From: Siphonodentalium dalli
Lineage: Eukaryota; Mollusca; Scaphopoda; Gadilida; Siphonodentaliidae
NCBI GenBank assembly: GCA_032622095.1
Contig: CP136069.1
Coordinates: forward strand, 188,285,122-188,349,121
Direction of reading: 5' to 3'
DNA: 64,000 nt
The position numbers were made by a program, and so were the translations under genes. This document shows positions 1-64,000 of this stretch, piece by piece (the stretch's first letter is position 1; every line of letters begins with the position of its first letter). A model generated the notes under the pieces. That model was given only the letters and a program-made list of their open reading frames with translations. It was not told the origin of the DNA and did no database searches.

Positions 1-30
1 GAATAAACAATTTGAATTGAATTGAATTGG
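1..30 (+). mobile_element. 3' tail of a LINE (AATTG repeats)
   Basis: The window opens with AATAAACAATTTGAATTG followed by further AATTG units. This is a polyadenylation-like AATAAA plus a short simple-repeat tail, as found at the 3' end of many invertebrate LINEs. The LINE at 25600-27695 ends in a similar AATAAACAATTCAATG. Only the tail lies in the window, so the body would be upstream. Confidence 0.5.
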
Positions 31-31
31 T

Positions 32-516
32 GCCATAGCTATCCATGTCGCCCGCTGATTTTCCGCACAATGAGTCGACTGGACCAAATTAACCATTGCT
101 TTTCACCAAGATTGATCTCTACTCATTACGTTTTGCTAAATTGTATTAACGACGATATATATACTTGCACGATGGGTCGTCCAGAATTGTGTTTGACCGT
201 GGCCTAGTGGCAATTTCTCATTGACTCACATATATATCATTATTGTGGTATGTTTTTTATATGATCTCAATGCATGCATGTTTATCTACTTATATTAATT
301 TCATTAGTAAGAACAATCATGGCTGTTGAGATGGGTTATTCAATAAGTATCAAGTGGACTTGTGTGTTGGCATGCAAAATATAACACTGCGTGTTGAGTA
401 AAGATCAACATCGACAAGACATTCAGGTAGATACATCCTTGAGAGATCGACCGTCGCTGGTAGACTCATTGTGCGAATTTTCAGGGGGCGACATGGCTTG
501 CTATATCATATTAATT
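32..516. mobile_element. Palindrome-ended MITE, copy 1
   Basis: The left arm (32-78) contains CCATGTCGCCCGCTG and GCACAATGAGTC. The right arm (463-510) carries the reverse complement with a few mismatches. A second copy with the same arms is at 5926-6445 and shares much of the interior. No transposase frame is present, so it is non-autonomous. Superfamily is not resolved because no clean target duplication is visible. Confidence 0.65.
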
Positions 517-636
517 ATGACAACCAATTGTCACCAAACTCCACCATAATAAATTATCACACCTACTATGCCATAGCTACTGTGGTACGTGTGTCCGCAG
601 CCATTATGGTGAAGTTTGGTGACAATTGGCCGTCAT
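517..636. mobile_element. Short inverted-repeat element beside MITE copy 1
   Basis: Arms of about 33 bp (517-549 and 604-636) are near-perfect inverted copies built around CCAATTGTCACCAAACT, separated by about 54 bp. The left arm and middle recur at 6448-6540, where the right arm is missing. The repeated association with the neighbouring MITE suggests one composite family rather than two chance neighbours. Confidence 0.6.
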
Positions 637-646
637 ATTTAATATT

Positions 647-760
647 AGTCTGGTCGATAAAAGGTTTGACCTAAAATATATTAGGACTAAGTTGGTTTTT
701 ATTCTAATTTGAAGAGGAATATATCCACTACAACATATCGAAAATCGGCTAAAATGCCCA
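647..760 (+). repeat. Left arm of a long-range inverted repeat
   Basis: The stretch from the GGTCGATAAAAGG region through GGACTAAGTTGG to AATCGGCTAAAATG is inverted and diverged at 5800-5923. The two arms enclose about 5 kb that includes the L2/CR1-like LINE. They could be terminal repeats of one large element or two independent insertions of one family. Confidence 0.55.
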
Positions 761-2420
761 TTTTCGACCTTGTGAAGTACGTTTTTCTGCAATATCCTTC
801 ATCGGCGACACCAGAACGCATTAATCCTCCATCCGATATATACCAGATTGTGTGAAATTAGAGTATAGAGGGCGAATAGAGTGACAAGGACAGAAAATAA
901 TGCATTCGCGGCGATGAAATGGCTGCCAAAATGGCCGCAACTCCAATCCATACTACGACGAAAGCAACATATTGGATAACCACTTATAAGCGAAAATACA
1001 CATTGGTAATTTACAAGTATGTTGTTATATATCTTTAAAGGTACACATATAATTAAAACAGGTCTAACTGAATGATTTATCGATCACTGAAACGCACGTT
1101 AACCCAGTGATTTATGTTCGGGTTTTCTGCTTAGAATGCATCCAAGCAGTCGGGCCAAAAACAGTTATTTAGGGCATGCAACACACGAAGTAATATTTCG
1201 TCACACAGTGCGTTGTAGTTTCATTTGGAATGATGATTAATTATTGAATGTAACGCAGAAACTGAAGTCCACGCCCTTGCTGTGTAAATACTAGTTATAT
1301 TTCCGGAATTTCCAAACTCTCCGTGATAATAAACCATACACGTATGTCGTAATACTGATTATAATGTAAAGAAACACTCATCTCTTCAACATAATAGTAC
1401 CCTATATTATCTCACTAGATCGAAGAGACTGTACATCGTACATTTTATTTAATACTAATTTTCATACTGCTTCCAACCAGGTTTCTTAGTAGACAATTTT
1501 GTTCAAATTACTTCAATCGGCACTTTACAACGGGAATATGTACCACACAATGCACAATATTAGTTTTCAGTATCTTGTTGTTTGAAATTAAATTACCATT
1601 GCCACCCACCTACTTGCGCTAAATATCAGGTCATCAGCGTTAAAAGTTATTAGTTCTGCGTTTACCATTCACTCAATGTTGCTATCTATGGTTTTGTATG
1701 CAGCAGATATGTGTTACATTATGGAGAATGGGTAAACGCGGCGATGCGGTTGCAGAAAAGGTAGTACGTATCGCGTATATGTGGCCTTAGTGCATTTAAG
1801 CACATATAATTTCGAGGTATAAATAGTCTCTGCCACAGAGTATGTAGGCAAATTTGGTTATGTTGAGAATTTATTGAAGATAGTTGATTGTACTCCTTTG
1901 TATTTTGATAAATTGCGTTCATGGTAAACCACCATGTATTTGTGTGACAAAAGCGAAATATTCGTGTTTAGTGACTTGACCGGAGGCAACTATGACTGCT
2001 ATTTTAAGACACAGACAATAGGATATATACATTTTGTCTAGTATCATATGAATAGCTCTCATACTGTTCTATAGTAGTGAATTTTGACATATTTGGCGTT
2101 GTAGATTTAAATATAAATGATTATCGGTCATATTCGTGAGACTGTTTTCGTTACATACGTTCTGCTTCTAGAAAAGGTCACATAGTCAATACATCCCTAT
2201 TAGATCACATTTAACTGTTTAATTACACATATATTACGCGATTCAAGATAAACAGTACAGATAAAACTGCGTTATTATTTTGTTTCTTGACGCCCAAAAA
2301 GTCCATATTTAATTGTTGTATGAGACCTGGCTTTCGTTTGCTCTCTCGCGAGATACATTAGACAGAATTCTTACATCTATTATTAAAAGCTCCCCGTATA
2401 CTCTGAAATCATTCTTCCCA
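761..2420. other. Gene-free stretch
   Basis: I see no coding frame, tandem array or strong inverted repeat here. Short open frames are A+T-rich and look like chance. Confidence 0.5.
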
Positions 2421-2435
2421 GTATAATGGCATACA

Positions 2436-3462
2436 ATGACATACAGTGTACAGCAACTCAAATTAATTAACGCTCAGTGGAAATCACTGCCCAGTCTCTC
2501 TACACTTGCCACAACGAAACTTCTCGGAATAAACCGCGACTCGCTTGATGATCACTTATCACAGCCTTCGGCGTACAAAAAGCGGCGTAGACGAGGAAAG
2601 AGGGGCGGCAGACGTAAACATCGATCCACCTCTTCCCGTCTTGTTCTGAAAACAGTAGACTCAAAACACGTCCAGCCTGATGTTCTCAAAGTGTGTCTAG
2701 TGAATGCAAGATCAGTCAGGAACAAGTCTTCAGCTATTTTCGATCTGATTGAAGACAAGGGGATCGACATGTTATTCATCACCGAAACATGGCTTCGTGA
2801 ATCCGGCGACGGGGTTGTCATGTGTGAATTGACACCACCCGGGTACGAACTGCATTCATCCCCCAGATTATCTGGCACGGGAGGCGGAATCGCTCTCGTA
2901 CATCGAGAATCCTTTCCTGTAAGGGCTACAGCGATCTGTAGATTTGAAACTTTCGAAGCCTGTGAGTTTAAATTAGATTTCTCAGGCCAGACTCTGACAT
3001 TTGTATGTCTATATCGACCTCCACACAGTAAGGAGAATAATCTCAAAACATCTAACAATTTGCAACCACTTTCCAGAGTTTATCAGTGATTATGTTTGCC
3101 GGGGTGGACGGCTTGTTCTATTGTGAGATTTTAACCTTCATTTTGACTCTATTACAAACTCCAATGTCCTATCGGTTAAAACCTGCTTGAATGACTACAA
3201 CCTCCAGCAAGTCGTTGCGAATGCCACAAACGATCACGGCCACGTTATCGACTGGGTATTTATTCGTGCCGGGGACCCTGAGTTGAGTTTTCTAGACGTC
3301 GCTGACATGGACATCGCCGACCATTATGCTATCACGTTCAGCCTCGACGTCACCAAACCACCCATAGTAGTTGATCAGATCACCTCTACGAAACTCAAAG
3401 ATCCTGTCTCTTTTCGAGCTGAAATTTTGAAACGCATCACTTCGGATCTGCTGTCTGTGTGA
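2436..3462 (+). pseudogene. LINE endonuclease region (broken)
   Basis: The frame from 2436 to 3089 starts with a Lys/Arg-rich patch around residue 50 and continues into an apurinic-endonuclease fold. Visible motifs are VNARSVRNK, TETWL, GTGGGIAL and CLYRPPHS. The frame then breaks. At about 3120-3145 the conserved GDFN motif reads stop-DFN because a TGA replaces the glycine codon. Resumed coding at 3187-3462 includes HVIDWVF and ADHYAI, the C-terminal endonuclease motifs. The enzyme would nick target DNA for target-primed reverse transcription, but this copy cannot make it. Confidence 0.8.
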
Positions 3463-3757
3463 TCCAACAGAAGCTTTCAGTGCCATCCTTAGGAATGTTC
3501 TCGATGACTTCGCTCCAACTGTTACGAGGGAGATTCACCGTCGCCCGTCAGCACCATGGATGAATGCTGATATACAAGAAGCCAAGCGAACATGACGCCA
3601 GCTTGAACGGCAGTGGCGTAAGAGCGGTCTATATTGCCATAGACTTCTTTATTCTCAGCAACATAAGGTCGTCCGCGCAGCCATAACATTAGCCAGGACA
3701 GACTATTATAGCGATAAAATCATTTCAGCTAGTTCGTCTATAACTCTATTCAATGTA

Positions 3758-5475
3758 GTGAATGAGTTGTCCGGAAAATTCAACCCTCTCGTGCTGCCAG
3801 AAAACGTCCCGATTGCGGACTTGCCCAATATATTCAGCACATTTTTCGAAGACAAGATCTCACGAATTCGGGCAAATCTTGACCAACACAATATTCCCAC
3901 GGAGTTTTCGACCTTCTCCGGCACAGAATTGATCTCTTTCAAGCCAGTGTCATCGGATTCTGTAAAGAAGACCATATTATCATCGCCGCCTAAATCATGC
4001 GCTCTTGATCCGCTGCCTACTAAAATACTGATTAAATTCTTAGACCTTCTTATCGAACCTATCACTGACATCATGAACTTCTGCCTAAAACATGGAACCG
4101 TTCCTTACCGTTTCAAACAAGCAGCTATCACACCTCTCATCAAAAAGAAAGGACTTAAACGGAATGACTTGAAAAATTATCGGCCTGTGTCTGGACTGCC
4201 ATTCTTGTCTAAGATTCTTGAGAAACTCGTTCTCCAGCAACTAAAGGAACATCTGGCGACAAACAACCTCATGGAAAAAATTCATTCGGCATATCGCCAG
4301 TTCCACAGCACAAAAAACCGCATTAGTTAGGATATCATCCGACCTCCTGAACGCTAAAGACAACCGTCGAGTTTCCGTCGTCACGCTGTTGGACCTATAT
4401 GCAACTTTTGATACATTAGATCACTCTGTCATGCTTAAGCGCCTGGAAGAGACCTTCGGAATCAGCGCAAAAGCATTGACCTGGTTCCAGTCTTACCTTA
4501 CTGGACGTGTTCAGATGGTACGAATCAAAGATTTATTTTCTGACAGAAAGTCTCCTAAGTTTGGAGTTCCTCAAGGCTCCGTATTAGGACCGGTTCTCTA
4601 CACGTTGTACACTCTACCTCTGGGAAACTTGATTCGGAAACATGGACTCAACGTACATATGTACGCGGACGACACGCAAATTTACGGTTCTGTCCCTCCA
4701 TATGGCCTGTCGTCTTTAATAAGAAAAGTGGAATTTTGTGTCTCTGACGTCAAGAGGTGGACGTTGTCTAATAAGCTTAAATTAAATGATGACAAAACTG
4801 AAGTAATTGTGTGTCCCCCAGCCGGTAAGCATGAACCATTCACAATCAGAAGTTTGAACATCGGTGGATGTGAAATTGAGCCTACAACGTGTGCGAAAAA
4901 TCTCGGTGTCAACATTTCTAATTCGTTATCCATGGACGCTCAAGTACAATACATTTCCCGTACAATACTAATTGAACTTATGCGCCTTAGTCGTCATCGT
5001 CCATACTTAACAATGCCTGCGGCGAAAACGGTTGCTTGTTGTAATATTATGATCCATGTCTCTCCAATTTTGAAAAACCTACATTGGCTCCCAGTGCGCG
5101 CGCGAATTGATTTCAAGTTAGCAACGTTCTGCTATCGTCACTTTAATTCACCTGCACCAGCATATATATCGGACATTCTTACGTTGTATGTACCAGGTCG
5201 TGATAACCTCCGTTCATAGGAAAAACAGCTTCTGGCTGTTCACATGGGTAAATATAAGAAAATTGAACGTCGACTGTTTACACACGCCGCACCAAGTGTC
5301 TGGAACTCCACCCCTCTCGACATTCGTCGTTCGCACTCTATCGACATCTTCAAGCAACGACTTAAGACGCACCTGTTCAATATTTACCCGCACACAACTG
5401 GCCGTAGATAGCAACATTGCATCATTCTCCGTATCCACTGATAGTAAATATTCTAATGTCTGTACATGTATATAA
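3758..5475 (+). pseudogene. LINE reverse transcriptase region (broken)
   Basis: Segments at 3758-4330 and 4389-5219 form one RT. They join if one A is removed from the A-run near 4310. Motifs in order are LKNYRPVSGLPFLSKILEK, ATFDTLDHS (motif A, with Thr at a usually Ala position), GVPQGSVLGP (motif B) and YADDTQIYG (motif C, catalytic aspartates kept). After a stop at 5217-5219 the frame continues with the conserved C-terminal block WNSTPLDIRRS and FKQRLKTHLF. RT family membership is secure; the exact clade (L2 or CR1) is inferred from motif style. Confidence 0.85.
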
Positions 5476-5556
5476 CCTGCATATAGAGTCCCAAGCGCTT
5501 CGGGCTACACCAGGGATGAAGCGCTATACAAATGCTATATATTATTATTATTATAA

Positions 5557-5799
5557 TTCGAGGGCTTGTTCGTTCTTATTCAATTTTCCACAAATTGTAA
5601 ATTTCATATGATTTTGTCCATTTTGGCGGCCATATTGGGACAGGCATTCTACCGATATGGCTTACGACTAAGCATTATTTGTGTGTATTTTATTTTATTA
5701 CTAATTTGGTATTAGTTGGCGCCCCTACCACCGAAATTCAGAATTTTTCGATACCAACTCCCATCATGGACGCCATCTTGGATTACAGAAAATGCTCAA
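5557..5799. other. Flank between LINE tail and inverted-repeat arm
   Basis: A+T-rich sequence with no coding signal. GGCGGCCATATTGGG near 5622 and GACGCCATCTTGG near 5769 are short matching fragments typical of old dispersed repeats. Confidence 0.4.
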
Positions 5800-5923
5800 A
5801 GCGGATTTTAGCCGATTTTGGATATGTTATAGAGGATACATTCCTCTTCAAAATGGAATAGAAACCAACTTAGTCCAAATTTATTCTAGGTTGACCCTAA
5901 AATTTTAGTTTAGCGACCGGACT
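5800..5923 (-). repeat. Right arm of the long-range inverted repeat
   Basis: Inverted and diverged partner of 647-760. Its outer end reads TTTAGCGACCGGACTATATG and abuts the palindromic MITE at 5926. Confidence 0.55.
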
Positions 5924-5925
5924 AT

Positions 5926-6445
5926 ATGACATATCTAGCCATGTCGCCCGCTGAGTTTCCGCACAATGAATTGACTGGACCAATTAACCCATCGCGTTAC
6001 ACCAAGGTTGAGCTCTACTCATTACATTTTGCTACATTGTATGCTCTACGATATGTATATAATTGCACGATCGATCGTCCAGAATTGTGTTTGACCATGG
6101 CAATCCATTTACTCACATATCATGCACGTTTTATTGATATGATATCAATGCATGTTTATCTACTTGTATTAATTTCATGGGTATTAAGACAATTCCCCGG
6201 TTGGGTTTTTGTTATTTTGCGACGTTTAGTTCTACGAATAATTCTGCTAACATTATCATGTGGGCCAATGAAGCTGTGTCGGAACTGTTGTGGGAAATGC
6301 AGCTGAGAGAAAGTATCTGGAATAAACAAAGCGAACTCTATATATATGCAAGGACCAAAACAATAAACAGGCTGATTATAATGAACTTTAGAAGACTTAT
6401 TGTGCGAATATGCAGCGGGCGACATGGCTAGCTATGGCATATTAA
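5926..6445. mobile_element. Palindrome-ended MITE, copy 2
   Basis: The left arm begins at about 5926 and includes CCATGTCGCCCGCTGAG. The right arm (6393-6442) is its inverted counterpart with GCAGCGGGCGACATGG. The interior matches copy 1, for example CGTCCAGAATTGTGTTTGAC at both 179 and 6070. A half copy of the short inverted-repeat element follows at 6448-6540. Confidence 0.65.
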
Positions 6446-6540
6446 GTATGACGGCCAATTGTCACCAAACTTCACCATAATAAATTGTCACATCTACTAT
6501 GCCATCGCTACTGTGGTACGTGTGTCCGCAGCCAATAGGA

Positions 6541-7239
6541 CGCTTATAATTTACCGAATTCAATCAACAACTCGTTGGTATTGGATATGCGGGAGAAACA
6601 ACACCGTTTGGGGGCCGAACTAAACAACGAGGTGTATATCTGACTTATGCAGCGAATCTTACTCAATGGGTATAAAAAAGCTACATTTATTTCTGTTTTA
6701 ATGGGAGGACCGTCAATTAAGAATAGATTGAGGTTCATGTTACCATTAACGCGCTAAGCGATGGAACTTCATATTTGGGAAAGATTGGAGTCAGTTATAA
6801 GCCCAAAACTGTATATGTAATAAACTATATTTAATTATGACTGATTATAACTGATGTGTATATATCATGTGATATTTTGGATCAACTTACACATTAACTT
6901 AGGATTAAAGTGCAACCAAATAATGACCTAATAACCCAGTCGCGATATGAGTCCAAGTTGGAACTTGTGCCCAGGTCATCACTCGGAATAAGTTAATACA
7001 CTTTATGAAGAAACAAACAGCTAAAAGGGTCTCGTTTTCATGGTAATATACTGACTAACTGGCTCGTTTTCTAGACTATTACAATTGATGGACCATAACA
7101 AGGATTTCACAGACTGGTGTAAGGGGAGGTAACAAAACAATAACAGACCTAAAATAGATGTGATTTATTGAATGTTCTGGATGAATGATTGACAAATGAG
7201 TATTATAATATAATGGTTATTTCTAGTTTGAGATCACGT
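6541..7239. other. Gene-free stretch
   Basis: No coding frame or structured repeat recognised. The boundary with the LINE fragment downstream is not sharp and was set where RT similarity becomes visible. Confidence 0.4.
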
Positions 7240-8735
7240 GGTCAACTATTGGAGAAAGGCAGGGATGTACTGTGTCTCCCACACTATTTAATATTTTGAT
7301 AGATGACATATCCGAAATGTTTGATCAGTCATGCTCTCCTGTGAATATTTGGAACACCGCCATCAATCATCTTCTTTTTGCCGATGACCTTATCTTATTA
7401 TCTGACTCACAGGATGGTTTACAAAACTGCCTGAATAAGTTACAAGTATATGTAAATAACAACAACCTTGCAATTAATACCGAAAAAAGTAAATGCATGG
7501 TATTTCTAAAAAGAAAAACTCCTTTAAGATTGGCAATCTTCCCATTGCACTTGTTGATGAGTACACATATTTAGGCGTTAGATTCTGTGCTAATGGGTCA
7601 TTGAGAAAAGCACAACATGAAGTAAGCAGCAAGGGCATGAAGGCACTCTATTCGCTTGTTAGGTCACTACAACAACACGATATATTCTCAATTAATTTGT
7701 GGATCAAACTGTATGATAATCTCATTAAACCCATTACACTATATGGTTGCGAAATATGGGCATCTGATATGAACCTCAACAATATAGATACTGCGCCATG
7801 TGAATCGTCTCATCTCAATTTTTGCAAACGAGCACTTGGAGTAAACAGGAAAGCATCAAATCACGCGGTACGCGCTGAGCTTGGTAGATACCCCATTTTT
7901 TATGAAGCATTATCTCGTGCTACTAAATGTGCGTTAAAAATATCGACTCTAGACAAAGATTCCCTCGTGCATAAATCAGCCACAATGTCCGATGACCGCA
8001 TAATCCCAAATAAGTTGTTCTTTAGCTTCGACATTCAAAAAATTACGGACATCATTGATAAAACTGACCAATATTTGAAAAAAATTCATCACACAATTTG
8101 TGATAGTTTCATGATTGACCATGTGTCGTGTTTCAGAAGAGAGATATATAACGATGAAAAACCATCAGGTAAGAACAAATTGAGGGTGTATAGAGAAATA
8201 ATAAGTGATTACCGATTGGAACCATATTTGGACATTTGGACAAAAATATCGAAGTAAGAAAGATCTTCAGCAAATTGCGGATTAGCAATCATACTCTAGA
8301 AATTGAAAAAGGGCGCCATAAACAACCGAAGATTCCCGTAGACAAGAAAATATGCAGATAGTGTGGGTTGGAAACGGAAACAGAGGAACATTTTATTTTA
8401 GTGTCCTATTTACAAAAGCATTCGTCTCCGTTTCTTTGACGAAATAAATAAAGCAAATAACAAGTTTACTAATATGACTGATACACAAAAATGAATTTTC
8501 ATACTGCGAAATGATAAAACAGAAACGTGCAATATCATCTGTAACATGGTCCGTCTCTTTTTCCACAAAAGGTGTCAAACACCAGATTTTCAACAACAAA
8601 CGTGATACTTTTTCATTTTAATTATGATTACATTTGTGTACAATTATTGTATCATATATATACTTATTGTTATTTATGTTGTGACATCGGCCCCGTGTGG
8701 GTGTATTTGTCAATAAACTTATCTTATCTTATAAC
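7240..8735 (+). mobile_element. 5'-truncated LINE fragment with TTATC-type tail
   Basis: The fragment begins inside an RT domain and runs to AATAAACTTATCTTATCTTA at 8714-8733, an AATAAA plus pentamer-repeat tail typical of target-primed retrotransposition. Its RT belongs to a different lineage from the LINE at 2421, and is closer in motif style and C-terminal zinc motif to the LINE at 25600. Confidence 0.8.
7250..8405 (+). pseudogene. RT and C-terminal region of the LINE fragment (broken)
   Basis: RT motif B reads GERQGCTVSPTLFNILIDD and motif C reads LLFADDLILLSDS. A one-base shift near 7500-7510 moves the frame, which then runs 7493-8257 through YTYLGVRF and LYGCEIW, the thumb and connection region of such LINEs. 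Another shift near 8250 and a TGA-like break (ICR-stop-CGLETETEEH) interrupt a terminal Cys/His motif at 8350-8400. The copy lacks the endonuclease and RT fingers. Confidence 0.8.
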
Positions 8736-8814
8736 GAGGCGAAGCCTAAATATTCATAGTATGTGAGATCACCCAATAAATGCTAAATTCGACTACAGGT
8801 TTGATAATTTGTAC

Positions 8815-9025
8815 AAAGGGAGCTTAACCGAGAAAGGGTCCCTAAAGAAATGATGCTTATCACTAAATCTCGGAAACCCAAACTCGGCCCACTCCCTGAG
8901 AATCATATGTGCATATGTTTTAAAAGAAAGGGGCTTTAACTGAGTAAGGGTCCCTAAATAAATGCATATCACTAAATCCCGGAAACCCAAACTCAGCCCA
9001 CCCCCTGAGAATCATAGGTGCATAG
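8815..9025. repeat. Tandem duplication, two units of about 100-110 bp
   Basis: Units at 8815-8918 and 8926-9025 share GGGTCCCTAAA, CGGAAACCCAAACTC and CCTGAGAATCATA. They differ by small indels. No coding content. Confidence 0.75.
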
Positions 9026-9470
9026 ACATTGAGTTTCATTATATAAACGGACATAAATGATTCACCTCTGTGCGTCAAAATATGACCACGGAATAACAAA
9101 GAAACAAATAATAATATAACTTTTCATCCACCCAACCCAATAAGTAAAAATAAATTTGTTAAAGTCCACCCCTCTATCAATAATAAAGCGTGACTACCAA
9201 CATTTCCATAAAGACTACCCCTAATCATTATTAATGTATGACTATAAACAAAATATTCTCATTACAACAACTACCTACATCTATCAATAATAAATCAGGG
9301 TTACTGACATATTTTTTCGTATGTCCAATGACATTATTTGAAAGTAAAAATGTGTATATATTTCTTACAATATCAGATAGTGAAGGCTCTAGAAACGTCG
9401 GTCAAGGCATGAAGATAAAACTCGAATATAATTGATTATAAAATACAGTTAAGGAAGTCTGACATAATAA
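9026..9470. other. Gene-free stretch
   Basis: A+T-rich sequence with loose repeats of a GACTA(C/T)-plus-ATTAATAAT theme but no clear unit. No gene signal. Confidence 0.35.
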
Positions 9471-10110
9471 TAAAGAGCGTTCTATTTATTTCAGTTAGTC
9501 AGACTCGACAGCATAATCTGACGTGTATGACAAACAGGGGTCAGATTATCTCGAATACGAATTGTTATTTACTAACTTGGAAACCGGCAACAATAAAGAC
9601 CATTGCTTTTATCAGCTAGTCGGTCTCGACAGCATAGTCTGACATTTATGACAAAGAGGTGTCACATTACGTATAGAGAAACATTAAGACACATAAAACT
9701 CCTGTCATGGTGCGGCTCGAAATTTCCCAATGATATATAAACGGAAAAATGGGAGTTAACTCTATTTGAGAATCTTATCAAATTATACACATCATTTGAC
9801 ATATCATTTATCAGGGGACAATAAACTGAACGTTGACATATAGGCTAAATTTCTTGAACACCAAAACCCGAACATTAGTTATACCGAAATATAGAAATGA
9901 CACCCTTTCGGATATACATGGTCCATAACAACACACGACTTTCTGCACTTCCGGTAAAACTACTCACGGTGCGGCTCGGAATTTCCCAATGATACATATA
10001 ACCGGCAAAATGGGAGCTAACTCTATTTGAGAATCTCAGCAAATTATATACATTATTTGACATTCAGACTCATCGCATCAGCTTCCGGTTGAGTGATAGA
10101 ACGCTCTTTA
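9471..10110. mobile_element. Non-autonomous element with 14-bp perfect TIRs
   Basis: AAAGAGCGTTCTAT at 9472-9485 is exactly inverted at 10096-10109, and both ends are preceded outward by TA. Inside are two direct duplications: 9495-9540 with 9613-9665, and 9708-9804 with 9966-10062. The latter shares AATTTCCCAATGATA and CTCTATTTGAGAATCT. There is no transposase. A TA target would fit Tc1/mariner, but that is inference. Confidence 0.6.
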
Positions 10111-10305
10111 AACAACAAATGCCGGGATGGTCGACAAAGCCGACCCCATCGTATTAAATTCGATTTACTACATTCCTGTACTCATCGAAGTTGGTATATT
10201 CTATCTGATTTTACAAACTAAATCAAATAATACAAACTAAAGATACTGGCATGCAACAATAATGACATAATGAGAGAACAGTATACAGTTGTCGCCCGTT
10301 GTCGA

Positions 10306-10414
10306 GGGAGACATTGAGATTTGTCACCCGCTCGAGAACGGAATGTCTCCCGAGGAGCGAAGCTCTGAGGGAGACATTCCGTTCTCGAGCGGGTGACAAA
10401 TCTCAATGTCTCCC
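10306..10414. repeat. Perfect 46-bp-arm hairpin
   Basis: Arms 10306-10351 and 10369-10414 are exact inverted copies (core CACCCGCTCGAGAACGGAAT) around a 17-base loop. The loop holds a smaller stem, GAGC-GAA-GCTC. Its G+C content is well above the surroundings. The absence of mismatches implies recent origin or active correction. Confidence 0.9.
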
Positions 10415-11198
10415 GAGAAGAAGGGCAACAACTGTTTTGTTATCCGATTATACCACAGAAAATATACTTGCCATCCACACGCACGATGTTGCACTGAGTC
10501 ACGAGTGCTTTCTTTCCCGATTATATATATTTTCAGTAACTTCTTATCGTCCCATAGGATTTCCGTTCCATAAACAATAGTCAAGCCGTTAAGCGTGTGA
10601 TAATCCGCGTTTATTTACGATCATTTTGGTGGTTAAATCGTCAATATAGGTCCATGCAATGTAAACCAATAAGCCATATAGTTATGTTCTCGTCTTCTGC
10701 AATGTGGCATATTCAATGTCGTCTTGTGTGCGCAATTTACTCGCTATGTTCATTTCATAACGGTCTTCCCCGAAAGCTATTGGGAAGTTGTCAACTTCAT
10801 TAATGTACATTCATATGTGTCAGTGCTCATGGCGATCCTCACATAAAATACTTCTATGATCACATTGCAGACATCGCGGAGGATACGCGTACAGTACTAT
10901 TCATTCGCGACAAACGTATGCATTACGTTGTCTACCAGCAAACATATATAACCAACCAACTTCAAGGGATCCTCTCTTTCAATCTTGCATCATAATGTCG
11001 ACATGAACAAATTGAATCACCGAGATGTTTCGATGTAAGAAGTAAATAATAACGCTTGTCCGATAAAAGTATCAACTTAAAAGTTCGAATATTAGTGTTC
11101 ACTAAATATATGCAAATTATCAAACACCACAACTGGTGTGTATTGCGAATCCGTGGGTATATAAGATCTATGATTTTTTAGTACGCATAGTGATGTGA
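10415..11198. other. Gene-free stretch
   Basis: Ordinary A+T-rich DNA with no coding frame I can support. Confidence 0.4.
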
Positions 11199-11282
11199 AA
11201 TAGATGAGTTACTGCAGTGTGTGTTTGGAGATATTCTTGCAATAGATGAGTTACTGCAGTGTGTGTTTGGAGATATTCTTGC
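11199..11282. repeat. Exact 42-bp tandem duplication
   Basis: The units 11199-11240 and 11241-11282 are identical and begin AATAGATGAGTTACTGCAGT. Confidence 0.9.
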
Positions 11283-11442
11283 AATATAACATCAGGCGGG
11301 CTACAAAAACAATGTCTCCCGGGTCAGCGGGCGACAGCGTGATTTGTCGCCCGGCACGTGACAGGACATGGGCAAATCAGAAGGGTGGAAATAGGGAGGA
11401 GGATAACAATGGTGCTTGTGCAAGTAAGAAGAACTGCATGAC

Positions 11443-11790
11443 CAACGTCGGTGAGTACAGTGGACTGTCAGATTACTAACGTCGGTGAGTACAGTGGACT
11501 GTCAGATTACATATTATAACGTCGGTGAGTACAGTGGACTGTCAGATTACTAACGTCGGTGAGTACAGTGGACTGTCAGATTACTAACGTCGGTGAGTAC
11601 ATTGGACTGTCAGATTACTAACGTCGGTGAGTACAGTGGACTGTCAGATTACATATTAACATCGGTGAGTACAGTGGACTGTCAGATTACATATTATAGC
11701 TCCTGGCTGTCGGTGAGTACAGTGGACTGTCAGATTATAGCTGTCGGTGAGTACAGTGGACTGTCATATTATAGCTCCTGGCTGACAATT
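11443..11790. repeat. Minisatellite, nine units with a 30-base core
   Basis: Nine copies share the core GTCGGTGAGTACAGTGGACT followed by GTCAGATTAC. Spacers vary from a few bases to an added ATATTATAGCTCCTGGCTG. Copies are almost identical in the core, so the array is young. Each unit contains GGTGAGTA, which resembles a splice donor, but there is no gene context. Confidence 0.9.
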
Positions 11791-12349
11791 TCTCTTTGAG
11801 GAATTTATGCGATGAGTCTAACAACCACGAAAGAGCAATCCATCATTAAATGGTTCCGACATTTGTTTAAACGTTATACTCGAGTGCTATTAATTGATAA
11901 ATTGATGACTACACGCTATGCTCGCGGAAGAATACATCCATAAAGTGGCCATGTATCAGAGGTACGATATACTGAATCATCGTAAAAATTTCAATTCCTA
12001 TACTCTCTTTCGGACCGAATATTTACTTTCAAAAATGCATGCTAACGAGGCCCACTATACAGATTTATGCGAGAAATACGTCGGTGGACTAATACGAAAA
12101 AAATGAATATAGCATAATACTATCGCGTATGAAACGTGTATTTATATATCAAACAACTCACGGAATAATTTCAGATCAGAATAAAAAGAAAATAAGCTTG
12201 GTATACTAACTTCGTCAAAAAACTAGTTCCCATCTCCCTGTTACATCACGGAATAAATGCCCCCTCCCCCCAATAAAAAAACCTAGCAAGACATACCTTA
12301 GATTTCGTTGACGGTAGTAACTGTGTGAATTATTTTTGTCGGACTACCA
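11791..12349. other. Gene-free stretch
   Basis: No supported gene. A 62-codon frame at 11918-12106 has no recognisable features. Confidence 0.35.
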
Positions 12350-12397
12350 AATGATATTATTTATGATATTATTTATGATATTATTTATGATATTAAC
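12350..12397. repeat. Short array of ATTTATGATATT
   Basis: A 12-bp unit repeats about 3.5 times. A single similar unit starts the related repeat at 16441, so the array grew at the edge of a dispersed element. Confidence 0.75.
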
Positions 12398-12670
12398 TGA
12401 GATCACCCGGACACATGGTGTGAGAACACTTCTTCAATGTTTTATTGCCCATAAATCACATATATACAAGTATAATGCGACAATAGAGCCATATATATAT
12501 ATAAAACATAACACATTCAATGTCAAGAGGTGCAGACAAGAGGGACGGACACACATACATTCACTCGTGGGTGAATGCGCACGCTTTACGCGGAGATCTG
12601 TTTTGATTGAGTGAGCATTCGGCCCGGGAATTAGCCATGATTGGTTGTCACATGCTGTTCGTAAATTAAG
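12398..12670. repeat. Dispersed repeat, copy 1
   Basis: GATCACCCGGACACATGGTG and, after about 120 extra bases, CTCGTGGGTGAATGCGCACG through GCTGTTCGTAAATTAAGG recur at 16453-16601. The second copy lacks the middle part. No coding content. Confidence 0.75.
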
Positions 12671-13014
12671 GGTCTGCTCTAGACTAAGTACAAATACAAA
12701 GACAACACATTTGTAGCAGATAGCCGCTGGGTGTGAGTTTGGCTCAAAGGAGACGATAAATATCAGGCATGTTAATTTTGCGAAAGAGATATATATTCTG
12801 ATAAGTAGTACAGTCGGGTTGCATTATTTTCCATTAAAATTGTGGTTGTTTGTCTGATCAAGTATCCCTTTTACTTGGGTTATGTCAGATGAAATTGGGG
12901 TTGAGGGCCAAAAATGTTTGCACACAAATGTGTACGGAAGGGATATCGAGCGTGATGACCGTGGAGATACACGCGCAAATTATATTCCCTTTCATTTAAA
13001 AGGTCCAAAAAAAT

Positions 13015-13225
13015 AAGATTTACAAAACGCTGATATGAAAAATTCTGTGGTAACCGACTAACCGAAACAATTTTCGGCATATGGTCGCCAAAATGGCCGC
13101 AGCGATAGCATCGAGGAAAATTGAGATTTACAAAACGCTGCTACGATCAAATTCCGCGATAACCGACAAGCAAAAGCCATTTTCGGAAGGCGGTCGCCAA
13201 AACGGCCGCAATTATAGCACCGCGG
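13015..13225. repeat. Tandem duplication of about 103 bp
   Basis: Units 13015-13117 and 13123-13225 share AGATTTACAAAACGCTG, TAACCGAC, ATTTTCGG and GGTCGCCAAAA-GGCCGC. They are diverged by substitutions. Confidence 0.75.
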
Positions 13226-13775
13226 ACATCCATAGCCCGATAATCAAGATTAGTGAGCATTTGCCATTGTTAATAGCCATTGGTTTTCCAGAATATATCA
13301 TATCTGTTATCAAAAGTGCTATCGCTTGCCTTTTCTAACTATATATGTCAACATCTTTCATGTTAAAGCATCATAGATCATTGGATAATGCCCAATTTGT
13401 GTCAGAACAGATAGTTGGGAACCGGTCCAGCAAAAGAAATCGACTGGTTTAGAGTGGAATTTTGTCGGTGGTACGGTTAAGATCGTTGAACACCGAATCG
13501 AATACATAGAGTTGCGATATTGGGTCGATCGAATTAAACAGGCGAACGGGCCGACTTCGTTAAAGCCGAATGCGCAGAGGCGGAAGGGTGCCTGTTCACG
13601 GATGTCTAGGTTACCTATCGGGAGCACTGGACGATCCAGGTAACGGATACACGAAGTGTCCACGGGATGGATATAGAGTATATCCATGGGAGGTGCAACC
13701 CTTCGAGAGGGGTGTCTCGGATTCAGGTATATTACCGGTGGAGACACAGGGCACCTCGGGTATCGGTTACCCCAC

Positions 13776-14275
13776 ATCGGTGGAAAGCGCAATGGTATTG
13801 CGTTCCGATGATAGGGAACAGACCACGGAGTGTCTGGTTCATGGGCACAAAAGTTGTCCAGGTGACGATTCATCGGCGGAAAGCGCTATGATAATGCGTT
13901 CCGATGATACGGAACAGACCACGGAGAGTCTGGTTCATGGGCACAAACGTTGTCCAGGTGACGATTCATCGGGGGAAAGCGCAATGATACAGCGTCCCGT
14001 CGATACAGAACAGACCACGGAGTGTTTGTTTCATGGGCACAAGATGTGTTTAGGTGATGGTATAAGTTCCGAAGTGTCTGGAACATGATGTGCGGAAGAG
14101 GCACAAACGCATCTCGTGGTTAGAGTACCCCACATCGGTGGAAAGCGCAATGATATCGCGTTCCGGTGATACGTAACAGACCGCGGAGTGTCTGGTCCAT
14201 GTGCACAATATGTGTCCAGGTGATGATACAAGTTTCCAAGTGTTTGGAACATGATGTGCGGAAGAGGCACAAACT
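13776..14275. repeat. Diverged ~100-bp tandem repeats with larger duplication
   Basis: Four units carry GGAAAGCGC-ATGATA, GCGTTCC-GATGATAC, GAACAGACCACGGAGTGTCT and CATG-GCACAA. A longer block ending GGAACATGATGTGCGGAAGA occurs at both 14077-14107 and 14246-14276. The array can be translated for long stretches on both strands. The frame follows the repeat period, so I do not call it a gene. Confidence 0.8.
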
Positions 14276-14399
14276 GGCTCCACGTGGAGATATATATTGC
14301 GGGTTCAAATAGGGTATGTAAATCCGAAACTCACGCAATTTGGGTCAGAAGAGATAGATGGGATCCGGTCTAGCAAACATAATTGATGGGATTAAAGCG

Positions 14400-15180
14400 G
14401 AATTTAAGGAACGGTTATATAAGGTATAGCCGCGTTCAAGGCGCTAAACGTTACACCGATCACACGGGTGATGTGAGCCAACTGGTTTCGATGACCGGTG
14501 GCACGCTCGCTCGATTGAGCTTGAGTACTCGGTACTTCATGATTGTTTGGCAACATTTGCATAAGGTGGCGTTAGAAATAAAACCCCAAAACGCTAAGCA
14601 AACGAAATAACGTTCTTTCCAATCGAGATACCACCGCGAGAGTATCGATTAAGCCGCTGCTTCGATTCGGACAACTGGTCCTTGTCGAATTATGTTTTTG
14701 AAAATTAAATGTGGAAATTTCCCGACGGAACGGCTAAGGTCGCGGAAGACCGAATGGAGTGTTTCGCAGCCGAGTTTAATGCGCTAAAAGTTACACAGAT
14801 CACACAGGTGATGTTATTTCGTTTCGTTTACTAAAACGGATTTTTTTAGCCAACTGGTTTCGATGGCCTGTGTCATAGTTGCTCAATTGAGCTTGAATAC
14901 TCGGTAATTGCATGATTGTTTGGCAAAAAGAGCACGCTGGAAGGCTCACGTCACGATATAGCGGAAGCTAATAGTTGCTTGGTTGAGCTTGAATACTTGG
15001 TACTTGCATGATTGTTTGGCAACATTTGCAAAAGGTGGCACTGGAAATAAAAGGCCAACGCTAAGCAAATGAAATAGCGCTCTTTCCAATCGAGATACCA
15101 CGAGAGTATCGATTAAGCCGTTGCTTCGGACAACTGGTCCCTGTCGAATTATGTTTTTGAACATTAAATGTGGAATAGGG
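14400..15180. repeat. Three partial copies of a ~250-450 bp unit
   Basis: 14508-14715 and 14975-15175 share CATGATTGTTTGGCAACATTTGC, the CTTTCCAATCGAGATACCAC block and CTGTCGAATTATGTTTTTGA. 14762-14945 repeats only the first half, including AGCCAACTGGTTTCGATG, which also occurs at 14475. Confidence 0.75.
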
Positions 15181-15716
15181 TTAACACAACGTCGATAGAC
15201 TTGAGACAAATTGTGACAAAAAGCTATGCAGCTTCAATAATTATAGTTGTAACCCAAGTTAATTGCTTGGAAGGGAGAACAATTGGCTTGTTTCTTTTTC
15301 CGAATGTCGACATATAGTCGGGAAATCCGGGAATTGTTTAAACGGAAAGGGTTCCGGAAGAAATATACTTCCGGTGGAAACGCAAGGCACGTGAACCTCA
15401 CGCAATAACGTGATTCCGAATATACCCCGCAATGTTATTGTAGACATGCGAGGATTTTTTCTTATAACATGTTTTATGTTGTAGATCAGATATATCAAAC
15501 AGAAGGCGCACCAGACTTACGGACACAGTATAGGCTGTGTGCGGACGGGATTTTCGTTAGAAATCCAAGGCGGTAGCATGGCGCCAATATACTGTGTGTG
15601 CAGGAGTTAAAGACATGCATCCACCTGAATCATACTTTGGGACTTAGTGTTTAGCAGCCAGCGGCTATCTGCTACAAATGTGTTGTCTTTGTATTTGTAC
15701 TTAGTCTAGAGCAGAC

Positions 15717-16440
15717 TATTTGTTTTGGGCGTTTCGCAGTATAGTACAAAACTTTTGTCTGAAGCGTAACGTATGAGTACAACTGAGTCGTTGTCATTGT
15801 GGATCTCATGCTAAAGGCATGTGGTTAGTGATAATGAGTGATTGAGTGTAAGCCGTGGTCGGGCTTACCGGGTGAGCTAATGTTCTGGTCACTTTAGCCG
15901 GTCTGGTCTCGCAAGGTGCACATATCAAATTTTAATTTAAATTAAAAGAACATGTGGATATTTCAAATAAATGGAGCTCACGTATTGTGTAGATTTTTTT
16001 CTGAATTTTGGAATTCAGTGCTTTGCTGGAATCAAATTATTACGAATTGGAACTAATCGCGTAGGATTCATATTGATGATGTTTATATATGCATATAATG
16101 CATCAATTGCATATGTTTGGTTTTCTGCATGTATGCAGGCAAGAGTATTCAAAGCTTTCAGAGTTGTTTTCTCCACACAGTGGTTTTATCTCTGTTTTAA
16201 TGCCTGAATGCCTTCTGTAAACGGCTGTCAGTTAAATCAAGTTGTTTGAAAATCTTGGTTTGAGAAGATATTTACCAACTGTATGAGAATACTGCATTAG
16301 CATATAAGACAGTATGAAGTTACTAGCCATGCTATTGGCACGGAAATTAAAAAGTTTTCTGCTTCCAAATGTTTCTGACGGCCGTTGCTGGAATGTCTGT
16401 TTTTCACCTTGTCACCAATAAAGCCAGTGGCTTTATATCA
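15717..16440. other. Gene-free stretch
   Basis: No supported gene. A 78-codon frame at 15971-16207 is Phe-rich and lies in A+T-rich DNA; I treat it as chance. Confidence 0.35.
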
Positions 16441-16601
16441 TATTATTTATGATATTAACTGATATCACCCGGACACATGGTGTGAGAACACTCGTGGGTG
16501 AATGCGCACGCTTTACGCGGATATCTGTTTTGATTGAGTGAGCATTCGGCCCGGGAATTAGCCATGATTGGTTGTCACATGCTGTTCGTAAATTAAGGTT
16601 A
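16441..16601. repeat. Dispersed repeat, copy 2
   Basis: Shorter version of 12398-12670 with the middle segment missing. Confidence 0.7.
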
Positions 16602-17481
16602 TACACAGCGTTATATTAAAGATGCACGATTAATTTTAGCTATGAAATATTAAAGGGACTCATGCTTTTTTTCAATATATGCGATAACACATATTTTAAA
16701 GAGCCTTCACTAGCTGATACAAAGTACAATTGTTACAATTAGAACATTTCTGACTGCCTGGTGGTTCAAGATGTCAGAATCCAGATACCAGAAAAAAGAA
16801 AATCATGGTTATTTGATTTTGTAATGCATAAACTTTGAATTTTTTTATATATATATTATATTGCCCCTTTATCGAGCCCTAACCATAATAGTGCATGTAT
16901 AGCTTACTCCACGCTTTAATCTAATTAATTAGTATGTTGTTGTCGTGCGCGTTGGCCCACTGAATATCTTCAATCAGCTAATCATTTCCAGATATCATCA
17001 CGGGTGAGAAGAGTGAATTTTACCAGTTGCATAGACTAATTATAACTCAGAATTAACTGAGTATAACTCAGTAACAGTCTACACCCGTCACAAAACGTGA
17101 ACATGAATATGACATTGGTTGGAAACGTACCTGACGCCACCACACTCCGTATTCGGAAGGGGGACTTAAAGTTGGACTTAGCATTCTAGATAAGTAATGT
17201 TTGACTTATTGTCAAAACGGATTCTGCATGTGTACTGGCGAAGACGATCGAAGTAATGTAATAAACTTTCTGTGTCGGTGTTATCTAAATTTAAACACCT
17301 GTGAACATTATACTCATGCATGCGTGGTACCTATAATCAACACTGTCTGGGAAATGAGATCGAAAGTCTCGCCTGTCACTTCACTGGATATTGATATAAG
17401 ACACGCCCATATTAGGCCATTGTGAATTGTAAATGTCGTGTAATTATTGAACGTTATTTCTAATACTCATTTGTATAATAA
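16602..17481. other. Gene-free stretch
   Basis: A+T-rich with short TA runs near 16848-16860. No gene or structured repeat supported. Confidence 0.35.
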
Positions 17482-17631
17482 CCCTTTACCCAACAGAACG
17501 GCCAAAAACGCCAAAATAAAGCTTCAACAGCCTAAAATATCTTCGGTCTGTCTCAATAACACCATACAAATATGGATATAATTGGAACCGGTTCATTGAC
17601 CACATTGTGATGGTTACAGTTATGCCCTGTA

Positions 17632-17698
17632 CCAATGCATTCTCTTATATATGCGAGTCGACCACAGGTCGCCTCGCATATATAAGAGAATGCATTGG
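17632..17698. repeat. Palindrome A of TTAA MITE copy 1
   Basis: About 30-bp arms (CCAATGCATTCTCTTATATA then TGCGAG) are inverted around a short centre with a GTCGACC-type motif. The arms are almost perfect. Confidence 0.85.
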
Positions 17699-17842
17699 CC
17701 TAAAAAATTCTTTTTAAACACTTTTTACCATTTTTTCTTACATTTTTTAACAATTTTATTTTTTGTTCTTACATTTTTTAACAATTTTTATAATATTCTT
17801 CTACATTCTTTGACAATTTTATCATTTTTAATATGTGTTAAG

Positions 17843-17909
17843 CCAATGCATTCTCTTATATATGCGAGGCGACATGTGGTCGACTCGCATATATAAGAGA
17901 ATGCATTGG
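17843..17909. repeat. Palindrome B of TTAA MITE copy 1
   Basis: This has the same arm sequence as palindrome A with a slightly different centre (GGCGACATGTGGTCG). Two palindromes with the same stem in one 455-bp element can pair within or across each other. Confidence 0.85.
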
Positions 17910-17940
17910 CACAGGGCCGTTCTGTTGGGTAAAGGGTTAA

Positions 17941-18365
17941 TATAGGTCGTGGTTCGGGTTATAAAATTATCAGCTCTTTCCAACTGCCCTACCGACAGCC
18001 AACTTAGAAATTTCAAAAGAATATTGTTTTTAGTTTTTACAGCATTTACAAATGTGTTTGGGCACAAATATTGTAATTTATAATTGCCCAGTTCCATAGC
18101 ATATTATTGGGTTGCAGTTAAAGAACTTGTTGTGCGAGGTGATTCCATTTATATACCCATCAGTAAAGAGCGTTTCTGGTTGTTTTCATGTAATAGAAAC
18201 TCAAGAGCGTTTGCGTGAAAACTTAAGAACAGCTGCTATCATTCCATGTGAGTATACATTTAATTTGCCGTAATGTTTCGACGTATTTAATTGGAATTCC
18301 GAACGTGACACAGATGAGTTATGACACGGATGAGTTATGACACGGATGAGTTATGACCAGACTCA
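17941..18365. other. Gene-free stretch
   Basis: Contains three tandem copies of GACACGGATGAGTTAT near 18307-18356. No gene signal. Confidence 0.45.
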
Positions 18366-18720
18366 GTTTGAGGCTCTATTACAATGTGCCACATTAACAC
18401 CAGCTCCGTGGTCCAGTGGTTAGCGTGTCGGATCTAATACAATGTGCCACATTAACACCAGCTCCGTGGTCCAGTGGATAGCGTGTCGGACATGTATTCG
18501 CTGTAAACACATCGATATGGGTTCGCGTCGCCGGTCATTGAGTTTCCACACAGCAGTGGCTTGGCCGCTTTGAGCGACGTGCAGTTGTCGCCGTTTCAAA
18601 ACCCGAGCCAAGTTGTGACCCTTAGGCAAGGTCGCTCGCACTGTGTCGGCTTCGCATCACTCATACGTTAAACGAGTACCATTCAGCTTGTCATATCAGA
18701 GCATGTTCTGATCAAACTAG
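18366..18720 (+). mobile_element. tRNA-derived SINE with duplicated head
   Basis: GTGGTCCAGTGGTTAGCGTG matches an RNA polymerase III A-box region, and GGGTTCGCGTC at about 18520 matches a B box, at tRNA-like spacing. The body contains CCCTTAGGCAAGG, a common SINE motif. The first 60 bases through TAGCGTGTCGGA occur twice in tandem (about 18373-18432 and 18434-18490), and only the second head is followed by the B box. No anticodon-arm fold supports a functional tRNA. Confidence 0.65.
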
Positions 18721-18904
18721 AGCAGCGCCTGCAATGGCTGCAGCCGGTTCATTGGTTGGCTGGTACAAATGACTGGGTTAATATTGTACCAAGCGTGTTA
18801 GGGCAAGAAATTGGTTAATTGCTATATAAAACTGGTCATTACTATTTATTTATTAGTATACCGTAAACGTTTCAGAGCAAAGACAGCTGTAGTGGAACAG
18901 ACAT

Positions 18905-19443
18905 AAGCGAAACGATCTCAAGTATATATATTTGTAAACATGTGTTGTATATTTACCGGGTATACAATATGAGATATGAATCGAAGATCCCTATAGCTTC
19001 TATCGATTAATATTCATTATATTTCGTATATTTTCTGGTCTAAAAACGTGTGGTTGTTTAGCTAACGAACAATAGTGGTTAATGTTAACAGAGACAAGAA
19101 TTGTTATTGTGTAATTTTGCCACAAATAACCGTTAATTAGATTCATTATAGATTATAACTATATGTAAGAACCCAATACAAACATCAATCTGGCGTTCGG
19201 TGCATAGCTATGGGAGCACCCTGATGATCTCTATTGGTATAAGGTATCGCCTGAATTGTATGTTCTAAAAATAGAACAATAAAGTGTCCCACTTAATCAT
19301 CTCATTTTCTAACAAAATATTCGAAATAAAATAAATATTAATTGATAGAAGCGTTTCCGGACATGGGTCGTCAATTCATATTAATTATCTTATACCCACG
19401 AAACTATTTCAAAATTATTATATAAAGAGTTAATCCATCTCTA
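18905..19443. mobile_element. MITE family with ~120-150 bp TIRs, copy A
   Basis: The ends carry AGAAGC-TTTCCGGACA-GGGTC-type sequence in opposite orientations, together with GAATATTAAT and ACCGGG blocks. The interior includes AACAATAAAGTGTCCCACTT, which recurs inverted at 29170. The best partner copy is at 29022-29570, and a lone terminus is at 21826-21996. Confidence 0.65.
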
Positions 19444-19459
19444 AGGTACCGGTTGTTAA

Positions 19460-19867
19460 CCCTTTACCCAACAGAACGGCCCTGTGCCAATGCATTCTCT
19501 TATATATGCGAGTCGACCATAGGTCGCCTCGAACATATAAGAGAATGCATTGGCTTAACACATATTAAAAATGATCAAATTGTCAAAGAATGTAGAAAAT
19601 ATTATAAGAAAAAATGGTAAAAAGTGTTAAAAAAAGATAATTTTTTTAGGCCAATGCATTCTCTTATATACGCGAGGCGACATATGGTCGACTCGCATAT
19701 ATAAGAGAATGCATTGGCACAGGGCATAACTGTAACCATCACAATGTTGTCAATGAACCGGTTCCAATGATATCCATATTTGTATGGTGTTATTGAGACA
19801 GACCGAAGATGTTTTAGGCTGTTGAAGCTTTAAATTGGCGTTTTTTGCCGTTTTGTTGGGTAAAGTG
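19460..19867. mobile_element. TTAA-flanked MITE with two internal palindromes, copy 2 (inverted)
   Basis: TTAA at 19456-19459 and 19868-19871 flank CCCTTTACCCAACAGAACGG on the left and its slightly altered inverse on the right. Both internal palindromes are present (about 19486-19552 and 19652-19718). The spacer is A-rich here, so the element is inverted relative to copy 1. Confidence 0.85.
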
Positions 19868-19909
19868 TTAAGTTCCAACCTCATTAGCTGGTGCAAATAG
19901 AATTTCGCG

Positions 19910-20000
19910 AACATGGCAGTTTGGTCTTGTGCAAGGGGGCGCAGTTGATTAAACATTTTAATGTGGCCACACCAATGCAGACACTTTAGTCACGTCCCTG
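19910..20000 (-). mobile_element. hAT-like element end fragment
   Basis: The segment ends TAGTCACGTCCCTG, the inverse of the CAGGGACGTGGCTAGA terminus of the full element at 23899. A short run resembling its G-rich subterminal region precedes it. Confidence 0.6.
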
Positions 20001-20032
20001 CTTGGAGAGTATATACGAATGGTCATGGGGTA

Positions 20033-20070
20033 TAGCTATCCAATTCAATTCAATTCAATTCAATTTGTTG
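20033..20070 (-). mobile_element. LINE 3' tail on the minus strand (CAATT repeats)
   Basis: Repeated AATTC/CAATT units ending CAATTTGTTGG read on the minus strand as an AACAAATTGAATTG tail, like the one at position 1. The body would lie at higher coordinates, but I cannot identify RT sequence there. Confidence 0.5.
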
Positions 20071-20370
20071 GTATATACTCGTCGTCGTTTTGACATATAG
20101 AGTGGAACATATACAGTGTTAAATTTCAAAATATTTATGAATTGTGCATGCGTGCAATGAATAAATATACGACAATATCATATGGGATATGTGGTCAGTA
20201 ATCAGTGGGTCAGTAATCAGTGGGTTTGGGTCGGTTTTTGTAGTTGTTTTGGTGTGCCTCAGGAGATCCTCGTTATTGATTGGGCTTTCTTAATAAATAG
20301 AGCAAGATTAGTAAGAGTTCGTTTGTTACCGCTATTAAATAGGTCGGTTAGCTTCAATGTATTGGGTCTT

Positions 20371-20688
20371 TTATAGTAATATTTCTTTATATATCTTGAT
20401 CTCAGCTCTTTCAAGTTTGGGCATACTAATCCAAGTGGACGTAAATCGGGACGGATTGTCAGACTTGATCTGTGTTGTGCCTAGTGCGGCTCGATCTACA
20501 ACAACGAAATTATACACGTAATATATGACTGTCGAGCCCAATCGTTGATTCATCTCAGGAATATATTCTTGGGGAGAGTGGTCGATGTGTACGGCATTCG
20601 GGGCTACACTCTCTGTGGACACATTCGCATCTCTCCTTCTTGGAAACTCTAGCATATGCGAAGAGTCAAACCATATCCACAGTTCCAT
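20371..20688 (-). CDS. Unrecognised 105-codon frame, possible exon
   Basis: This ATG-started frame has a balanced amino-acid composition unlike the A+T-driven chance frames around it. I recognise no domain, signal peptide or membrane segment. It lies about 300 bases upstream, on the same strand, of a LINE-like tail at 20033-20070, so it could be a relic of a retroelement. It may equally be one exon or chance. Confidence 0.2.
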   Translation of the reverse strand: MELWIWFDSSHMLEFPRRRDANVSTESVAPNAVHIDHSPQEYIPEMNQRLGSTVIYYVYNFVVVDRAALGTTQIKSDNPSRFTSTWISMPKLERAEIKIYKEILL

Positions 20689-21047
20689 TAACCTTGTTAT
20701 TGATGCTGCTATCTTTCTTTTCCATTATTGCAACATTGCGAAGGGTGTTCGTAACTACTAGCTTCCACGAATAACTGTCAGTTGTCCAACACGAACAAAA
20801 TAAAATTTGTGATTGTGCACACGCATCTTTCTTTCTATTGTATATATGTATTATTAATGCTTGTGTGTGTATATTCTTCCTTTATACTGTTTGCATAATC
20901 TCTCCATACAGGAGGCAATAATGATATATATATATCATGCCATTCCGATCGCAACCTGGCCATTTCGACACAAATTATAATTTGTTCACCCAGATCAAGA
21001 AGCAACGAACACATCATACTGAGCCAATCTCTAATGCATTCTGTCCA

Positions 21048-21476
21048 CAGGGACGCGGCAACACGTGGATGGGGTTAGACCCCCACAACATTGGTCAACA
21101 TTTCCAACAGTTTGAAATTGCATGCCTGACACAACATTAGTTGGAAATATCACACCACATATTAATTGAAATTGTTCTCATTGTATGATTTTCCAACCAG
21201 TGAACAGCGGGGAATTTGTTGTTTTTAAATCAACAGTAGCATATATTGTATCTTTGGTCTGAAATGGTAATCAATTGGACATGTTCCAGCCTTAGCGGGG
21301 GTGTAATGATGGAAAGTTGGAAAGCTTGAGATATAAGTTGGAAAGTTACATCCCAAGGGGGGGGGGGCAATGCAAATGGACCTGGGAGTTTGGTCTGTTT
21401 CAAGGAGAGCTGGTGCAGTGAACATTTCAATGTGGACACCCCCACCAACTTGAACCCTCTAGCCACGTCCCTGTCA
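21048..21476 (-). mobile_element. hAT-like element, short copy
   Basis: Bounded by CAGGGACGCGGCAAC at the left and CTAGCCACGTCCCTG at the right. The internal ATTAGTTGGAAATATCACAC, the G-run at about 21358 and the ATTTCAATGTGGACACCCCC block match the family at 23899 and 47190. It is an internally deleted relative. The flanking 8-mers match only partly. Confidence 0.7.
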
Positions 21477-21825
21477 GACCCACATAAACTGGAATCAACC
21501 ATGGTGCTTGTGTCAGGAAATTACTTACCGTAAACCCTTCCGTGGGTATTCTGGACACTTCGGCACATACGGGGACCTTGCCGTCGGCTCGTTCTATGAT
21601 ATAATAGGAATTATCTGCGTGGTCACTTCACTGGTTCTACACATGTGGTAGTACGCACCCTGGAGATAGTGGTTAACTACCATTCATACTGGTTTACGTA
21701 CCGGCCCTTTGACAACGTGGAAAAAACGTGCAATTATTATGTCCTACTCGCCTTGAACATAAAGGCAATTAATCAATATTATCGGATTGGCGGATATAGA
21801 AATACGTCATAGAACATACTGTAGA
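21477..21825. other. Gene-free stretch
   Basis: Nothing recognisable beyond ordinary sequence. Confidence 0.35.
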
Positions 21826-21996
21826 TATCTCTTGAAACAACCATACGTTTTTAGACCAGAAAATATTCTAAATATAATCAATATTAATCGATAGAAGCAT
21901 TTCCTGAAAGGGGTCTTCGAATCATATCTAATATTTTATTCCCAGGTAACTATGTAACACATGTTTACAAAGAGATAGACCATCTTTAATTTGAAT
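21826..21996. mobile_element. Lone terminus of the long-TIR MITE family
   Basis: TTTTAGACCAGAAAATATTC, GATAGAAGCATTTCCTG and AGGGGTCTTCGAATCATAT match one end of the element at 29022-29570. The rest is absent. Confidence 0.6.
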
Positions 21997-22048
21997 TTTA
22001 TTATGTTTTGAAAATGAGGGGTTCTTGAACCAATATACGTTTAGAACA

Positions 22049-22416
22049 TTAAAGTGATATGAAACACGCCGGTAGGGCGATTAAGTAGAAATTGAGATTA
22101 ATCTTGCTCAAAGTAGTTAATTTTACAAATATTATATCCAAGTTGATAACACACACCGTCATTCGTATCTATTAATTAAATCCAGTGACTCTCGGTGGCG
22201 AAATCATTTGCGCTTGTTTATCGCCGATAGATGCGTCCCGAATCAATATGTAAATATTTACAATTGAGCGTAGTTCAGACAATGTTTTCTATGGAGTGGT
22301 ACGGTTGATTTGTTGGCAATTTTCGGCGATGTTAGTAGAATGCTACATTCCTCCGGTTGCCTTAGTACTAACTTATTAGTTTCACGCACCCGAATAAGTA
22401 CATAATATGTCTTTAA
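22049..22416 (+). mobile_element. TTAA-bounded MITE family X, copy 1
   Basis: Starts TTAAAGTGATATGAAACACG and ends CATAATATGTCTTTAA. It shares GCTCAAAGTAGTTA, GTAAATATTTACAATT and TTTTCGGCGATGTTAGTAGA with copies at 28219-28601 and 46649-46954. There is no coding capacity. TTAA at both ends is probably the target duplication. Confidence 0.75.
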
Positions 22417-22454
22417 ATAATTGATTGAGCCGCGCATGTTCGTCCACATACGTA

Positions 22455-22669
22455 CAGTAATGCCCTAAGTAATCGACTCTTTAACTACAGCAGAATTATG
22501 GGTAACTTTTCAGGATTTAGTCGGAAATATGGCTTGTTGCCATACATCGGAAAGCTCACGGGGAGAGCTTTCCGATGAATGGCAACAAGCCATATTTTCG
22601 ACTAAATCCTGAAAAGTTACCCATACACTTCTGCTGTAGTTACAGAGTCGATTACTTAGGGCATTACTG
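22455..22669. mobile_element. TA-flanked palindromic MITE, intact copy
   Basis: A 215-bp near-perfect palindrome (arms of about 103 bp, loop near 22558-22564) begins CAGTAATGCCCTAAGTAATC and ends in its inverse, with TA immediately outside both ends. A TA target fits the Tc1/mariner group. The arms match each other at nearly every base, so this copy is close to the source sequence. Its diverged relative is at 49508-49720. Confidence 0.9.
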
Positions 22670-22671
22670 TA

Positions 22672-23180
22672 TCATGCACGCTATCGACGTTTGATAAATA
22701 AGGTTATCGGTTAAGTCGTCAACAAACGCAGTTCTTTACACTCCTGACGTAAATATTTGACATGATATCAATACAAACCCGAAACATCGAGCGGGAATAC
22801 ACAAGCCTGTAGATAAGAAACAGTCGTGCGTAAACAGGCCATTGTCACTGGTCGATGTCACCCCTCGTTAGATGGTACTGTCAGTTTTCTGTGCTATTGA
22901 CTGACGACAACCGGACAATAGAGTTTAGGTACATAAGTACCTACATCGATTGATATCTACCCTTGTCAATGATCCAAGGTCTATTACTGTTTAGAGATCC
23001 ACTGAACGTGATAAACACAAAAGGTGTCCACCACTCAAGGCATCTACTTGTACTGGAATTCCAAATATCAGTCGTATGATGCTGGTGGCCTATAGTTAAA
23101 TATTCAACTCTTAAGTTCAGTTACTTCTCTATAGGGTTCAATCTGGCCCAATATATATAGAGTATAGTAATCGATTACAA
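22672..23180. other. Gene-free stretch
   Basis: No supported gene or structured repeat. Confidence 0.35.
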
Positions 23181-23184
23181 TTAA

Positions 23185-23594
23185 GGAGAAGGTCAAGTGA
23201 CCAATTTTGAATGGGCGTTTCCATGCAAATCTCCGCAGCAAAAGTTACAGAATTGCAAATATTTCTGAGTGTGACTTTGTGCGGTATTGAAAACAATTAA
23301 CATTTACCTGGCTGATCGGTTTGCAATTTGTTCCATTAGAATGTTGATGTATTTATTTTTGAATTTTATATTGGTTTTTCAAAACTAGGTCAAGTGTTGT
23401 AATTCCAGAACAAAATTCTCAAAAATAAATTTATTGCAAAAATTGCCTATTTACCAAACCCAACCGCCATTTAAATGTTATGTATGTTTAATGACATGGC
23501 TGCTTTAATACCCAGGCAACTGATTCATATATAACTTTTGCTGGGGAGATTTGCATGGAAATCCCCATTCAAAATTGGTCACTTGATCTCCTCC
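23185..23594. mobile_element. TTAA-flanked MITE with ~70-bp TIRs
   Basis: TTAA at 23181-23184 and 23595-23598 flank ends reading GGAGAAGGTCAAGTGACCAA and its inverse. The arms run to GCAAAAGTTA on the left and TAACTTTTGC on the right. The interior is A+T-rich and non-coding. Confidence 0.8.
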
Positions 23595-23898
23595 TTAACA
23601 AGCTGTTAACATAGTTATGATTTTCTCAATATTCTTACCTATACTTATCGCCTTACTTCAACGTGATCCTCGAAAATGCAATCAAAATGAACATATATCC
23701 AAAAATTCAGAGAAACCAGTCGTCATATATTAACTCATTGATTGCAATTTCGATTGCGAAAGCTCAAGATGAATGACACAGCATGTCGTGATGTTTACGA
23801 ACATAAACTGGAACGCGCGTGAGCTTAAAATATCAAATCGAGACAACCGAGGACTCACGTCTTTCAGCGACCATATATAGGTCATGCCAAATCACAAG

Positions 23899-25042
23899 CA
23901 GGGACGTGGCTAGAGAGTCTCCGTTCGGGGGTATCCACCTTGGGAAATTCCAACTGCACCCCCCCCCCCTTGAATCAGAATCACCAAAACACAAGTTTTG
24001 CATAATTTCATTTGCACCCCGCCCCCTTGCGCTTCAGTTCTCAGACCTTATATCCTATATATTCGTAAACCATGGTTCTATATTCCCGGTATAAAGAACA
24101 TTCAGATATTTAACCTGAAAAAATTGCATAAATCCTAACATCTAGTGGTCTAATTCCAAACAAATTCCACACGGCTACGGACAAGAGACCAGGGCACACC
24201 GGGCTGATCGTGGTTGTTTTGTCCGGTGTGAGAAAATTTTGAAAACTATACAAGAAAATCGCAAAGCCTAGCATCTAGACTGGCATCATCTGAAGCTTTC
24301 CTATAGTGTTGGAAATTTCAAACCTCATACTCCCCCTCGATCAGGTTGGAAAATTCTCCAACTGATGACCATTTCAGTCTACAAGTTTGACCAAATGTAG
24401 TAAAATATTGTTTTGTTAAACTTATTAGGAGTTTTGTATTGGCCACGGGGGAGAGACAATGACACACACCGGGTCGACCATGGTTCGGACCGGTGTGCGA
24501 AAATTTTGAAATCTGAACAAGAAAATCGAAAAATCCTAGCATCTAGACTAGCCTCAAGCCTTTCTAGAGTTGGACATTTCAAAACTGACATCCCCCATTG
24601 AGGTTGGAAAATTTCCAAATGATGACAATTCCAAGGACAATGTTGACCAAATGAATGACAATATTGTTTTCTTAAATTAGCTAGCAGTCTTTGACTGGCC
24701 ACGGGGGAGGGACCAGGACACAAGCTTTCCAAGTGTTGGAAATTTCCAACCTGTCACCCCCCTGAGGTTGGAAAATTTCCAACTGATGACTATTTTCAGT
24801 CCAAAATTTTGACAAAAAATAGGAAAATATGCAATACTTGGTCCAAAATCAATTAATTCCCCCCAATAAATTGTTTGAAAATCAAACTACAAGAACATTT
24901 TCAACCTATTGTTGGTGTGATATTTCCAACTAATGATTTGGCACGTATGAAATTTCCAACTGTTGAAAATTGTGACCAAAGTTGGGGTGTGAGACACCCC
25001 CAACCCCCCCCCCCCCCCCCCCGCCCCGACGCCACGTCTCTG
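23899..25042 (+). mobile_element. hAT-like non-autonomous element with 8-bp target duplication
   Basis: The element starts CAGGGACGTGGCTAGAGAG and ends GACGCCACGTCTCTG. ATCACAAG occurs immediately outside both ends (23891-23898 and 25043-25050), a perfect 8-bp duplication as made by hAT transposases. Long C-runs lie close to each end (about 23963 and 25003-25022). The interior has repeated AATTTCCAAC motifs and several diverged internal repeats of a GAAATTTC/GGTTGGAAA theme. It has no transposase. Confidence 0.9.
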
Positions 25043-25050
25043 ATCACAAG

Positions 25051-25595
25051 TACCAAGATGCAAACACCATAGCTCGTGTATAATTGATTTAACGGCACGA
25101 CAAGTGGATTTATTCCCGTGAATGGACGCAACTACAGGTTGCATAATAATATAAGTTTAGTAAAACTTGCATGAGTCGACCAGAAAGGCAATTAAGTTAC
25201 TTTGTATTCATGTTTGGTTTGTGTGACTAGGCGGTCATCGTTGGGTGTCCAACTTGTGAATTCTGACTTATAAATCTTGATTGAACCCGACTTAATTTTT
25301 CACCATTTGGTTTAAATTTTACAAATCTTTTCGAGAAATTTAAAATAAAACACCCGCAATAGTTGGAAACTTCCAAGTAATGGCTATTTAATTTTCAACT
25401 TTTTACACAAAGCACATAACTAAATTTTACCGTTGGTCAAGGCTACAAGACTAAATTGGTTTTAAAAATAAAGTATTACAAACAATTGACCTTTTCCCCC
25501 TCACAATTCGAAATGAAGCCCTGCCGCGCTTGTAATATCCTTACTGTTGAATATTTTAACATGAGATGAGATGAGTCTGTCGCCCCAAACTCAGT
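25051..25595. other. Gene-free stretch before LINE
   Basis: A+T-rich and non-coding. GATGA repeats occur near 25562-25575, just before the LINE truncation point. Confidence 0.4.
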
Positions 25596-27695
25596 ACACG
25601 TCCACTTGATGAGTATTTATGTCCGCTTTTTTAATCTCATTCTGAGTAGTGGGCATTTTCCGAAACAATGGGCTGTTGGGATGATAAAACCCATCTTCAA
25701 AGGATCCGGGGACCCAAATTTACCTGAATCATATAGAGGAATCACCCTTCTAAGTTGTTTTGCTAAACTGTTTACATCCGTTATTAATAATCGAATATCG
25801 TCGTTTGCAGAAGACAATGACCTAGTAGATAAAATTCAGACAGGTTTTCGTAAGGGTCACTCAACAGTAGATAATATATTTATTCTACATGCTCTAATAA
25901 ACGTATACCTACAGAGCGGACGGAAGATTTATTGTACTTTTATTGATTTCCGCAAAGCATTTGATACTGTATGGAGAGATGCTCTATGGTTGAAACTTAT
26001 GCAAGCAGATATAAACGGTAAGATACTACAGGTAATACGAAGCATGTACGACAATATAAAATTATGTGTGAAAAATAATAATTCGCAATCAGACTTCTTT
26101 ATCAGCCAGATTGGTTTATTTCAAGGTGAACCAATGTCACCTCTTTTATTTTCTTTGTTTGTGAACGATATACAAAGTTTTCTGAGCGACTGTGCAATCT
26201 CAAACTTGAACTATTTTGATGAGAAATACTTTGAACATATTGGCTGTTTTATAAATATATTGTGTTTATTATATGCAGATGATACCGTGATCCTCTCAGA
26301 CTCGGAGGACAATATGCATCGTGCACTTTCAGCATTCGCTGATTATGCCGAGGCATGGAATCTGCAAGTTAATACAATGAAAACGAAAATGGTAATTTTT
26401 ACAAACAAATGGTCAAAGAACTTACCAATATTCACTTATAGGGGCCAAGAAATACAAATTCTAAAAGAATTTAAATATCTCGGTATTAAATTATTTTACA
26501 ATGGTAGATTCTGTCAATCGATTAAGCAGACCCAGAATACAGCATCGAGAGCAATGTATGGCCTTTTGAATAGAACAAGAAGCTGCAGCTGCCTCTAGAT
26601 ATTATGTTTAAATTGTTTGACTCTATGATTATGCCGATTATGCTGTATGGTGGTGAAGTTTGGTGTTTCGAGAAAACTCAAATTTTGGAGACCATACATC
26701 TTAAATTCTGCAAAATTATCACAACAATGAAGTCTAGCACACCAAACTACATGGTATATGCAGAATTGCGGAGATACCCCGTAATGGTCGAAATTAAGTG
26801 CCGAGCAATATCATATTGGTCAAAACTAGTATCGCACGAAGGATCAGAATTAGCTAAAAATGTATTCCTTCTACTCAGGTATCTCAATGATGGTGATGCC
26901 ATACTACAAAACAAGATTAAATGGATTTCGTTTATCAAAGAAACTCTGCGAGAAATAAATATGGAAAGTGCGTGGCAGAATCAGTCACCACTAAGCAAGA
27001 CAGACATGAAACACATGAAAGCGAAATTAATAGAGCAACACACATGTTGCCTCTTCGGCAATCTAAATATGTCTATTTCAAGCCGTGCCATATTTTATCG
27101 AAACATAAAGGATTCTGTCAGATTGAGCCGATACTTAGTATATATGCCATCTCATCTAGCTACGTATTTACTGAAATTTAGAACAGCCAATCACAGACTA
27201 CCGGTAGAGCAATGCAGATGGAATAAAAGTACATGTAAAGACACGAAATGCCCGTTATGTGGCGAAAATGTATGTGATGAATACCATTTTGTTATTTTGT
27301 GTACTGAACTCAACGATCTGCGAGAAACCTATATACCGAAGTATTACTGGGAAAACCCTAACAGAAATAAATTCTACAGACTGCTGTCACTGCTTAACAT
27401 AAGTATATTGAAAAGAGTGAGCATTTTCTTAAAATTAGCATTTATAAAGTTACCATGAAGCAATTATTACATTATATTATATATAATGTAAATATTATAT
27501 GAAACCATTTCAGAAAACATATTCCCAAAGGTATTAGCATTATTTGTATTTATTATCAATATCATATAATATGATGAACTCATTTATTGATATATATGTA
27601 TGTTGTGTATTGTTTGTATAATGTTGTGTACATAAGTTGTATGGCATGTTGCAACTTAGATGTTGACTTTGCTAATAAACAATTCAATGAAGTAA
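25596..27695 (+). mobile_element. 5'-truncated LINE with nearly intact RT
   Basis: Coding begins abruptly inside the RT domain and the element ends with AATAAACAATTCAATG at 27672-27687. The 5' truncation and the AATAAA-plus-pentamer tail are normal products of target-primed insertion. Only one frameshift is visible in about 1.85 kb, so the insertion is young compared with the other two LINEs here. Confidence 0.85.
25603..27458 (+). pseudogene. LINE reverse transcriptase with C-terminal Cys/His motif, one frameshift
   Basis: Motifs in order are YRGITLLSCFAKLF, TGFRKGHSTVDNIF, FIDFRKAFDTVWRD (motif A), GLFQGEPMSPLLFSLF (motif B, usually VRQG), LLYADDTVILSDS (motif C) and FKYLGIKLFYNGRF. The frame 25606-26598 stops at TAG. 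One base of shift near 26580 restores KLQLPLDIMFKLFDSMI and continues to 27458 through MLYGGEVW. The C-terminus holds CPLCGENVCDEYHFVILC, a zinc-binding motif common in this LINE type. I place it loosely in the Jockey/I-like superfamilies. Confidence 0.85.
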
Positions 27696-28218
27696 AGTTT
27701 GCTGTATATATATGCCTTGATATAGCAGTGTCTATCAAGGGAAAATGCTATTTCGCTTCACATATTTTGCAGGAATGAACCACTTTATTATATTGTTATT
27801 TTATAATTGCTTTTATAGCCAAACGTTATAGCCAAATAATATACCAATATTCGGTTGTTTCTGTGTTTTATTTGTATTTTTGAAATCGGGTTTTATAAAA
27901 AAAAAATATGTTGTTGTTGTAGTAATTATGGTCCAGAAGATGTAGACAAAGAAAATACAAATCCGAATTATGTATCACTGAACATATGTCTAAATGTGAG
28001 TTGCAGTGTAATAGACACCCGAAACTGCTAAATAAAGGTCACCCACGTGCGTTCGAAATAGAACATGGACAACCCAAGATTGAGAAGTTATTTTATATAC
28101 ACTGGATGTTGTTGAGTAACAATTGTGTTTTTATTGATATATTATTATATTAGGATGTTTTCTTCGGAATTTCGTTGATAACACGGTAAGCGACATCGCC
28201 CCTTCGCATGGGCACCAT
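27696..28218. other. Gene-free stretch
   Basis: A+T-rich flank with no gene signal. Confidence 0.35.
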
Positions 28219-28601
28219 TTAAAGTGATGAGAAACACTCCGGTTGGGTGATCAATTAGAAATGGTGAATAATCTTGCTCAAAGTAGTTATTTTCACGAAT
28301 ATTAATTCAAATGTCCAGCCCACACCGTCATTTATTTATATTAATTAAATGCAATGTCTTTCGATTGCGAAATCATTTGCGTTAGTTTATCACCGATTGT
28401 TGCGTCCCGAATCGAGATGTAAATATTTACAATTATGCATAGTTCATAGGATGATATTTATGGAGTGGTATGGTCGATTTCTTTGAGATTTTCGGCGATG
28501 TTAGTAGAATGCTACATTGCCACAGTTGGCATATATAGTGCCTGCATGAATACTAACTTATCAGTTTCACGCACCCGAACAAGTCCATAACATGTCTTTA
28601 A
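28219..28601 (+). mobile_element. TTAA-bounded MITE family X, copy 2
   Basis: Same ends (TTAAAGTGATGAGAAACAC and CATGTCTTTAA) and interior as copy 1 at 22049, diverged by substitutions and a small insertion near 28525. Confidence 0.75.
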
Positions 28602-29021
28602 TTGCAAAAAAGTAGTGCTCGCTTCTAATTACGAATTATAACACAGACCCGGGACGCCACCCCCGCGGTGTACATCGGACACCGTACGCACCATAGGAGG
28701 TTGTAAAGTCATCAAGAGACATCAAGATTTTACTATAACACAGTGGGTATTGTCTTTAAAATGGTTGCTTTCAGACAGATTAAACAAATACTCTTTCCTC
28801 CACAGTTTGTACATTGGGTGCGCGAGTGATGATGAATCATACAGAGGAAATATCTGCACGATTTCATCAGAGTAATCTGAGGTCATGTTTATCTATACAT
28901 TGTTTAACCCCTGATCAAGTGGTCCTGCTAATATGCTATGATGCGGTTCGGTCCTGCTGAATTGCTATGATGCTGTTAGGGCAAACTGATAATATATATG
29001 TATCATAAATATTGATTTATT
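28602..29021. other. Gene-free stretch
   Basis: Nothing beyond a short internal duplication around 28920-28975 (GGTCCTGCTRA-TGCTATGATG). Confidence 0.4.
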
Positions 29022-29570
29022 AAAGATGGATTATCACTTCATATAATAATTTATAAATAGTTTCGTGTGTATAAAATAATAATAATGGATTGAAGACCCC
29101 TGTCCGGAAACGCTTCTATCAACGAATATTGATTTTATTTCGAATATTTTATTATAAAATGAGATGATTAAGTGGGACACTTTATTGTTCTAATTAAATA
29201 ACAGTTATATAGTCAGAGGATACCATATAGCGATACAGATCAGTATGGTGTTCCCATAGCTACGCTCCGAACATCAAATGTCCCAGATTGATTGTCTGTG
29301 TTGTTGTATTTCATAGTTACAAGCGATAATGAGTTTAATTAGCGTTTATTTGTGACATAATTACATAATAACATTTCTGGTCTCTGTTAACAATATTGTT
29401 CGTTAGCTAAACAACCACACTTTTTAGACCAGAAAATATCGAAATATAATGAATATTAATCTATAGAAGCATTTCCGGACAGGGGTCTTCGAGTCATATA
29501 TAATAGTGTATACCCCGGTAACTATATAGCACATGTTTACACAGAAATAGACCATCTATAAACTCTTACT
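29022..29570. mobile_element. MITE family with ~150-bp TIRs, copy B
   Basis: GAAGACCCCTGTCCGGAAAC at 29091-29110 is inverted at 29472-29491. The similarity extends outward through (T/C)ACACGAAAC-like and GATGG blocks and inward through GAATATT. The interior is an inverted match to copy A (18905-19443). Confidence 0.7.
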
Positions 29571-29710
29571 GCTGACTTGTTTATATTTTGACAAAATTAA
29601 TACAAAAAGTGAGCTAAAACACATGTTAACACTGAACAGTGTGTAAATTAGTTAGTACGTTCATCTGACCAAATTTAATCGATCAAAAGTACGTGTAGTA
29701 TCAGCAGAAA

Positions 29711-29792
29711 AGATTGACTGGACGCTGGCTCTATGAGGCTACGTCCGTAAACGAACATAGCAGAGCCTCATGGAGCCAGTGTCCAGTCAATA
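29711..29792. repeat. Hairpin with 28-bp arms
   Basis: ATTGACTGGACGCTGGCTCT and its inverse near 29792, with two mismatches, enclose about 25 bases (GTCCGTAAACGAAC). Confidence 0.8.
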
Positions 29793-30274
29793 GAAGAAAA
29801 AAGGCAATATAAGGGGAGTCACTCTAATCTATTGTTTTGGCAAAATTCGACGATCGCTTGCACACTTATGACAATGAGTTTGACACCCGCGCATGCAAAC
29901 TCCATACAAAGCCCTCTCCGTTATCACTGCGATAGATCACTGCCACAAGGATGGTACTTCGCGGCCCGATACATCTATTTGTACGTACAGTCGGAATTAT
30001 ATTTAGTCACCTTTTATCTTTTTATTTTGACCACCACAAGTTTGCAATAATGGTAATTCTTTCGGTATTGATAAGAATATTATGAACTCAGCCAGACGTA
30101 TACAATTTTAATCCTAAAACTTAAGAATTAAGATCAGGTAAGAAAGGCAGTGGTGTCTCAGCGGAGCGATGGGAGATAACTCTGCCTGGAGTTTGCCGCG
30201 CCGGAAGAGTTGTGATGTCGCAAGAGCTATACTCGACCTTCACCTCAGAATTTGCACTCACGTTATATTCAACT
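29793..30274. other. Gene-free stretch
   Basis: No supported gene or repeat. Confidence 0.35.
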
Positions 30275-32000
30275 ACCTTACTCGTAATTAAATTCGCGCT
30301 GTACTATTTTTCGCGCACCCATGGATGCGCGAATTTAAAACTGAGCGAAAAATAGTATGACTCCTGAATTTATACCAAACAACAGGGAAACTGCGAGGGC
30401 TGTACATGTATATGAGTTACTTACATTACGGATGGTTGGACTGAATAGACAATTATATTTACATGCGGGCATGTGTAATCATAAGACCACTATTAATATG
30501 TAAATCATGCATAGTAACATCTTCGATGGTGTAATGCTTGCAACAAATATACATATTCCATGACAATTCAATTCAGTTAGTATATTCTCTGAAAACTCAC
30601 ATTTCTACAACTTCATGAGTATTGAGACACATATTTACAAATGAGAATAGAACATTGTTGTTTACAATAATGACACGAAACCACGTCTCCATTTCCACAA
30701 CACTAGAGTGACACCGTTGTCATGTATGTCTACACAACTATTTGAAATACACGATGCCAACAACCAACGCGGTTGTAATTCTTTCGAGATCATGTCAAGA
30801 ATCATGCATTTCAATATTATAGATTGTTTGGACCATATAACAACCCATCTTCTCGACAAAACTTTAATGCAGTTGCAATGCCAATGTGTATCATGCTTGG
30901 TCTTTAATATAGACATGTACTGTCACCAGTAGTCCAAGTCTTCTCGTACTAAAACCAGCTAAGATATTTTGATGGCGAGATGCTGGCATTTAGTCCGAGT
31001 TCCAGGCCTATGCATTCCTATGACACGACTTAAGCGTTAGTGACCCGCTCAAATCAAACCACAATTATATGAAATAAAATATCACAATTGCGACAATAAA
31101 CGGATATTTTCCGCAGAAGACATGCTATTTGATCTGAAACCCACATCAGTTGTTAATTGAAAGCGGTAATTTAATGTGAAAAGAGACATTTGCCGCAGTG
31201 TTCATATATTTTTTAAAGTATGCGAACTCAGTTGACCTCGTGAACTGCGTTCGGCATTTTCCGGTGAAAATATTCCGTAGATTTTCGATCAACCACGCAC
31301 GATCAATTCTCCATTGTAATCGTAATTATACGTGTCAATAAATAAATAAATACATAGATTAAGTAAATATTGAAGATATAAATGTAATACATGAAATAAA
31401 TTACGGGAATTACAACCATCTCACAGTTTAAAACAGTGTAAACACAACGAGCATTAGAATAATATGGGGACTGCCATTTTGTTTGGAAAGAAATTCGTCT
31501 CGGTCAAAACAAACTCCGGACTATACCGAGGTTCTTCGTAATTCTTCGGCTTCCAGTTAAAACGTAAACAAAATATAAAAACAGCGATGTCGGTGACAAT
31601 CAACCGGAATATTCTATGCGTAATTTAACATGAAAGTTAGATTATTATACACCATTATGACCACAAGATGTCACTCTTTCCGATGTATATAGCATCATGT
31701 ATTGATTTGTTAGGTAAATCGAGTAAAATACACCACAATTTCCCGCCACAGATCCTGGGCGTAAGTCGTGTCATAGGAATGCATGGGCCTGGAACTCGGA
31801 CTAAATGCCAGCATCTCGCCATCAAAATATCTTAGCTGGTTTTAGTACGAGACGACTTGGACTATGTCACCAGATGCAAGTATTTCACGAAAATATGTTT
31901 GTCAGTTTTGAATTCGCGCAGCCCGGTGCGCGAATTCAAAGTGCGCGAATTTAAAACTGAGCGAAAAATAATACTGCGCGAATTTAAATACGAGTAAGGT
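30275..32000. mobile_element. 1.7-kb element with outer and inner inverted repeats
   Basis: The outer termini read ACCTTACTCGTAATTAAATT at 30275 and the inverse at 31981-32000. Next to them are repeated GCGCGAATTTAAAACTGAGC motifs. Separate inner arms of about 104 bp lie at 30930-31033 and 31762-31864 (core CAAAATATCTTAGCTGGTTT) and are nearly perfect. The inner arms may be a younger palindromic element nested in an older one. No transposase frame. Confidence 0.65.
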
Positions 32001-32264
32001 CATTAACTGGTCTCTTTCTGGTGGTTTCTGGAACACCAAAGTGTGTGGAACATCTTTATATATAACTCACATTGTGACTTTGGGGTGGGTGGAGTCGATT
32101 TGAGATTAGAGATGCGCGCCCTACGAGTATACCATTGATCGATGTCAGGGGCGAGTATAGCTGTTAATTAAGAAACAACACACAAATAATCAAAAATCCG
32201 TCATGTTAGCAAAACAATTGCAGACCAGCTTAATATCTGATGGGGTGATTCGAATGCAGTTTAA

Positions 32265-32420
32265 TTGCACTCAAGTACAATTTCTCGCCGAATTCACATG
32301 TAAACACAATTTGCTCTTAAGTACAATTCACTATTTGCTCTTAAGTGCAAATATTTGTAATTAAGTACAAATAATTGTACGTAAGTGTTTAAATGCAAAT
32401 ATTTCCACTTAAATCCAAAT
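32265..32420. repeat. Degenerate AAGTACAAAT/ATTTGTACTT repeats
   Basis: Roughly eight imperfect copies of a TTAAGTACAAAT motif alternate in both orientations. The sequence is low-complexity and non-coding. Confidence 0.65.
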
Positions 32421-32510
32421 AAATCGAAAAATATGAAAACGGCTTGCCATAAACGGTATGTTACATCGGAATTACAAATGGCATTAAGAATTTTGTTGCC
32501 CGAGTGTTAC

Positions 32511-32714
32511 GCCAGCTTTTGAAGTAACTGACCACTTTTGAAGTAGGTGTCCACTTTTGAAGTAAAAATCGCCAGCTTTTGAAGTATCTCGCCACATTTG
32601 TAATACAATCGCCAGATTTTGTAGTAAAGTGAGATCTCCGCTTTTTGTAATAAAAATCGCCAGATTTTGTAGTAAAAAAAACATATAACAAAATTACAGC
32701 TTTTAAAGTAAACC
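32511..32714. repeat. Minisatellite of GCCAGCTTTTGAAGTA
   Basis: Eight or nine units of 20-28 bases keep CCA(G/C)-TTTTGAAGTA or CCAGATTTTGTAGTA. The two variants are clustered. Confidence 0.8.
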
Positions 32715-32734
32715 GACGCAATCAATTTTACGGG

Positions 32735-33325
32735 CGCTGGACTATTTTAATGACAAAGTCAACCCGATAATCCATAACGGCTATCGCCCATACAAGTGTG
32801 ATTTATGACCGAAGGAATTTAGTGAGTACGGTTCCATGACAAAAGAATCCACACCGATAATCGACCATACGAGTGTGACGGGTGTCGAATAGCTTTCAGT
32901 CATACTAACATACAAGATAATCCACACAGTCGATCGCCCATACGAGTGTAACATGTACCAAGAGGTATCTAGTGAGTCCGTTTCCCTGCCTAAGCACAAG
33001 GGAACACATAGGTGATCAATCATACGATTATGTAAGGTTGTTCCCAGTCAGTCCGGCAACCTGACAAATCACACCGATGAACACCCTTACGAGTGTGACG
33101 TGTACCAGGAGACATCTAGTTCGTCCGATTCCATGTCTAAGCAAAAGAGAACACACATAGGTGATCAATCATACGAGTATGTAAGATTGTTCCCAGTCGG
33201 TCCGATAACCTGACAATTCACCCTGGTGAATGCCCTTATGGGTGCGACGTTTGTCAGAAGAAGTTCGGTGTAACCGTGAGTCTGACAAAACATAAAAGAA
33301 TCCAGGCTGGTGACCAGATGTGTGT
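32735..33325 (+). pseudogene. Decayed C2H2 zinc-finger array (inverted-duplication arm 1)
   Basis: Regularly spaced CATACGAGTGTGACG / GAACACA motifs are the footprint of YECD-type C2H2 fingers with HTGE-like linkers. The best finger, near 33240-33305, reads [20 protein letters not shown] and then Gln in place of the last His. Its neighbour reads CDVY, with both a Cys and a His lost. There are many stops and no continuous frame. The array is mirrored at 35160-35590. Confidence 0.7.
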
Positions 33326-33330
33326 CCGAC

Positions 33331-33390
33331 GACGCTATGTCAGTCCAGTAACATGGCAACGACGCTATGTCAGTCCAGTAACATGGCAAC
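33331..33390. repeat. Exact 30-bp tandem duplication
   Basis: GACGCTATGTCAGTCCAGTA plus 10 bases occurs twice without change, at the point where similarity to the other arm is interrupted. Confidence 0.9.
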
Positions 33391-33850
33391 ATATATATTT
33401 TCTCGAATTTGGCGATGTAGCAGAAGTATCAGTTCCAACGGAAAATAGTTGGTCTATTTGGCCTCGTCTTTGGTGGAAATGTCAAATTTTCAAGTAGTAA
33501 TGTTAGTGTTGCCAAAAGTGTAATTCTCCTTTCAAAATTTATTCAACGAAATATAAGAATACAATAATTTTATTGTCGATTGTCAGGCAGAGCACAACAA
33601 AATTAAACGCATACCGCAATTAGGAACGAATTGGACGCGATTGTGGTTGATGAAGTAAAATAATTAGTTAACTTTATCCCCAACATCCCCTTGGATATTA
33701 TAGTTCTTGAATAGCTATGTATAATATGCTATCATGAAGGCAATATATGATGGTATAATATATTACAATGGCTATGTTGCCCCTATCAATTGGGTGTCAG
33801 ATTAAGTAAAGTGGTGTACTCTAGACAGGGAAGGTTAGGGTCTCTCATGG

Positions 33851-34424
33851 ATTGATAACTTGACATAAAATACACAGATACATTTTATATATAGAAAAAA
33901 TAATTTCTGACAGATGTTTATCTTCTAAATGTAATTAGACATTTCGCCCATTGTTGAGCTCTTCAGATTACGAAGATACATTTAGTGTTTTTGCCATTGT
34001 TACATCATTTTCCTACCAATGTAGAGTTTATTTCCGTACTAACAGAATGACGTCGTTAATTTCCTGATGAGTCTTTGGAACCTGTTTGGTGTTTCCATTT
34101 TTTGGAATGGAAATATTTTAAACTTTCAGTTGCCACAAACATCCAGGAGTTCACTCAGTTTAATTTGTCTGTACTCGGGCTGTCTTATGTGTTGGCGGTG
34201 ATTCGAAACACAGTGGCGCAGAGTGTTGCCAGATTCGTCAACGTATGTTTTTCTGAACCCAGAGCACATGGTGTTGTAGACAAAGTTGTGTGATTTGCAT
34301 TTCATACATCCATTTTGGACTAGTGTGGAACCTGTTGAGTATAAGCCTAACATATATGCTGTATTCTGTGAGATTTCAAATGAATTTATCTTTGTATTTC
34401 ATGTTTAGCTCTCGGTCCATGAGA
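33851..34424. other. Spacer of the inverted duplication
   Basis: Unique-looking sequence with no supported gene. A 72-codon frame at 34075-34293 has no recognisable features. Confidence 0.4.
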
Positions 34425-35590
34425 CACATCAATCTTCACGGTCTATAGTACACCACTTAATCTGACCCCAATTGATAGGTGCAACATAGCAATAGTAAGT
34501 TATTATACCAACAAATGTTGCCGTCATTATAGCATATTATACATAGTTACTCAAGAACTATAATGTTGAGGATAAAAGAATGTTGAGGATAAAAGATAAC
34601 TAATTATTATTTACTTCATCAAACACAATCGCGTTCAATTCGTTCCTAATTGTGTTATACGTTTCATTTTTGATTTCCGCTTGACAATCGACAATACAAT
34701 TACTTATATTCGTTTATTTCGTTGCATACAGTTTGAAAGGAGACTTAACCTGTTGACCCCACTAACATTGCGACGTGTATCTCGCCATCACGATATTATA
34801 TTACACACGGCTATTCAAGAACTATAAGATCCAAGTGGAGGTTGGGGATAAAGTTATCTAATTATTTTACTTCATCAAACACAATCGCGTTCAATTTGTT
34901 CCCAATTGTGTTAGGAGTTTCATTTTTAATTGCTCTGCCTGACAATCGACAATCAAATTATATGTATTCGTATATTTCGTTGAATAAACTTTGAAAGGAG
35001 ACTGAACCTTTTGGCACCACGAAAGTTGAAACTTGAATGTTTGGCATAGGACATTTCCTACAAAGACGAGGTCAAATAGACTAAATATTTCCCGTTGTAA
35101 TTGATACATTCGTTACATCACCCAATTACGAGGAAATATACATGTCGTCATGTTAGTTGACTTACAGAACGTCTTCAGACATTGGGTTCTCTTATGTCTT
35201 GTCAGACTCCCGGTCACACCGAACTTCTTCTGACAAACGTCGCACTCGTAAGGGCGTTCACCAGTGTGAATTGTCAGGTTGTCGGACTGACTGGGAACAA
35301 TCTTACATATTCGTATGATTGATTACCTATGTGTTCTCGTGTGCTTAAACAGGGAATCGGACTCACTAGATACCTCCTGGTACACATCACACTCGTATGG
35401 GCGATCGACTGCGTGGAATCTCTTGTTTCGGTATGTCTTAAAGCTATTCGACACCCGTCACACTCGTATGGTCGATTACCGGTATGGATTCTTTTTTCAT
35501 GGAACCGGAATCACTAAATTCCTTCGGCCACAAATCACACTCGTATAGGTGATAGCCGCTATGGATTATCGGGTTGTCTTTGTCATGAAA
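34425..35590 (-). repeat. Inverted duplication, right arm
   Basis: 34430-34740 matches 33520-33830 in reverse (for example AGTACACCACTTAATCTGAC). A further direct partial repeat of 34560-34750 follows at 34830-35010, so the arm contains an extra local duplication. Confidence 0.75.
35160..35590 (-). pseudogene. Decayed C2H2 zinc-finger array (inverted-duplication arm 2)
   Basis: Read on the minus strand, this shows four or five finger relics. The last, at 35180-35260, reads [20 protein letters not shown] with the expected preceding TGERPYE-like linker. Earlier fingers have Cys-to-Trp or frameshift damage. It is better preserved than its mirror copy at 32735-33325. Confidence 0.7.
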
Positions 35591-35594
35591 ATCG

Positions 35595-36545
35595 TCCATA
35601 TCAACACAGGCAAACAAACACACTGTGTCACTTAAACAAATATCTGGTATTCTGTGGTATCATATCAGGGTGATTGGTACCAGGTAATTTTACTTTGGTA
35701 AAATTCATCCGGTGAATGGTCACCAAATTATACGCACACATGTAGATATACCCTACCTACCCATCGATTAAAGTGTCACCACCCATGTATTTCACAAATG
35801 TATTTTACCGGGATGTAAGTATACATGTGGGATTCTACTAGAGTAATTCTACCAGAGAAATTATACCGGGGTAATTTACATTGATATTAGGGTAAAGTTA
35901 CCACGATAGTGCCGAGGTGCGCATTCAGAAGCTTTAACATTTGAGATAACAGAATCGAGACTATATGAATCACACGCGTGATTACATAAGGTGTTAAACT
36001 TCTGGATTTAGCCTACTTATTTATAAGAATATTCTTGTCTCATTCTGTTAACGTTTGAGTATGACACCGGGTACAATTGTTTTCACTGATTAACGAACAA
36101 GACATGATTCTATTCTCACAAAAGAGACACATCAGGTGGGTAATGCGCTATTGTGGTAAAAGCCATGTAAAGTCCATGTAAAAATGACACCCTTGTAAAT
36201 TCCAAGTAAATCCATAATGCACCCCATTACATTATAATCTGGTAAATCCTGCTGTATTACCATTACATACAAAACATTAACCAACATTGGAGCCTATGTA
36301 CCAGCACTTTTTGTTTAAATTGGCTGGACTCCACCTTGCAGAGTTGTTTCCGTTTTGGACTTAAATATACAAAAACCGACCCACCTAAATTATTGTCCCC
36401 AGCTGAAATACTTTTTGTGTGATCAGTAGTTTAAGTCTGAACTGCTATAAGGACAACATACCAGACTTTAGTCTAGAAATGCGTACTATCATTCCCCATT
36501 GTATCACTTGCATATTATTGTATGGCACTACATCACCGCATTCGT
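35595..36545. other. Gene-free stretch
   Basis: A+T-rich and non-coding. Several GGTAA(A/T)TT(T/A)AC-like motifs recur between 35660 and 36250 without a regular period. Confidence 0.4.
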
Positions 36546-36547
36546 GA

Positions 36548-36598
36548 TATGTCATATGGGTTTTGATATGTGACTTCAGAGCATTAGCTTGAGTAAAC
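36548..36598 (-). pseudogene. Zinc-finger gene fragment (inverted)
   Basis: Minus-strand TACTCAAGCTAATGCTCTGA and ACATATCAAAACCCATATG match the seventh finger region of the gene at 55973 (57330-57372). The fragment is cut off where a G-run begins at 36599. Confidence 0.65.
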
Positions 36599-36950
36599 GG
36601 GGGGGGGGGGTTCTCCACCTTGAAATTCTCAACTGCACCCCACCCTCTTCTTGAACTGGCCCAAACTCACAAGTTTGCGTAATTCCAATTGCACCCTCCC
36701 CTTTGGGCTTTGATTTTCCCCAACTGTTACTCCACAGGCCTGGATAGTAGCCTATACTGCATGGATCAGTAGTAATGTGCCCACTAGCGCCAGGGAGGAA
36801 AAGCTAGAATCTTCCACCAAGCATGAGAATATTTTGAGATTAGAACGTGAACATTGCAAAATTCTAACTAAAAAATAAATGACACCCGATTTATTTTTCT
36901 TAAATTAATTAGCAGTTTTTTGTACTGGACATGAGGGAGGGGTCTGGACA
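36599..36950 (+). mobile_element. hAT-like element fragment
   Basis: The G-run is followed by TTCTCCACCTTGAAATTCTC and AACTGCACCCCACCC, matching the G/C-rich subterminal region of the 23899 element. A GTACTGGACATGAGGGAGGG-like block lies near the end. The terminal CAGGGACG is missing. Confidence 0.6.
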
Positions 36951-37135
36951 CAACCGTACAGGTCGTCCATACCAATTCGAAATATTCGGGCTCACGATTA
37001 CTCAAGATAATGCTCTAAAGTCACATATCAAAACCCACACTGGCGTCCGACCACACGCCTGCTACATATGTGGTAGCCCGGTCACTGGCTCAGTCTACTC
37101 TGCTCACTACTCCGTGACGTAACTCTCCCGACATG
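36951..37135 (+). pseudogene. Zinc-finger gene fragment
   Basis: Translation gives PYQFEIFGLTITQDNALKSH and then TGVRPHACYICG. This is the seventh and eighth finger of the 55973 gene, with both cysteines of the first finger changed to Phe. It marks the start of the decayed paralogue of the gene's 3' end. Confidence 0.75.
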
Positions 37136-37655
37136 CTGAAAAAGTTACGCTTTGACGTATGAAGGCATAGAGCTAGCGTCTAGTCTCCATCTGTGGTGGA
37201 GGCTTCACGCAATCAATGACGCGACGCATAGCGGACTAGCATCACTAAATTCACCCTCTGGAGACCTCACTTGCTTTGGCCTCATCTTCTCTGGAAAGTT
37301 TCTTTATTATAAAATTTCTATAGAAACTTCTTCACATAGATTCAATTTATATTTTAGTTGTTTCTCTATATCTTCAAATTGGCAGACGAAACGTTGCATA
37401 AACGAGGTTCCCAATGGGTGTATATCACAAAATTCACCATTTGGAAACTTCAATCTGAGTCTATGTCTCCCATAGCAGATGCGGACTAAGCAGAATGAGG
37501 TCACCAGAGGGGGGATTTGGTGATGCTAGCGCGCTATATATGTGGGATAGCGACACTAAATTCCCTCTGGGGAGCTCAATTCTGCAAATGACAGGCACAC
37601 TGAACTCAGGCTCGGCTGTGTGTGTTGTCTAGAAGGATGGTGATAGATCATTCCA
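37136..37655. other. Non-coding stretch with small inverted repeat
   Basis: AGCATCACTAAATTCACCCT near 37228 is inverted as AATTTGGTGATGCT near 37512-37528, so a small inverted-repeat insertion may split the paralogous block. 37625-37665 matches 57545-57580 (GATAGATCATTCCA-GAAT). Confidence 0.5.
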
Positions 37656-37659
37656 CGAA

Positions 37660-38735
37660 TGTCTACTCTGGCTACGAGCTTGAGTTACCAGGAATAGCTT
37701 CATAACGTTACCGGGTTTAATCTCTACTCTGGCTACGAGCTTAAGTTACCAGGAATAACTTCATAACGTTACCGGGTTTAATCTCTACTCTGGCTACGAG
37801 CATAAGTTACCAGGAATAACTTCATAACGTTACCGGGTTTAAATTCTACTCTGGCTACGAGCTTAAGTTACCAGGAATAACTTCATAACGTTACCGGGTT
37901 TAATCTCTACTCTGGCCACGAGCCTAAGTTACCAGGAATAACTTCATAACGTTACCGGGTTTAATCTCTACTCTGGCCACGAGCCTAAGTTACCAGGAAT
38001 AACTTCATAACGTTACCGGGTTTAACCTCTACTCTGGCTACGAGCTTAAGTTACCAGGAATAACTTCATAACGTTACCGGGTTTAAATTCTACTCTGGCT
38101 ACGAGCTTAAGTTACCAGGAATAACTTCATAACGTTACCGGGTTTAACCTCTACTCTGGCTACGAGCCTAAGTTACCAGGAATAACTTCATAACGTTACC
38201 GGGTTTAAATTCTACTCTGGCTACGAGCTTAAGTTACCAGGAATAACTTCATAACGTTACCGGGTTTAATCTCTACTCTGGCTACGAGCCTAAGTTACCA
38301 GGAATAACTTCATAACGTTACCGGGTTTAATCTCTACTCTGGCCACGAGCCTAAGTTACCAGGAATAACTTCATAACGTTACCGGGTTTAATCTCTACTC
38401 TGGCCACGAGCCTAAGTTACCAGGAATAACTTCATAACGTTACCGGGTTTAACCTCTACTCTGGCTACGAGCTTAAGTTACCAGGAATAACTTCATAACG
38501 TTACCGGGTTTAAATTCTACTCTGGCTACGAGCTTAAGTTACCAGGAATAACTTCATAACGTTACCGGGTTTAACCTCTACTCTGGCTACGAGCTTAAGT
38601 TGCCAGGAATAACTTAATAACGTTACCGGGTTTCTGGCTACGAGCCTAAGTTACCAGGAATAACCTCATAACGTTACCGGGTTTCTGGCTACGAGCCTAA
38701 GTTACCAGGAAAAACTTCATAACGTTACTGGGTTT
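37660..38735. repeat. 61-bp minisatellite, 18 units with higher-order structure
   Basis: Each unit contains GGCTACGAGC, AAGTTACCAGGAATAACTTC and ATAACGTTACCGGGTTT. The first fifteen units are about 61 bp. The last three are shorter and lack the TCTACTCT part. Variant markers (AATCTC, AACCTC or AAATTC; GGCTACG or GGCCACG) appear in the same order in units 4-8 and 11-15, which shows a seven-unit block duplication. A single degenerate precursor is at about 57585-57675. Confidence 0.9.
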
Positions 38736-40577
38736 CGAACTATAGCGGAATATGATATCTACGGAAGTAGCCCAAATATACCGGGATATCTTCATGGTAT
38801 GATCTCGGACGTTGACATATTTTTATACCACTGACAAGAAGTTCTAAATATAGTTGTACCGGAGTATAGCCGGTTGTATTTTCATCTAATGTGTTCACTG
38901 CGCACGGTCTACCTACATATTGACTCCGATATTGAGCACGTGTGGTGTATCTAGGCGACTCAAACAATGACACTCGGCGAACAATCGGAAGAGAGAAAAA
39001 TAGTACATTTTGAAAATTAAATCGGTGAATTCTTTGCTTGGAGTTGACTACGCGGTCTGGCGCTCGGTGATATGGGTAACCTTCTCGTCGCCGAAGCGTA
39101 GTCGTAGACAATTCATGCCATATATTTATTAAATTCTGTCGAATAATTTTTATTTCTATTGATACATGTACAGTTGTGTGGGACTTTCTTTCGAACAATG
39201 GAGTCTTGGTCTGATAAAAATGAAATTGTATGCATGGTACAAGTTCAGTTTTACCTCATTTCGTTTAATATCACTTTAGCGATTAGTTTAACATAATTAT
39301 AATCAGGTAAAAGACCATATTAGTTTTCCGAGTGTAATAAAAAGTTAAACTAACCTAGCAACAAAAGGAAACAGATTAACAGATACCCACATGTTGCAAC
39401 GGCCACATGCGTGTGATAGACGCGGAACATCATTGAGGCAATCAAACTTATTTTTTAGTAACTCAGACAATATCATAATATTAAGGGATATAGTGCCGTC
39501 ATGCATTACATAAATCATTCAAGTAGTATGAAAATGTAACTGCTCATGAACAAAATATATTGTAAGATTTCATAGTTAATCCTGATCGGTATTTTGCTAC
39601 CGCATTCTTAGCCCATATGCATGCTACACATCCATTTTATCAACTGCCTTTACAGGTATTCTTTCGGTAACATGCCTTCGTTAGATTATCTTATTCTCGG
39701 TATTGGTTAGCATTTTGTGTAACCGTATGTGTGTGACATCAATGCCAAATAAACATTTGCAATATATTTAAAGTATTATCGACCTATTTCGATATCGGGC
39801 AAAAGTTAACAAGACAGTCAATGACTGTGGGTCGCTCACCAGACTGTAAAGACTGAGAAGACTGGGACTATGAAGACTACAAGTCGGCACTTGTCAAATT
39901 TACTTCAAAATAAGTAGTTAGAGCTCTACACTCAGCTTTGAAATTAAAGTGTTCACATTGACATACATACACGTTCTTAATTCAATTAAATCAGATGTTG
40001 AAATTACTTGCACCTACTTGCACCATAAATGAACATGTGTTTTTAAATCTGAAAAGTGTATGTTATCAGGAACTGATGCTACAGGTAGTTCATACTCACA
40101 TTTAAAAGTTAAAACAGCAAAATAAAAGACAAAGGGTATGAACAGTTTTAAATAACCACAGCAGTTTAAATAAATTTATCCACAATGTGTTTTTTGAATG
40201 CAATTATTTCCTCATCAGAAGCCGGATCAATCCATGATATCTTGTTATGAAATAATAAAGTATTGGGTAAATATTAAAACAAGGAGTCCCCTTCTCTTGA
40301 TCAATGGTCTATTATTTTATATTCAAATTAGTTTTTGTAATTGGTTTTGGAAATAAAAACTACATCCCATTGAACAAATCTGCACCCACCCCACCTCTGT
40401 TGGGACATCCCTGCGAGAATAGGACATATGTGATTTATTTGGATGCCCGACTACCAACTCAACAGGCAATAAAACCCCACCCCATGTTCAATTGAGAAAA
40501 ACATATATGTCCCACTGGTGTAAGTAACATAAACATAAATCAAGACTTTGCAAATAAAACAAAAATATATGAGTTAA

Positions 40578-40798
40578 CCCTTCCATGACTGGAGCTTCCT
40601 GAAGTTTTGCGAAAACCATGTGTCTATGAATGCTCTTATATATAAAGGGAGCCTCACATATATAAGAGAATACATTGGCCTAACATAATTTCCTTGACCT
40701 TGAAAGCCAGTGCATTCTCGTATATATGAGAGGCTCGGGATGGAAGACTCGCATATATAAGAGAATGCACAGGCACAAAGTCTTTTATGCTGAAAGGG
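40578..40798. mobile_element. TTAA-flanked MITE with two internal palindromes, copy 3 (diverged)
   Basis: TTAA at 40574-40577 and 40799-40802 flank CCCTT starts. Two internal palindromes contain CATATATAAGAGAATGCA and TGCATTCTCGTATATATG. The long spacer of copies 1 and 2 is reduced to about 25 bases. Confidence 0.75.
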
Positions 40799-41019
40799 TT
40801 AATACCAATACTAATAATAAACTGTCAAAACAGTCAGTAGTCAAAACATTGGATTAAACTGCATTCATCCAAAGGTTCCAACCACTATCTGCTAGCTAAT
40901 AATGTGCTATAGAGTGTCAGCTGTACGTAGTAAACCCACTGTATTGTGATATCTGCACAGTGAATGTCAAATAGCCTGTACTACAGCTGTAGTCAAGTTA
41001 AAAATAAAATAAAACATAT

Positions 41020-41393
41020 TTGAAGAGTTATGTCCTTGGCTCTGCCCCTATTTGACACAGTGACCCCATTTGAACAAATCTGAACCCCAGTCACCCAAGG
41101 ACCCTCCATACCAAATATAAGCTAAATAAGCCCGATTGTTTTTAAGAATTTGTTTTAAGAATTACTATGGTGGGAAAGAGTTGTGACCCTGGTTTCGAAA
41201 CTATTTGACTAGGTGACCTCATTTTAACAAATCGGAATGTGCGTCACCCAGGGAACATCCACACAAATATGAACCCATTCGATCGTATGGTACCGGAAAA
41301 GATAATTCTTGGCGGAAGGATGGATGGACGGACGGACGAGGAGTGATGATTATAGCTCCACCGGAGACTTTGACTCAGGTCAGCTAAAAAGCG
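41020..41393 (+). repeat. Dispersed repeat with GGACGGACGGACGA end
   Basis: It contains GACCCCATTTGAACAAATCTG and a second diverged copy (GACCTCATTTTAACAAATCGG near 41214), then GGATGGACGGACGGACGAG, GATTATAGCTCCACCGG and GTCAGCTAAAAA. I know this type of ending from repeats abundant in molluscan and related genomes. That is recollection, not a search result. Confidence 0.65.
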
Positions 41394-41640
41394 AATATTA
41401 GTAGGTGTTTTGGAGCGCAAAATCGTCATGTGACCTTAAGTTATTAAAGTTACTCTTTAATTGAAGCGTGTGGCCACCGAAGTTCTTTCAACATATATTG
41501 ATTATAAGACAAAGTGAATTCTGAAGAGGAATAGAAGTTCTGTCTAACAGATATTCAATTTATCTCATAAACGTTAGTTCGCAATTCCTATCGAGAAGAA
41601 TGGAATTTTCGTCAAGCAGAAACACTTGAGAATTGAATAG

Positions 41641-41962
41641 GAACATGAACCAATTTGAACGTGAAATAATAATCACCACGAGAGCGAATTACATAAAAGC
41701 AGTTAAAACAGTAGTATTGAGAATTTTAATCTAAGTTATTTTTCAGGGCCGCCACTTATCAGAATTAACTTAGATTAAAATTCTCTCATCGAAAATTAGT
41801 TCGCAATTCCTATCAAGAAGACTTTCTTTTGCAGTGACAATTTATCTAACATGCAGTGACAATTTATCTGACATTTAAAAAAAGTTATTTTCACCGCCAG
41901 TCTTATATATTCTTTGCTTATTTGTGAAAGAAGTCACTTGCCGAAGTAGTTCCAACAGTCGA
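41641..41962. other. 3' flank of the large minus-strand gene
   Basis: Contains an inverted repeat GAGAATTTTAATCTAAGTTA (41719-41741) with its inverse (41766-41787), and a second copy of TTCGCAATTCCTATCAAGAAG at 41801. No clear polyadenylation signal for the minus-strand gene was found. Confidence 0.5.
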
Positions 41963-44900
41963 TCAGTCATCTGGGGGCTCTTCCTTAATTTTGATATGCA
42001 TAAGACAATTACTATCGGTGGATACATTGATTTCATAGTCTTGGAGTTCTGTTGGTAAAGAGGGATTATATAACCCAGCCATCGATTCTGTATCGGCAAC
42101 ACCACTGCATTGTCCAAGAGAATCGAATCTCAAAGAGTGTTCGTCAGAGGTTTCAAATTCACCGACTTCCTTTTTAATCTGAATTACTTCTTCCTTAACT
42201 ATAGTGACGGTAGTCGCGACAGGGTCTGCTACCTGACTTATACTCTCATCTGGTGTTGGAATTTCTTTATGCTTACTTTTATAAGGGTCCATATTTATTG
42301 AACGCTCGTGTGATTTCGAACCCCCATGTATCTTTAAAGCCATGGCGTTATCGCTTTTTCTCGCGAGATTATTGTATGCCGGTCCTCGGTTACATTCATC
42401 AACAAGCTCCGACGCAGTCTCCATTGGATAACTGACATCCCCGGTTTCCCTCAACGGTCTGGCAGCGTCTAGTGTCGTCTTCAATTGACTCGACTCAACA
42501 TCAATGCTAGCCAAATAGTGGGCGCTGTCGACGACACTGCTCGTGTGTTGAGGTTTCTCATTACGAACAAAGGCCACCCTGGCCTCGGATTTCGATGAGA
42601 ACATCATGTTTATGAGTCTTTGGGAGTACATAAGACAATCGACAAATGTGTGTATTCGCATCGGTTCTTTGTGAGGGAATTCAGGATCGAAGAACTTCTC
42701 CAATATCTTCCAAGCTGGTAGCTCAGAGTTAGTTGATAAAAATTCTCGGATACCTTCTTCGCTTGTTACGGACAAACATCTCGCCGGTAGTAGGTGGGCA
42801 TGATTTCTCAAGTGCAGGCCCCAGGCGTTCAAGCTTTTGAAACTGCGATTGCAGCAGGTGCAGAAAACCAGTATGCTCCCGTCGACGGTATCCGTTACGA
42901 ACGCAGGTGTAATTATCCTGAGCACTCTGGAACACTGCCGGAACGCTGGCCACTCCGGTAGTGTGTCATTATCAGCGATAGGATTGGTTGAAAGAGTAAT
43001 AAAACCACCGAGAAGAGGGGATACCATTATAGTCCGGATGTTTTTTCGCAAACATTCACTCACCATTCGGGCACAGTTGTTGTCATCTCGGAATGAGCTC
43101 ATGAGTTTCATGGAATGGAAGAAATGCAACAGCCGGTGTACGACGAATGTAACGTGAGAGTCATGCTCAGACTCGTCTAGTTTACATAGTAAGCATGTGC
43201 GGCAATTTAAGTCTTGAAACACGTGGCCCTTCAGTTCAGGGTTGTTGAAATTTGACGCACCGATAACACATGGCGAGTTGCCAATAGACACACTAAAGTC
43301 GGCAGTGTAATTCCCCGGCGAAGATTCTTCAATAACCATGAGAACGTAGCATTGCCCTTCGTTGTCAAACAACACCGAGTTGCTTGATGTACCCATGTCA
43401 TTATGACAGCTCAAATGCTCGATAAGAGCACTAGAAAACTTCCCACAATGCATGTCCATACCAGAAACCGGAAGAAAGCCGTTGCAGTGGCCACAGAAGA
43501 ATATTTGGATGTTCATATTGGCCCAGTTCAGACAATGCGTTTTCAAATTTGTTGACACGTGACTGATTAATTTCTCGGCTGATGGCGCAAGAAACGAACA
43601 CTTCGCGCATAACAATGGCATACCCGCGTTACGCTTATCCAACTCAAAAGCCGTTTGAATGATAAGTGCGAGATTATTAGTCTTATTTTGAATGATTTTT
43701 CGAAACAGATCGGTAAACATCGGAGACGCTGCCATGCCCATCTTTTGTAGTTCCAACGTCGGAATTGACTGAGATTGACTTTCCACGATTCCTTTCTTGG
43801 ATACGTTAGACTGATGTGTGTCCCGAGTGTTTACCTGAATGCTGGTTGTTTCCAATCCGTGTATGGCCTTGTTCGACTGATAATCTGCAATATTCCTTTT
43901 ACGAGCCTGTACACCTTCTTGTTCTTCCTTTATCTGAGTGACATCTATTTTGCTGCTTGTATATGTTCCGGTGTCAAATGAGTCATTGTCGTCCATCTCC
44001 CTTAGATTCTCGTGTTTCACAGCGGTTAAGTCACCGCCCGATTTACAACAGTCAGAAGGCGATGATATATCTATATTAGAAGACTGTTGAGTTTCATCAA
44101 CGCGTGTGTTGTCTTGTGTGGATTGTTTTATGGCTGAAAATTTACGCTCGACCGTGTTTTTCTCAGCTGGAACGAACCTTTCCGCAGGCCCGCCTAGTCG
44201 TTGGGCCAAAGAAAATGTTTTAGTTAACATGTCCACACCTGGGCGAAAGGCTAAACGAATAAGTCGCTTAACAGATGCGAAGTCATCAAAGAATATACCA
44301 GGTATGTCGTGTTTTACACTCTTGACCACGGGCGGCCTGTAACAAAACCTGACAAGGAGCGCCCATGCAGGTTCCCCTTCTTCAGTCTCGACTACGTGTT
44401 CAAGACTTCCTCTGTAAGGAAACGATTGACATATCTTATCGATATGTTGCTCCAAATGCATCCCCCATTCACGCACACTGTCAGAACAACCGAAACAGCC
44501 TTCCGTTGCGCACACTATCTTCGTTACCGATTTCGCGAAATCACATAAAAATACGGGGAAAATTAATTTTTCGCCATGAGAGTGGTTGATGAAATGTGAT
44601 CGTATATTCGGTTTCGAGAAAATTGTTTTTATATTTAACACATCAGTTCGATTAACTGTATTGTCTGGAATAACCGTGACCCAGCTGCAAATCGAACACA
44701 ATAACACGAATTGTCTGCTTTGTCGGAAGTTCCTGAATGCTTGAGACGAAGGACACTTTCCTTCGTGTGCCTTGCACCCAGAGCTCCTCATATTGAACAC
44801 TAGTTTTTGATGCGATAAGCTTCCTGTCGATCGTGTCTTGAATGTTGGCGATTTTAATGATACAACGGAACATAAAGAAAGTTCCCTCTCCAAGTTGTCC

Positions 44901-46222
44901 CCTCGTAAGGCTAACTCGAGGTGCTCGACATTAAACCATTTTGGCATCGACATAGAGCTGCATAAAGTAACATAGTAGTCGCCGTCTTCGCTCTGGATTA
45001 TCTCCAAATTGATACCGAAAACAGAAAGTCCATTAAGATCAAACACAAAATGTTGTTCTTGCTTATCAATGTGCTGTGTTGAATGGCGCATCATATGATC
45101 AACAATCGACTTGGGCAGCTGTTCTTGCAGCGTATTTCTATCACTGGAAATTCCCGAAGTATATACAAACTCCCAACAAAAAACACAAAGAAATAGCTGG
45201 AAGTCATCTGCGTTCAAGTGGTCATATTCTGTATCAGACGCTCGGTGGGTATCGAACATGTGGATTACCATATCCATAGCAGTTTCTGCTATACCATTGC
45301 ATACAGCGCACCAATATTTATAGTCAGTGTGCTTGGTGGTAATACTCTGCGCCGGGACAACCTCAAATTTGCTCTCAACAAAATCAGCTAGTTTCTGAAG
45401 ACTACGCAATTCTTCTTGGGATATTCTTCTTTGACGTTCAATGTTTATCTGTGTCTTTTGGCAAGTAGCACGAGGTTTATTCAAAATGCGGGTAATAACT
45501 TTGGAATTTCCAATGTGTCCTGATTCGCTCGATATCATCTTATTTTTCACTATATCTCCTACAATACAAGACGAAGTGCCGTCCGATTGTCTGTATAATT
45601 TTCGTCTTTTCGTATCATGTTCAGACTGGGGAATATGTGATGGTTCGCATTTTAGTTGTACATCCACAGTCTTGTCGATAGTGAACATTTCATCTTCCTC
45701 CTCCATATTACCTATTTTACAAGAGGAACTGTTCTTTTGTGGCCAGTATACTGTACATTGTACTTTTTGTCTTTTCTTAACATATTCAGACTGTGAACTA
45801 TGTGATGGTCCGCATTTGAGTCTTTCTTCCACAGTCTTATCACTAGTGAACATTTCTTCTGTCTCCATATCCCCTGTAATCCAAGACGAACTGCTAGTTG
45901 ATGGCGTGTACGCTTTTATTATTTCCGTAACATGTTCAGGCTGTTGGCTATGTGATGGTCCACATTTGAGTCTTTCTTCCACAGTCTTATCAATAGTGAA
46001 CATTTCATCTGTCTCCATATCCCCTGTAATCCAAGACGAACTTCTTGTTGATGGCGTGTACGCCTTTATAACATGTTCAGGCTGTGATTGTTCGCACTTG
46101 AGTCGTACTTCCACAGTTTTGTCAAGACTGAGCACTGACATATTAAATGGTTGCTTCCTAGTATTAGCCGGGAATTCGTTCACCTGGTCATCATTGCTTC
46201 CTTTGTTTACAAAAGATGCCAT
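41963..46222 (-). CDS. Large duplicated Cys/His-rich zinc-finger-like protein, 1419 aa
   Basis: One uninterrupted frame of 1419 codons; the first in-frame ATG is at 46222. Residues 34-235 hold four repeats starting DKTVEERLKC-PSH (at 34, 78, 128, 183). The rest is two homologous halves. Each begins with a CxxC pair (WCAVC at 304; LLCAKC near 870), then a second pair (FLCVFC; FFCGHC), and later SxxxWGxHLxxH (W586, W1134) followed by PAW--L--F. Spacing is not that of classical tandem C2H2 fingers. Four IKEE/VKEE/IKKE sites fit the SUMO consensus and KKRQK and TKRRK could be nuclear signals, including an IKIKEEP tail. This suggests a nuclear regulator or chromatin protein. The domain is not one I can name. 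Further 5' exons are possible. Confidence 0.85.
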   Translation of the reverse strand: MASFVNKGSNDDQVNEFPANTRKQPFNMSVLSLDKTVEVRLKCEQSQPEHVIKAYTPSTRSSSWITGDMETDEMFTIDKTVEERLKCGPSHSQQPEHVTEIIKAYTPSTSSSSWITGDMETEEMFTSDKTVEERLKCGPSHSSQSEYVKKRQKVQCTVYWPQKNSSSCKIGNMEEEDEMFTIDKTVDVQLKCEPSHIPQSEHDTKRRKLYRQSDGTSSCIVGDIVKNKMISSESGHIGNSKVITRILNKPRATCQKTQINIERQRRISQEELRSLQKLADFVESKFEVVPAQSITTKHTDYKYWCAVCNGIAETAMDMVIHMFDTHRASDTEYDHLNADDFQLFLCVFCWEFVYTSGISSDRNTLQEQLPKSIVDHMMRHSTQHIDKQEQHFVFDLNGLSVFGINLEIIQSEDGDYYVTLCSSMSMPKWFNVEHLELALRGDNLERELSLCSVVSLKSPTFKTRSTGSLSHQKLVFNMRSSGCKAHEGKCPSSQAFRNFRQSRQFVLLCSICSWVTVIPDNTVNRTDVLNIKTIFSKPNIRSHFINHSHGEKLIFPVFLCDFAKSVTKIVCATEGCFGCSDSVREWGMHLEQHIDKICQSFPYRGSLEHVVETEEGEPAWALLVRFCYRPPVVKSVKHDIPGIFFDDFASVKRLIRLAFRPGVDMLTKTFSLAQRLGGPAERFVPAEKNTVERKFSAIKQSTQDNTRVDETQQSSNIDISSPSDCCKSGGDLTAVKHENLREMDDNDSFDTGTYTSSKIDVTQIKEEQEGVQARKRNIADYQSNKAIHGLETTSIQVNTRDTHQSNVSKKGIVESQSQSIPTLELQKMGMAASPMFTDLFRKIIQNKTNNLALIIQTAFELDKRNAGMPLLCAKCSFLAPSAEKLISHVSTNLKTHCLNWANMNIQIFFCGHCNGFLPVSGMDMHCGKFSSALIEHLSCHNDMGTSSNSVLFDNEGQCYVLMVIEESSPGNYTADFSVSIGNSPCVIGASNFNNPELKGHVFQDLNCRTCLLCKLDESEHDSHVTFVVHRLLHFFHSMKLMSSFRDDNNCARMVSECLRKNIRTIMVSPLLGGFITLSTNPIADNDTLPEWPAFRQCSRVLRIITPAFVTDTVDGSILVFCTCCNRSFKSLNAWGLHLRNHAHLLPARCLSVTSEEGIREFLSTNSELPAWKILEKFFDPEFPHKEPMRIHTFVDCLMYSQRLINMMFSSKSEARVAFVRNEKPQHTSSVVDSAHYLASIDVESSQLKTTLDAARPLRETGDVSYPMETASELVDECNRGPAYNNLARKSDNAMALKIHGGSKSHERSINMDPYKSKHKEIPTPDESISQVADPVATTVTIVKEEVIQIKKEVGEFETSDEHSLRFDSLGQCSGVADTESMAGLYNPSLPTELQDYEINVSTDSNCLMHIKIKEEPPDD
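45640..46125 (-). repeat. Coding tandem repeats in the large gene
   Basis: Four in-frame units of about 132-165 bp encode the DKTV repeats. The two middle boundaries are nearly identical at DNA level (CTGTCTCCATATCCCCTGTA at both 45859 and 46010), so they duplicated recently while the frame was kept. Confidence 0.85.
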
Positions 46223-46505
46223 TTCAGTTATCAAGAGAGTCTGTCGGAGCTGGAATCAGGAGAAAGCATTGCGTTGATTGGTTTACAGTATAAATGTCGC
46301 TTCACGTCACCCTCGGATCTCCGTTGATACAATACGGCGTGTCCCGGTCTCCCACCGGAAATGATATTGGTTGTGGAGAATGTTCGTCCTATTCGCCTAT
46401 CTTGACTTTTAAAGTACCATTATCACAGTCTTGATGTCAGATCTTGCACTGAAAATATAAAAGGGAAATCTCACCATTCCAGCGGAGGTAAAGGGGAAAT
46501 TTATG
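46223..46505. promoter_or_regulatory. 5' flank of the large gene, possible promoter
   Basis: On the minus strand a GGTGACGTGAAGCG motif (CRE/ATF-like TGACGTGA) precedes TTTATACTG and AACCAATCA between about 46310 and 46265. The TATA-like site lies upstream of the CCAAT-like site, the reverse of the usual order, so only a weak promoter call is justified. Confidence 0.25.
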
Positions 46506-46507
46506 TA

Positions 46508-47117
46508 CCAATTGATACATAAAAGTGCTGAAGGGTTTGAACATGCATGTACTGAAGGGTACACCTTGTTTGCTATCCGCTCTGACGCAGATACGTCAAC
46601 TGTGTATGTGAAAGTCGGGCGCCAATCAACAGTTTGTTTTCAGTTCATTTAAAGACATATTATAGACTTGTTCGAGTTCGTGAAACTGATATAAGATAGT
46701 ATTCAAGCGTCATGCCAACCTGGAGAATGTAGCATTCTACTAATATCGCCGAAAATCTCAAAGAAATCGACCGTATCTCTTACTAGAAACTACGCTAATG
46801 ATTACGTCATTCAGAGTCAGTGCATTTAATTAATATATCAGAATGACGATGTGTTTTGGCAATTTGGATTATATTCGTAAAAAGAACAACTTTGATCAAG
46901 ATTATTCTCCATTTCTATAGGATCACCCTGCCGGAGTGTTTCACGTCACTTTAAATTTCTTTGGAACGTTAACAATTATTCTCTAAACAGATATCATGTT
47001 AGACGCTAAATATAAGCGGCATTTACAACGAGATATCAAAACATGCGTACCCTTTGACACATTAAACAAAACATGTGTACTCTTCAGCACTGTTTTTGTG
47101 AGAGTGACCCCTTCAGG
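46508..47117. mobile_element. Long-TIR MITE (9-bp-TSD family), interrupted copy
   Basis: AGTGCTGAAGGG and TACTGAAGGGTACAC on the left, with CCCTTTGACAC and GAGAGTGACCCCTTCAGG on the right, match the intact element at 53153-53464. 46600-46648 (GTGAAAGTCGGGCGCC, CAGTTTGTTTTCAGT) matches its interior in reverse. A family X element (46649-46954) is inserted within it. Confidence 0.75.
46649..46954 (-). mobile_element. TTAA-bounded MITE family X, copy 3, nested
   Basis: Inverted copy with GAGAATGTAGCATTCTACTA and GAAAATCTCAAAGAAATCGA. It lies inside the long-TIR MITE. Comparison with the intact host element shows host sequence resuming after TTTAA, consistent with a TTAA target duplication. Confidence 0.75.
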
Positions 47118-47189
47118 CATAGTATGAGAATGTCAGCTAAACATACAAGGTTCCAATTAGCTGGATACCTAGTACCTTTACTTGGGACC

Positions 47190-48246
47190 TTGGAATGTTC
47201 ATACCTGACACAACATTAGTTGGAAATTTCACACCAACAATAGGTTGAAAATGTTTTTGTAGTTTGATTTTCAAACAATTTATTGGGGGGAATTTATTAT
47301 TTTTGGACCAATATTGCATATTTTCCTTCTTTTGGTAAAATTTTTGGACTGAAATGAGTTAGAAATTTCCAACACTTGGAAAGCTTGTGTCCTGGTCCCT
47401 TCCCCATGGCCAGACAAAACACTTCTAGTTAATAATTTAAGAAAACAATATTGTCCTACATTTGGTCAAAATTGTCACTGGAATTGTCATCAGTTGGAAA
47501 TTTTCCAACCTGAGTCGGGATGTCAGCTTTGAAATTTCCAACTCAATGAATGCTTGAGGCTAGTCTATAGATGCTAGGATTTTGTGATTTTCTTGTTCAG
47601 ATTTCAAAATTTTAGCACACCGGGCCGAACCATGGTCGACCCGGTGTGTCCTGGTCCCTCCCCGTGGCCAACAAAAAAACGCTAATGAGTTTAAGAAAAC
47701 AATATTTTACTACATTTGGTTAAAATTGTTGATTGAAATGGTCATCAGTTGCAAAATTTCCAAACTAAGACAGAGTATGAGGTTTGAAATTTCCAACACT
47801 AGGAATGCTTGAGGTCAGTCTAGATGCTAGGACTTTGCGATTTCCTTGTTTAGTTTTCAAAAATTTCTCACGCCGGGCGGAACAACCATGGTCGGCCCGG
47901 TGTGCAATGGTATATTGCCCGTAGTCGTGTGCATTTGTCTGGAGTTAGACCACTAGATGTTAGGATTTGTGCAATTTTCAAGTTCAAAATATATGAATAT
48001 TATCATACCGGCCACACCGGGTAGATAGAACCGTGGTTTATAAATATGTTATTAGGCCTGTGAACATGCAAAACCTTTGGTCTGATTCAAGGGGTGTTTT
48101 GGTTTGATTCAGGGGGGGGGGGGTGCAAATGAAATTATGCAAAACCTTGTCTCTGGTCTGATTCAAGGGGGGGGGGTGCAGTTGGAATTATCAAGGTGGA
48201 CACCCCCCCCCCCCCCCCCAACGGAGACCATCTAGCCACGTCCCTG
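47190..48246 (-). mobile_element. hAT-like element, long inverted copy
   Basis: It ends CTAGCCACGTCCCTG at 48246, the inverse of the 23899 terminus, preceded by a C-run (48203-48219) and G-runs (48111, 48168). The body matches 23899-24960 in reverse, including CATTAGTTGGAAATTTCACA. The other terminus is missing, so this copy is truncated. Confidence 0.8.
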
Positions 48247-48322
48247 CTAGCAACCTTACATGGTGTTTTGTTTAAAGATATTCCATGTGATCTAGATCAT
48301 GTATAACATAGCTAAGAATTAA

Positions 48323-48613
48323 CTAGTAATCAGTCATTTGAAAGTGAACCCAGAAGATATTCAAAACCACCAAAACCAAGTACATGTTATAAAAGATTGT
48401 GTAAACACTGCACAGGTCAGGTCTGTCGAGCTTTTCATTACATCACCCCTTTTTCTTGAAAGAAAATTAGATACCAGGTCTCAAATAGTGACTTTTGATG
48501 ATATACTGAATCCACAAAACATCAGATTTGCTAGACAAGTGAGCACATTTATTCAGACTGCTCTAAAAAAACAGAATCAATTTCGAAACATAGTCTCCTC
48601 TCTGTCAACCTAA
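48323..48613 (+). CDS. Possible terminal exon of an unrecognised gene
   Basis: This open stretch of about 96 codons has no internal ATG, so if coding it must be an exon. It reads like real protein (for example VTFDDILNPQNIRFARQVST). GTGAACCCAG before 48352 resembles a splice acceptor. A polyadenylation-type AATAAAG occurs at 48855, suiting a 3' terminal exon. The hAT copy ends only 77 bases upstream. I recognise no family. Confidence 0.35.
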   Translation, partial: LVISHLKVNPEDIQNHQNQVHVIKDCVNTAQVRSVELFITSPLFLERKLDTRSQIVTFDDILNPQNIRFARQVSTFIQTALKKQNQFRNIVSSLST

Positions 48614-49208
48614 TTAGATATGAGTTATTGTAACCAGGGTAGACTTAAGAGACCCATACTAGTCAAACTCTGTATTCACCCAGTAAAGTCAACTGATTAA
48701 CAACTCAACTAAATTCTTCATTACTAATATTATAACTAAACTATAACTACTACTTCTCTATGTATAACATATACTGTTATACCTCAATTTAATTTTATTT
48801 TATTTCACTTCATTTTGTTTGTTGTGAAATACTTGTGCCAACTTGTCTGGTCAAATAAAGTGTTTACTGTAATCAGAGACGTCATGACATGGGTGTTGGG
48901 GCATGTCAGTTGTAAACTGCAAGAGGTGGACATCCCTGGATGGAGAGAATGCGATTTTCATTCTAATCAGTACTATTGCTTTGTATGACCCACATACGTG
49001 AGTAAAGGGGGATGCCCAGTTAACTTGAGTGCACGATAAGAGGTACCACGTATTGCGGACCGGAAGCTGACATAAGCTAATGATAGGCAGAGCACCCTGC
49101 TGTATAGGCAGTTTCAGAATCAGTCAGAAAGTTGAAATACAAACGTGTGTATTGTGTCAGAATTAATATTACGACAGAGTATCTCATGTTATCGTTGGAT
49201 GTCATCAC
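48614..49208. other. Non-coding stretch
   Basis: Possible 3' untranslated region up to the AATAAAG at 48855. A CAGAGACGTCATGAC fragment at 48876 resembles a hAT-type terminus but has no partner. Confidence 0.4.
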
Positions 49209-49469
49209 ATGTGTTCTGATCGAGATGAAGTTGAATTTGACCTTTTGGAAAAGTTTGGAGTAGTCACTTATGTTCTCTACGACTCATTATCAATCGAAAT
49301 GAAAACTCGCGTTCACTTAGCCGGGATGCTTGATTGTCTCGTAACAGTGGATATGTCTCTCGATTTTGATAAAATCGCCAATTTCTTTATTCGTAATAAT
49401 TGCAAATTGTGGCGGCGATATCACGATAAATTAATACCAGAGAAGATATTGGGAAACTCCCCCGCATAA
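49209..49469 (+). CDS. Unrecognised 86-codon frame
   Basis: This ATG-started frame has acidic N-terminal and basic C-terminal parts (FDLLEKFG, IRNNCKLWRRYHDKLIPEKI). Codon content is less A+T-driven than in chance frames nearby. No signal peptide, membrane segment or domain is recognised. It ends 38 bases before the palindromic MITE relic at 49508. It could be a single exon. Confidence 0.3.
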   Translation: MCSDRDEVEFDLLEKFGVVTYVLYDSLSIEMKTRVHLAGMLDCLVTVDMSLDFDKIANFFIRNNCKLWRRYHDKLIPEKILGNSPA

Positions 49470-49507
49470 AGACAACCGTTGGATAGTCTGACATTGTTTA
49501 TATATTG

Positions 49508-49720
49508 CAGTGGTTCCAAAGGTAGTTGATCACTTGGCCGCGTCACAATTGTGGGTGGTTTATCGGGATTTGGTCGGGGGTATGGCTTGTTGCCATTCAC
49601 CGGAGAGCTGTCGATGAGGACTTTCAGATAAGTGGCGGCGGGCCATGTTTCCGACTGGATCCTGAGGGGTGCCCGTGGTTCTGCTGTGGCTGTGTGGACA
49701 ATTGCTTTTGGGTATTACTG
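49508..49720 (+). mobile_element. TA-type palindromic MITE, A-to-G hypermutated copy
   Basis: Full-length relative of 22455-22669 (213 against 215 bp, collinear): GGCTTGTTGCCATTCA is unchanged and the outer CAGT and ATTACTG ends are kept. By hand alignment about 35 differences are A in the intact copy and G here, against about three G-to-A. This holds in both arms on the plus strand, so A-T pairs of the hairpin have become G-T. Flanking DNA stays A+T-rich, so the change is confined to the element. Confidence 0.8.
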
Positions 49721-49764
49721 AATATACTTATATATATACGCGGTAGCACATTCCTTTCGTATGT

Positions 49765-49840
49765 GTATGCAAGTGGATGTATGTGCATGTATGTGTATGT
49801 GTGTATGGGCATGTATATGTATATGTGTATATATATATAA
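49765..49840. repeat. GTAT/GTGT microsatellite
   Basis: Runs of TGTATG, GTGTAT and finally TATATATA occupy about 75 bases. Confidence 0.8.
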
Positions 49841-50017
49841 TTATACTATAAACTAGCTTTCAAATTTTATGTGGGAAATTTGCATACTTCCATATTTCAA
49901 GTTTTCCTGTTTCTCGTGTTATACATTACATTCTTCAAACTGTCTTCTTTATTACACAAGCTGATGGGCCCGACTTCGTCCGGGCTGTTTCCCATCTGAT
50001 TTCCGGAGAAAGGCGCG

Positions 50018-50510
50018 ATTTGACCTTGAATTGATTATTTCGAAAGTCAAGTCAGGGTCATGATTTGACCCGTCCAAAACACCCCCACCCCGGAGAAAAG
50101 TACCCCTATTTCGTCGAAATCCGTCCGTTTTACCCAACTTGACCTTTAATTAACAATTTTGAAGGTCAAGGTAAGGTCGGAGTCATGATTTGACCCGTCC
50201 AAAACACTCCCCCGACAAAAGTACCCATAGGTATCAAATTTCGTCGAAATCCATCCGTTTTACCCGATTTAACCTTTGATTGACCACATTGAAGGTCAAG
50301 GTCACGCCGAGGTCAGGATTTGACCCATTCAAAAGACTCACCGGACAAAAGTATCCCTAGGTATCAAATTTCGCCGAAATTCGTCCGTTTTACCCAAATT
50401 GACCTTGCATTGAAATTTTTAAAGGTCAAGGTCAGGTCAGGTCGGGGTCACGATTTGACCCGTCCAAAACACGTCCCGGACACAAATACCCCTAAGTATC
50501 AAATTACGTT
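50018..50510. repeat. ~125-135 bp tandem repeat, four units
   Basis: Each unit contains GATTTGACCCGTCCAAAAC, ACAAAAGTACCC, CGTCCGTTTTACCC, TTGACCTT and GAAGGTCAAGGTCA. Units start near 50064, 50193, 50318 and 50453. TCAAGGTCA is the extended half-site bound by SF-1/ERR-type nuclear receptors, present here as part of the repeat. Confidence 0.85.
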
Positions 50511-50879
50511 GAAATATATGGAAAGCCGAAGAGGACATGTTAGTTGCCACTTGCTAGATATACAACGCACGACTTGTCGCAGTTTTTTAAAGGTGTTTCA
50601 AACTAGGAGATAGAAGTATTTTGCGTTTCAAATGGTGATGAATTAGAGTATTTTATTCAAATTTTATGGCATAAATTGTTTTTAAAACCTTATATAATAT
50701 AACAAAAATGAATGACTCCAAAATTAAGTGGTCCTTTAAACAAAGTCACAATTGCAGTTAGGCTCATCTCATACTCGTCTATTCAGCGATATCCTGCTGC
50801 GAAGTTTGTTATAGCCTCCAGTATTCATTGAGCGTTATAGTCCCACTGTTATAATTCGCCTTTAGCAGGCGTACTCTTG
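50511..50879. other. Gene-free stretch
   Basis: A+T-rich, no gene signal. Confidence 0.35.
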
Positions 50880-51820
50880 CCGCAGATTATTGAGACATTA
50901 GGTCACACGTAATGACATTAAATCGCAGGAAACATAGCAATTGTGTGGGCTGCTTGGCGTGAATATGTAATGAGAAATAAGGTCATACGTAATGACATTA
51001 AACTCAAGAAAACCCGCGAAAACAAAACAAAATCACATTTAATGTTTTAAGTTATTTCCTTCATAAAAAGAATCTTCGTGATAATGAACCCTTTCAATAC
51101 TTTAGAAAATAGAATTAACCTTACAATAACAAAAACCATTGGAATAGAGAACCTTCGGAATAACGAACCTTCGGATTGGTGAACCTTCGGAACAGCGAAC
51201 ATTCAGAGAAATTTTGGAATAGTGTACCTTCGGGATAGTGAACCTTCGGAATAGAGACATGCCCCCCAATATTCATATTATATGTCCATATTTCAAAGGT
51301 ATGGGCCCATAAAATTCTAAATTTGGCCCTTAAAATATTAAACCCCAAATTGGAACCCGCACAGAACAGCACTTAAGTCGACTGTACCTGTGTCATGTCC
51401 CAATGCAGAAGGGTCCATATATACCACAACATTCATATTATATACCAAGAACTCAAAGGTATGGGCCCACGTAATCACATTAAATCTCAAGAAAACCTGC
51501 GAAAACAAAACAAAATCACATTTAATGTTCTAAGTTATTTCCTCCTGTATCTGTATCGGTATGCGCGCAGGATCAGTTCGGATGTGAGCGCACAATCCAT
51601 GAAAAGAATCTTCGTGATAATGAACCCTCTCAATACTTTAGAATATAGAATTAACCTAAAAATAACAAAAACCTTCGGAATGGAGAACATTCGGAATAGC
51701 GAACCTTCGGAATAGTAAACCTTCGAAATAGCAAGTATTCAGAATAGAGAACCTTCGGAATAGTGGAGCTTCGGGATAGCGACCTTCATAATAGAAACAT
51801 GTCCCCACAATTACACTGGT
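50880..51820. repeat. ~480-bp direct duplication with 15-16 bp arrays
   Basis: Both halves carry CGTAATGACATTAAA-like, ACAAAACAAAATCACATTTA and AATCTTCGTGATAATGAACC blocks and then an array of GAATAGNGAACCTTCG (51140-51260 and 51675-51790). The second half has a 60-base insertion near 51545-51600. Short frames across the array are repeat artefacts. Confidence 0.8.
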
Positions 51821-52427
51821 GACGTAAACACATGTGCTAATCTTTGTTGAACTATCGTCACTCTATCGGAACGATTTTACTCAAGTACGAAATACCTAAC
51901 CATAATACATTCACCCAGTGGATTATCGATCGTCCGCTCGAACATGAAAATCTGCGTACCAAGCAACACCACGATGTGGCGTAATGAGATGTTTCAATGA
52001 ATTGATCAAAGTTATCTTCCACAACTGTTTATGTATGATCTTTGGAGGTGCCGGTATACAATGTGACTTGAGCAAAATGCATGTAATTAATTAAGCCAAT
52101 AAATTTCTCAATGGAGAAATAACATAAATTAGAACAAACTTTGACAAAATTTATGCAACCAGTAAACAAGTTGTGATTAATGATACAATTTAAACAAAAA
52201 GCACAGTGCTGAATTAATACTCATTGATCCTGATTAGCCAACACCTACGATAGTTATGTTGTAGGGGCATCTATATATACACATACATGTCAGGCGACCA
52301 TGGTGACCAATGATCATTGTGACTTTAATTTGATGCAATGATTATGAATATAGCATACCCGGTATATGTACATGTATGACTATATGCAGCATGAATACTA
52401 AATTGGACAAATGTTACATACAGGACT
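51821..52427. other. Gene-free stretch
   Basis: No supported gene or repeat. Confidence 0.35.
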
Positions 52428-52452
52428 CTGATATATATATATATATATATAC
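52428..52452. repeat. AT microsatellite
   Basis: About eleven AT dinucleotides. Confidence 0.9.
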
Positions 52453-53143
52453 AGTTCACTGGTAATGTATGTACACACAAAATATGTGCTCAAACCACAT
52501 ACAGTGAAACATTTCAAAAAGTTGTTTAATATTGCAGCATATGACATATCTTCACACTCCCAGTTTCAAGTCGGCACTTATAAAACAAAAGGTTACGCAC
52601 GAAGATGCTGCATTTATATACATGCTATAGATGATAGATTTTGTATCAATCTACATGTAGGCCTATTATCCGAGCTTCCAAATTTTAAGTAATTTGGAAG
52701 GAGGTCTAAGATAGTTTGCAGAATACATGAGATATTGATATACAGGCTTCATATGATCTGAATGCGGCCTGATGCCGACGGTCGCATATGATACACATGC
52801 AACGACAACCCAATGTTGGCCCAACAATCCCTTGCTACTTGGCACTTTGTTTATTCATTTGTTTATTCATTCATAATTGTCAACGACTGTGAAAACGAGT
52901 TTATTCACTCTTTTAATGAGGCCTCTGGGCAACTTGAAATGCTTAACAAACAAACGGACCATTTGAAGCCTGCATGGTAGTCGGGCGACAAGGACACTCA
53001 TTTTTCAAAGGCGGGTTCATTCGAACCCATCGAACACTAGCTGGCTATGCCCATGGCTCAGGCACATGAGAGTGAACCAGCGATCCATCTTTATTAGACC
53101 AATCAGTCTAAAATAGATTAGTACTATAAATAGTAATTACTAA
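52453..53143. other. Gene-free stretch
   Basis: A 75-codon frame (52465-52692) has no recognisable features. Otherwise non-coding. Confidence 0.35.
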
Positions 53144-53152
53144 CTTAATAGA

Positions 53153-53464
53153 GCTGAAGGGGTCACTCTCACCAAAAAAAAGTGCTGAAGGGTACACAGG
53201 ATTTTCTAAATGTGCTGAAGGGTACACAAGGTATAAAATGTCGTTCTAAAGGACATTCAGTTTTCGTATCTGTCATGAATAATTGTTACGGTGCAATGAA
53301 TATTAAAATGTACTGAAAACAAACTGCTAATGGGCGCCAGACTTTCATAAACACAATTTAAGTAATGGTGTTAATGCTGATCACAAACCCTGTGTACCCT
53401 TCAGCACATTTTCAAAACCTGTGTACCCTTCAGCACTTTTTTTGGTGAGAGTGACCCCTTCAGC
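53153..53464. mobile_element. Long-TIR MITE with 9-bp target duplication
   Basis: CTTAATAGA occurs directly outside both ends (53144-53152 and 53465-53473). The termini read GCTGAAGGGGTCACTCTCAC and its inverse, and inverted similarity continues for about 75 bp with the inner motif GTGCTGAAGGGTACACA repeated in each arm. A 9-bp duplication with long TIRs suits the Mutator-like superfamily. No transposase. A second, interrupted copy is at 46508-47117. Confidence 0.85.
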
Positions 53465-53504
53465 CTTAATAGACATTGTTTCTGTACTACATGTAGTATA
53501 TTAT

Positions 53505-54344
53505 CAGGGTTTCCGCTAGGGTGTAGGGGAATGGGGCCGGTAGCCGTCAAGGGGGAAAATCCAGGTATAAGTAGCCAGTTTTAGCACTGGTTGAACTACT
53601 TTCGTTATATCGTTATATCGGCCAATAGAATCGTGTGAGAGTTGAAATGGCAGATTGTTTTGTTCCATTTCTGCCCAAGTGCCAAGCTATCAAACCTTAT
53701 ACATGTACCTGTAACTTTAAAACTAGTAAATTTATTAGATATAAATTAATTTACGAAGTACAGAACACCAGTAATTTGGATCCCGAGTTAAACGTGCTCG
53801 TTAATGTTAAAAGACTCACTGTGGAAGACCCAGCAGATATTTCGGATGCATAACGTAATCGGAATATATTTTAGCAGCTGCAGTGTAAATATAGAAGGCT
53901 GATTACATATCTGGCCGATGAGTATTCTTTGTGGGCAGTGGTAAGATGCCTTGATGCCCGGTGCGGATACTCCCACATTTCTCTCTCACTCTATTACAAA
54001 GTGAACAGTCTATATTTTGCGGTATAAAACATGACAGGTACGATTAAAATACTGCTCTTTTGCATAACATAACCGGGTACTAACCGCAACGTAACTAACC
54101 AGCCTCAAAGGCATAGCTTCTAGCGATGTCAGTTCCGATCACTTCCTGTTTCAATTTTCTGTATAACAACGCGTTTAGATATAAAATAAATTCACCTTTT
54201 AAAATTCCTTAGTACTATTCCAACAAAATTCAGAAGTTTTAAACATCTTTATATCTTTATAGACATGCAGTATGTCCTGGGGTATGGCAGGAGGGGAAAA
54301 CTTGGCGAGGGGAATGGGGCCGTCAAGGTATAGCGGAAACCCTG
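53505..54344. mobile_element. hAT-like element with CAGGGTTTCCGCTA termini
   Basis: CAGGGTTTCCGCTA at 53505 is inverted at 54331-54344. ATATTAT flanks both ends directly (53498-53504 and 54345-54351), seven bases of what is probably an 8-bp duplication. GGGGAATGGGGCCG occurs near both ends in the same orientation. A 72-codon frame inside (53635-53853, GTG start) has no recognised transposase motif. Confidence 0.8.
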
Positions 54345-54771
54345 ATATTATGTATGTGTCTCACTTGAATTTTATAAAATAGCCTATTATATGAATTAGA
54401 GTGATAATGGTAAGTCTAATTGCAAGCAGGATAAGCATAATCCATTGAACCAAAAAATATCTGACAATAACTTATAAGCATTTCCAATCCATACATATAT
54501 AAAAATGTCCAAAGTTATGCTTGAGAAACTTGATCAAATTGACTGCTCAGTAAAATTTTAAATACTGACTCAAAGTGCCCTAGATTAGCTCTAAATGCAA
54601 TGGAATTTCTAAAATTTTCCAGGGGGGGAACCATCAGCTGGGGGGTCACCCCCTCCCAAACCTTCCTCCGCTCAGGACTTCAAGTTATGCCTTCGGCATA
54701 TCATTGCCCAAAAACAGGTGTCCCCAAAAAATACCTAGAGCCTTCACTGAATGCGGTGTCAATTTGGACCC
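54345..54771. other. Gene-free stretch
   Basis: Non-coding. A G-run with GGGGTCACCCCC lies near 54624-54652. Confidence 0.35.
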
Positions 54772-55548
54772 ACAGAAGTTGGAATCACTGACTTTTATGC
54801 CACTTTTAGAGATTATCAGGGGAGTTATAGGCATTAGGGTTTAGAAGAATAGCACTGTAGCAGTGTCGCCGGTAGAGATCTGAGGACCAGTTAGCTAACA
54901 GGTGAAAACAAAGTTGTAAACTGCGATAAAACCTCGAATAAATCAACGAATAGACGCTATGCTTGCAGTAAGGTTGTAGCAGAATGCTTTTTCTAACGAA
55001 ATATGCCGAAAACCCTGAGAACTACCCTGCTGGACAAAACAAGTGTCCACTTAACCGCGGTGCGGTTAGCATTGCCACCGCAGCTTAAATGCAACTACAC
55101 CGCGGCTCCACCGGCAAACTACAGTTGGGCCACGGTGTACTTGCCGATCGGCCATGGTGTAGTTGCCGCGGTGTACGTTCATTAAACTGAAATAAGACGA
55201 TACAAACCAGAAATCTAACCACGGTGTACATGCCGTTCAGCCGCGGTGTAGTTGCCTTTCGGTCGCAGTGTACTTGCTGTTCGGCCGCGGAGTACTTGCC
55301 GTTCGGCCGCAGTGCTCAACTGCAGTTACAAACTCTGACACCGCGGCCGAACGGCAAATACACAGCGGTGCCAATGGACACTTGTTTTGTCCAGTGGGGT
55401 ATGCTTTTGTTGTTCAAATTTACGAGTCGACGTGATGCGTGGTGGAGATACCTCGAAAATGAAGATGCCATTCTTCTAAACCCTAATGCCTATAACTACC
55501 CTGATAATCTCTAAAAGTGGCATAAAAGTCAGTGATTCCAACTTCTGT
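54772..55548. mobile_element. Element with 83-bp TIRs hosting a nested element
   Basis: The arms 54772-54854 and 55466-55548 are inverted copies with a few mismatches (core TTATGCCACTTTTAGAGATT). The interior holds another inverted-repeat element at 55030-55394. No transposase frame. Confidence 0.8.
55030..55394. mobile_element. Nested MITE with 20-bp perfect TIRs and GC-rich repeats
   Basis: CTGGACAAAACAAGTGTCCA at 55030-55049 is exactly inverted at 55375-55394. Inside, a 20-22 bp motif (CGGTGTACTTGCCGTTCGGC) is repeated about nine times, partly in the opposite orientation. It is much more G+C-rich than its surroundings. Confidence 0.8.
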
Positions 55549-55972
55549 TAATGTGATTTGGACAATGACAATGTCAATAAATTGAATAATAAGTGTTGTT
55601 TACCATTTAGTGTGATGAACGCCGGGATTTCAATAAATGTGGCGGCGACTTTATGAAATTCATCTCTTCACAGTTGTGGACCAAATTGCAATGATACAAC
55701 TTACAAGGAACTGCATTAATTCTTCTTATCGTCAATATTGGCAATTTAAAAAACATGGTCGTTGTCATAGGGTCTCGCGACAAAGCGTCGGTCCGAACAA
55801 AAACCTTGTGGTTTCAGATTATGTGTACGTTGTGCTATACCGCGCTATAAACGTTGCTTGTAGTTTGAACCGATAAATTTATTTTAGCGCTTTTGATAAT
55901 TCTAATGCAAGCAAATACAAGAAAGAAACATGCTATTGAAGCTTTTGGATTTGAAGAACAAATCTCGGGTCG
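55549..55972. other. 5' flank of the zinc-finger gene
   Basis: No clear TATA box or upstream exon is visible. An in-frame TGA at 55952 precedes the ATG, so the reading frame does not extend upstream in the genomic sequence. Confidence 0.4.
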
Positions 55973-57478
55973 ATGGATGATCGAAAGATGTTGGCACAAT
56001 CTCACACACGACCGACGTCCGACAAACATCCGGTGACTGTTTGTATCATCCCAACGTTTCTAAATGATTTTACATTCGATTGCAATAACATTCGAGAAGG
56101 CCGGACTCTGAACAGTGTCCAAGATTCTAAGCATCGATATGTACTGGCGACTGGAGTTTATCCAACGAAAAAAGATATACGTGGACGTGAACCCCAGCAG
56201 AAGCAGTCCCAAGAAAAACATGTTTATCTAAAAAACGAAGAGCGCTCATTTACATGCGAGATGCGTGGGGTTATAACGTCCCCTGAACAGATTGCTGAAA
56301 CAAGCATTTCGGAACACGCAGAGGAGAAGCAGTGCAACATTTGTGGTAAGCATTTTAGCCGAAAAGATCATTTAAAGCGACACCATAAGATGCACGAGAG
56401 AATGCAACATGTTAGTTACACAAAAGAGAGACCGTACAGATGTGAGATATGTAATCGGCACCTTACCCGTAGAGAACATTTAATTCGTCACCAGAAAACG
56501 CATACACATTACGAATATACACATAGACAAAAACCCGATCAGAAAACTTGTGAGGAAAACATGGATAGACAATTGTCGGGTGAGGATTCCATGGGATTAT
56601 GCCTACCTACCCAAATGTGTGAAGTTAATTCTAATGACGGGGAAAATATATCTGGAATCTGTGAGGAGTCTGATTTTATTTCCCAGGAGTCAGGTAAAAC
56701 TCGGGTAAACATACGCACACAATATGATACTGAACATAAATACCCAAATCGGCAGGACGTACACCGAGCTGCGAGTTCAGTAGTGGCAAAAGTAAACTGT
56801 CAGGAACTGTCTGTCCCACTCGAGATAAATAAGGAACAAGTGGGGAATGTTGCGTTGGCGCAAGTAAACTACCAGGACCCGGTCAAGAAAATTCAGGAAG
56901 TTCCTGTCACTTCAGAAGCTGAATCTGAGTTGAAAAAACCACCAAAACAAAGATATCGATCTCTTCAATCGTATACATGCGACATTTGTGGAGCTGTGTT
57001 CCGATATCATTGTAATATCTTGAATCATAAACAAAAACACACCCCTCGGAACTTTAAATGCGAAATATGTGGGAAGTGTTGTGTTAACGCCAGTAAACTC
57101 TTGGCCCATACGCAGGCCCATACTGGTTCTAGATATAAGATGTGCGAAATCTGCGGAAAGTCTGTTAAGGGTCCATCTGAGCTCGCGAGACACATGACTT
57201 CACACAACGACGCACGTCCGTGCGAGTGTGATGTTTGTGGAAAGCGTTTTAAGGACAAATATAAGCTGAGAGAGCATTACAAAATCCATACGGGGACACG
57301 ATCATACCAATGCGAAATATGCGGGCTCACATTTACTCAATCTAATGCTCTAACATCACATATCAGAACCCACACTGGCGACCGACCATACGCTTGCAAC
57401 ATATGCGGTAAACGCTTTACGCAATCAAACGACGTGACAAAGCACAAGAAGACACATTCAGGATATTATCCCAAATAA
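55973..57478 (+). CDS. C2H2 zinc-finger protein, eight fingers, 501 aa
   Basis: Probably a sequence-specific DNA-binding nuclear protein. Residues 1-120 carry no domain I recognise. Two fingers lie at 121-141 (CNICGKHFSRKDHLKRHHKMH) and 157-177. A finger-free acidic, Gln/Asn-rich linker of about 160 residues follows. Six fingers then run in a row at about 336-356, 363-383, 391-411, 419-439, 447-467 and 475-495. All keep Cys2His2 spacing (CX2CX12HX3H). The last two, with TQSNALTSH and TQSNDVTKH helices joined by HTGDRPY linkers, are the most canonical. No KRAB, BTB, SCAN or ZAD domain is visible. The single ORF with an upstream in-frame stop suggests one coding exon. Decayed copies of its 3' end lie at 36548-37135 and 60166-60357. 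Confidence 0.85.
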   Translation: MDDRKMLAQSHTRPTSDKHPVTVCIIPTFLNDFTFDCNNIREGRTLNSVQDSKHRYVLATGVYPTKKDIRGREPQQKQSQEKHVYLKNEERSFTCEMRGVITSPEQIAETSISEHAEEKQCNICGKHFSRKDHLKRHHKMHERMQHVSYTKERPYRCEICNRHLTRREHLIRHQKTHTHYEYTHRQKPDQKTCEENMDRQLSGEDSMGLCLPTQMCEVNSNDGENISGICEESDFISQESGKTRVNIRTQYDTEHKYPNRQDVHRAASSVVAKVNCQELSVPLEINKEQVGNVALAQVNYQDPVKKIQEVPVTSEAESELKKPPKQRYRSLQSYTCDICGAVFRYHCNILNHKQKHTPRNFKCEICGKCCVNASKLLAHTQAHTGSRYKMCEICGKSVKGPSELARHMTSHNDARPCECDVCGKRFKDKYKLREHYKIHTGTRSYQCEICGLTFTQSNALTSHIRTHTGDRPYACNICGKRFTQSNDVTKHKKTHSGYYPK

Positions 57479-60165
57479 ATGTGATAATTCGAATTCCCAT
57501 ATTCTCAGAAGACCTCTCGTTGAAAATGCAGCAGCTGTGTGATGTCTAGGAGAATGGTGTTGATAGATCATTCCATGAATCTCTTCTCTCGTTACGAGCC
57601 TAAGTTTTCTCTGTGTGATGTCTGGGAGAAGGGTGTTCACAGGAATACTTCACAAAGTTACAGGGTTTAGAACTATAGCGGAATATGATGTCTACGGAAG
57701 TATTCCAAATATAATCGGTATAACTTCATGGCGTGCTGGGGTATGATTGTATGGCATGATGGGGTATGATTGGCGACTCAAACATTGGCACTTAGCGAAG
57801 AATCGAAAGAGAATAAAATAGGACATTTTCAAGATTAAATGGGTTAATTTTATTTAATAGATCAACGCTTGGAGTTGACTTCGCGGGATAGGGCTCGATG
57901 ATATGGTATATATTGTTCTCGTCGCGAAGCGCAGTCATGCATAGACAATACATACTCTATTTATTAAATTCCATCGAACACTTTGAACTGGTACCATGAA
58001 TATTACTTTTATCTGGACAAGACTTCGTTGATCGACACAATTGTACATGTATCTATAGAAATAAAATTTTGCTCAATTAACTCGTTTTTGCACTTTAGTG
58101 ATTAGATTAAAGATGCACAATTCGAATTAACGATCCCAAATTAGTATTTCTTTGGCTTCGGTGGTAAACAAATATTCGATTCTAGTCTAGGAACCCACCA
58201 ACCAGAGCTCAGAGTGATGAGATATCGATTTTTGAAATCTATAATTGTTCACCACTTGTACTTTTTGGCGGCCTGACAAAAAGTCGACGAGCCGACAACA
58301 TCGGACCAGATTGGGGATGAAGATGGATAACTCTAAAATCAAGTGGCTTTGTGTGTTAGATATTCGACAAACCGCCCAAATTTCGTTGAACAAAATGTTT
58401 ATAAATAACTGGTTTTGGGCAATTTATGATACAGTTGACTGTAGTTAGCATATTTTTGGGCAATTAATCGATGCTGATAACTGAAGCGGCATTTCAAAAA
58501 CTGTTGTTGTTGGAATCTGATGATATGGGGACCATCGAATCGGATTGAGTACCGTTAACATATTAGTTTTCAGAGAGTCGTAAACAGTTGAGCTATCCCA
58601 ATAACTTTGATCAACTATATTGGAAACATGTACAGATAATCTGACATTGCAACAGCCACATGAGTATGATATATACGCGGAAAATCAGTGAAGCCATCAA
58701 ACGCACAGTGAACATCATACTTATGTGATACTACTGTCATGTGTGCATTACAGAAACCTTGCAAGTAGTATGAAAATTTATAAGTGCTCATGCACAAAAT
58801 ACATTTACGAGTAAGATATCTGATATCATAACGAACCAAAGCCGGACGCTTTGGGTCGTATATAGACTATATCTGATGTTGTGACGTCACCAATTATTAT
58901 CTAATACGACACTGCTGTTTTGAATTTTTGCGAGCACTTTTGTCACACAGTAGATCGGTGGGCTTAAAGCATTAATGTTGTAATGTGAAATAAACGTGTG
59001 CGTCGTTCAATGGCCGGCGTTCTGAGTCGGTGAGCTCGTAGTCTGCTTGCATTGTGAATCTCTTATTTCTCACATGCCTTGATGTATAATATGATTGACC
59101 TAATTTATACACGAAATTGCTATAGAACCCACTCTGTCGATGAACCCTTGTGTATGTCGATGTTAATGGCGAGAATTGGTTGTGTTTCTTGTATATGTAA
59201 TTTGCTTGATCACTTGTAAATATTAATTTCACATGTATACTTGTTTTGATATATTTTTATCTCAAATAATGTATGAATATGTACGGTATTTTTGAGATTA
59301 AACAAATTCAGAGTGTAATATATCATAATCACACCACGCTATTTATAAGGCCTAAGATAATTCTATTTGATGGGAATAAGCATCTATGAAGATATTTTAT
59401 AGGATTAAAAAGACAGATATATCCTAGCTTATGGGTGTGTTTTAGCTGTGGTTCATTAATTACGCTAGCGTATGGTCATATTATTTCATCTTGCTCGGTA
59501 TTTGCTACCGCTTTATTCGCCCATATGCATGTTACCTTGGTGTAAATGTAAACACGTCCATTTATCCCCTGCGTCTTGTTCTCTCGGTAACATGCTTTCG
59601 TATGATTCCCTTATGTTCGATATTTGCTATCATTGTGTGTGTCCGTATGCGTCTGACATCAGTGTTATGCGTCAGGTGTAGCTAACGTATTTGTCCACCT
59701 AAATTTCGATACGGTAAAAAATAAAAAGCGAATATCATTATGTATATTTTGAAGCGCAAACTGCCATGTAACTTTAAGTTAAAGTTTCTCTTAATTTGAA
59801 GTTGTGTTTATTATATGACAAATTGAATTCTGAAGAGGTATTGAAGTTCTTTCGACAAGAAATAAATTATTCTTAATTTCTCTCATAAAAAAGTTATTTC
59901 GCAATTCCTATCAAGAAGAATTTATTTTTCGTTAAGTAGAAGCACTTTATTCGCCCATATTCATGTTACATTAGTGTAAAGGTACATACATCCATTTTAT
60001 CATCTCTTTATTCTCTCGGAAATATGCTCTCGTAAGACTCCCTTATGATCGGTACTAGCGATCATTATGTGTATCCGTGTGCGTGTGACATCAGTAATTA
60101 TGTGTTAGATAAACACGTACATAATAGTTAAGGTATACATGTATCGACCTATGTCGATACCGGGG
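57479..60165. repeat. 3' flank of the zinc-finger gene (block B)
   Basis: Collinear with 37625-41640. The segment 59940-60165 is itself a second copy of 59500-59720 (shared CGCCCATAT-CATGTTAC, TTCTCTCGG-AA-ATGCT and GTGTGACATCAGT), so the flank was also duplicated locally. No coding frame is supported here. Confidence 0.75.
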
Positions 60166-60357
60166 AAACTCTTGGCCCACAAGCAGGCCAACACTGGTTC
60201 TAGATATAAGTTGTGCTAAATCTGCGGAAAGTATGTTAAGGGTCCATCTGAGCTCACGAGGTACTTGAATTCACACATCGACGGGCGTCCGTACGAGTGT
60301 GATGTATGTGGAAAGCGTTTTAAGGACAAATATAAGCTGAGAGAGCATAACAAAAAT
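60166..60357 (+). pseudogene. Zinc-finger gene fragment with stop
   Basis: Nearly identical to 57085-57290 of the 55973 gene (fingers 4-6). Differences include CACAAGCAGGCCAAC (His lost) and TGC-TAA in place of TGC-GAA (stop). The fragment ends exactly where a hAT-like stretch (60353-60430, AATTTGAAATCTGGATATGA) begins. Confidence 0.85.
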
Positions 60358-60430
60358 TTGAAATCTGGATATGAAAACTGCAAAATCCTAGATTGATCTC
60401 AAGCTTTCGAAGTGTTGGAAATTATATAGT
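60358..60430. mobile_element. hAT-like element fragment
   Basis: GAAATCTGGATATGAAAACTGC and CTCAAGCTTTCGAAGTGTTG resemble internal blocks of the 23899 family (24505-24740). Confidence 0.5.
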
Positions 60431-60935
60431 TTTTATTAAATAATTTGCCCTTCAGCCCAAATATCTTACGTTTCGACAGCTCGACGTAAACAAAGTTGAG
60501 ACAGAAGACAATTATGTTGGTGTAAGGGGAGTAACCCAAAACGTGCACTTCGAATTACGTAATTCGGAACGTGCTCGCTCCTCGCGATGTTGGGATAAGT
60601 AGTCCGTCATCGCTGGGAGTAGGATAAACCTCTGGGAGTAGGGGATACGATTATTATTTTGGCAGAAAAAGTTACTGAAAATATAATAAAAATCATATCT
60701 CCACTCCCAGAAGATCGAACGTGTTATCCTACTCTCAAGATGTTATCCTATACTCTCAACACTGCGTCATGACGTCAATTTTTGCGTCATTCGGTACCGG
60801 TATCATTGCGCGTTATTTTGATCAGAAATGGTTGGTGATGTTGCAGCTTTAAAAACGTATTAGGCCTAACCGTGTGTTTCGTTGTGTTCTGTGTGGTAAC
60901 AAACTGGCATTGAAAATATAATACACACAGCAGTC
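60431..60935. other. Gene-free stretch with a weak inverted repeat
   Basis: GGGAGTAGGATAA and GGGAGTAGGGGATA (60617-60652) are loosely inverted near 60716-60757. No gene signal. Confidence 0.45.
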
Positions 60936-61058
60936 AACCGTTCTGAGTAGCTTAGAGGTTTTCGTGAGATGCGAGGATTATTTTCACTCGTATAGCGCAT
61001 CGTAAAAATAATCTTCCGCATCTCACTCGAGGAGAACAACCGGACGTTACTCAGAACC
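60936..61058. repeat. Inverted-repeat element with ~50-bp arms
   Basis: AACCGTTCTGAGTA and GAGATGCGAGGATTATTTT on the left pair with AAAATAATCTTCCGCATCTC and TACTCAGAACCGTT on the right. A loop of about 20 bases (CACTCGTATAGCGCATCGT) is itself partly palindromic. Confidence 0.8.
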
Positions 61059-63158
61059 GTTAGAACAGAAAAGATATTAATAATGAGTTGTGCTAACTTC
61101 AGCGTAAATTATCTGGCCTGCAGTAGAAACGTATAACCACTGTTGGGTGGTTCTCCCTTAAACGAGCAAATTGATGTCTCGTGTACAATTGTTCCATAAA
61201 AATTTGATTGTGCCACAAACAAGACCTATTGTGGCGTTCCATTTCACTGAGGAGCATGTGGCACAACGTTATGATATAACAGTATTGTAACATATCAACA
61301 CATGCCTTTAGTTACATGGTCAAAACAACGAGAAAGCACGAAAATCGCACTGTCCCATCGCCTAACTGCGAAATTTCATTTTATTCCTATTAAGTTATCT
61401 TACCTCTAATTGACAAACAACGTGCACTGTTATGTTATTTCTTGGACTCTTTATCTATGAATATCATTTATGATCCACGTTTTTCGTGGTTTGATGTAAA
61501 TATTGACTCTGAAACATCGAAAATCGCCTGTCTCGAGAAATGTCCACACCGCGACATTATTTACAATATAGGCCATCCCGGTTCCATTTTAACTAAGGGC
61601 AACAACCTACCATACGGATAAGAAAGTTTTGCCTTTTGACAATTTGTTTTGAAGATTTTGGACAATATAAAGAATCAAAACACATGAAAAATGAGACGAA
61701 AATAAGTGTACCCTTCAGCGAACCTTAATTAATGTCCACACCGCGACGCTATCAAAGGAGCTAGAAAATATGTCGGGAGACTACCAAAATTGCTCAAATA
61801 GTAAACATGGGGTGAAGAATCGTGAATAAAAACGAATGGACGCCTGACATAAACATAAATTTAAAACAAATGAAGAAAATATCAAAATTGTCCACACCGC
61901 GACATGTCCACATCGCGACGCAGAATAACGTTACAGCCAGCCACAGACACATGTCACGCTTAGAATATTTGGGTGGTTCTGTTGTAAAAGGGTCAACACG
62001 ATGTACATACACATATAGTTGTTATTGGATCGGGGGTGAGTGAGTGAGGGGGGTGTCATCAGAGAGAAGCAAATGACAATTTGAAAATCAATTGTTTCGG
62101 TACTTTTCAACAATCGTTCTGCCTGTGTGACGATTTCCGGCTCGTGTGCTATAGCAAAGGCGTCAATGACACATTTTGGGAAATCGGAATATCTCACTGA
62201 TAATTCCATCTGATTGAGCTCATCGAAAAAACCCTAAATACCAAATTTCAGTTCGATATCTTGAAACATGTAAGAGAAATCCATCGACATTGTTTTCTAT
62301 TGTAAATTCTCTTTGCAATTTGGCGAACCCTTTGAGGAACAGAGTTTGATTGACGTATGTTCACGTTATCTACATCAGAGTTCCTCGGTCGTTTGGTGTC
62401 AAACCAAGTGTACGATGGATCAGGGCATGCCCGACTTGATAGGAATAGCCCTTTATGTGATCAAAATCTGTTTCCAATTATCAGATCTGTACGGTGTATA
62501 CGTTGACCTCTTAGAGAGTTTGAACTCTAAGTAACGCCCACAAAGCACATCAATTTCCACCACATATATTCAAATGGCTGTATCTCATAGACGTCTCAAC
62601 GTGCGGAGCTATGCGATACATCGTTTGGACGGATACATCATCGGCTACTCCATGATGTACAAGTTGAATATATACTCATAACGATAATTCAACTATTAAA
62701 GGGCACATGTCAACAAAGTGACTCAATTTTGTTTGGTTTCCATTAATCATGATATTCGAATTAAACACAAGTTTTGGAGAAAGAGCGAATTTGACAATGA
62801 CGTCGCCCTGATTCAACCCAAAAATGTCATTGGCACATGCTGTAATGAACGACCTTGATTGACCTTGACCGTGCCCTATAATTTTGCCAAATGTCATTTT
62901 TGTGGTTACCAATATCTGTGCTACATACTCACATAAAATTCATCGGCATGTGACATATTTAATTTTTTTCAGAATTCTATGGACGAATATGTTCATTTAA
63001 GGGAGAATCACCCTGTTATATATATATATAAATAATATAACCATGCATAAGCTGTCAATCCACATAATATACTATAAAATCATTGGTTGTCACACATTTA
63101 GCTATTAAAGTTATTTCTCAATAACCTAAATTTCTTGATTACTTTCCCCGCAACAGAA
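61059..63158. other. Largely featureless stretch
   Basis: The motif TGTCCACACCGCGAC occurs four times in one orientation (about 61545, 61733, 61889 and, with one change, 61905). A 73-codon frame at 62313-62534 and others show no recognisable features. Confidence 0.45.
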
Positions 63159-63359
63159 ATGGTAGCAGCGTCGAGTGGCCACGCCTATTTCGCGTGCCTA
63201 AAAATGTACCTGGAAACTGTTCGATACTTCCTACGATTTAACATGAAATATCGGTGCTGCATCATAATTCTTTCGGGTATGACTGTATTGACAATAACCG
63301 TAGGCATACTAGATGCTAATGTTCAGTGCACAAGTAACCAGACAAATCAACAATATTGA
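63159..63359 (+). CDS. Possible first coding exon with signal anchor
   Basis: ATG at 63159 follows TTTCCCCGCAACAG, a fair splice acceptor. The 66 codons include a hydrophobic segment CCIIILSGMTVLTITVGIL preceded by basic residues, the layout of a type II signal anchor, then a short Cys/Asn/Gln-rich stretch. Possible donors follow at GTAGGC (63300) and GTAACC (about 63335). It could equally be chance; no downstream exon is seen in the window. Confidence 0.25.
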   Translation: MVAASSGHAYFACLKMYLETVRYFLRFNMKYRCCIIILSGMTVLTITVGILDANVQCTSNQTNQQY

Positions 63360-64000
63360 ACATTGCAAAGAAGTGAACACTGAAATTAAAACCAACACGG
63401 TTTTGTGTCATCGCGGTCGAATATATCAATCCCACGTGCAACTATACAGCTGCTCTGCGTGTGATAAGTTGCGAATAGCCAATCAAAAACGCTGAATTTC
63501 CGACGCGATTTCATTAATCGATGAGCACCAGTTTTGAGTGACATGTGTCTCTTTCAACTTAACGCGCGTTATAGAATTTATCTTCAAAATGTTCTGTTAT
63601 AACTGCATAACCTTTATGGCTTTATTCAAACAAGAGTTATTCTTAAATAACATATATACTCGTCTAATTTGTGTGATTTGAATGTTGTCGTTTCTGGTTC
63701 GATCAATTTGAAAAATTAATGACATTCACCAGCATCGATGTTAAAATCCAATATTTTTTTCAAGTGAGGTAATGTTATGTTAACCAGAGATATAATTTTA
63801 ATTGAATCAAACGAAAATGTAACTCTCTGAAATTAAACTGAACTGAATGGTCAACGCGTTGTCATGCGGCCCATTCTCAAGCACCAATTTTTCTCTTTTG
63901 ATAAATAACTTATTTGTCGAACACTCATATTGTTCATATATGTTTTCATGATCACTATTTGTGGCATCCTTCGTTAAAGTTTGTCTCAGAGTTGAAACTC
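63360..64000. other. Gene-free stretch
   Basis: Ordinary A+T-rich sequence to the end of the window. Confidence 0.35.

What the first reader, a model, noticed from the sequence alone, without database searches (positions are those of the whole stretch)
49508..49720. Palindromic MITE copy with strand-specific A-to-G hypermutation in both arms
Seen: two full-length copies of one TA-flanked palindrome (22455-22669 and 49508-49720) align base for base with almost no indels. The first is a nearly perfect hairpin and so approximates the source. The second differs mainly by A-to-G on the plus strand, in both arms (about 35 by hand, against about three G-to-A and few T-to-C). Ordinary decay or CpG loss would not be one-directional, and C-to-U deaminases would give the opposite change. 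Known: ADAR enzymes convert A to I (read as G) in long duplex RNA and can act on RNA:DNA hybrids. Inference: this copy passed through an edited hairpin RNA that was reverse transcribed, or its DNA strand was deaminated in an R-loop. Either would be an unusual route for a DNA-type MITE.
Basis: partly seen in the sequence, partly recalled or inferred. Interest (0 to 1): 0.85.

Follow-up and report, generated by a model that had tools for sequence, protein, structure and literature searches.

The report
RNA editing written into the genome
A hairpin-shaped mobile element sits inside a copy-and-paste retrotransposon whose RNA appears to have been chemically edited at about half of its adenines before being copied back into DNA, and this seems to have happened about twenty separate times in this animal genome.

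Summary
The A-to-G excess is real, but this is not one hypermutated MITE. The copy lies in the 3' region of a 5'-truncated LINE (window 49133-49839). Among the LINE copies found, 24 carry this edited MITE, six are MITE-free at the junction, and none carries an unedited one there. The edited strand is the LINE sense strand.

MITE copies cut from 107 places gave 22 edited flank groups (about 21 insertion events): 709 A>G, 30 T>C, 27 G>A, 49 C>T against the nearest unedited palindrome. A reference-free hairpin test agrees (G.T 18-54, A.C 0-3). Neighbour preference is ADAR-like: edited fraction after T .68, A .63, C .45, G .19. LINE coding homology is on the edited strand only in 14 host families, on both strands in one, on the other strand (weakly) in one. 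Edits lie on at least three palindrome backgrounds and fit independent draws with shared site preference. The genome has two ADAR-like genes with catalytic motifs. A second MITE family shows 13 A>G and no other transition.

Best explanation: MITEs inserted into LINE noncoding regions, ADAR hyper-edited the RNA hairpin, and reverse transcription fixed inosine as G. My searches found no report of genomic fixation.

The parts
49508..49720 (+). Edited MITE copy: 213-nt palindrome nearest to subfamily A2, with 36 A>G on the plus strand in both arms
   Evidence: one of 24 LINE copies sharing the edited MITE at this site
49133..49839 (+). 5'-truncated LINE copy in which the MITE lies, 95-96% identical to L064 and L065
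   Evidence: L065 carries RVT_1 (E 4e-29) upstream of its MITE on the same strand
49350..49469 (+). Probable C-terminal end of the LINE ORF2 up to a TAA stop, 38 nt before the MITE
   Evidence: frame read by eye; the L065 ORF matches at 95% over 44 aa at about 49129-49260
22455..22669 (.). Unedited MITE copy of subfamily A1 in unrelated flanks with TA on both sides; nearly perfect palindrome
   Evidence: 0 A>G against the A1 majority sequence
49721..49839 (+). LINE 3' end after the MITE, ending in a TATG/TGTA-rich simple tail

Best explanation
A Tc1/mariner-like palindromic MITE inserted at a TA in the 3' untranslated region of an active LINE. When the LINE was transcribed, the MITE part of its RNA folded into a 100-bp perfect hairpin. 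ADAR deaminated about half of its adenosines to inosine. LINE target-primed reverse transcription read inosine as G, and the edited LINE copy became the parent of a family. The same chain of events took place at about 20 other MITE insertion sites, most of them in other LINE families of this genome. Shown here: nesting in a LINE, empty LINE sites, sense-strand A>G that begins at the hairpin, ADAR neighbour preference, several backgrounds, ADAR motifs in the genome. Inferred: that ADAR is the enzyme, that it acted on the RNA in the germ line, and that the LINE's own reverse transcriptase fixed the change.
For: Twenty-two flank groups: 709 A>G, 30 T>C, 27 G>A, 49 C>T, 124 transversions. Reference-free hairpin test: those 22 groups have G.T 18-54 and A.C 0-3, the A-type unedited copies G.T 0-3 and A.C 0-4. 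5' neighbour: edited fraction T .68, A .63, C .45, G .19 (G against the rest p 1e-34); 673 of 1309 adenosines edited. LINE coding homology on the edited strand only in 14 host families. Six empty sites: LINE sequence runs through without the MITE in L133, L134, L135, L136, L138, L143. All 24 filled copies found of that LINE are edited. Over about 440 columns of upstream LINE flank, fixed differences are 2 A>G, 2 G>A, 1 T>C, 1 C>T and 3 transversions. Two copies (L024, L025) lose the left part of the MITE but keep its right part and the first bases of the LINE end, as 5' truncation would do. Edit sets of 22 groups disagree as independent draws with site preference would (.271 against .282) and lie on different compensated palindrome backgrounds. 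ADAR motifs CHAEI/PCG/SCSDK and SHAEI/PCG/SCSDK. A second MITE family in L120: 13 A>G and no other transition.
Against: No RNA reads were available, so editing of the transcripts is not shown. The independence test alone cannot exclude star-like descent from one edited ancestor; the different backgrounds carry that argument. Strand evidence is not unanimous: L129 has an endonuclease match on the edited strand (2 kb off, at cut-off) and a zf-RVT match on the other strand (E 1e-5, just below cut-off, 0.4 kb off); L131 has only a weak endonuclease match on the other strand (E 1e-3), though its surroundings align at 67-75% in the same direction as L128/L130. Three of the 14 families rest on ORF1-like homology alone, and L126 on a zf-RVT match below cut-off. 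L120 and the L061-L063 family have no coding homology inside the shared unit. Empty sites and flank spectrum were worked out for one family only. Target-site duplications of the LINE copies were not checked. 124 transversions show that many copies also carry ordinary decay. Site groups were found with edited queries in capped lists, so the share of edited MITEs in LINEs is not measured.
Confidence: 0.88

Rival explanations
1. One MITE was edited once, then moved as an ordinary DNA transposon to all these sites (a G-type subfamily).
For: Most edited sites have clean TA flanks and intact termini.
Against: Edits lie on at least three compensated palindrome backgrounds, including one with none of the compensated changes (L034) and the A2-like one; a change at position 26 is however shared by 19 of the 22 groups. 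Pairwise disagreement of edit sets fits independent draws. A TSD base reads G at some edited sites (TG left of the 49508 family, L026 and L101; TG right of L038 and L095), as editing after insertion would give, but decayed TSDs also occur in unedited copies (for example L160), so this is weak. DNA transposition would not align the edited strand with LINE sense.
Confidence: 0.06
2. ADAR deaminated deoxyadenosine in DNA, in an R-loop or in the RNA:cDNA hybrid of reverse transcription.
Against: The DNA strand in both hybrids is antisense, which would give T>C on the LINE sense strand; A>G is seen. The upstream flank, equally hybridised, shows no A>G excess.
Confidence: 0.03
3. Selection kept the RNA hairpin while GC content rose, so A-U pairs became G-U pairs one by one.
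For: The sense RNA of the edited copy still folds well, -111.5 against -52.9 kcal/mol for the other strand.
Against: G-C to G-U (C>T) would be equally allowed but totals 49 against 709. The L034 group has 34 A>G and one other change. The 5' neighbour effect has no reason under selection.
Confidence: 0.01
4. Transcription-associated strand asymmetry of ordinary mutation.
For: A>G over T>C bias on coding strands is known (recalled).
Against: The ratio is 709 to 30 inside hairpins and 2 to 1 in about 440 flanking columns.
Confidence: 0.01

Closest known systems
ADAR hyper-editing of a palindromic Harbinger DNA repeat RNA in Xenopus tropicalis (PMC5625713, passages seen)
   Same: A 221-bp palindromic DNA-type repeat whose own RNA hairpin is heavily edited (65 of 77 adenosines).
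   Different: There the edits are seen in RNA reads; here they are in genomic DNA, inside LINEs, and inherited by copies.
APOBEC 'DNA editing' of retrotransposons (PMC2873906, passages seen)
   Same: A deaminase leaves clustered, one-strand changes in retroelement copies that become genomic.
   Different: APOBEC gives G>A through cytidine deamination of cDNA; here A>G on the sense strand, confined to hairpins, through adenosine deamination of RNA.
A>G hypermutated retroviral genomes ascribed to ADAR (recalled, not from any call)
   Same: Edited RNA copied by reverse transcriptase.
   Different: Infectious retroviruses, not a host's LINEs carrying MITEs.
Proposed but undetermined role of ADAR editing in retrotransposon subfamily evolution (PMC4982230, passages seen)
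   Different: It says this had not been determined; here are lineages that fit it.

Membership tests
ADAR hyper-editing | Clustered A>G on one strand of a double-stranded RNA structure | tested here: met
   709 A>G against 30 T>C over 22 groups; G.T against A.C hairpin test
ADAR hyper-editing | 5' neighbour preference, G depleted | tested here: met
   T .68, A .63, C .45, G .19; second MITE family 0 of 13 after G
ADAR hyper-editing | Catalytically competent ADAR in the genome | tested here: met
   two genes (C7 at 54.4 and 36.4 Mb) with HAE, PCG and SCSDK motifs; activity and expression not tested
ADAR hyper-editing | Inosine in the RNA | not testable with these tools
   no RNA reads
LINE (non-LTR retrotransposon) copy | Reverse transcriptase and endonuclease ORFs in fuller copies | tested here: met
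   reverse transcriptase in L065 of the same family (RVT_1 E 4e-29); its endonuclease was not found, while other host families have Exo_endo_phos
LINE (non-LTR retrotransposon) copy | 5' truncation with common 3' end | tested here: met
   window copy starts at query base 73 of 450; L024 and L025 start inside the MITE
LINE (non-LTR retrotransposon) copy | Target-site duplication around the LINE | not tested
   not examined
Tc1/mariner-type MITE | Short, terminal inverted repeats, TA duplication | tested here: met
   nearly all A-type copies have TA on both sides and different flanks; the majority sequence is a palindrome but for its loop
Tc1/mariner-type MITE | Autonomous partner with the same termini | not tested
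   no search for the transposase; the superfamily name rests on TA and CAGT ends (recalled)
APOBEC DNA editing / RIP | G>A or C>T excess | tested here: not met
   27 G>A and 49 C>T against 709 A>G

The most novel reading that the evidence does not exclude
RNA editing is a recurrent, heritable mutator of retrotransposons, and it licenses them: a LINE that catches a perfect hairpin MITE spreads only after ADAR has replaced enough A-U by G-U pairs, and reverse transcription hard-wires that state so later transcripts need no editing. ADAR would then shape LINE lineages as APOBEC shapes retroviruses, but by permitting and not only by damaging.
Probability: 0.3. Interest if true: 0.92.

Novelty: new variant of a known kind. 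Interest (0 to 1): 0.85.

Why it matters
A-to-I editing is regarded as a change of RNA that leaves the genome alone. Here it appears to have been written back into the germ-line genome about twenty times, in founders many of which then multiplied. That gives a DNA record of germ-line ADAR activity that can be read from assemblies without RNA, lets ADAR site preference be measured in any sequenced animal with such elements, and makes testable whether editing shapes retrotransposon evolution, a question that the review seen left open.

Tried and rejected
A lone hypermutated copy: rejected, since 23 of the first 25 B-type loci cut (L001-L023) share their left flank. C-to-U deaminases and CpG loss: rejected by the spectrum. 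The L038 family (40 listed copies) first looked like a DNA transposon because of a 230-bp inverted repeat; five copies compared show one common 3' end, with three different 5' starts among four of them (the fifth, L063, is cut by the fetched stretch), which looks like a retroelement; no coding homology was found in the unit, and a reverse transcriptase ORF in L061 lies outside it and was not counted. A host clustering by script merged nearly everything because of neighbouring MITE copies and was not used. Of 52 non-MITE hairpins in the long loci, 12 have a G.T/A.C skew of 4 to 1 or more. Nine were looked at: L064, L065 and L128 are TG/TA microsatellites, L067, L146 and L147 are tandem repeats, L061 is unclear, and the two in L120 are hairpins of other elements; L062, L152 and L153 look like the L061 place and were not viewed.

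Rows dropped before the 22-group counts: eight groups that repeat a site already counted or are truncated (L001, L011, L013, L032, L076, L024, L025, L079); L079 and L025 show A.C 6 and 5, the others 0-2. L077 and L080 share a left flank and are probably one event. Nine places were cut twice (L064-L070, L074 and L075 repeat earlier loci), so L001-L116 are 107 places and group sizes count those twice. The paper search on hybrids found nothing.

Mended on re-check: one search computed a sign test for 15 of 15 families. At first only 30 of the 58 ORFs of 140 aa or more had been sent to Pfam, few of them from the strand opposite to the edited one. The other 28 were then sent. They added L126 (zf-RVT, sense, below cut-off) and turned L129 into a case with LINE homology on both strands. 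Sense only against opposite only is 14 to 1 (p .001); counting L129 against as well, 14 to 2 (p about .004, by hand). Confidence was lowered from .90 to .88 for this.

Full report
Observation. The two window copies align over their full length with 36 A>G, 6 T>C, 5 C>T and 4 G>A. The second copy is not flanked by TA but by TG and AA. As RNA, its plus strand folds at -111.5 kcal/mol and its minus strand at -52.9; the 22455 copy folds at -174.2. In an ungapped scan of the window the 49508 hairpin has G.T 15 and A.C 3, while the large counts elsewhere are at most about 2 to 1.

Copies in the genome. The own genome (2.23 Gb, 9 contigs, unnamed animal) returned 40 scored candidates for each MITE query; such lists are lower bounds. 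Copies like 22455 have different flanks, with TA duplications in nearly all cases, and their majority sequence is a 213-nt palindrome but for its loop, called A1 here. Copies like 49508 share their flanks: 23 loci (L001-L023) have the same left flank, and L024 and L025 lack it. So the edited MITE was multiplied as part of something larger.

The vehicle. L065 has a reverse transcriptase ORF (RVT_1, E 4e-29) upstream of the MITE, on the strand that carries A>G. The window copy keeps the last 707 bp of this LINE (49133-49839), with an ORF end at 49467-49469 by eye and the MITE after it. A search with 450 bp of LINE upstream of the MITE gave 37 rows, all 36 candidates scored. By coordinates, 25 rows are 24 copies that run straight into an edited MITE: L001-L023 and the window. 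Of the other 12 rows, 11 were fetched: six copies (L133, L134, L135, L136, L138, L143) join upstream and downstream LINE sequence without any MITE there, one (L137) reaches the junction but shows neither, and four do not reach it. One 49-bp row was not fetched. No copy with an unedited MITE at this site was found; L138 has an unedited half-copy about 400 bp further on. Over about 440 columns of upstream LINE the fixed differences between filled and empty copies are 2 A>G, 2 G>A, 1 T>C, 1 C>T and 3 transversions, so the excess begins at the hairpin. The larger totals printed include misaligned columns past the junction, which I did not use.

Other sites. Queries with L034, L038, L035 and L116 and cutting out further copies gave 116 loci at 107 places, in 52 flank groups. 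After dropping eight repeats or truncated ones, 22 groups are edited. Against the nearest unedited palindrome they total 709 A>G, 30 T>C, 27 G>A, 49 C>T and 124 transversions. The L034 group has 34 A>G and one other change; L077 has 30 A>G, no other transition and 3 transversions. Without any reference, folding each group on itself gives 18-54 G.T pairs and 0-3 A.C pairs in the 22 edited groups, and 0-3 and 0-4 in the A-type unedited ones.

Enzyme signature. Of 1309 adenosines in A.T pairs of the inferred sources, 673 are edited (51%). By 5' neighbour: T 222 of 327, A 274 of 432, C 120 of 269, G 54 of 278 (G against the rest p 1e-34). This is the known ADAR order (recalled; PMC2873906 passages also note G depletion upstream). 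The genome encodes two ADAR-like genes with HAE, PCG and SCSDK motifs, and further weaker deaminase-domain matches.

Independence. A second unedited palindrome subfamily, A2 (L116; 40 candidates scored, all at 98-100% on their better strand), carries compensated changes in both arms that recur, mostly or wholly, in the edited copies of the 49508 family, L026, L028, L035, L037, L038 and L107, but not in L034 or L077. Edits therefore arose on several backgrounds; one compensated change (position 26) is shared by 19 of the 22 groups. Edit sets of the 22 groups disagree at .271 of shared sites on average; independent draws with the same site preferences give .282, with the spread inside the null range, and .50 would be expected without site preference. 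This test alone cannot separate site preference from star-like descent.

Strand relative to LINEs. With each locus turned so that the edited strand is plus, all 58 ORFs of 140 aa or more were sent to Pfam (30), and 21 of the proteins were compared between loci by tblastn. Reverse transcriptase, endonuclease or ORF2 homology lies on the edited strand only in the 49508 family, L068/L069/L124, L070-L073, L074-L076, L117, L122, L123, L125, L127 and L132, and below cut-off in L126. ORF1-like homology alone, a weaker ground, does so in L066/L067, L118/L119/L121 and L128/L130; that these are LINE ORF1 is inferred from similarity to the ORF upstream of the endonuclease in L070-L073. That makes 14 families. 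Every cross-locus hit listed is on plus. Against: L129 has an endonuclease match on plus (27.5 bits, cut-off 27.4) and a zf-RVT match on minus (26.2 bits, cut-off 27.5); L131 has only a weak endonuclease match on minus (E 1e-3), though its surroundings align in the direction of L128/L130 at 67-75%. L120 and the L061-L063 family gave no coding homology inside the shared unit. Sense only against opposite only: 14 to 1, p .001. The MITEs lie in 3' regions or between ORF1-like and ORF2-like sequence.

Generality. In L120 an unrelated palindromic element of TTAACCC type, 1.7 kb from the edited MITE, differs from the majority of four relatives (both orientations) by 13 A>G and no other transition, on the same strand, never after G. 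A third hairpin there has G.T 10 and A.C 2. One edited RNA spanning several hairpins would explain this.

Mechanism. Shown: nesting in LINEs, sense strand, excess confined to hairpins, ADAR-like context, several backgrounds, empty sites. Inferred: ADAR acting on LINE RNA in the germ line, and fixation by target-primed reverse transcription. Deamination of DNA in an RNA:DNA hybrid would mark the antisense strand and is disfavoured.

Literature. Nine searches were answered and three papers were read in passages; of the rest I saw listings. RNA-level hyper-editing of a palindromic DNA repeat is known in Xenopus; APOBEC marks in retroelements are known; a 2016 review called an evolutionary role of ADAR editing in Alu subfamilies undetermined. 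I found no report of ADAR hyper-editing fixed in genomic LINE copies; these searches cover only the open-licence library, by words.

Noticed in passing
L120:541-759 (C9:185576080-185576298): A second, unrelated palindromic MITE family (TTAACCCTTTCAGTGCC ends) carries 13 A>G and no other transition on the same strand as the edited MITE nearby.
   Followed up: partly
L068:1249-3600: Up to five edited MITE copies or pieces in the same orientation within 2.4 kb of one LINE host; smaller clusters in L124, L128, L130 and L131.
   Followed up: no
L066-L073, L119, L121, L130, L132: Several edited MITEs lie between ORF1-like and ORF2-like sequence, or just after ORF1-like sequence, of different LINE families, which may be a favoured or tolerated site.
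   Followed up: no
L062:2475-7352: The L038 host unit has a 230-bp inverted copy of its own 3' end inside it, with one common 3' end and varying 5' starts.
   Followed up: partly
L064:306-1894: Neighbouring ORFs with weak matches to a tyrosine recombinase (Phage_integrase, E 5e-5) and a Dam methyltransferase (E 3e-5), on the strand opposite to the edited one and outside the LINE unit; perhaps a DIRS-like element (name recalled).
   Followed up: no
L076:852-1397: A cytochrome P450 domain fragment (PF00067, E 5e-42) lies on the edited strand upstream of an edited MITE.
   Followed up: no
window 17624-17917, 19479-19725, 10285-10435: Other long near-perfect inverted repeats in the window, without the G.T skew.
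   Followed up: no
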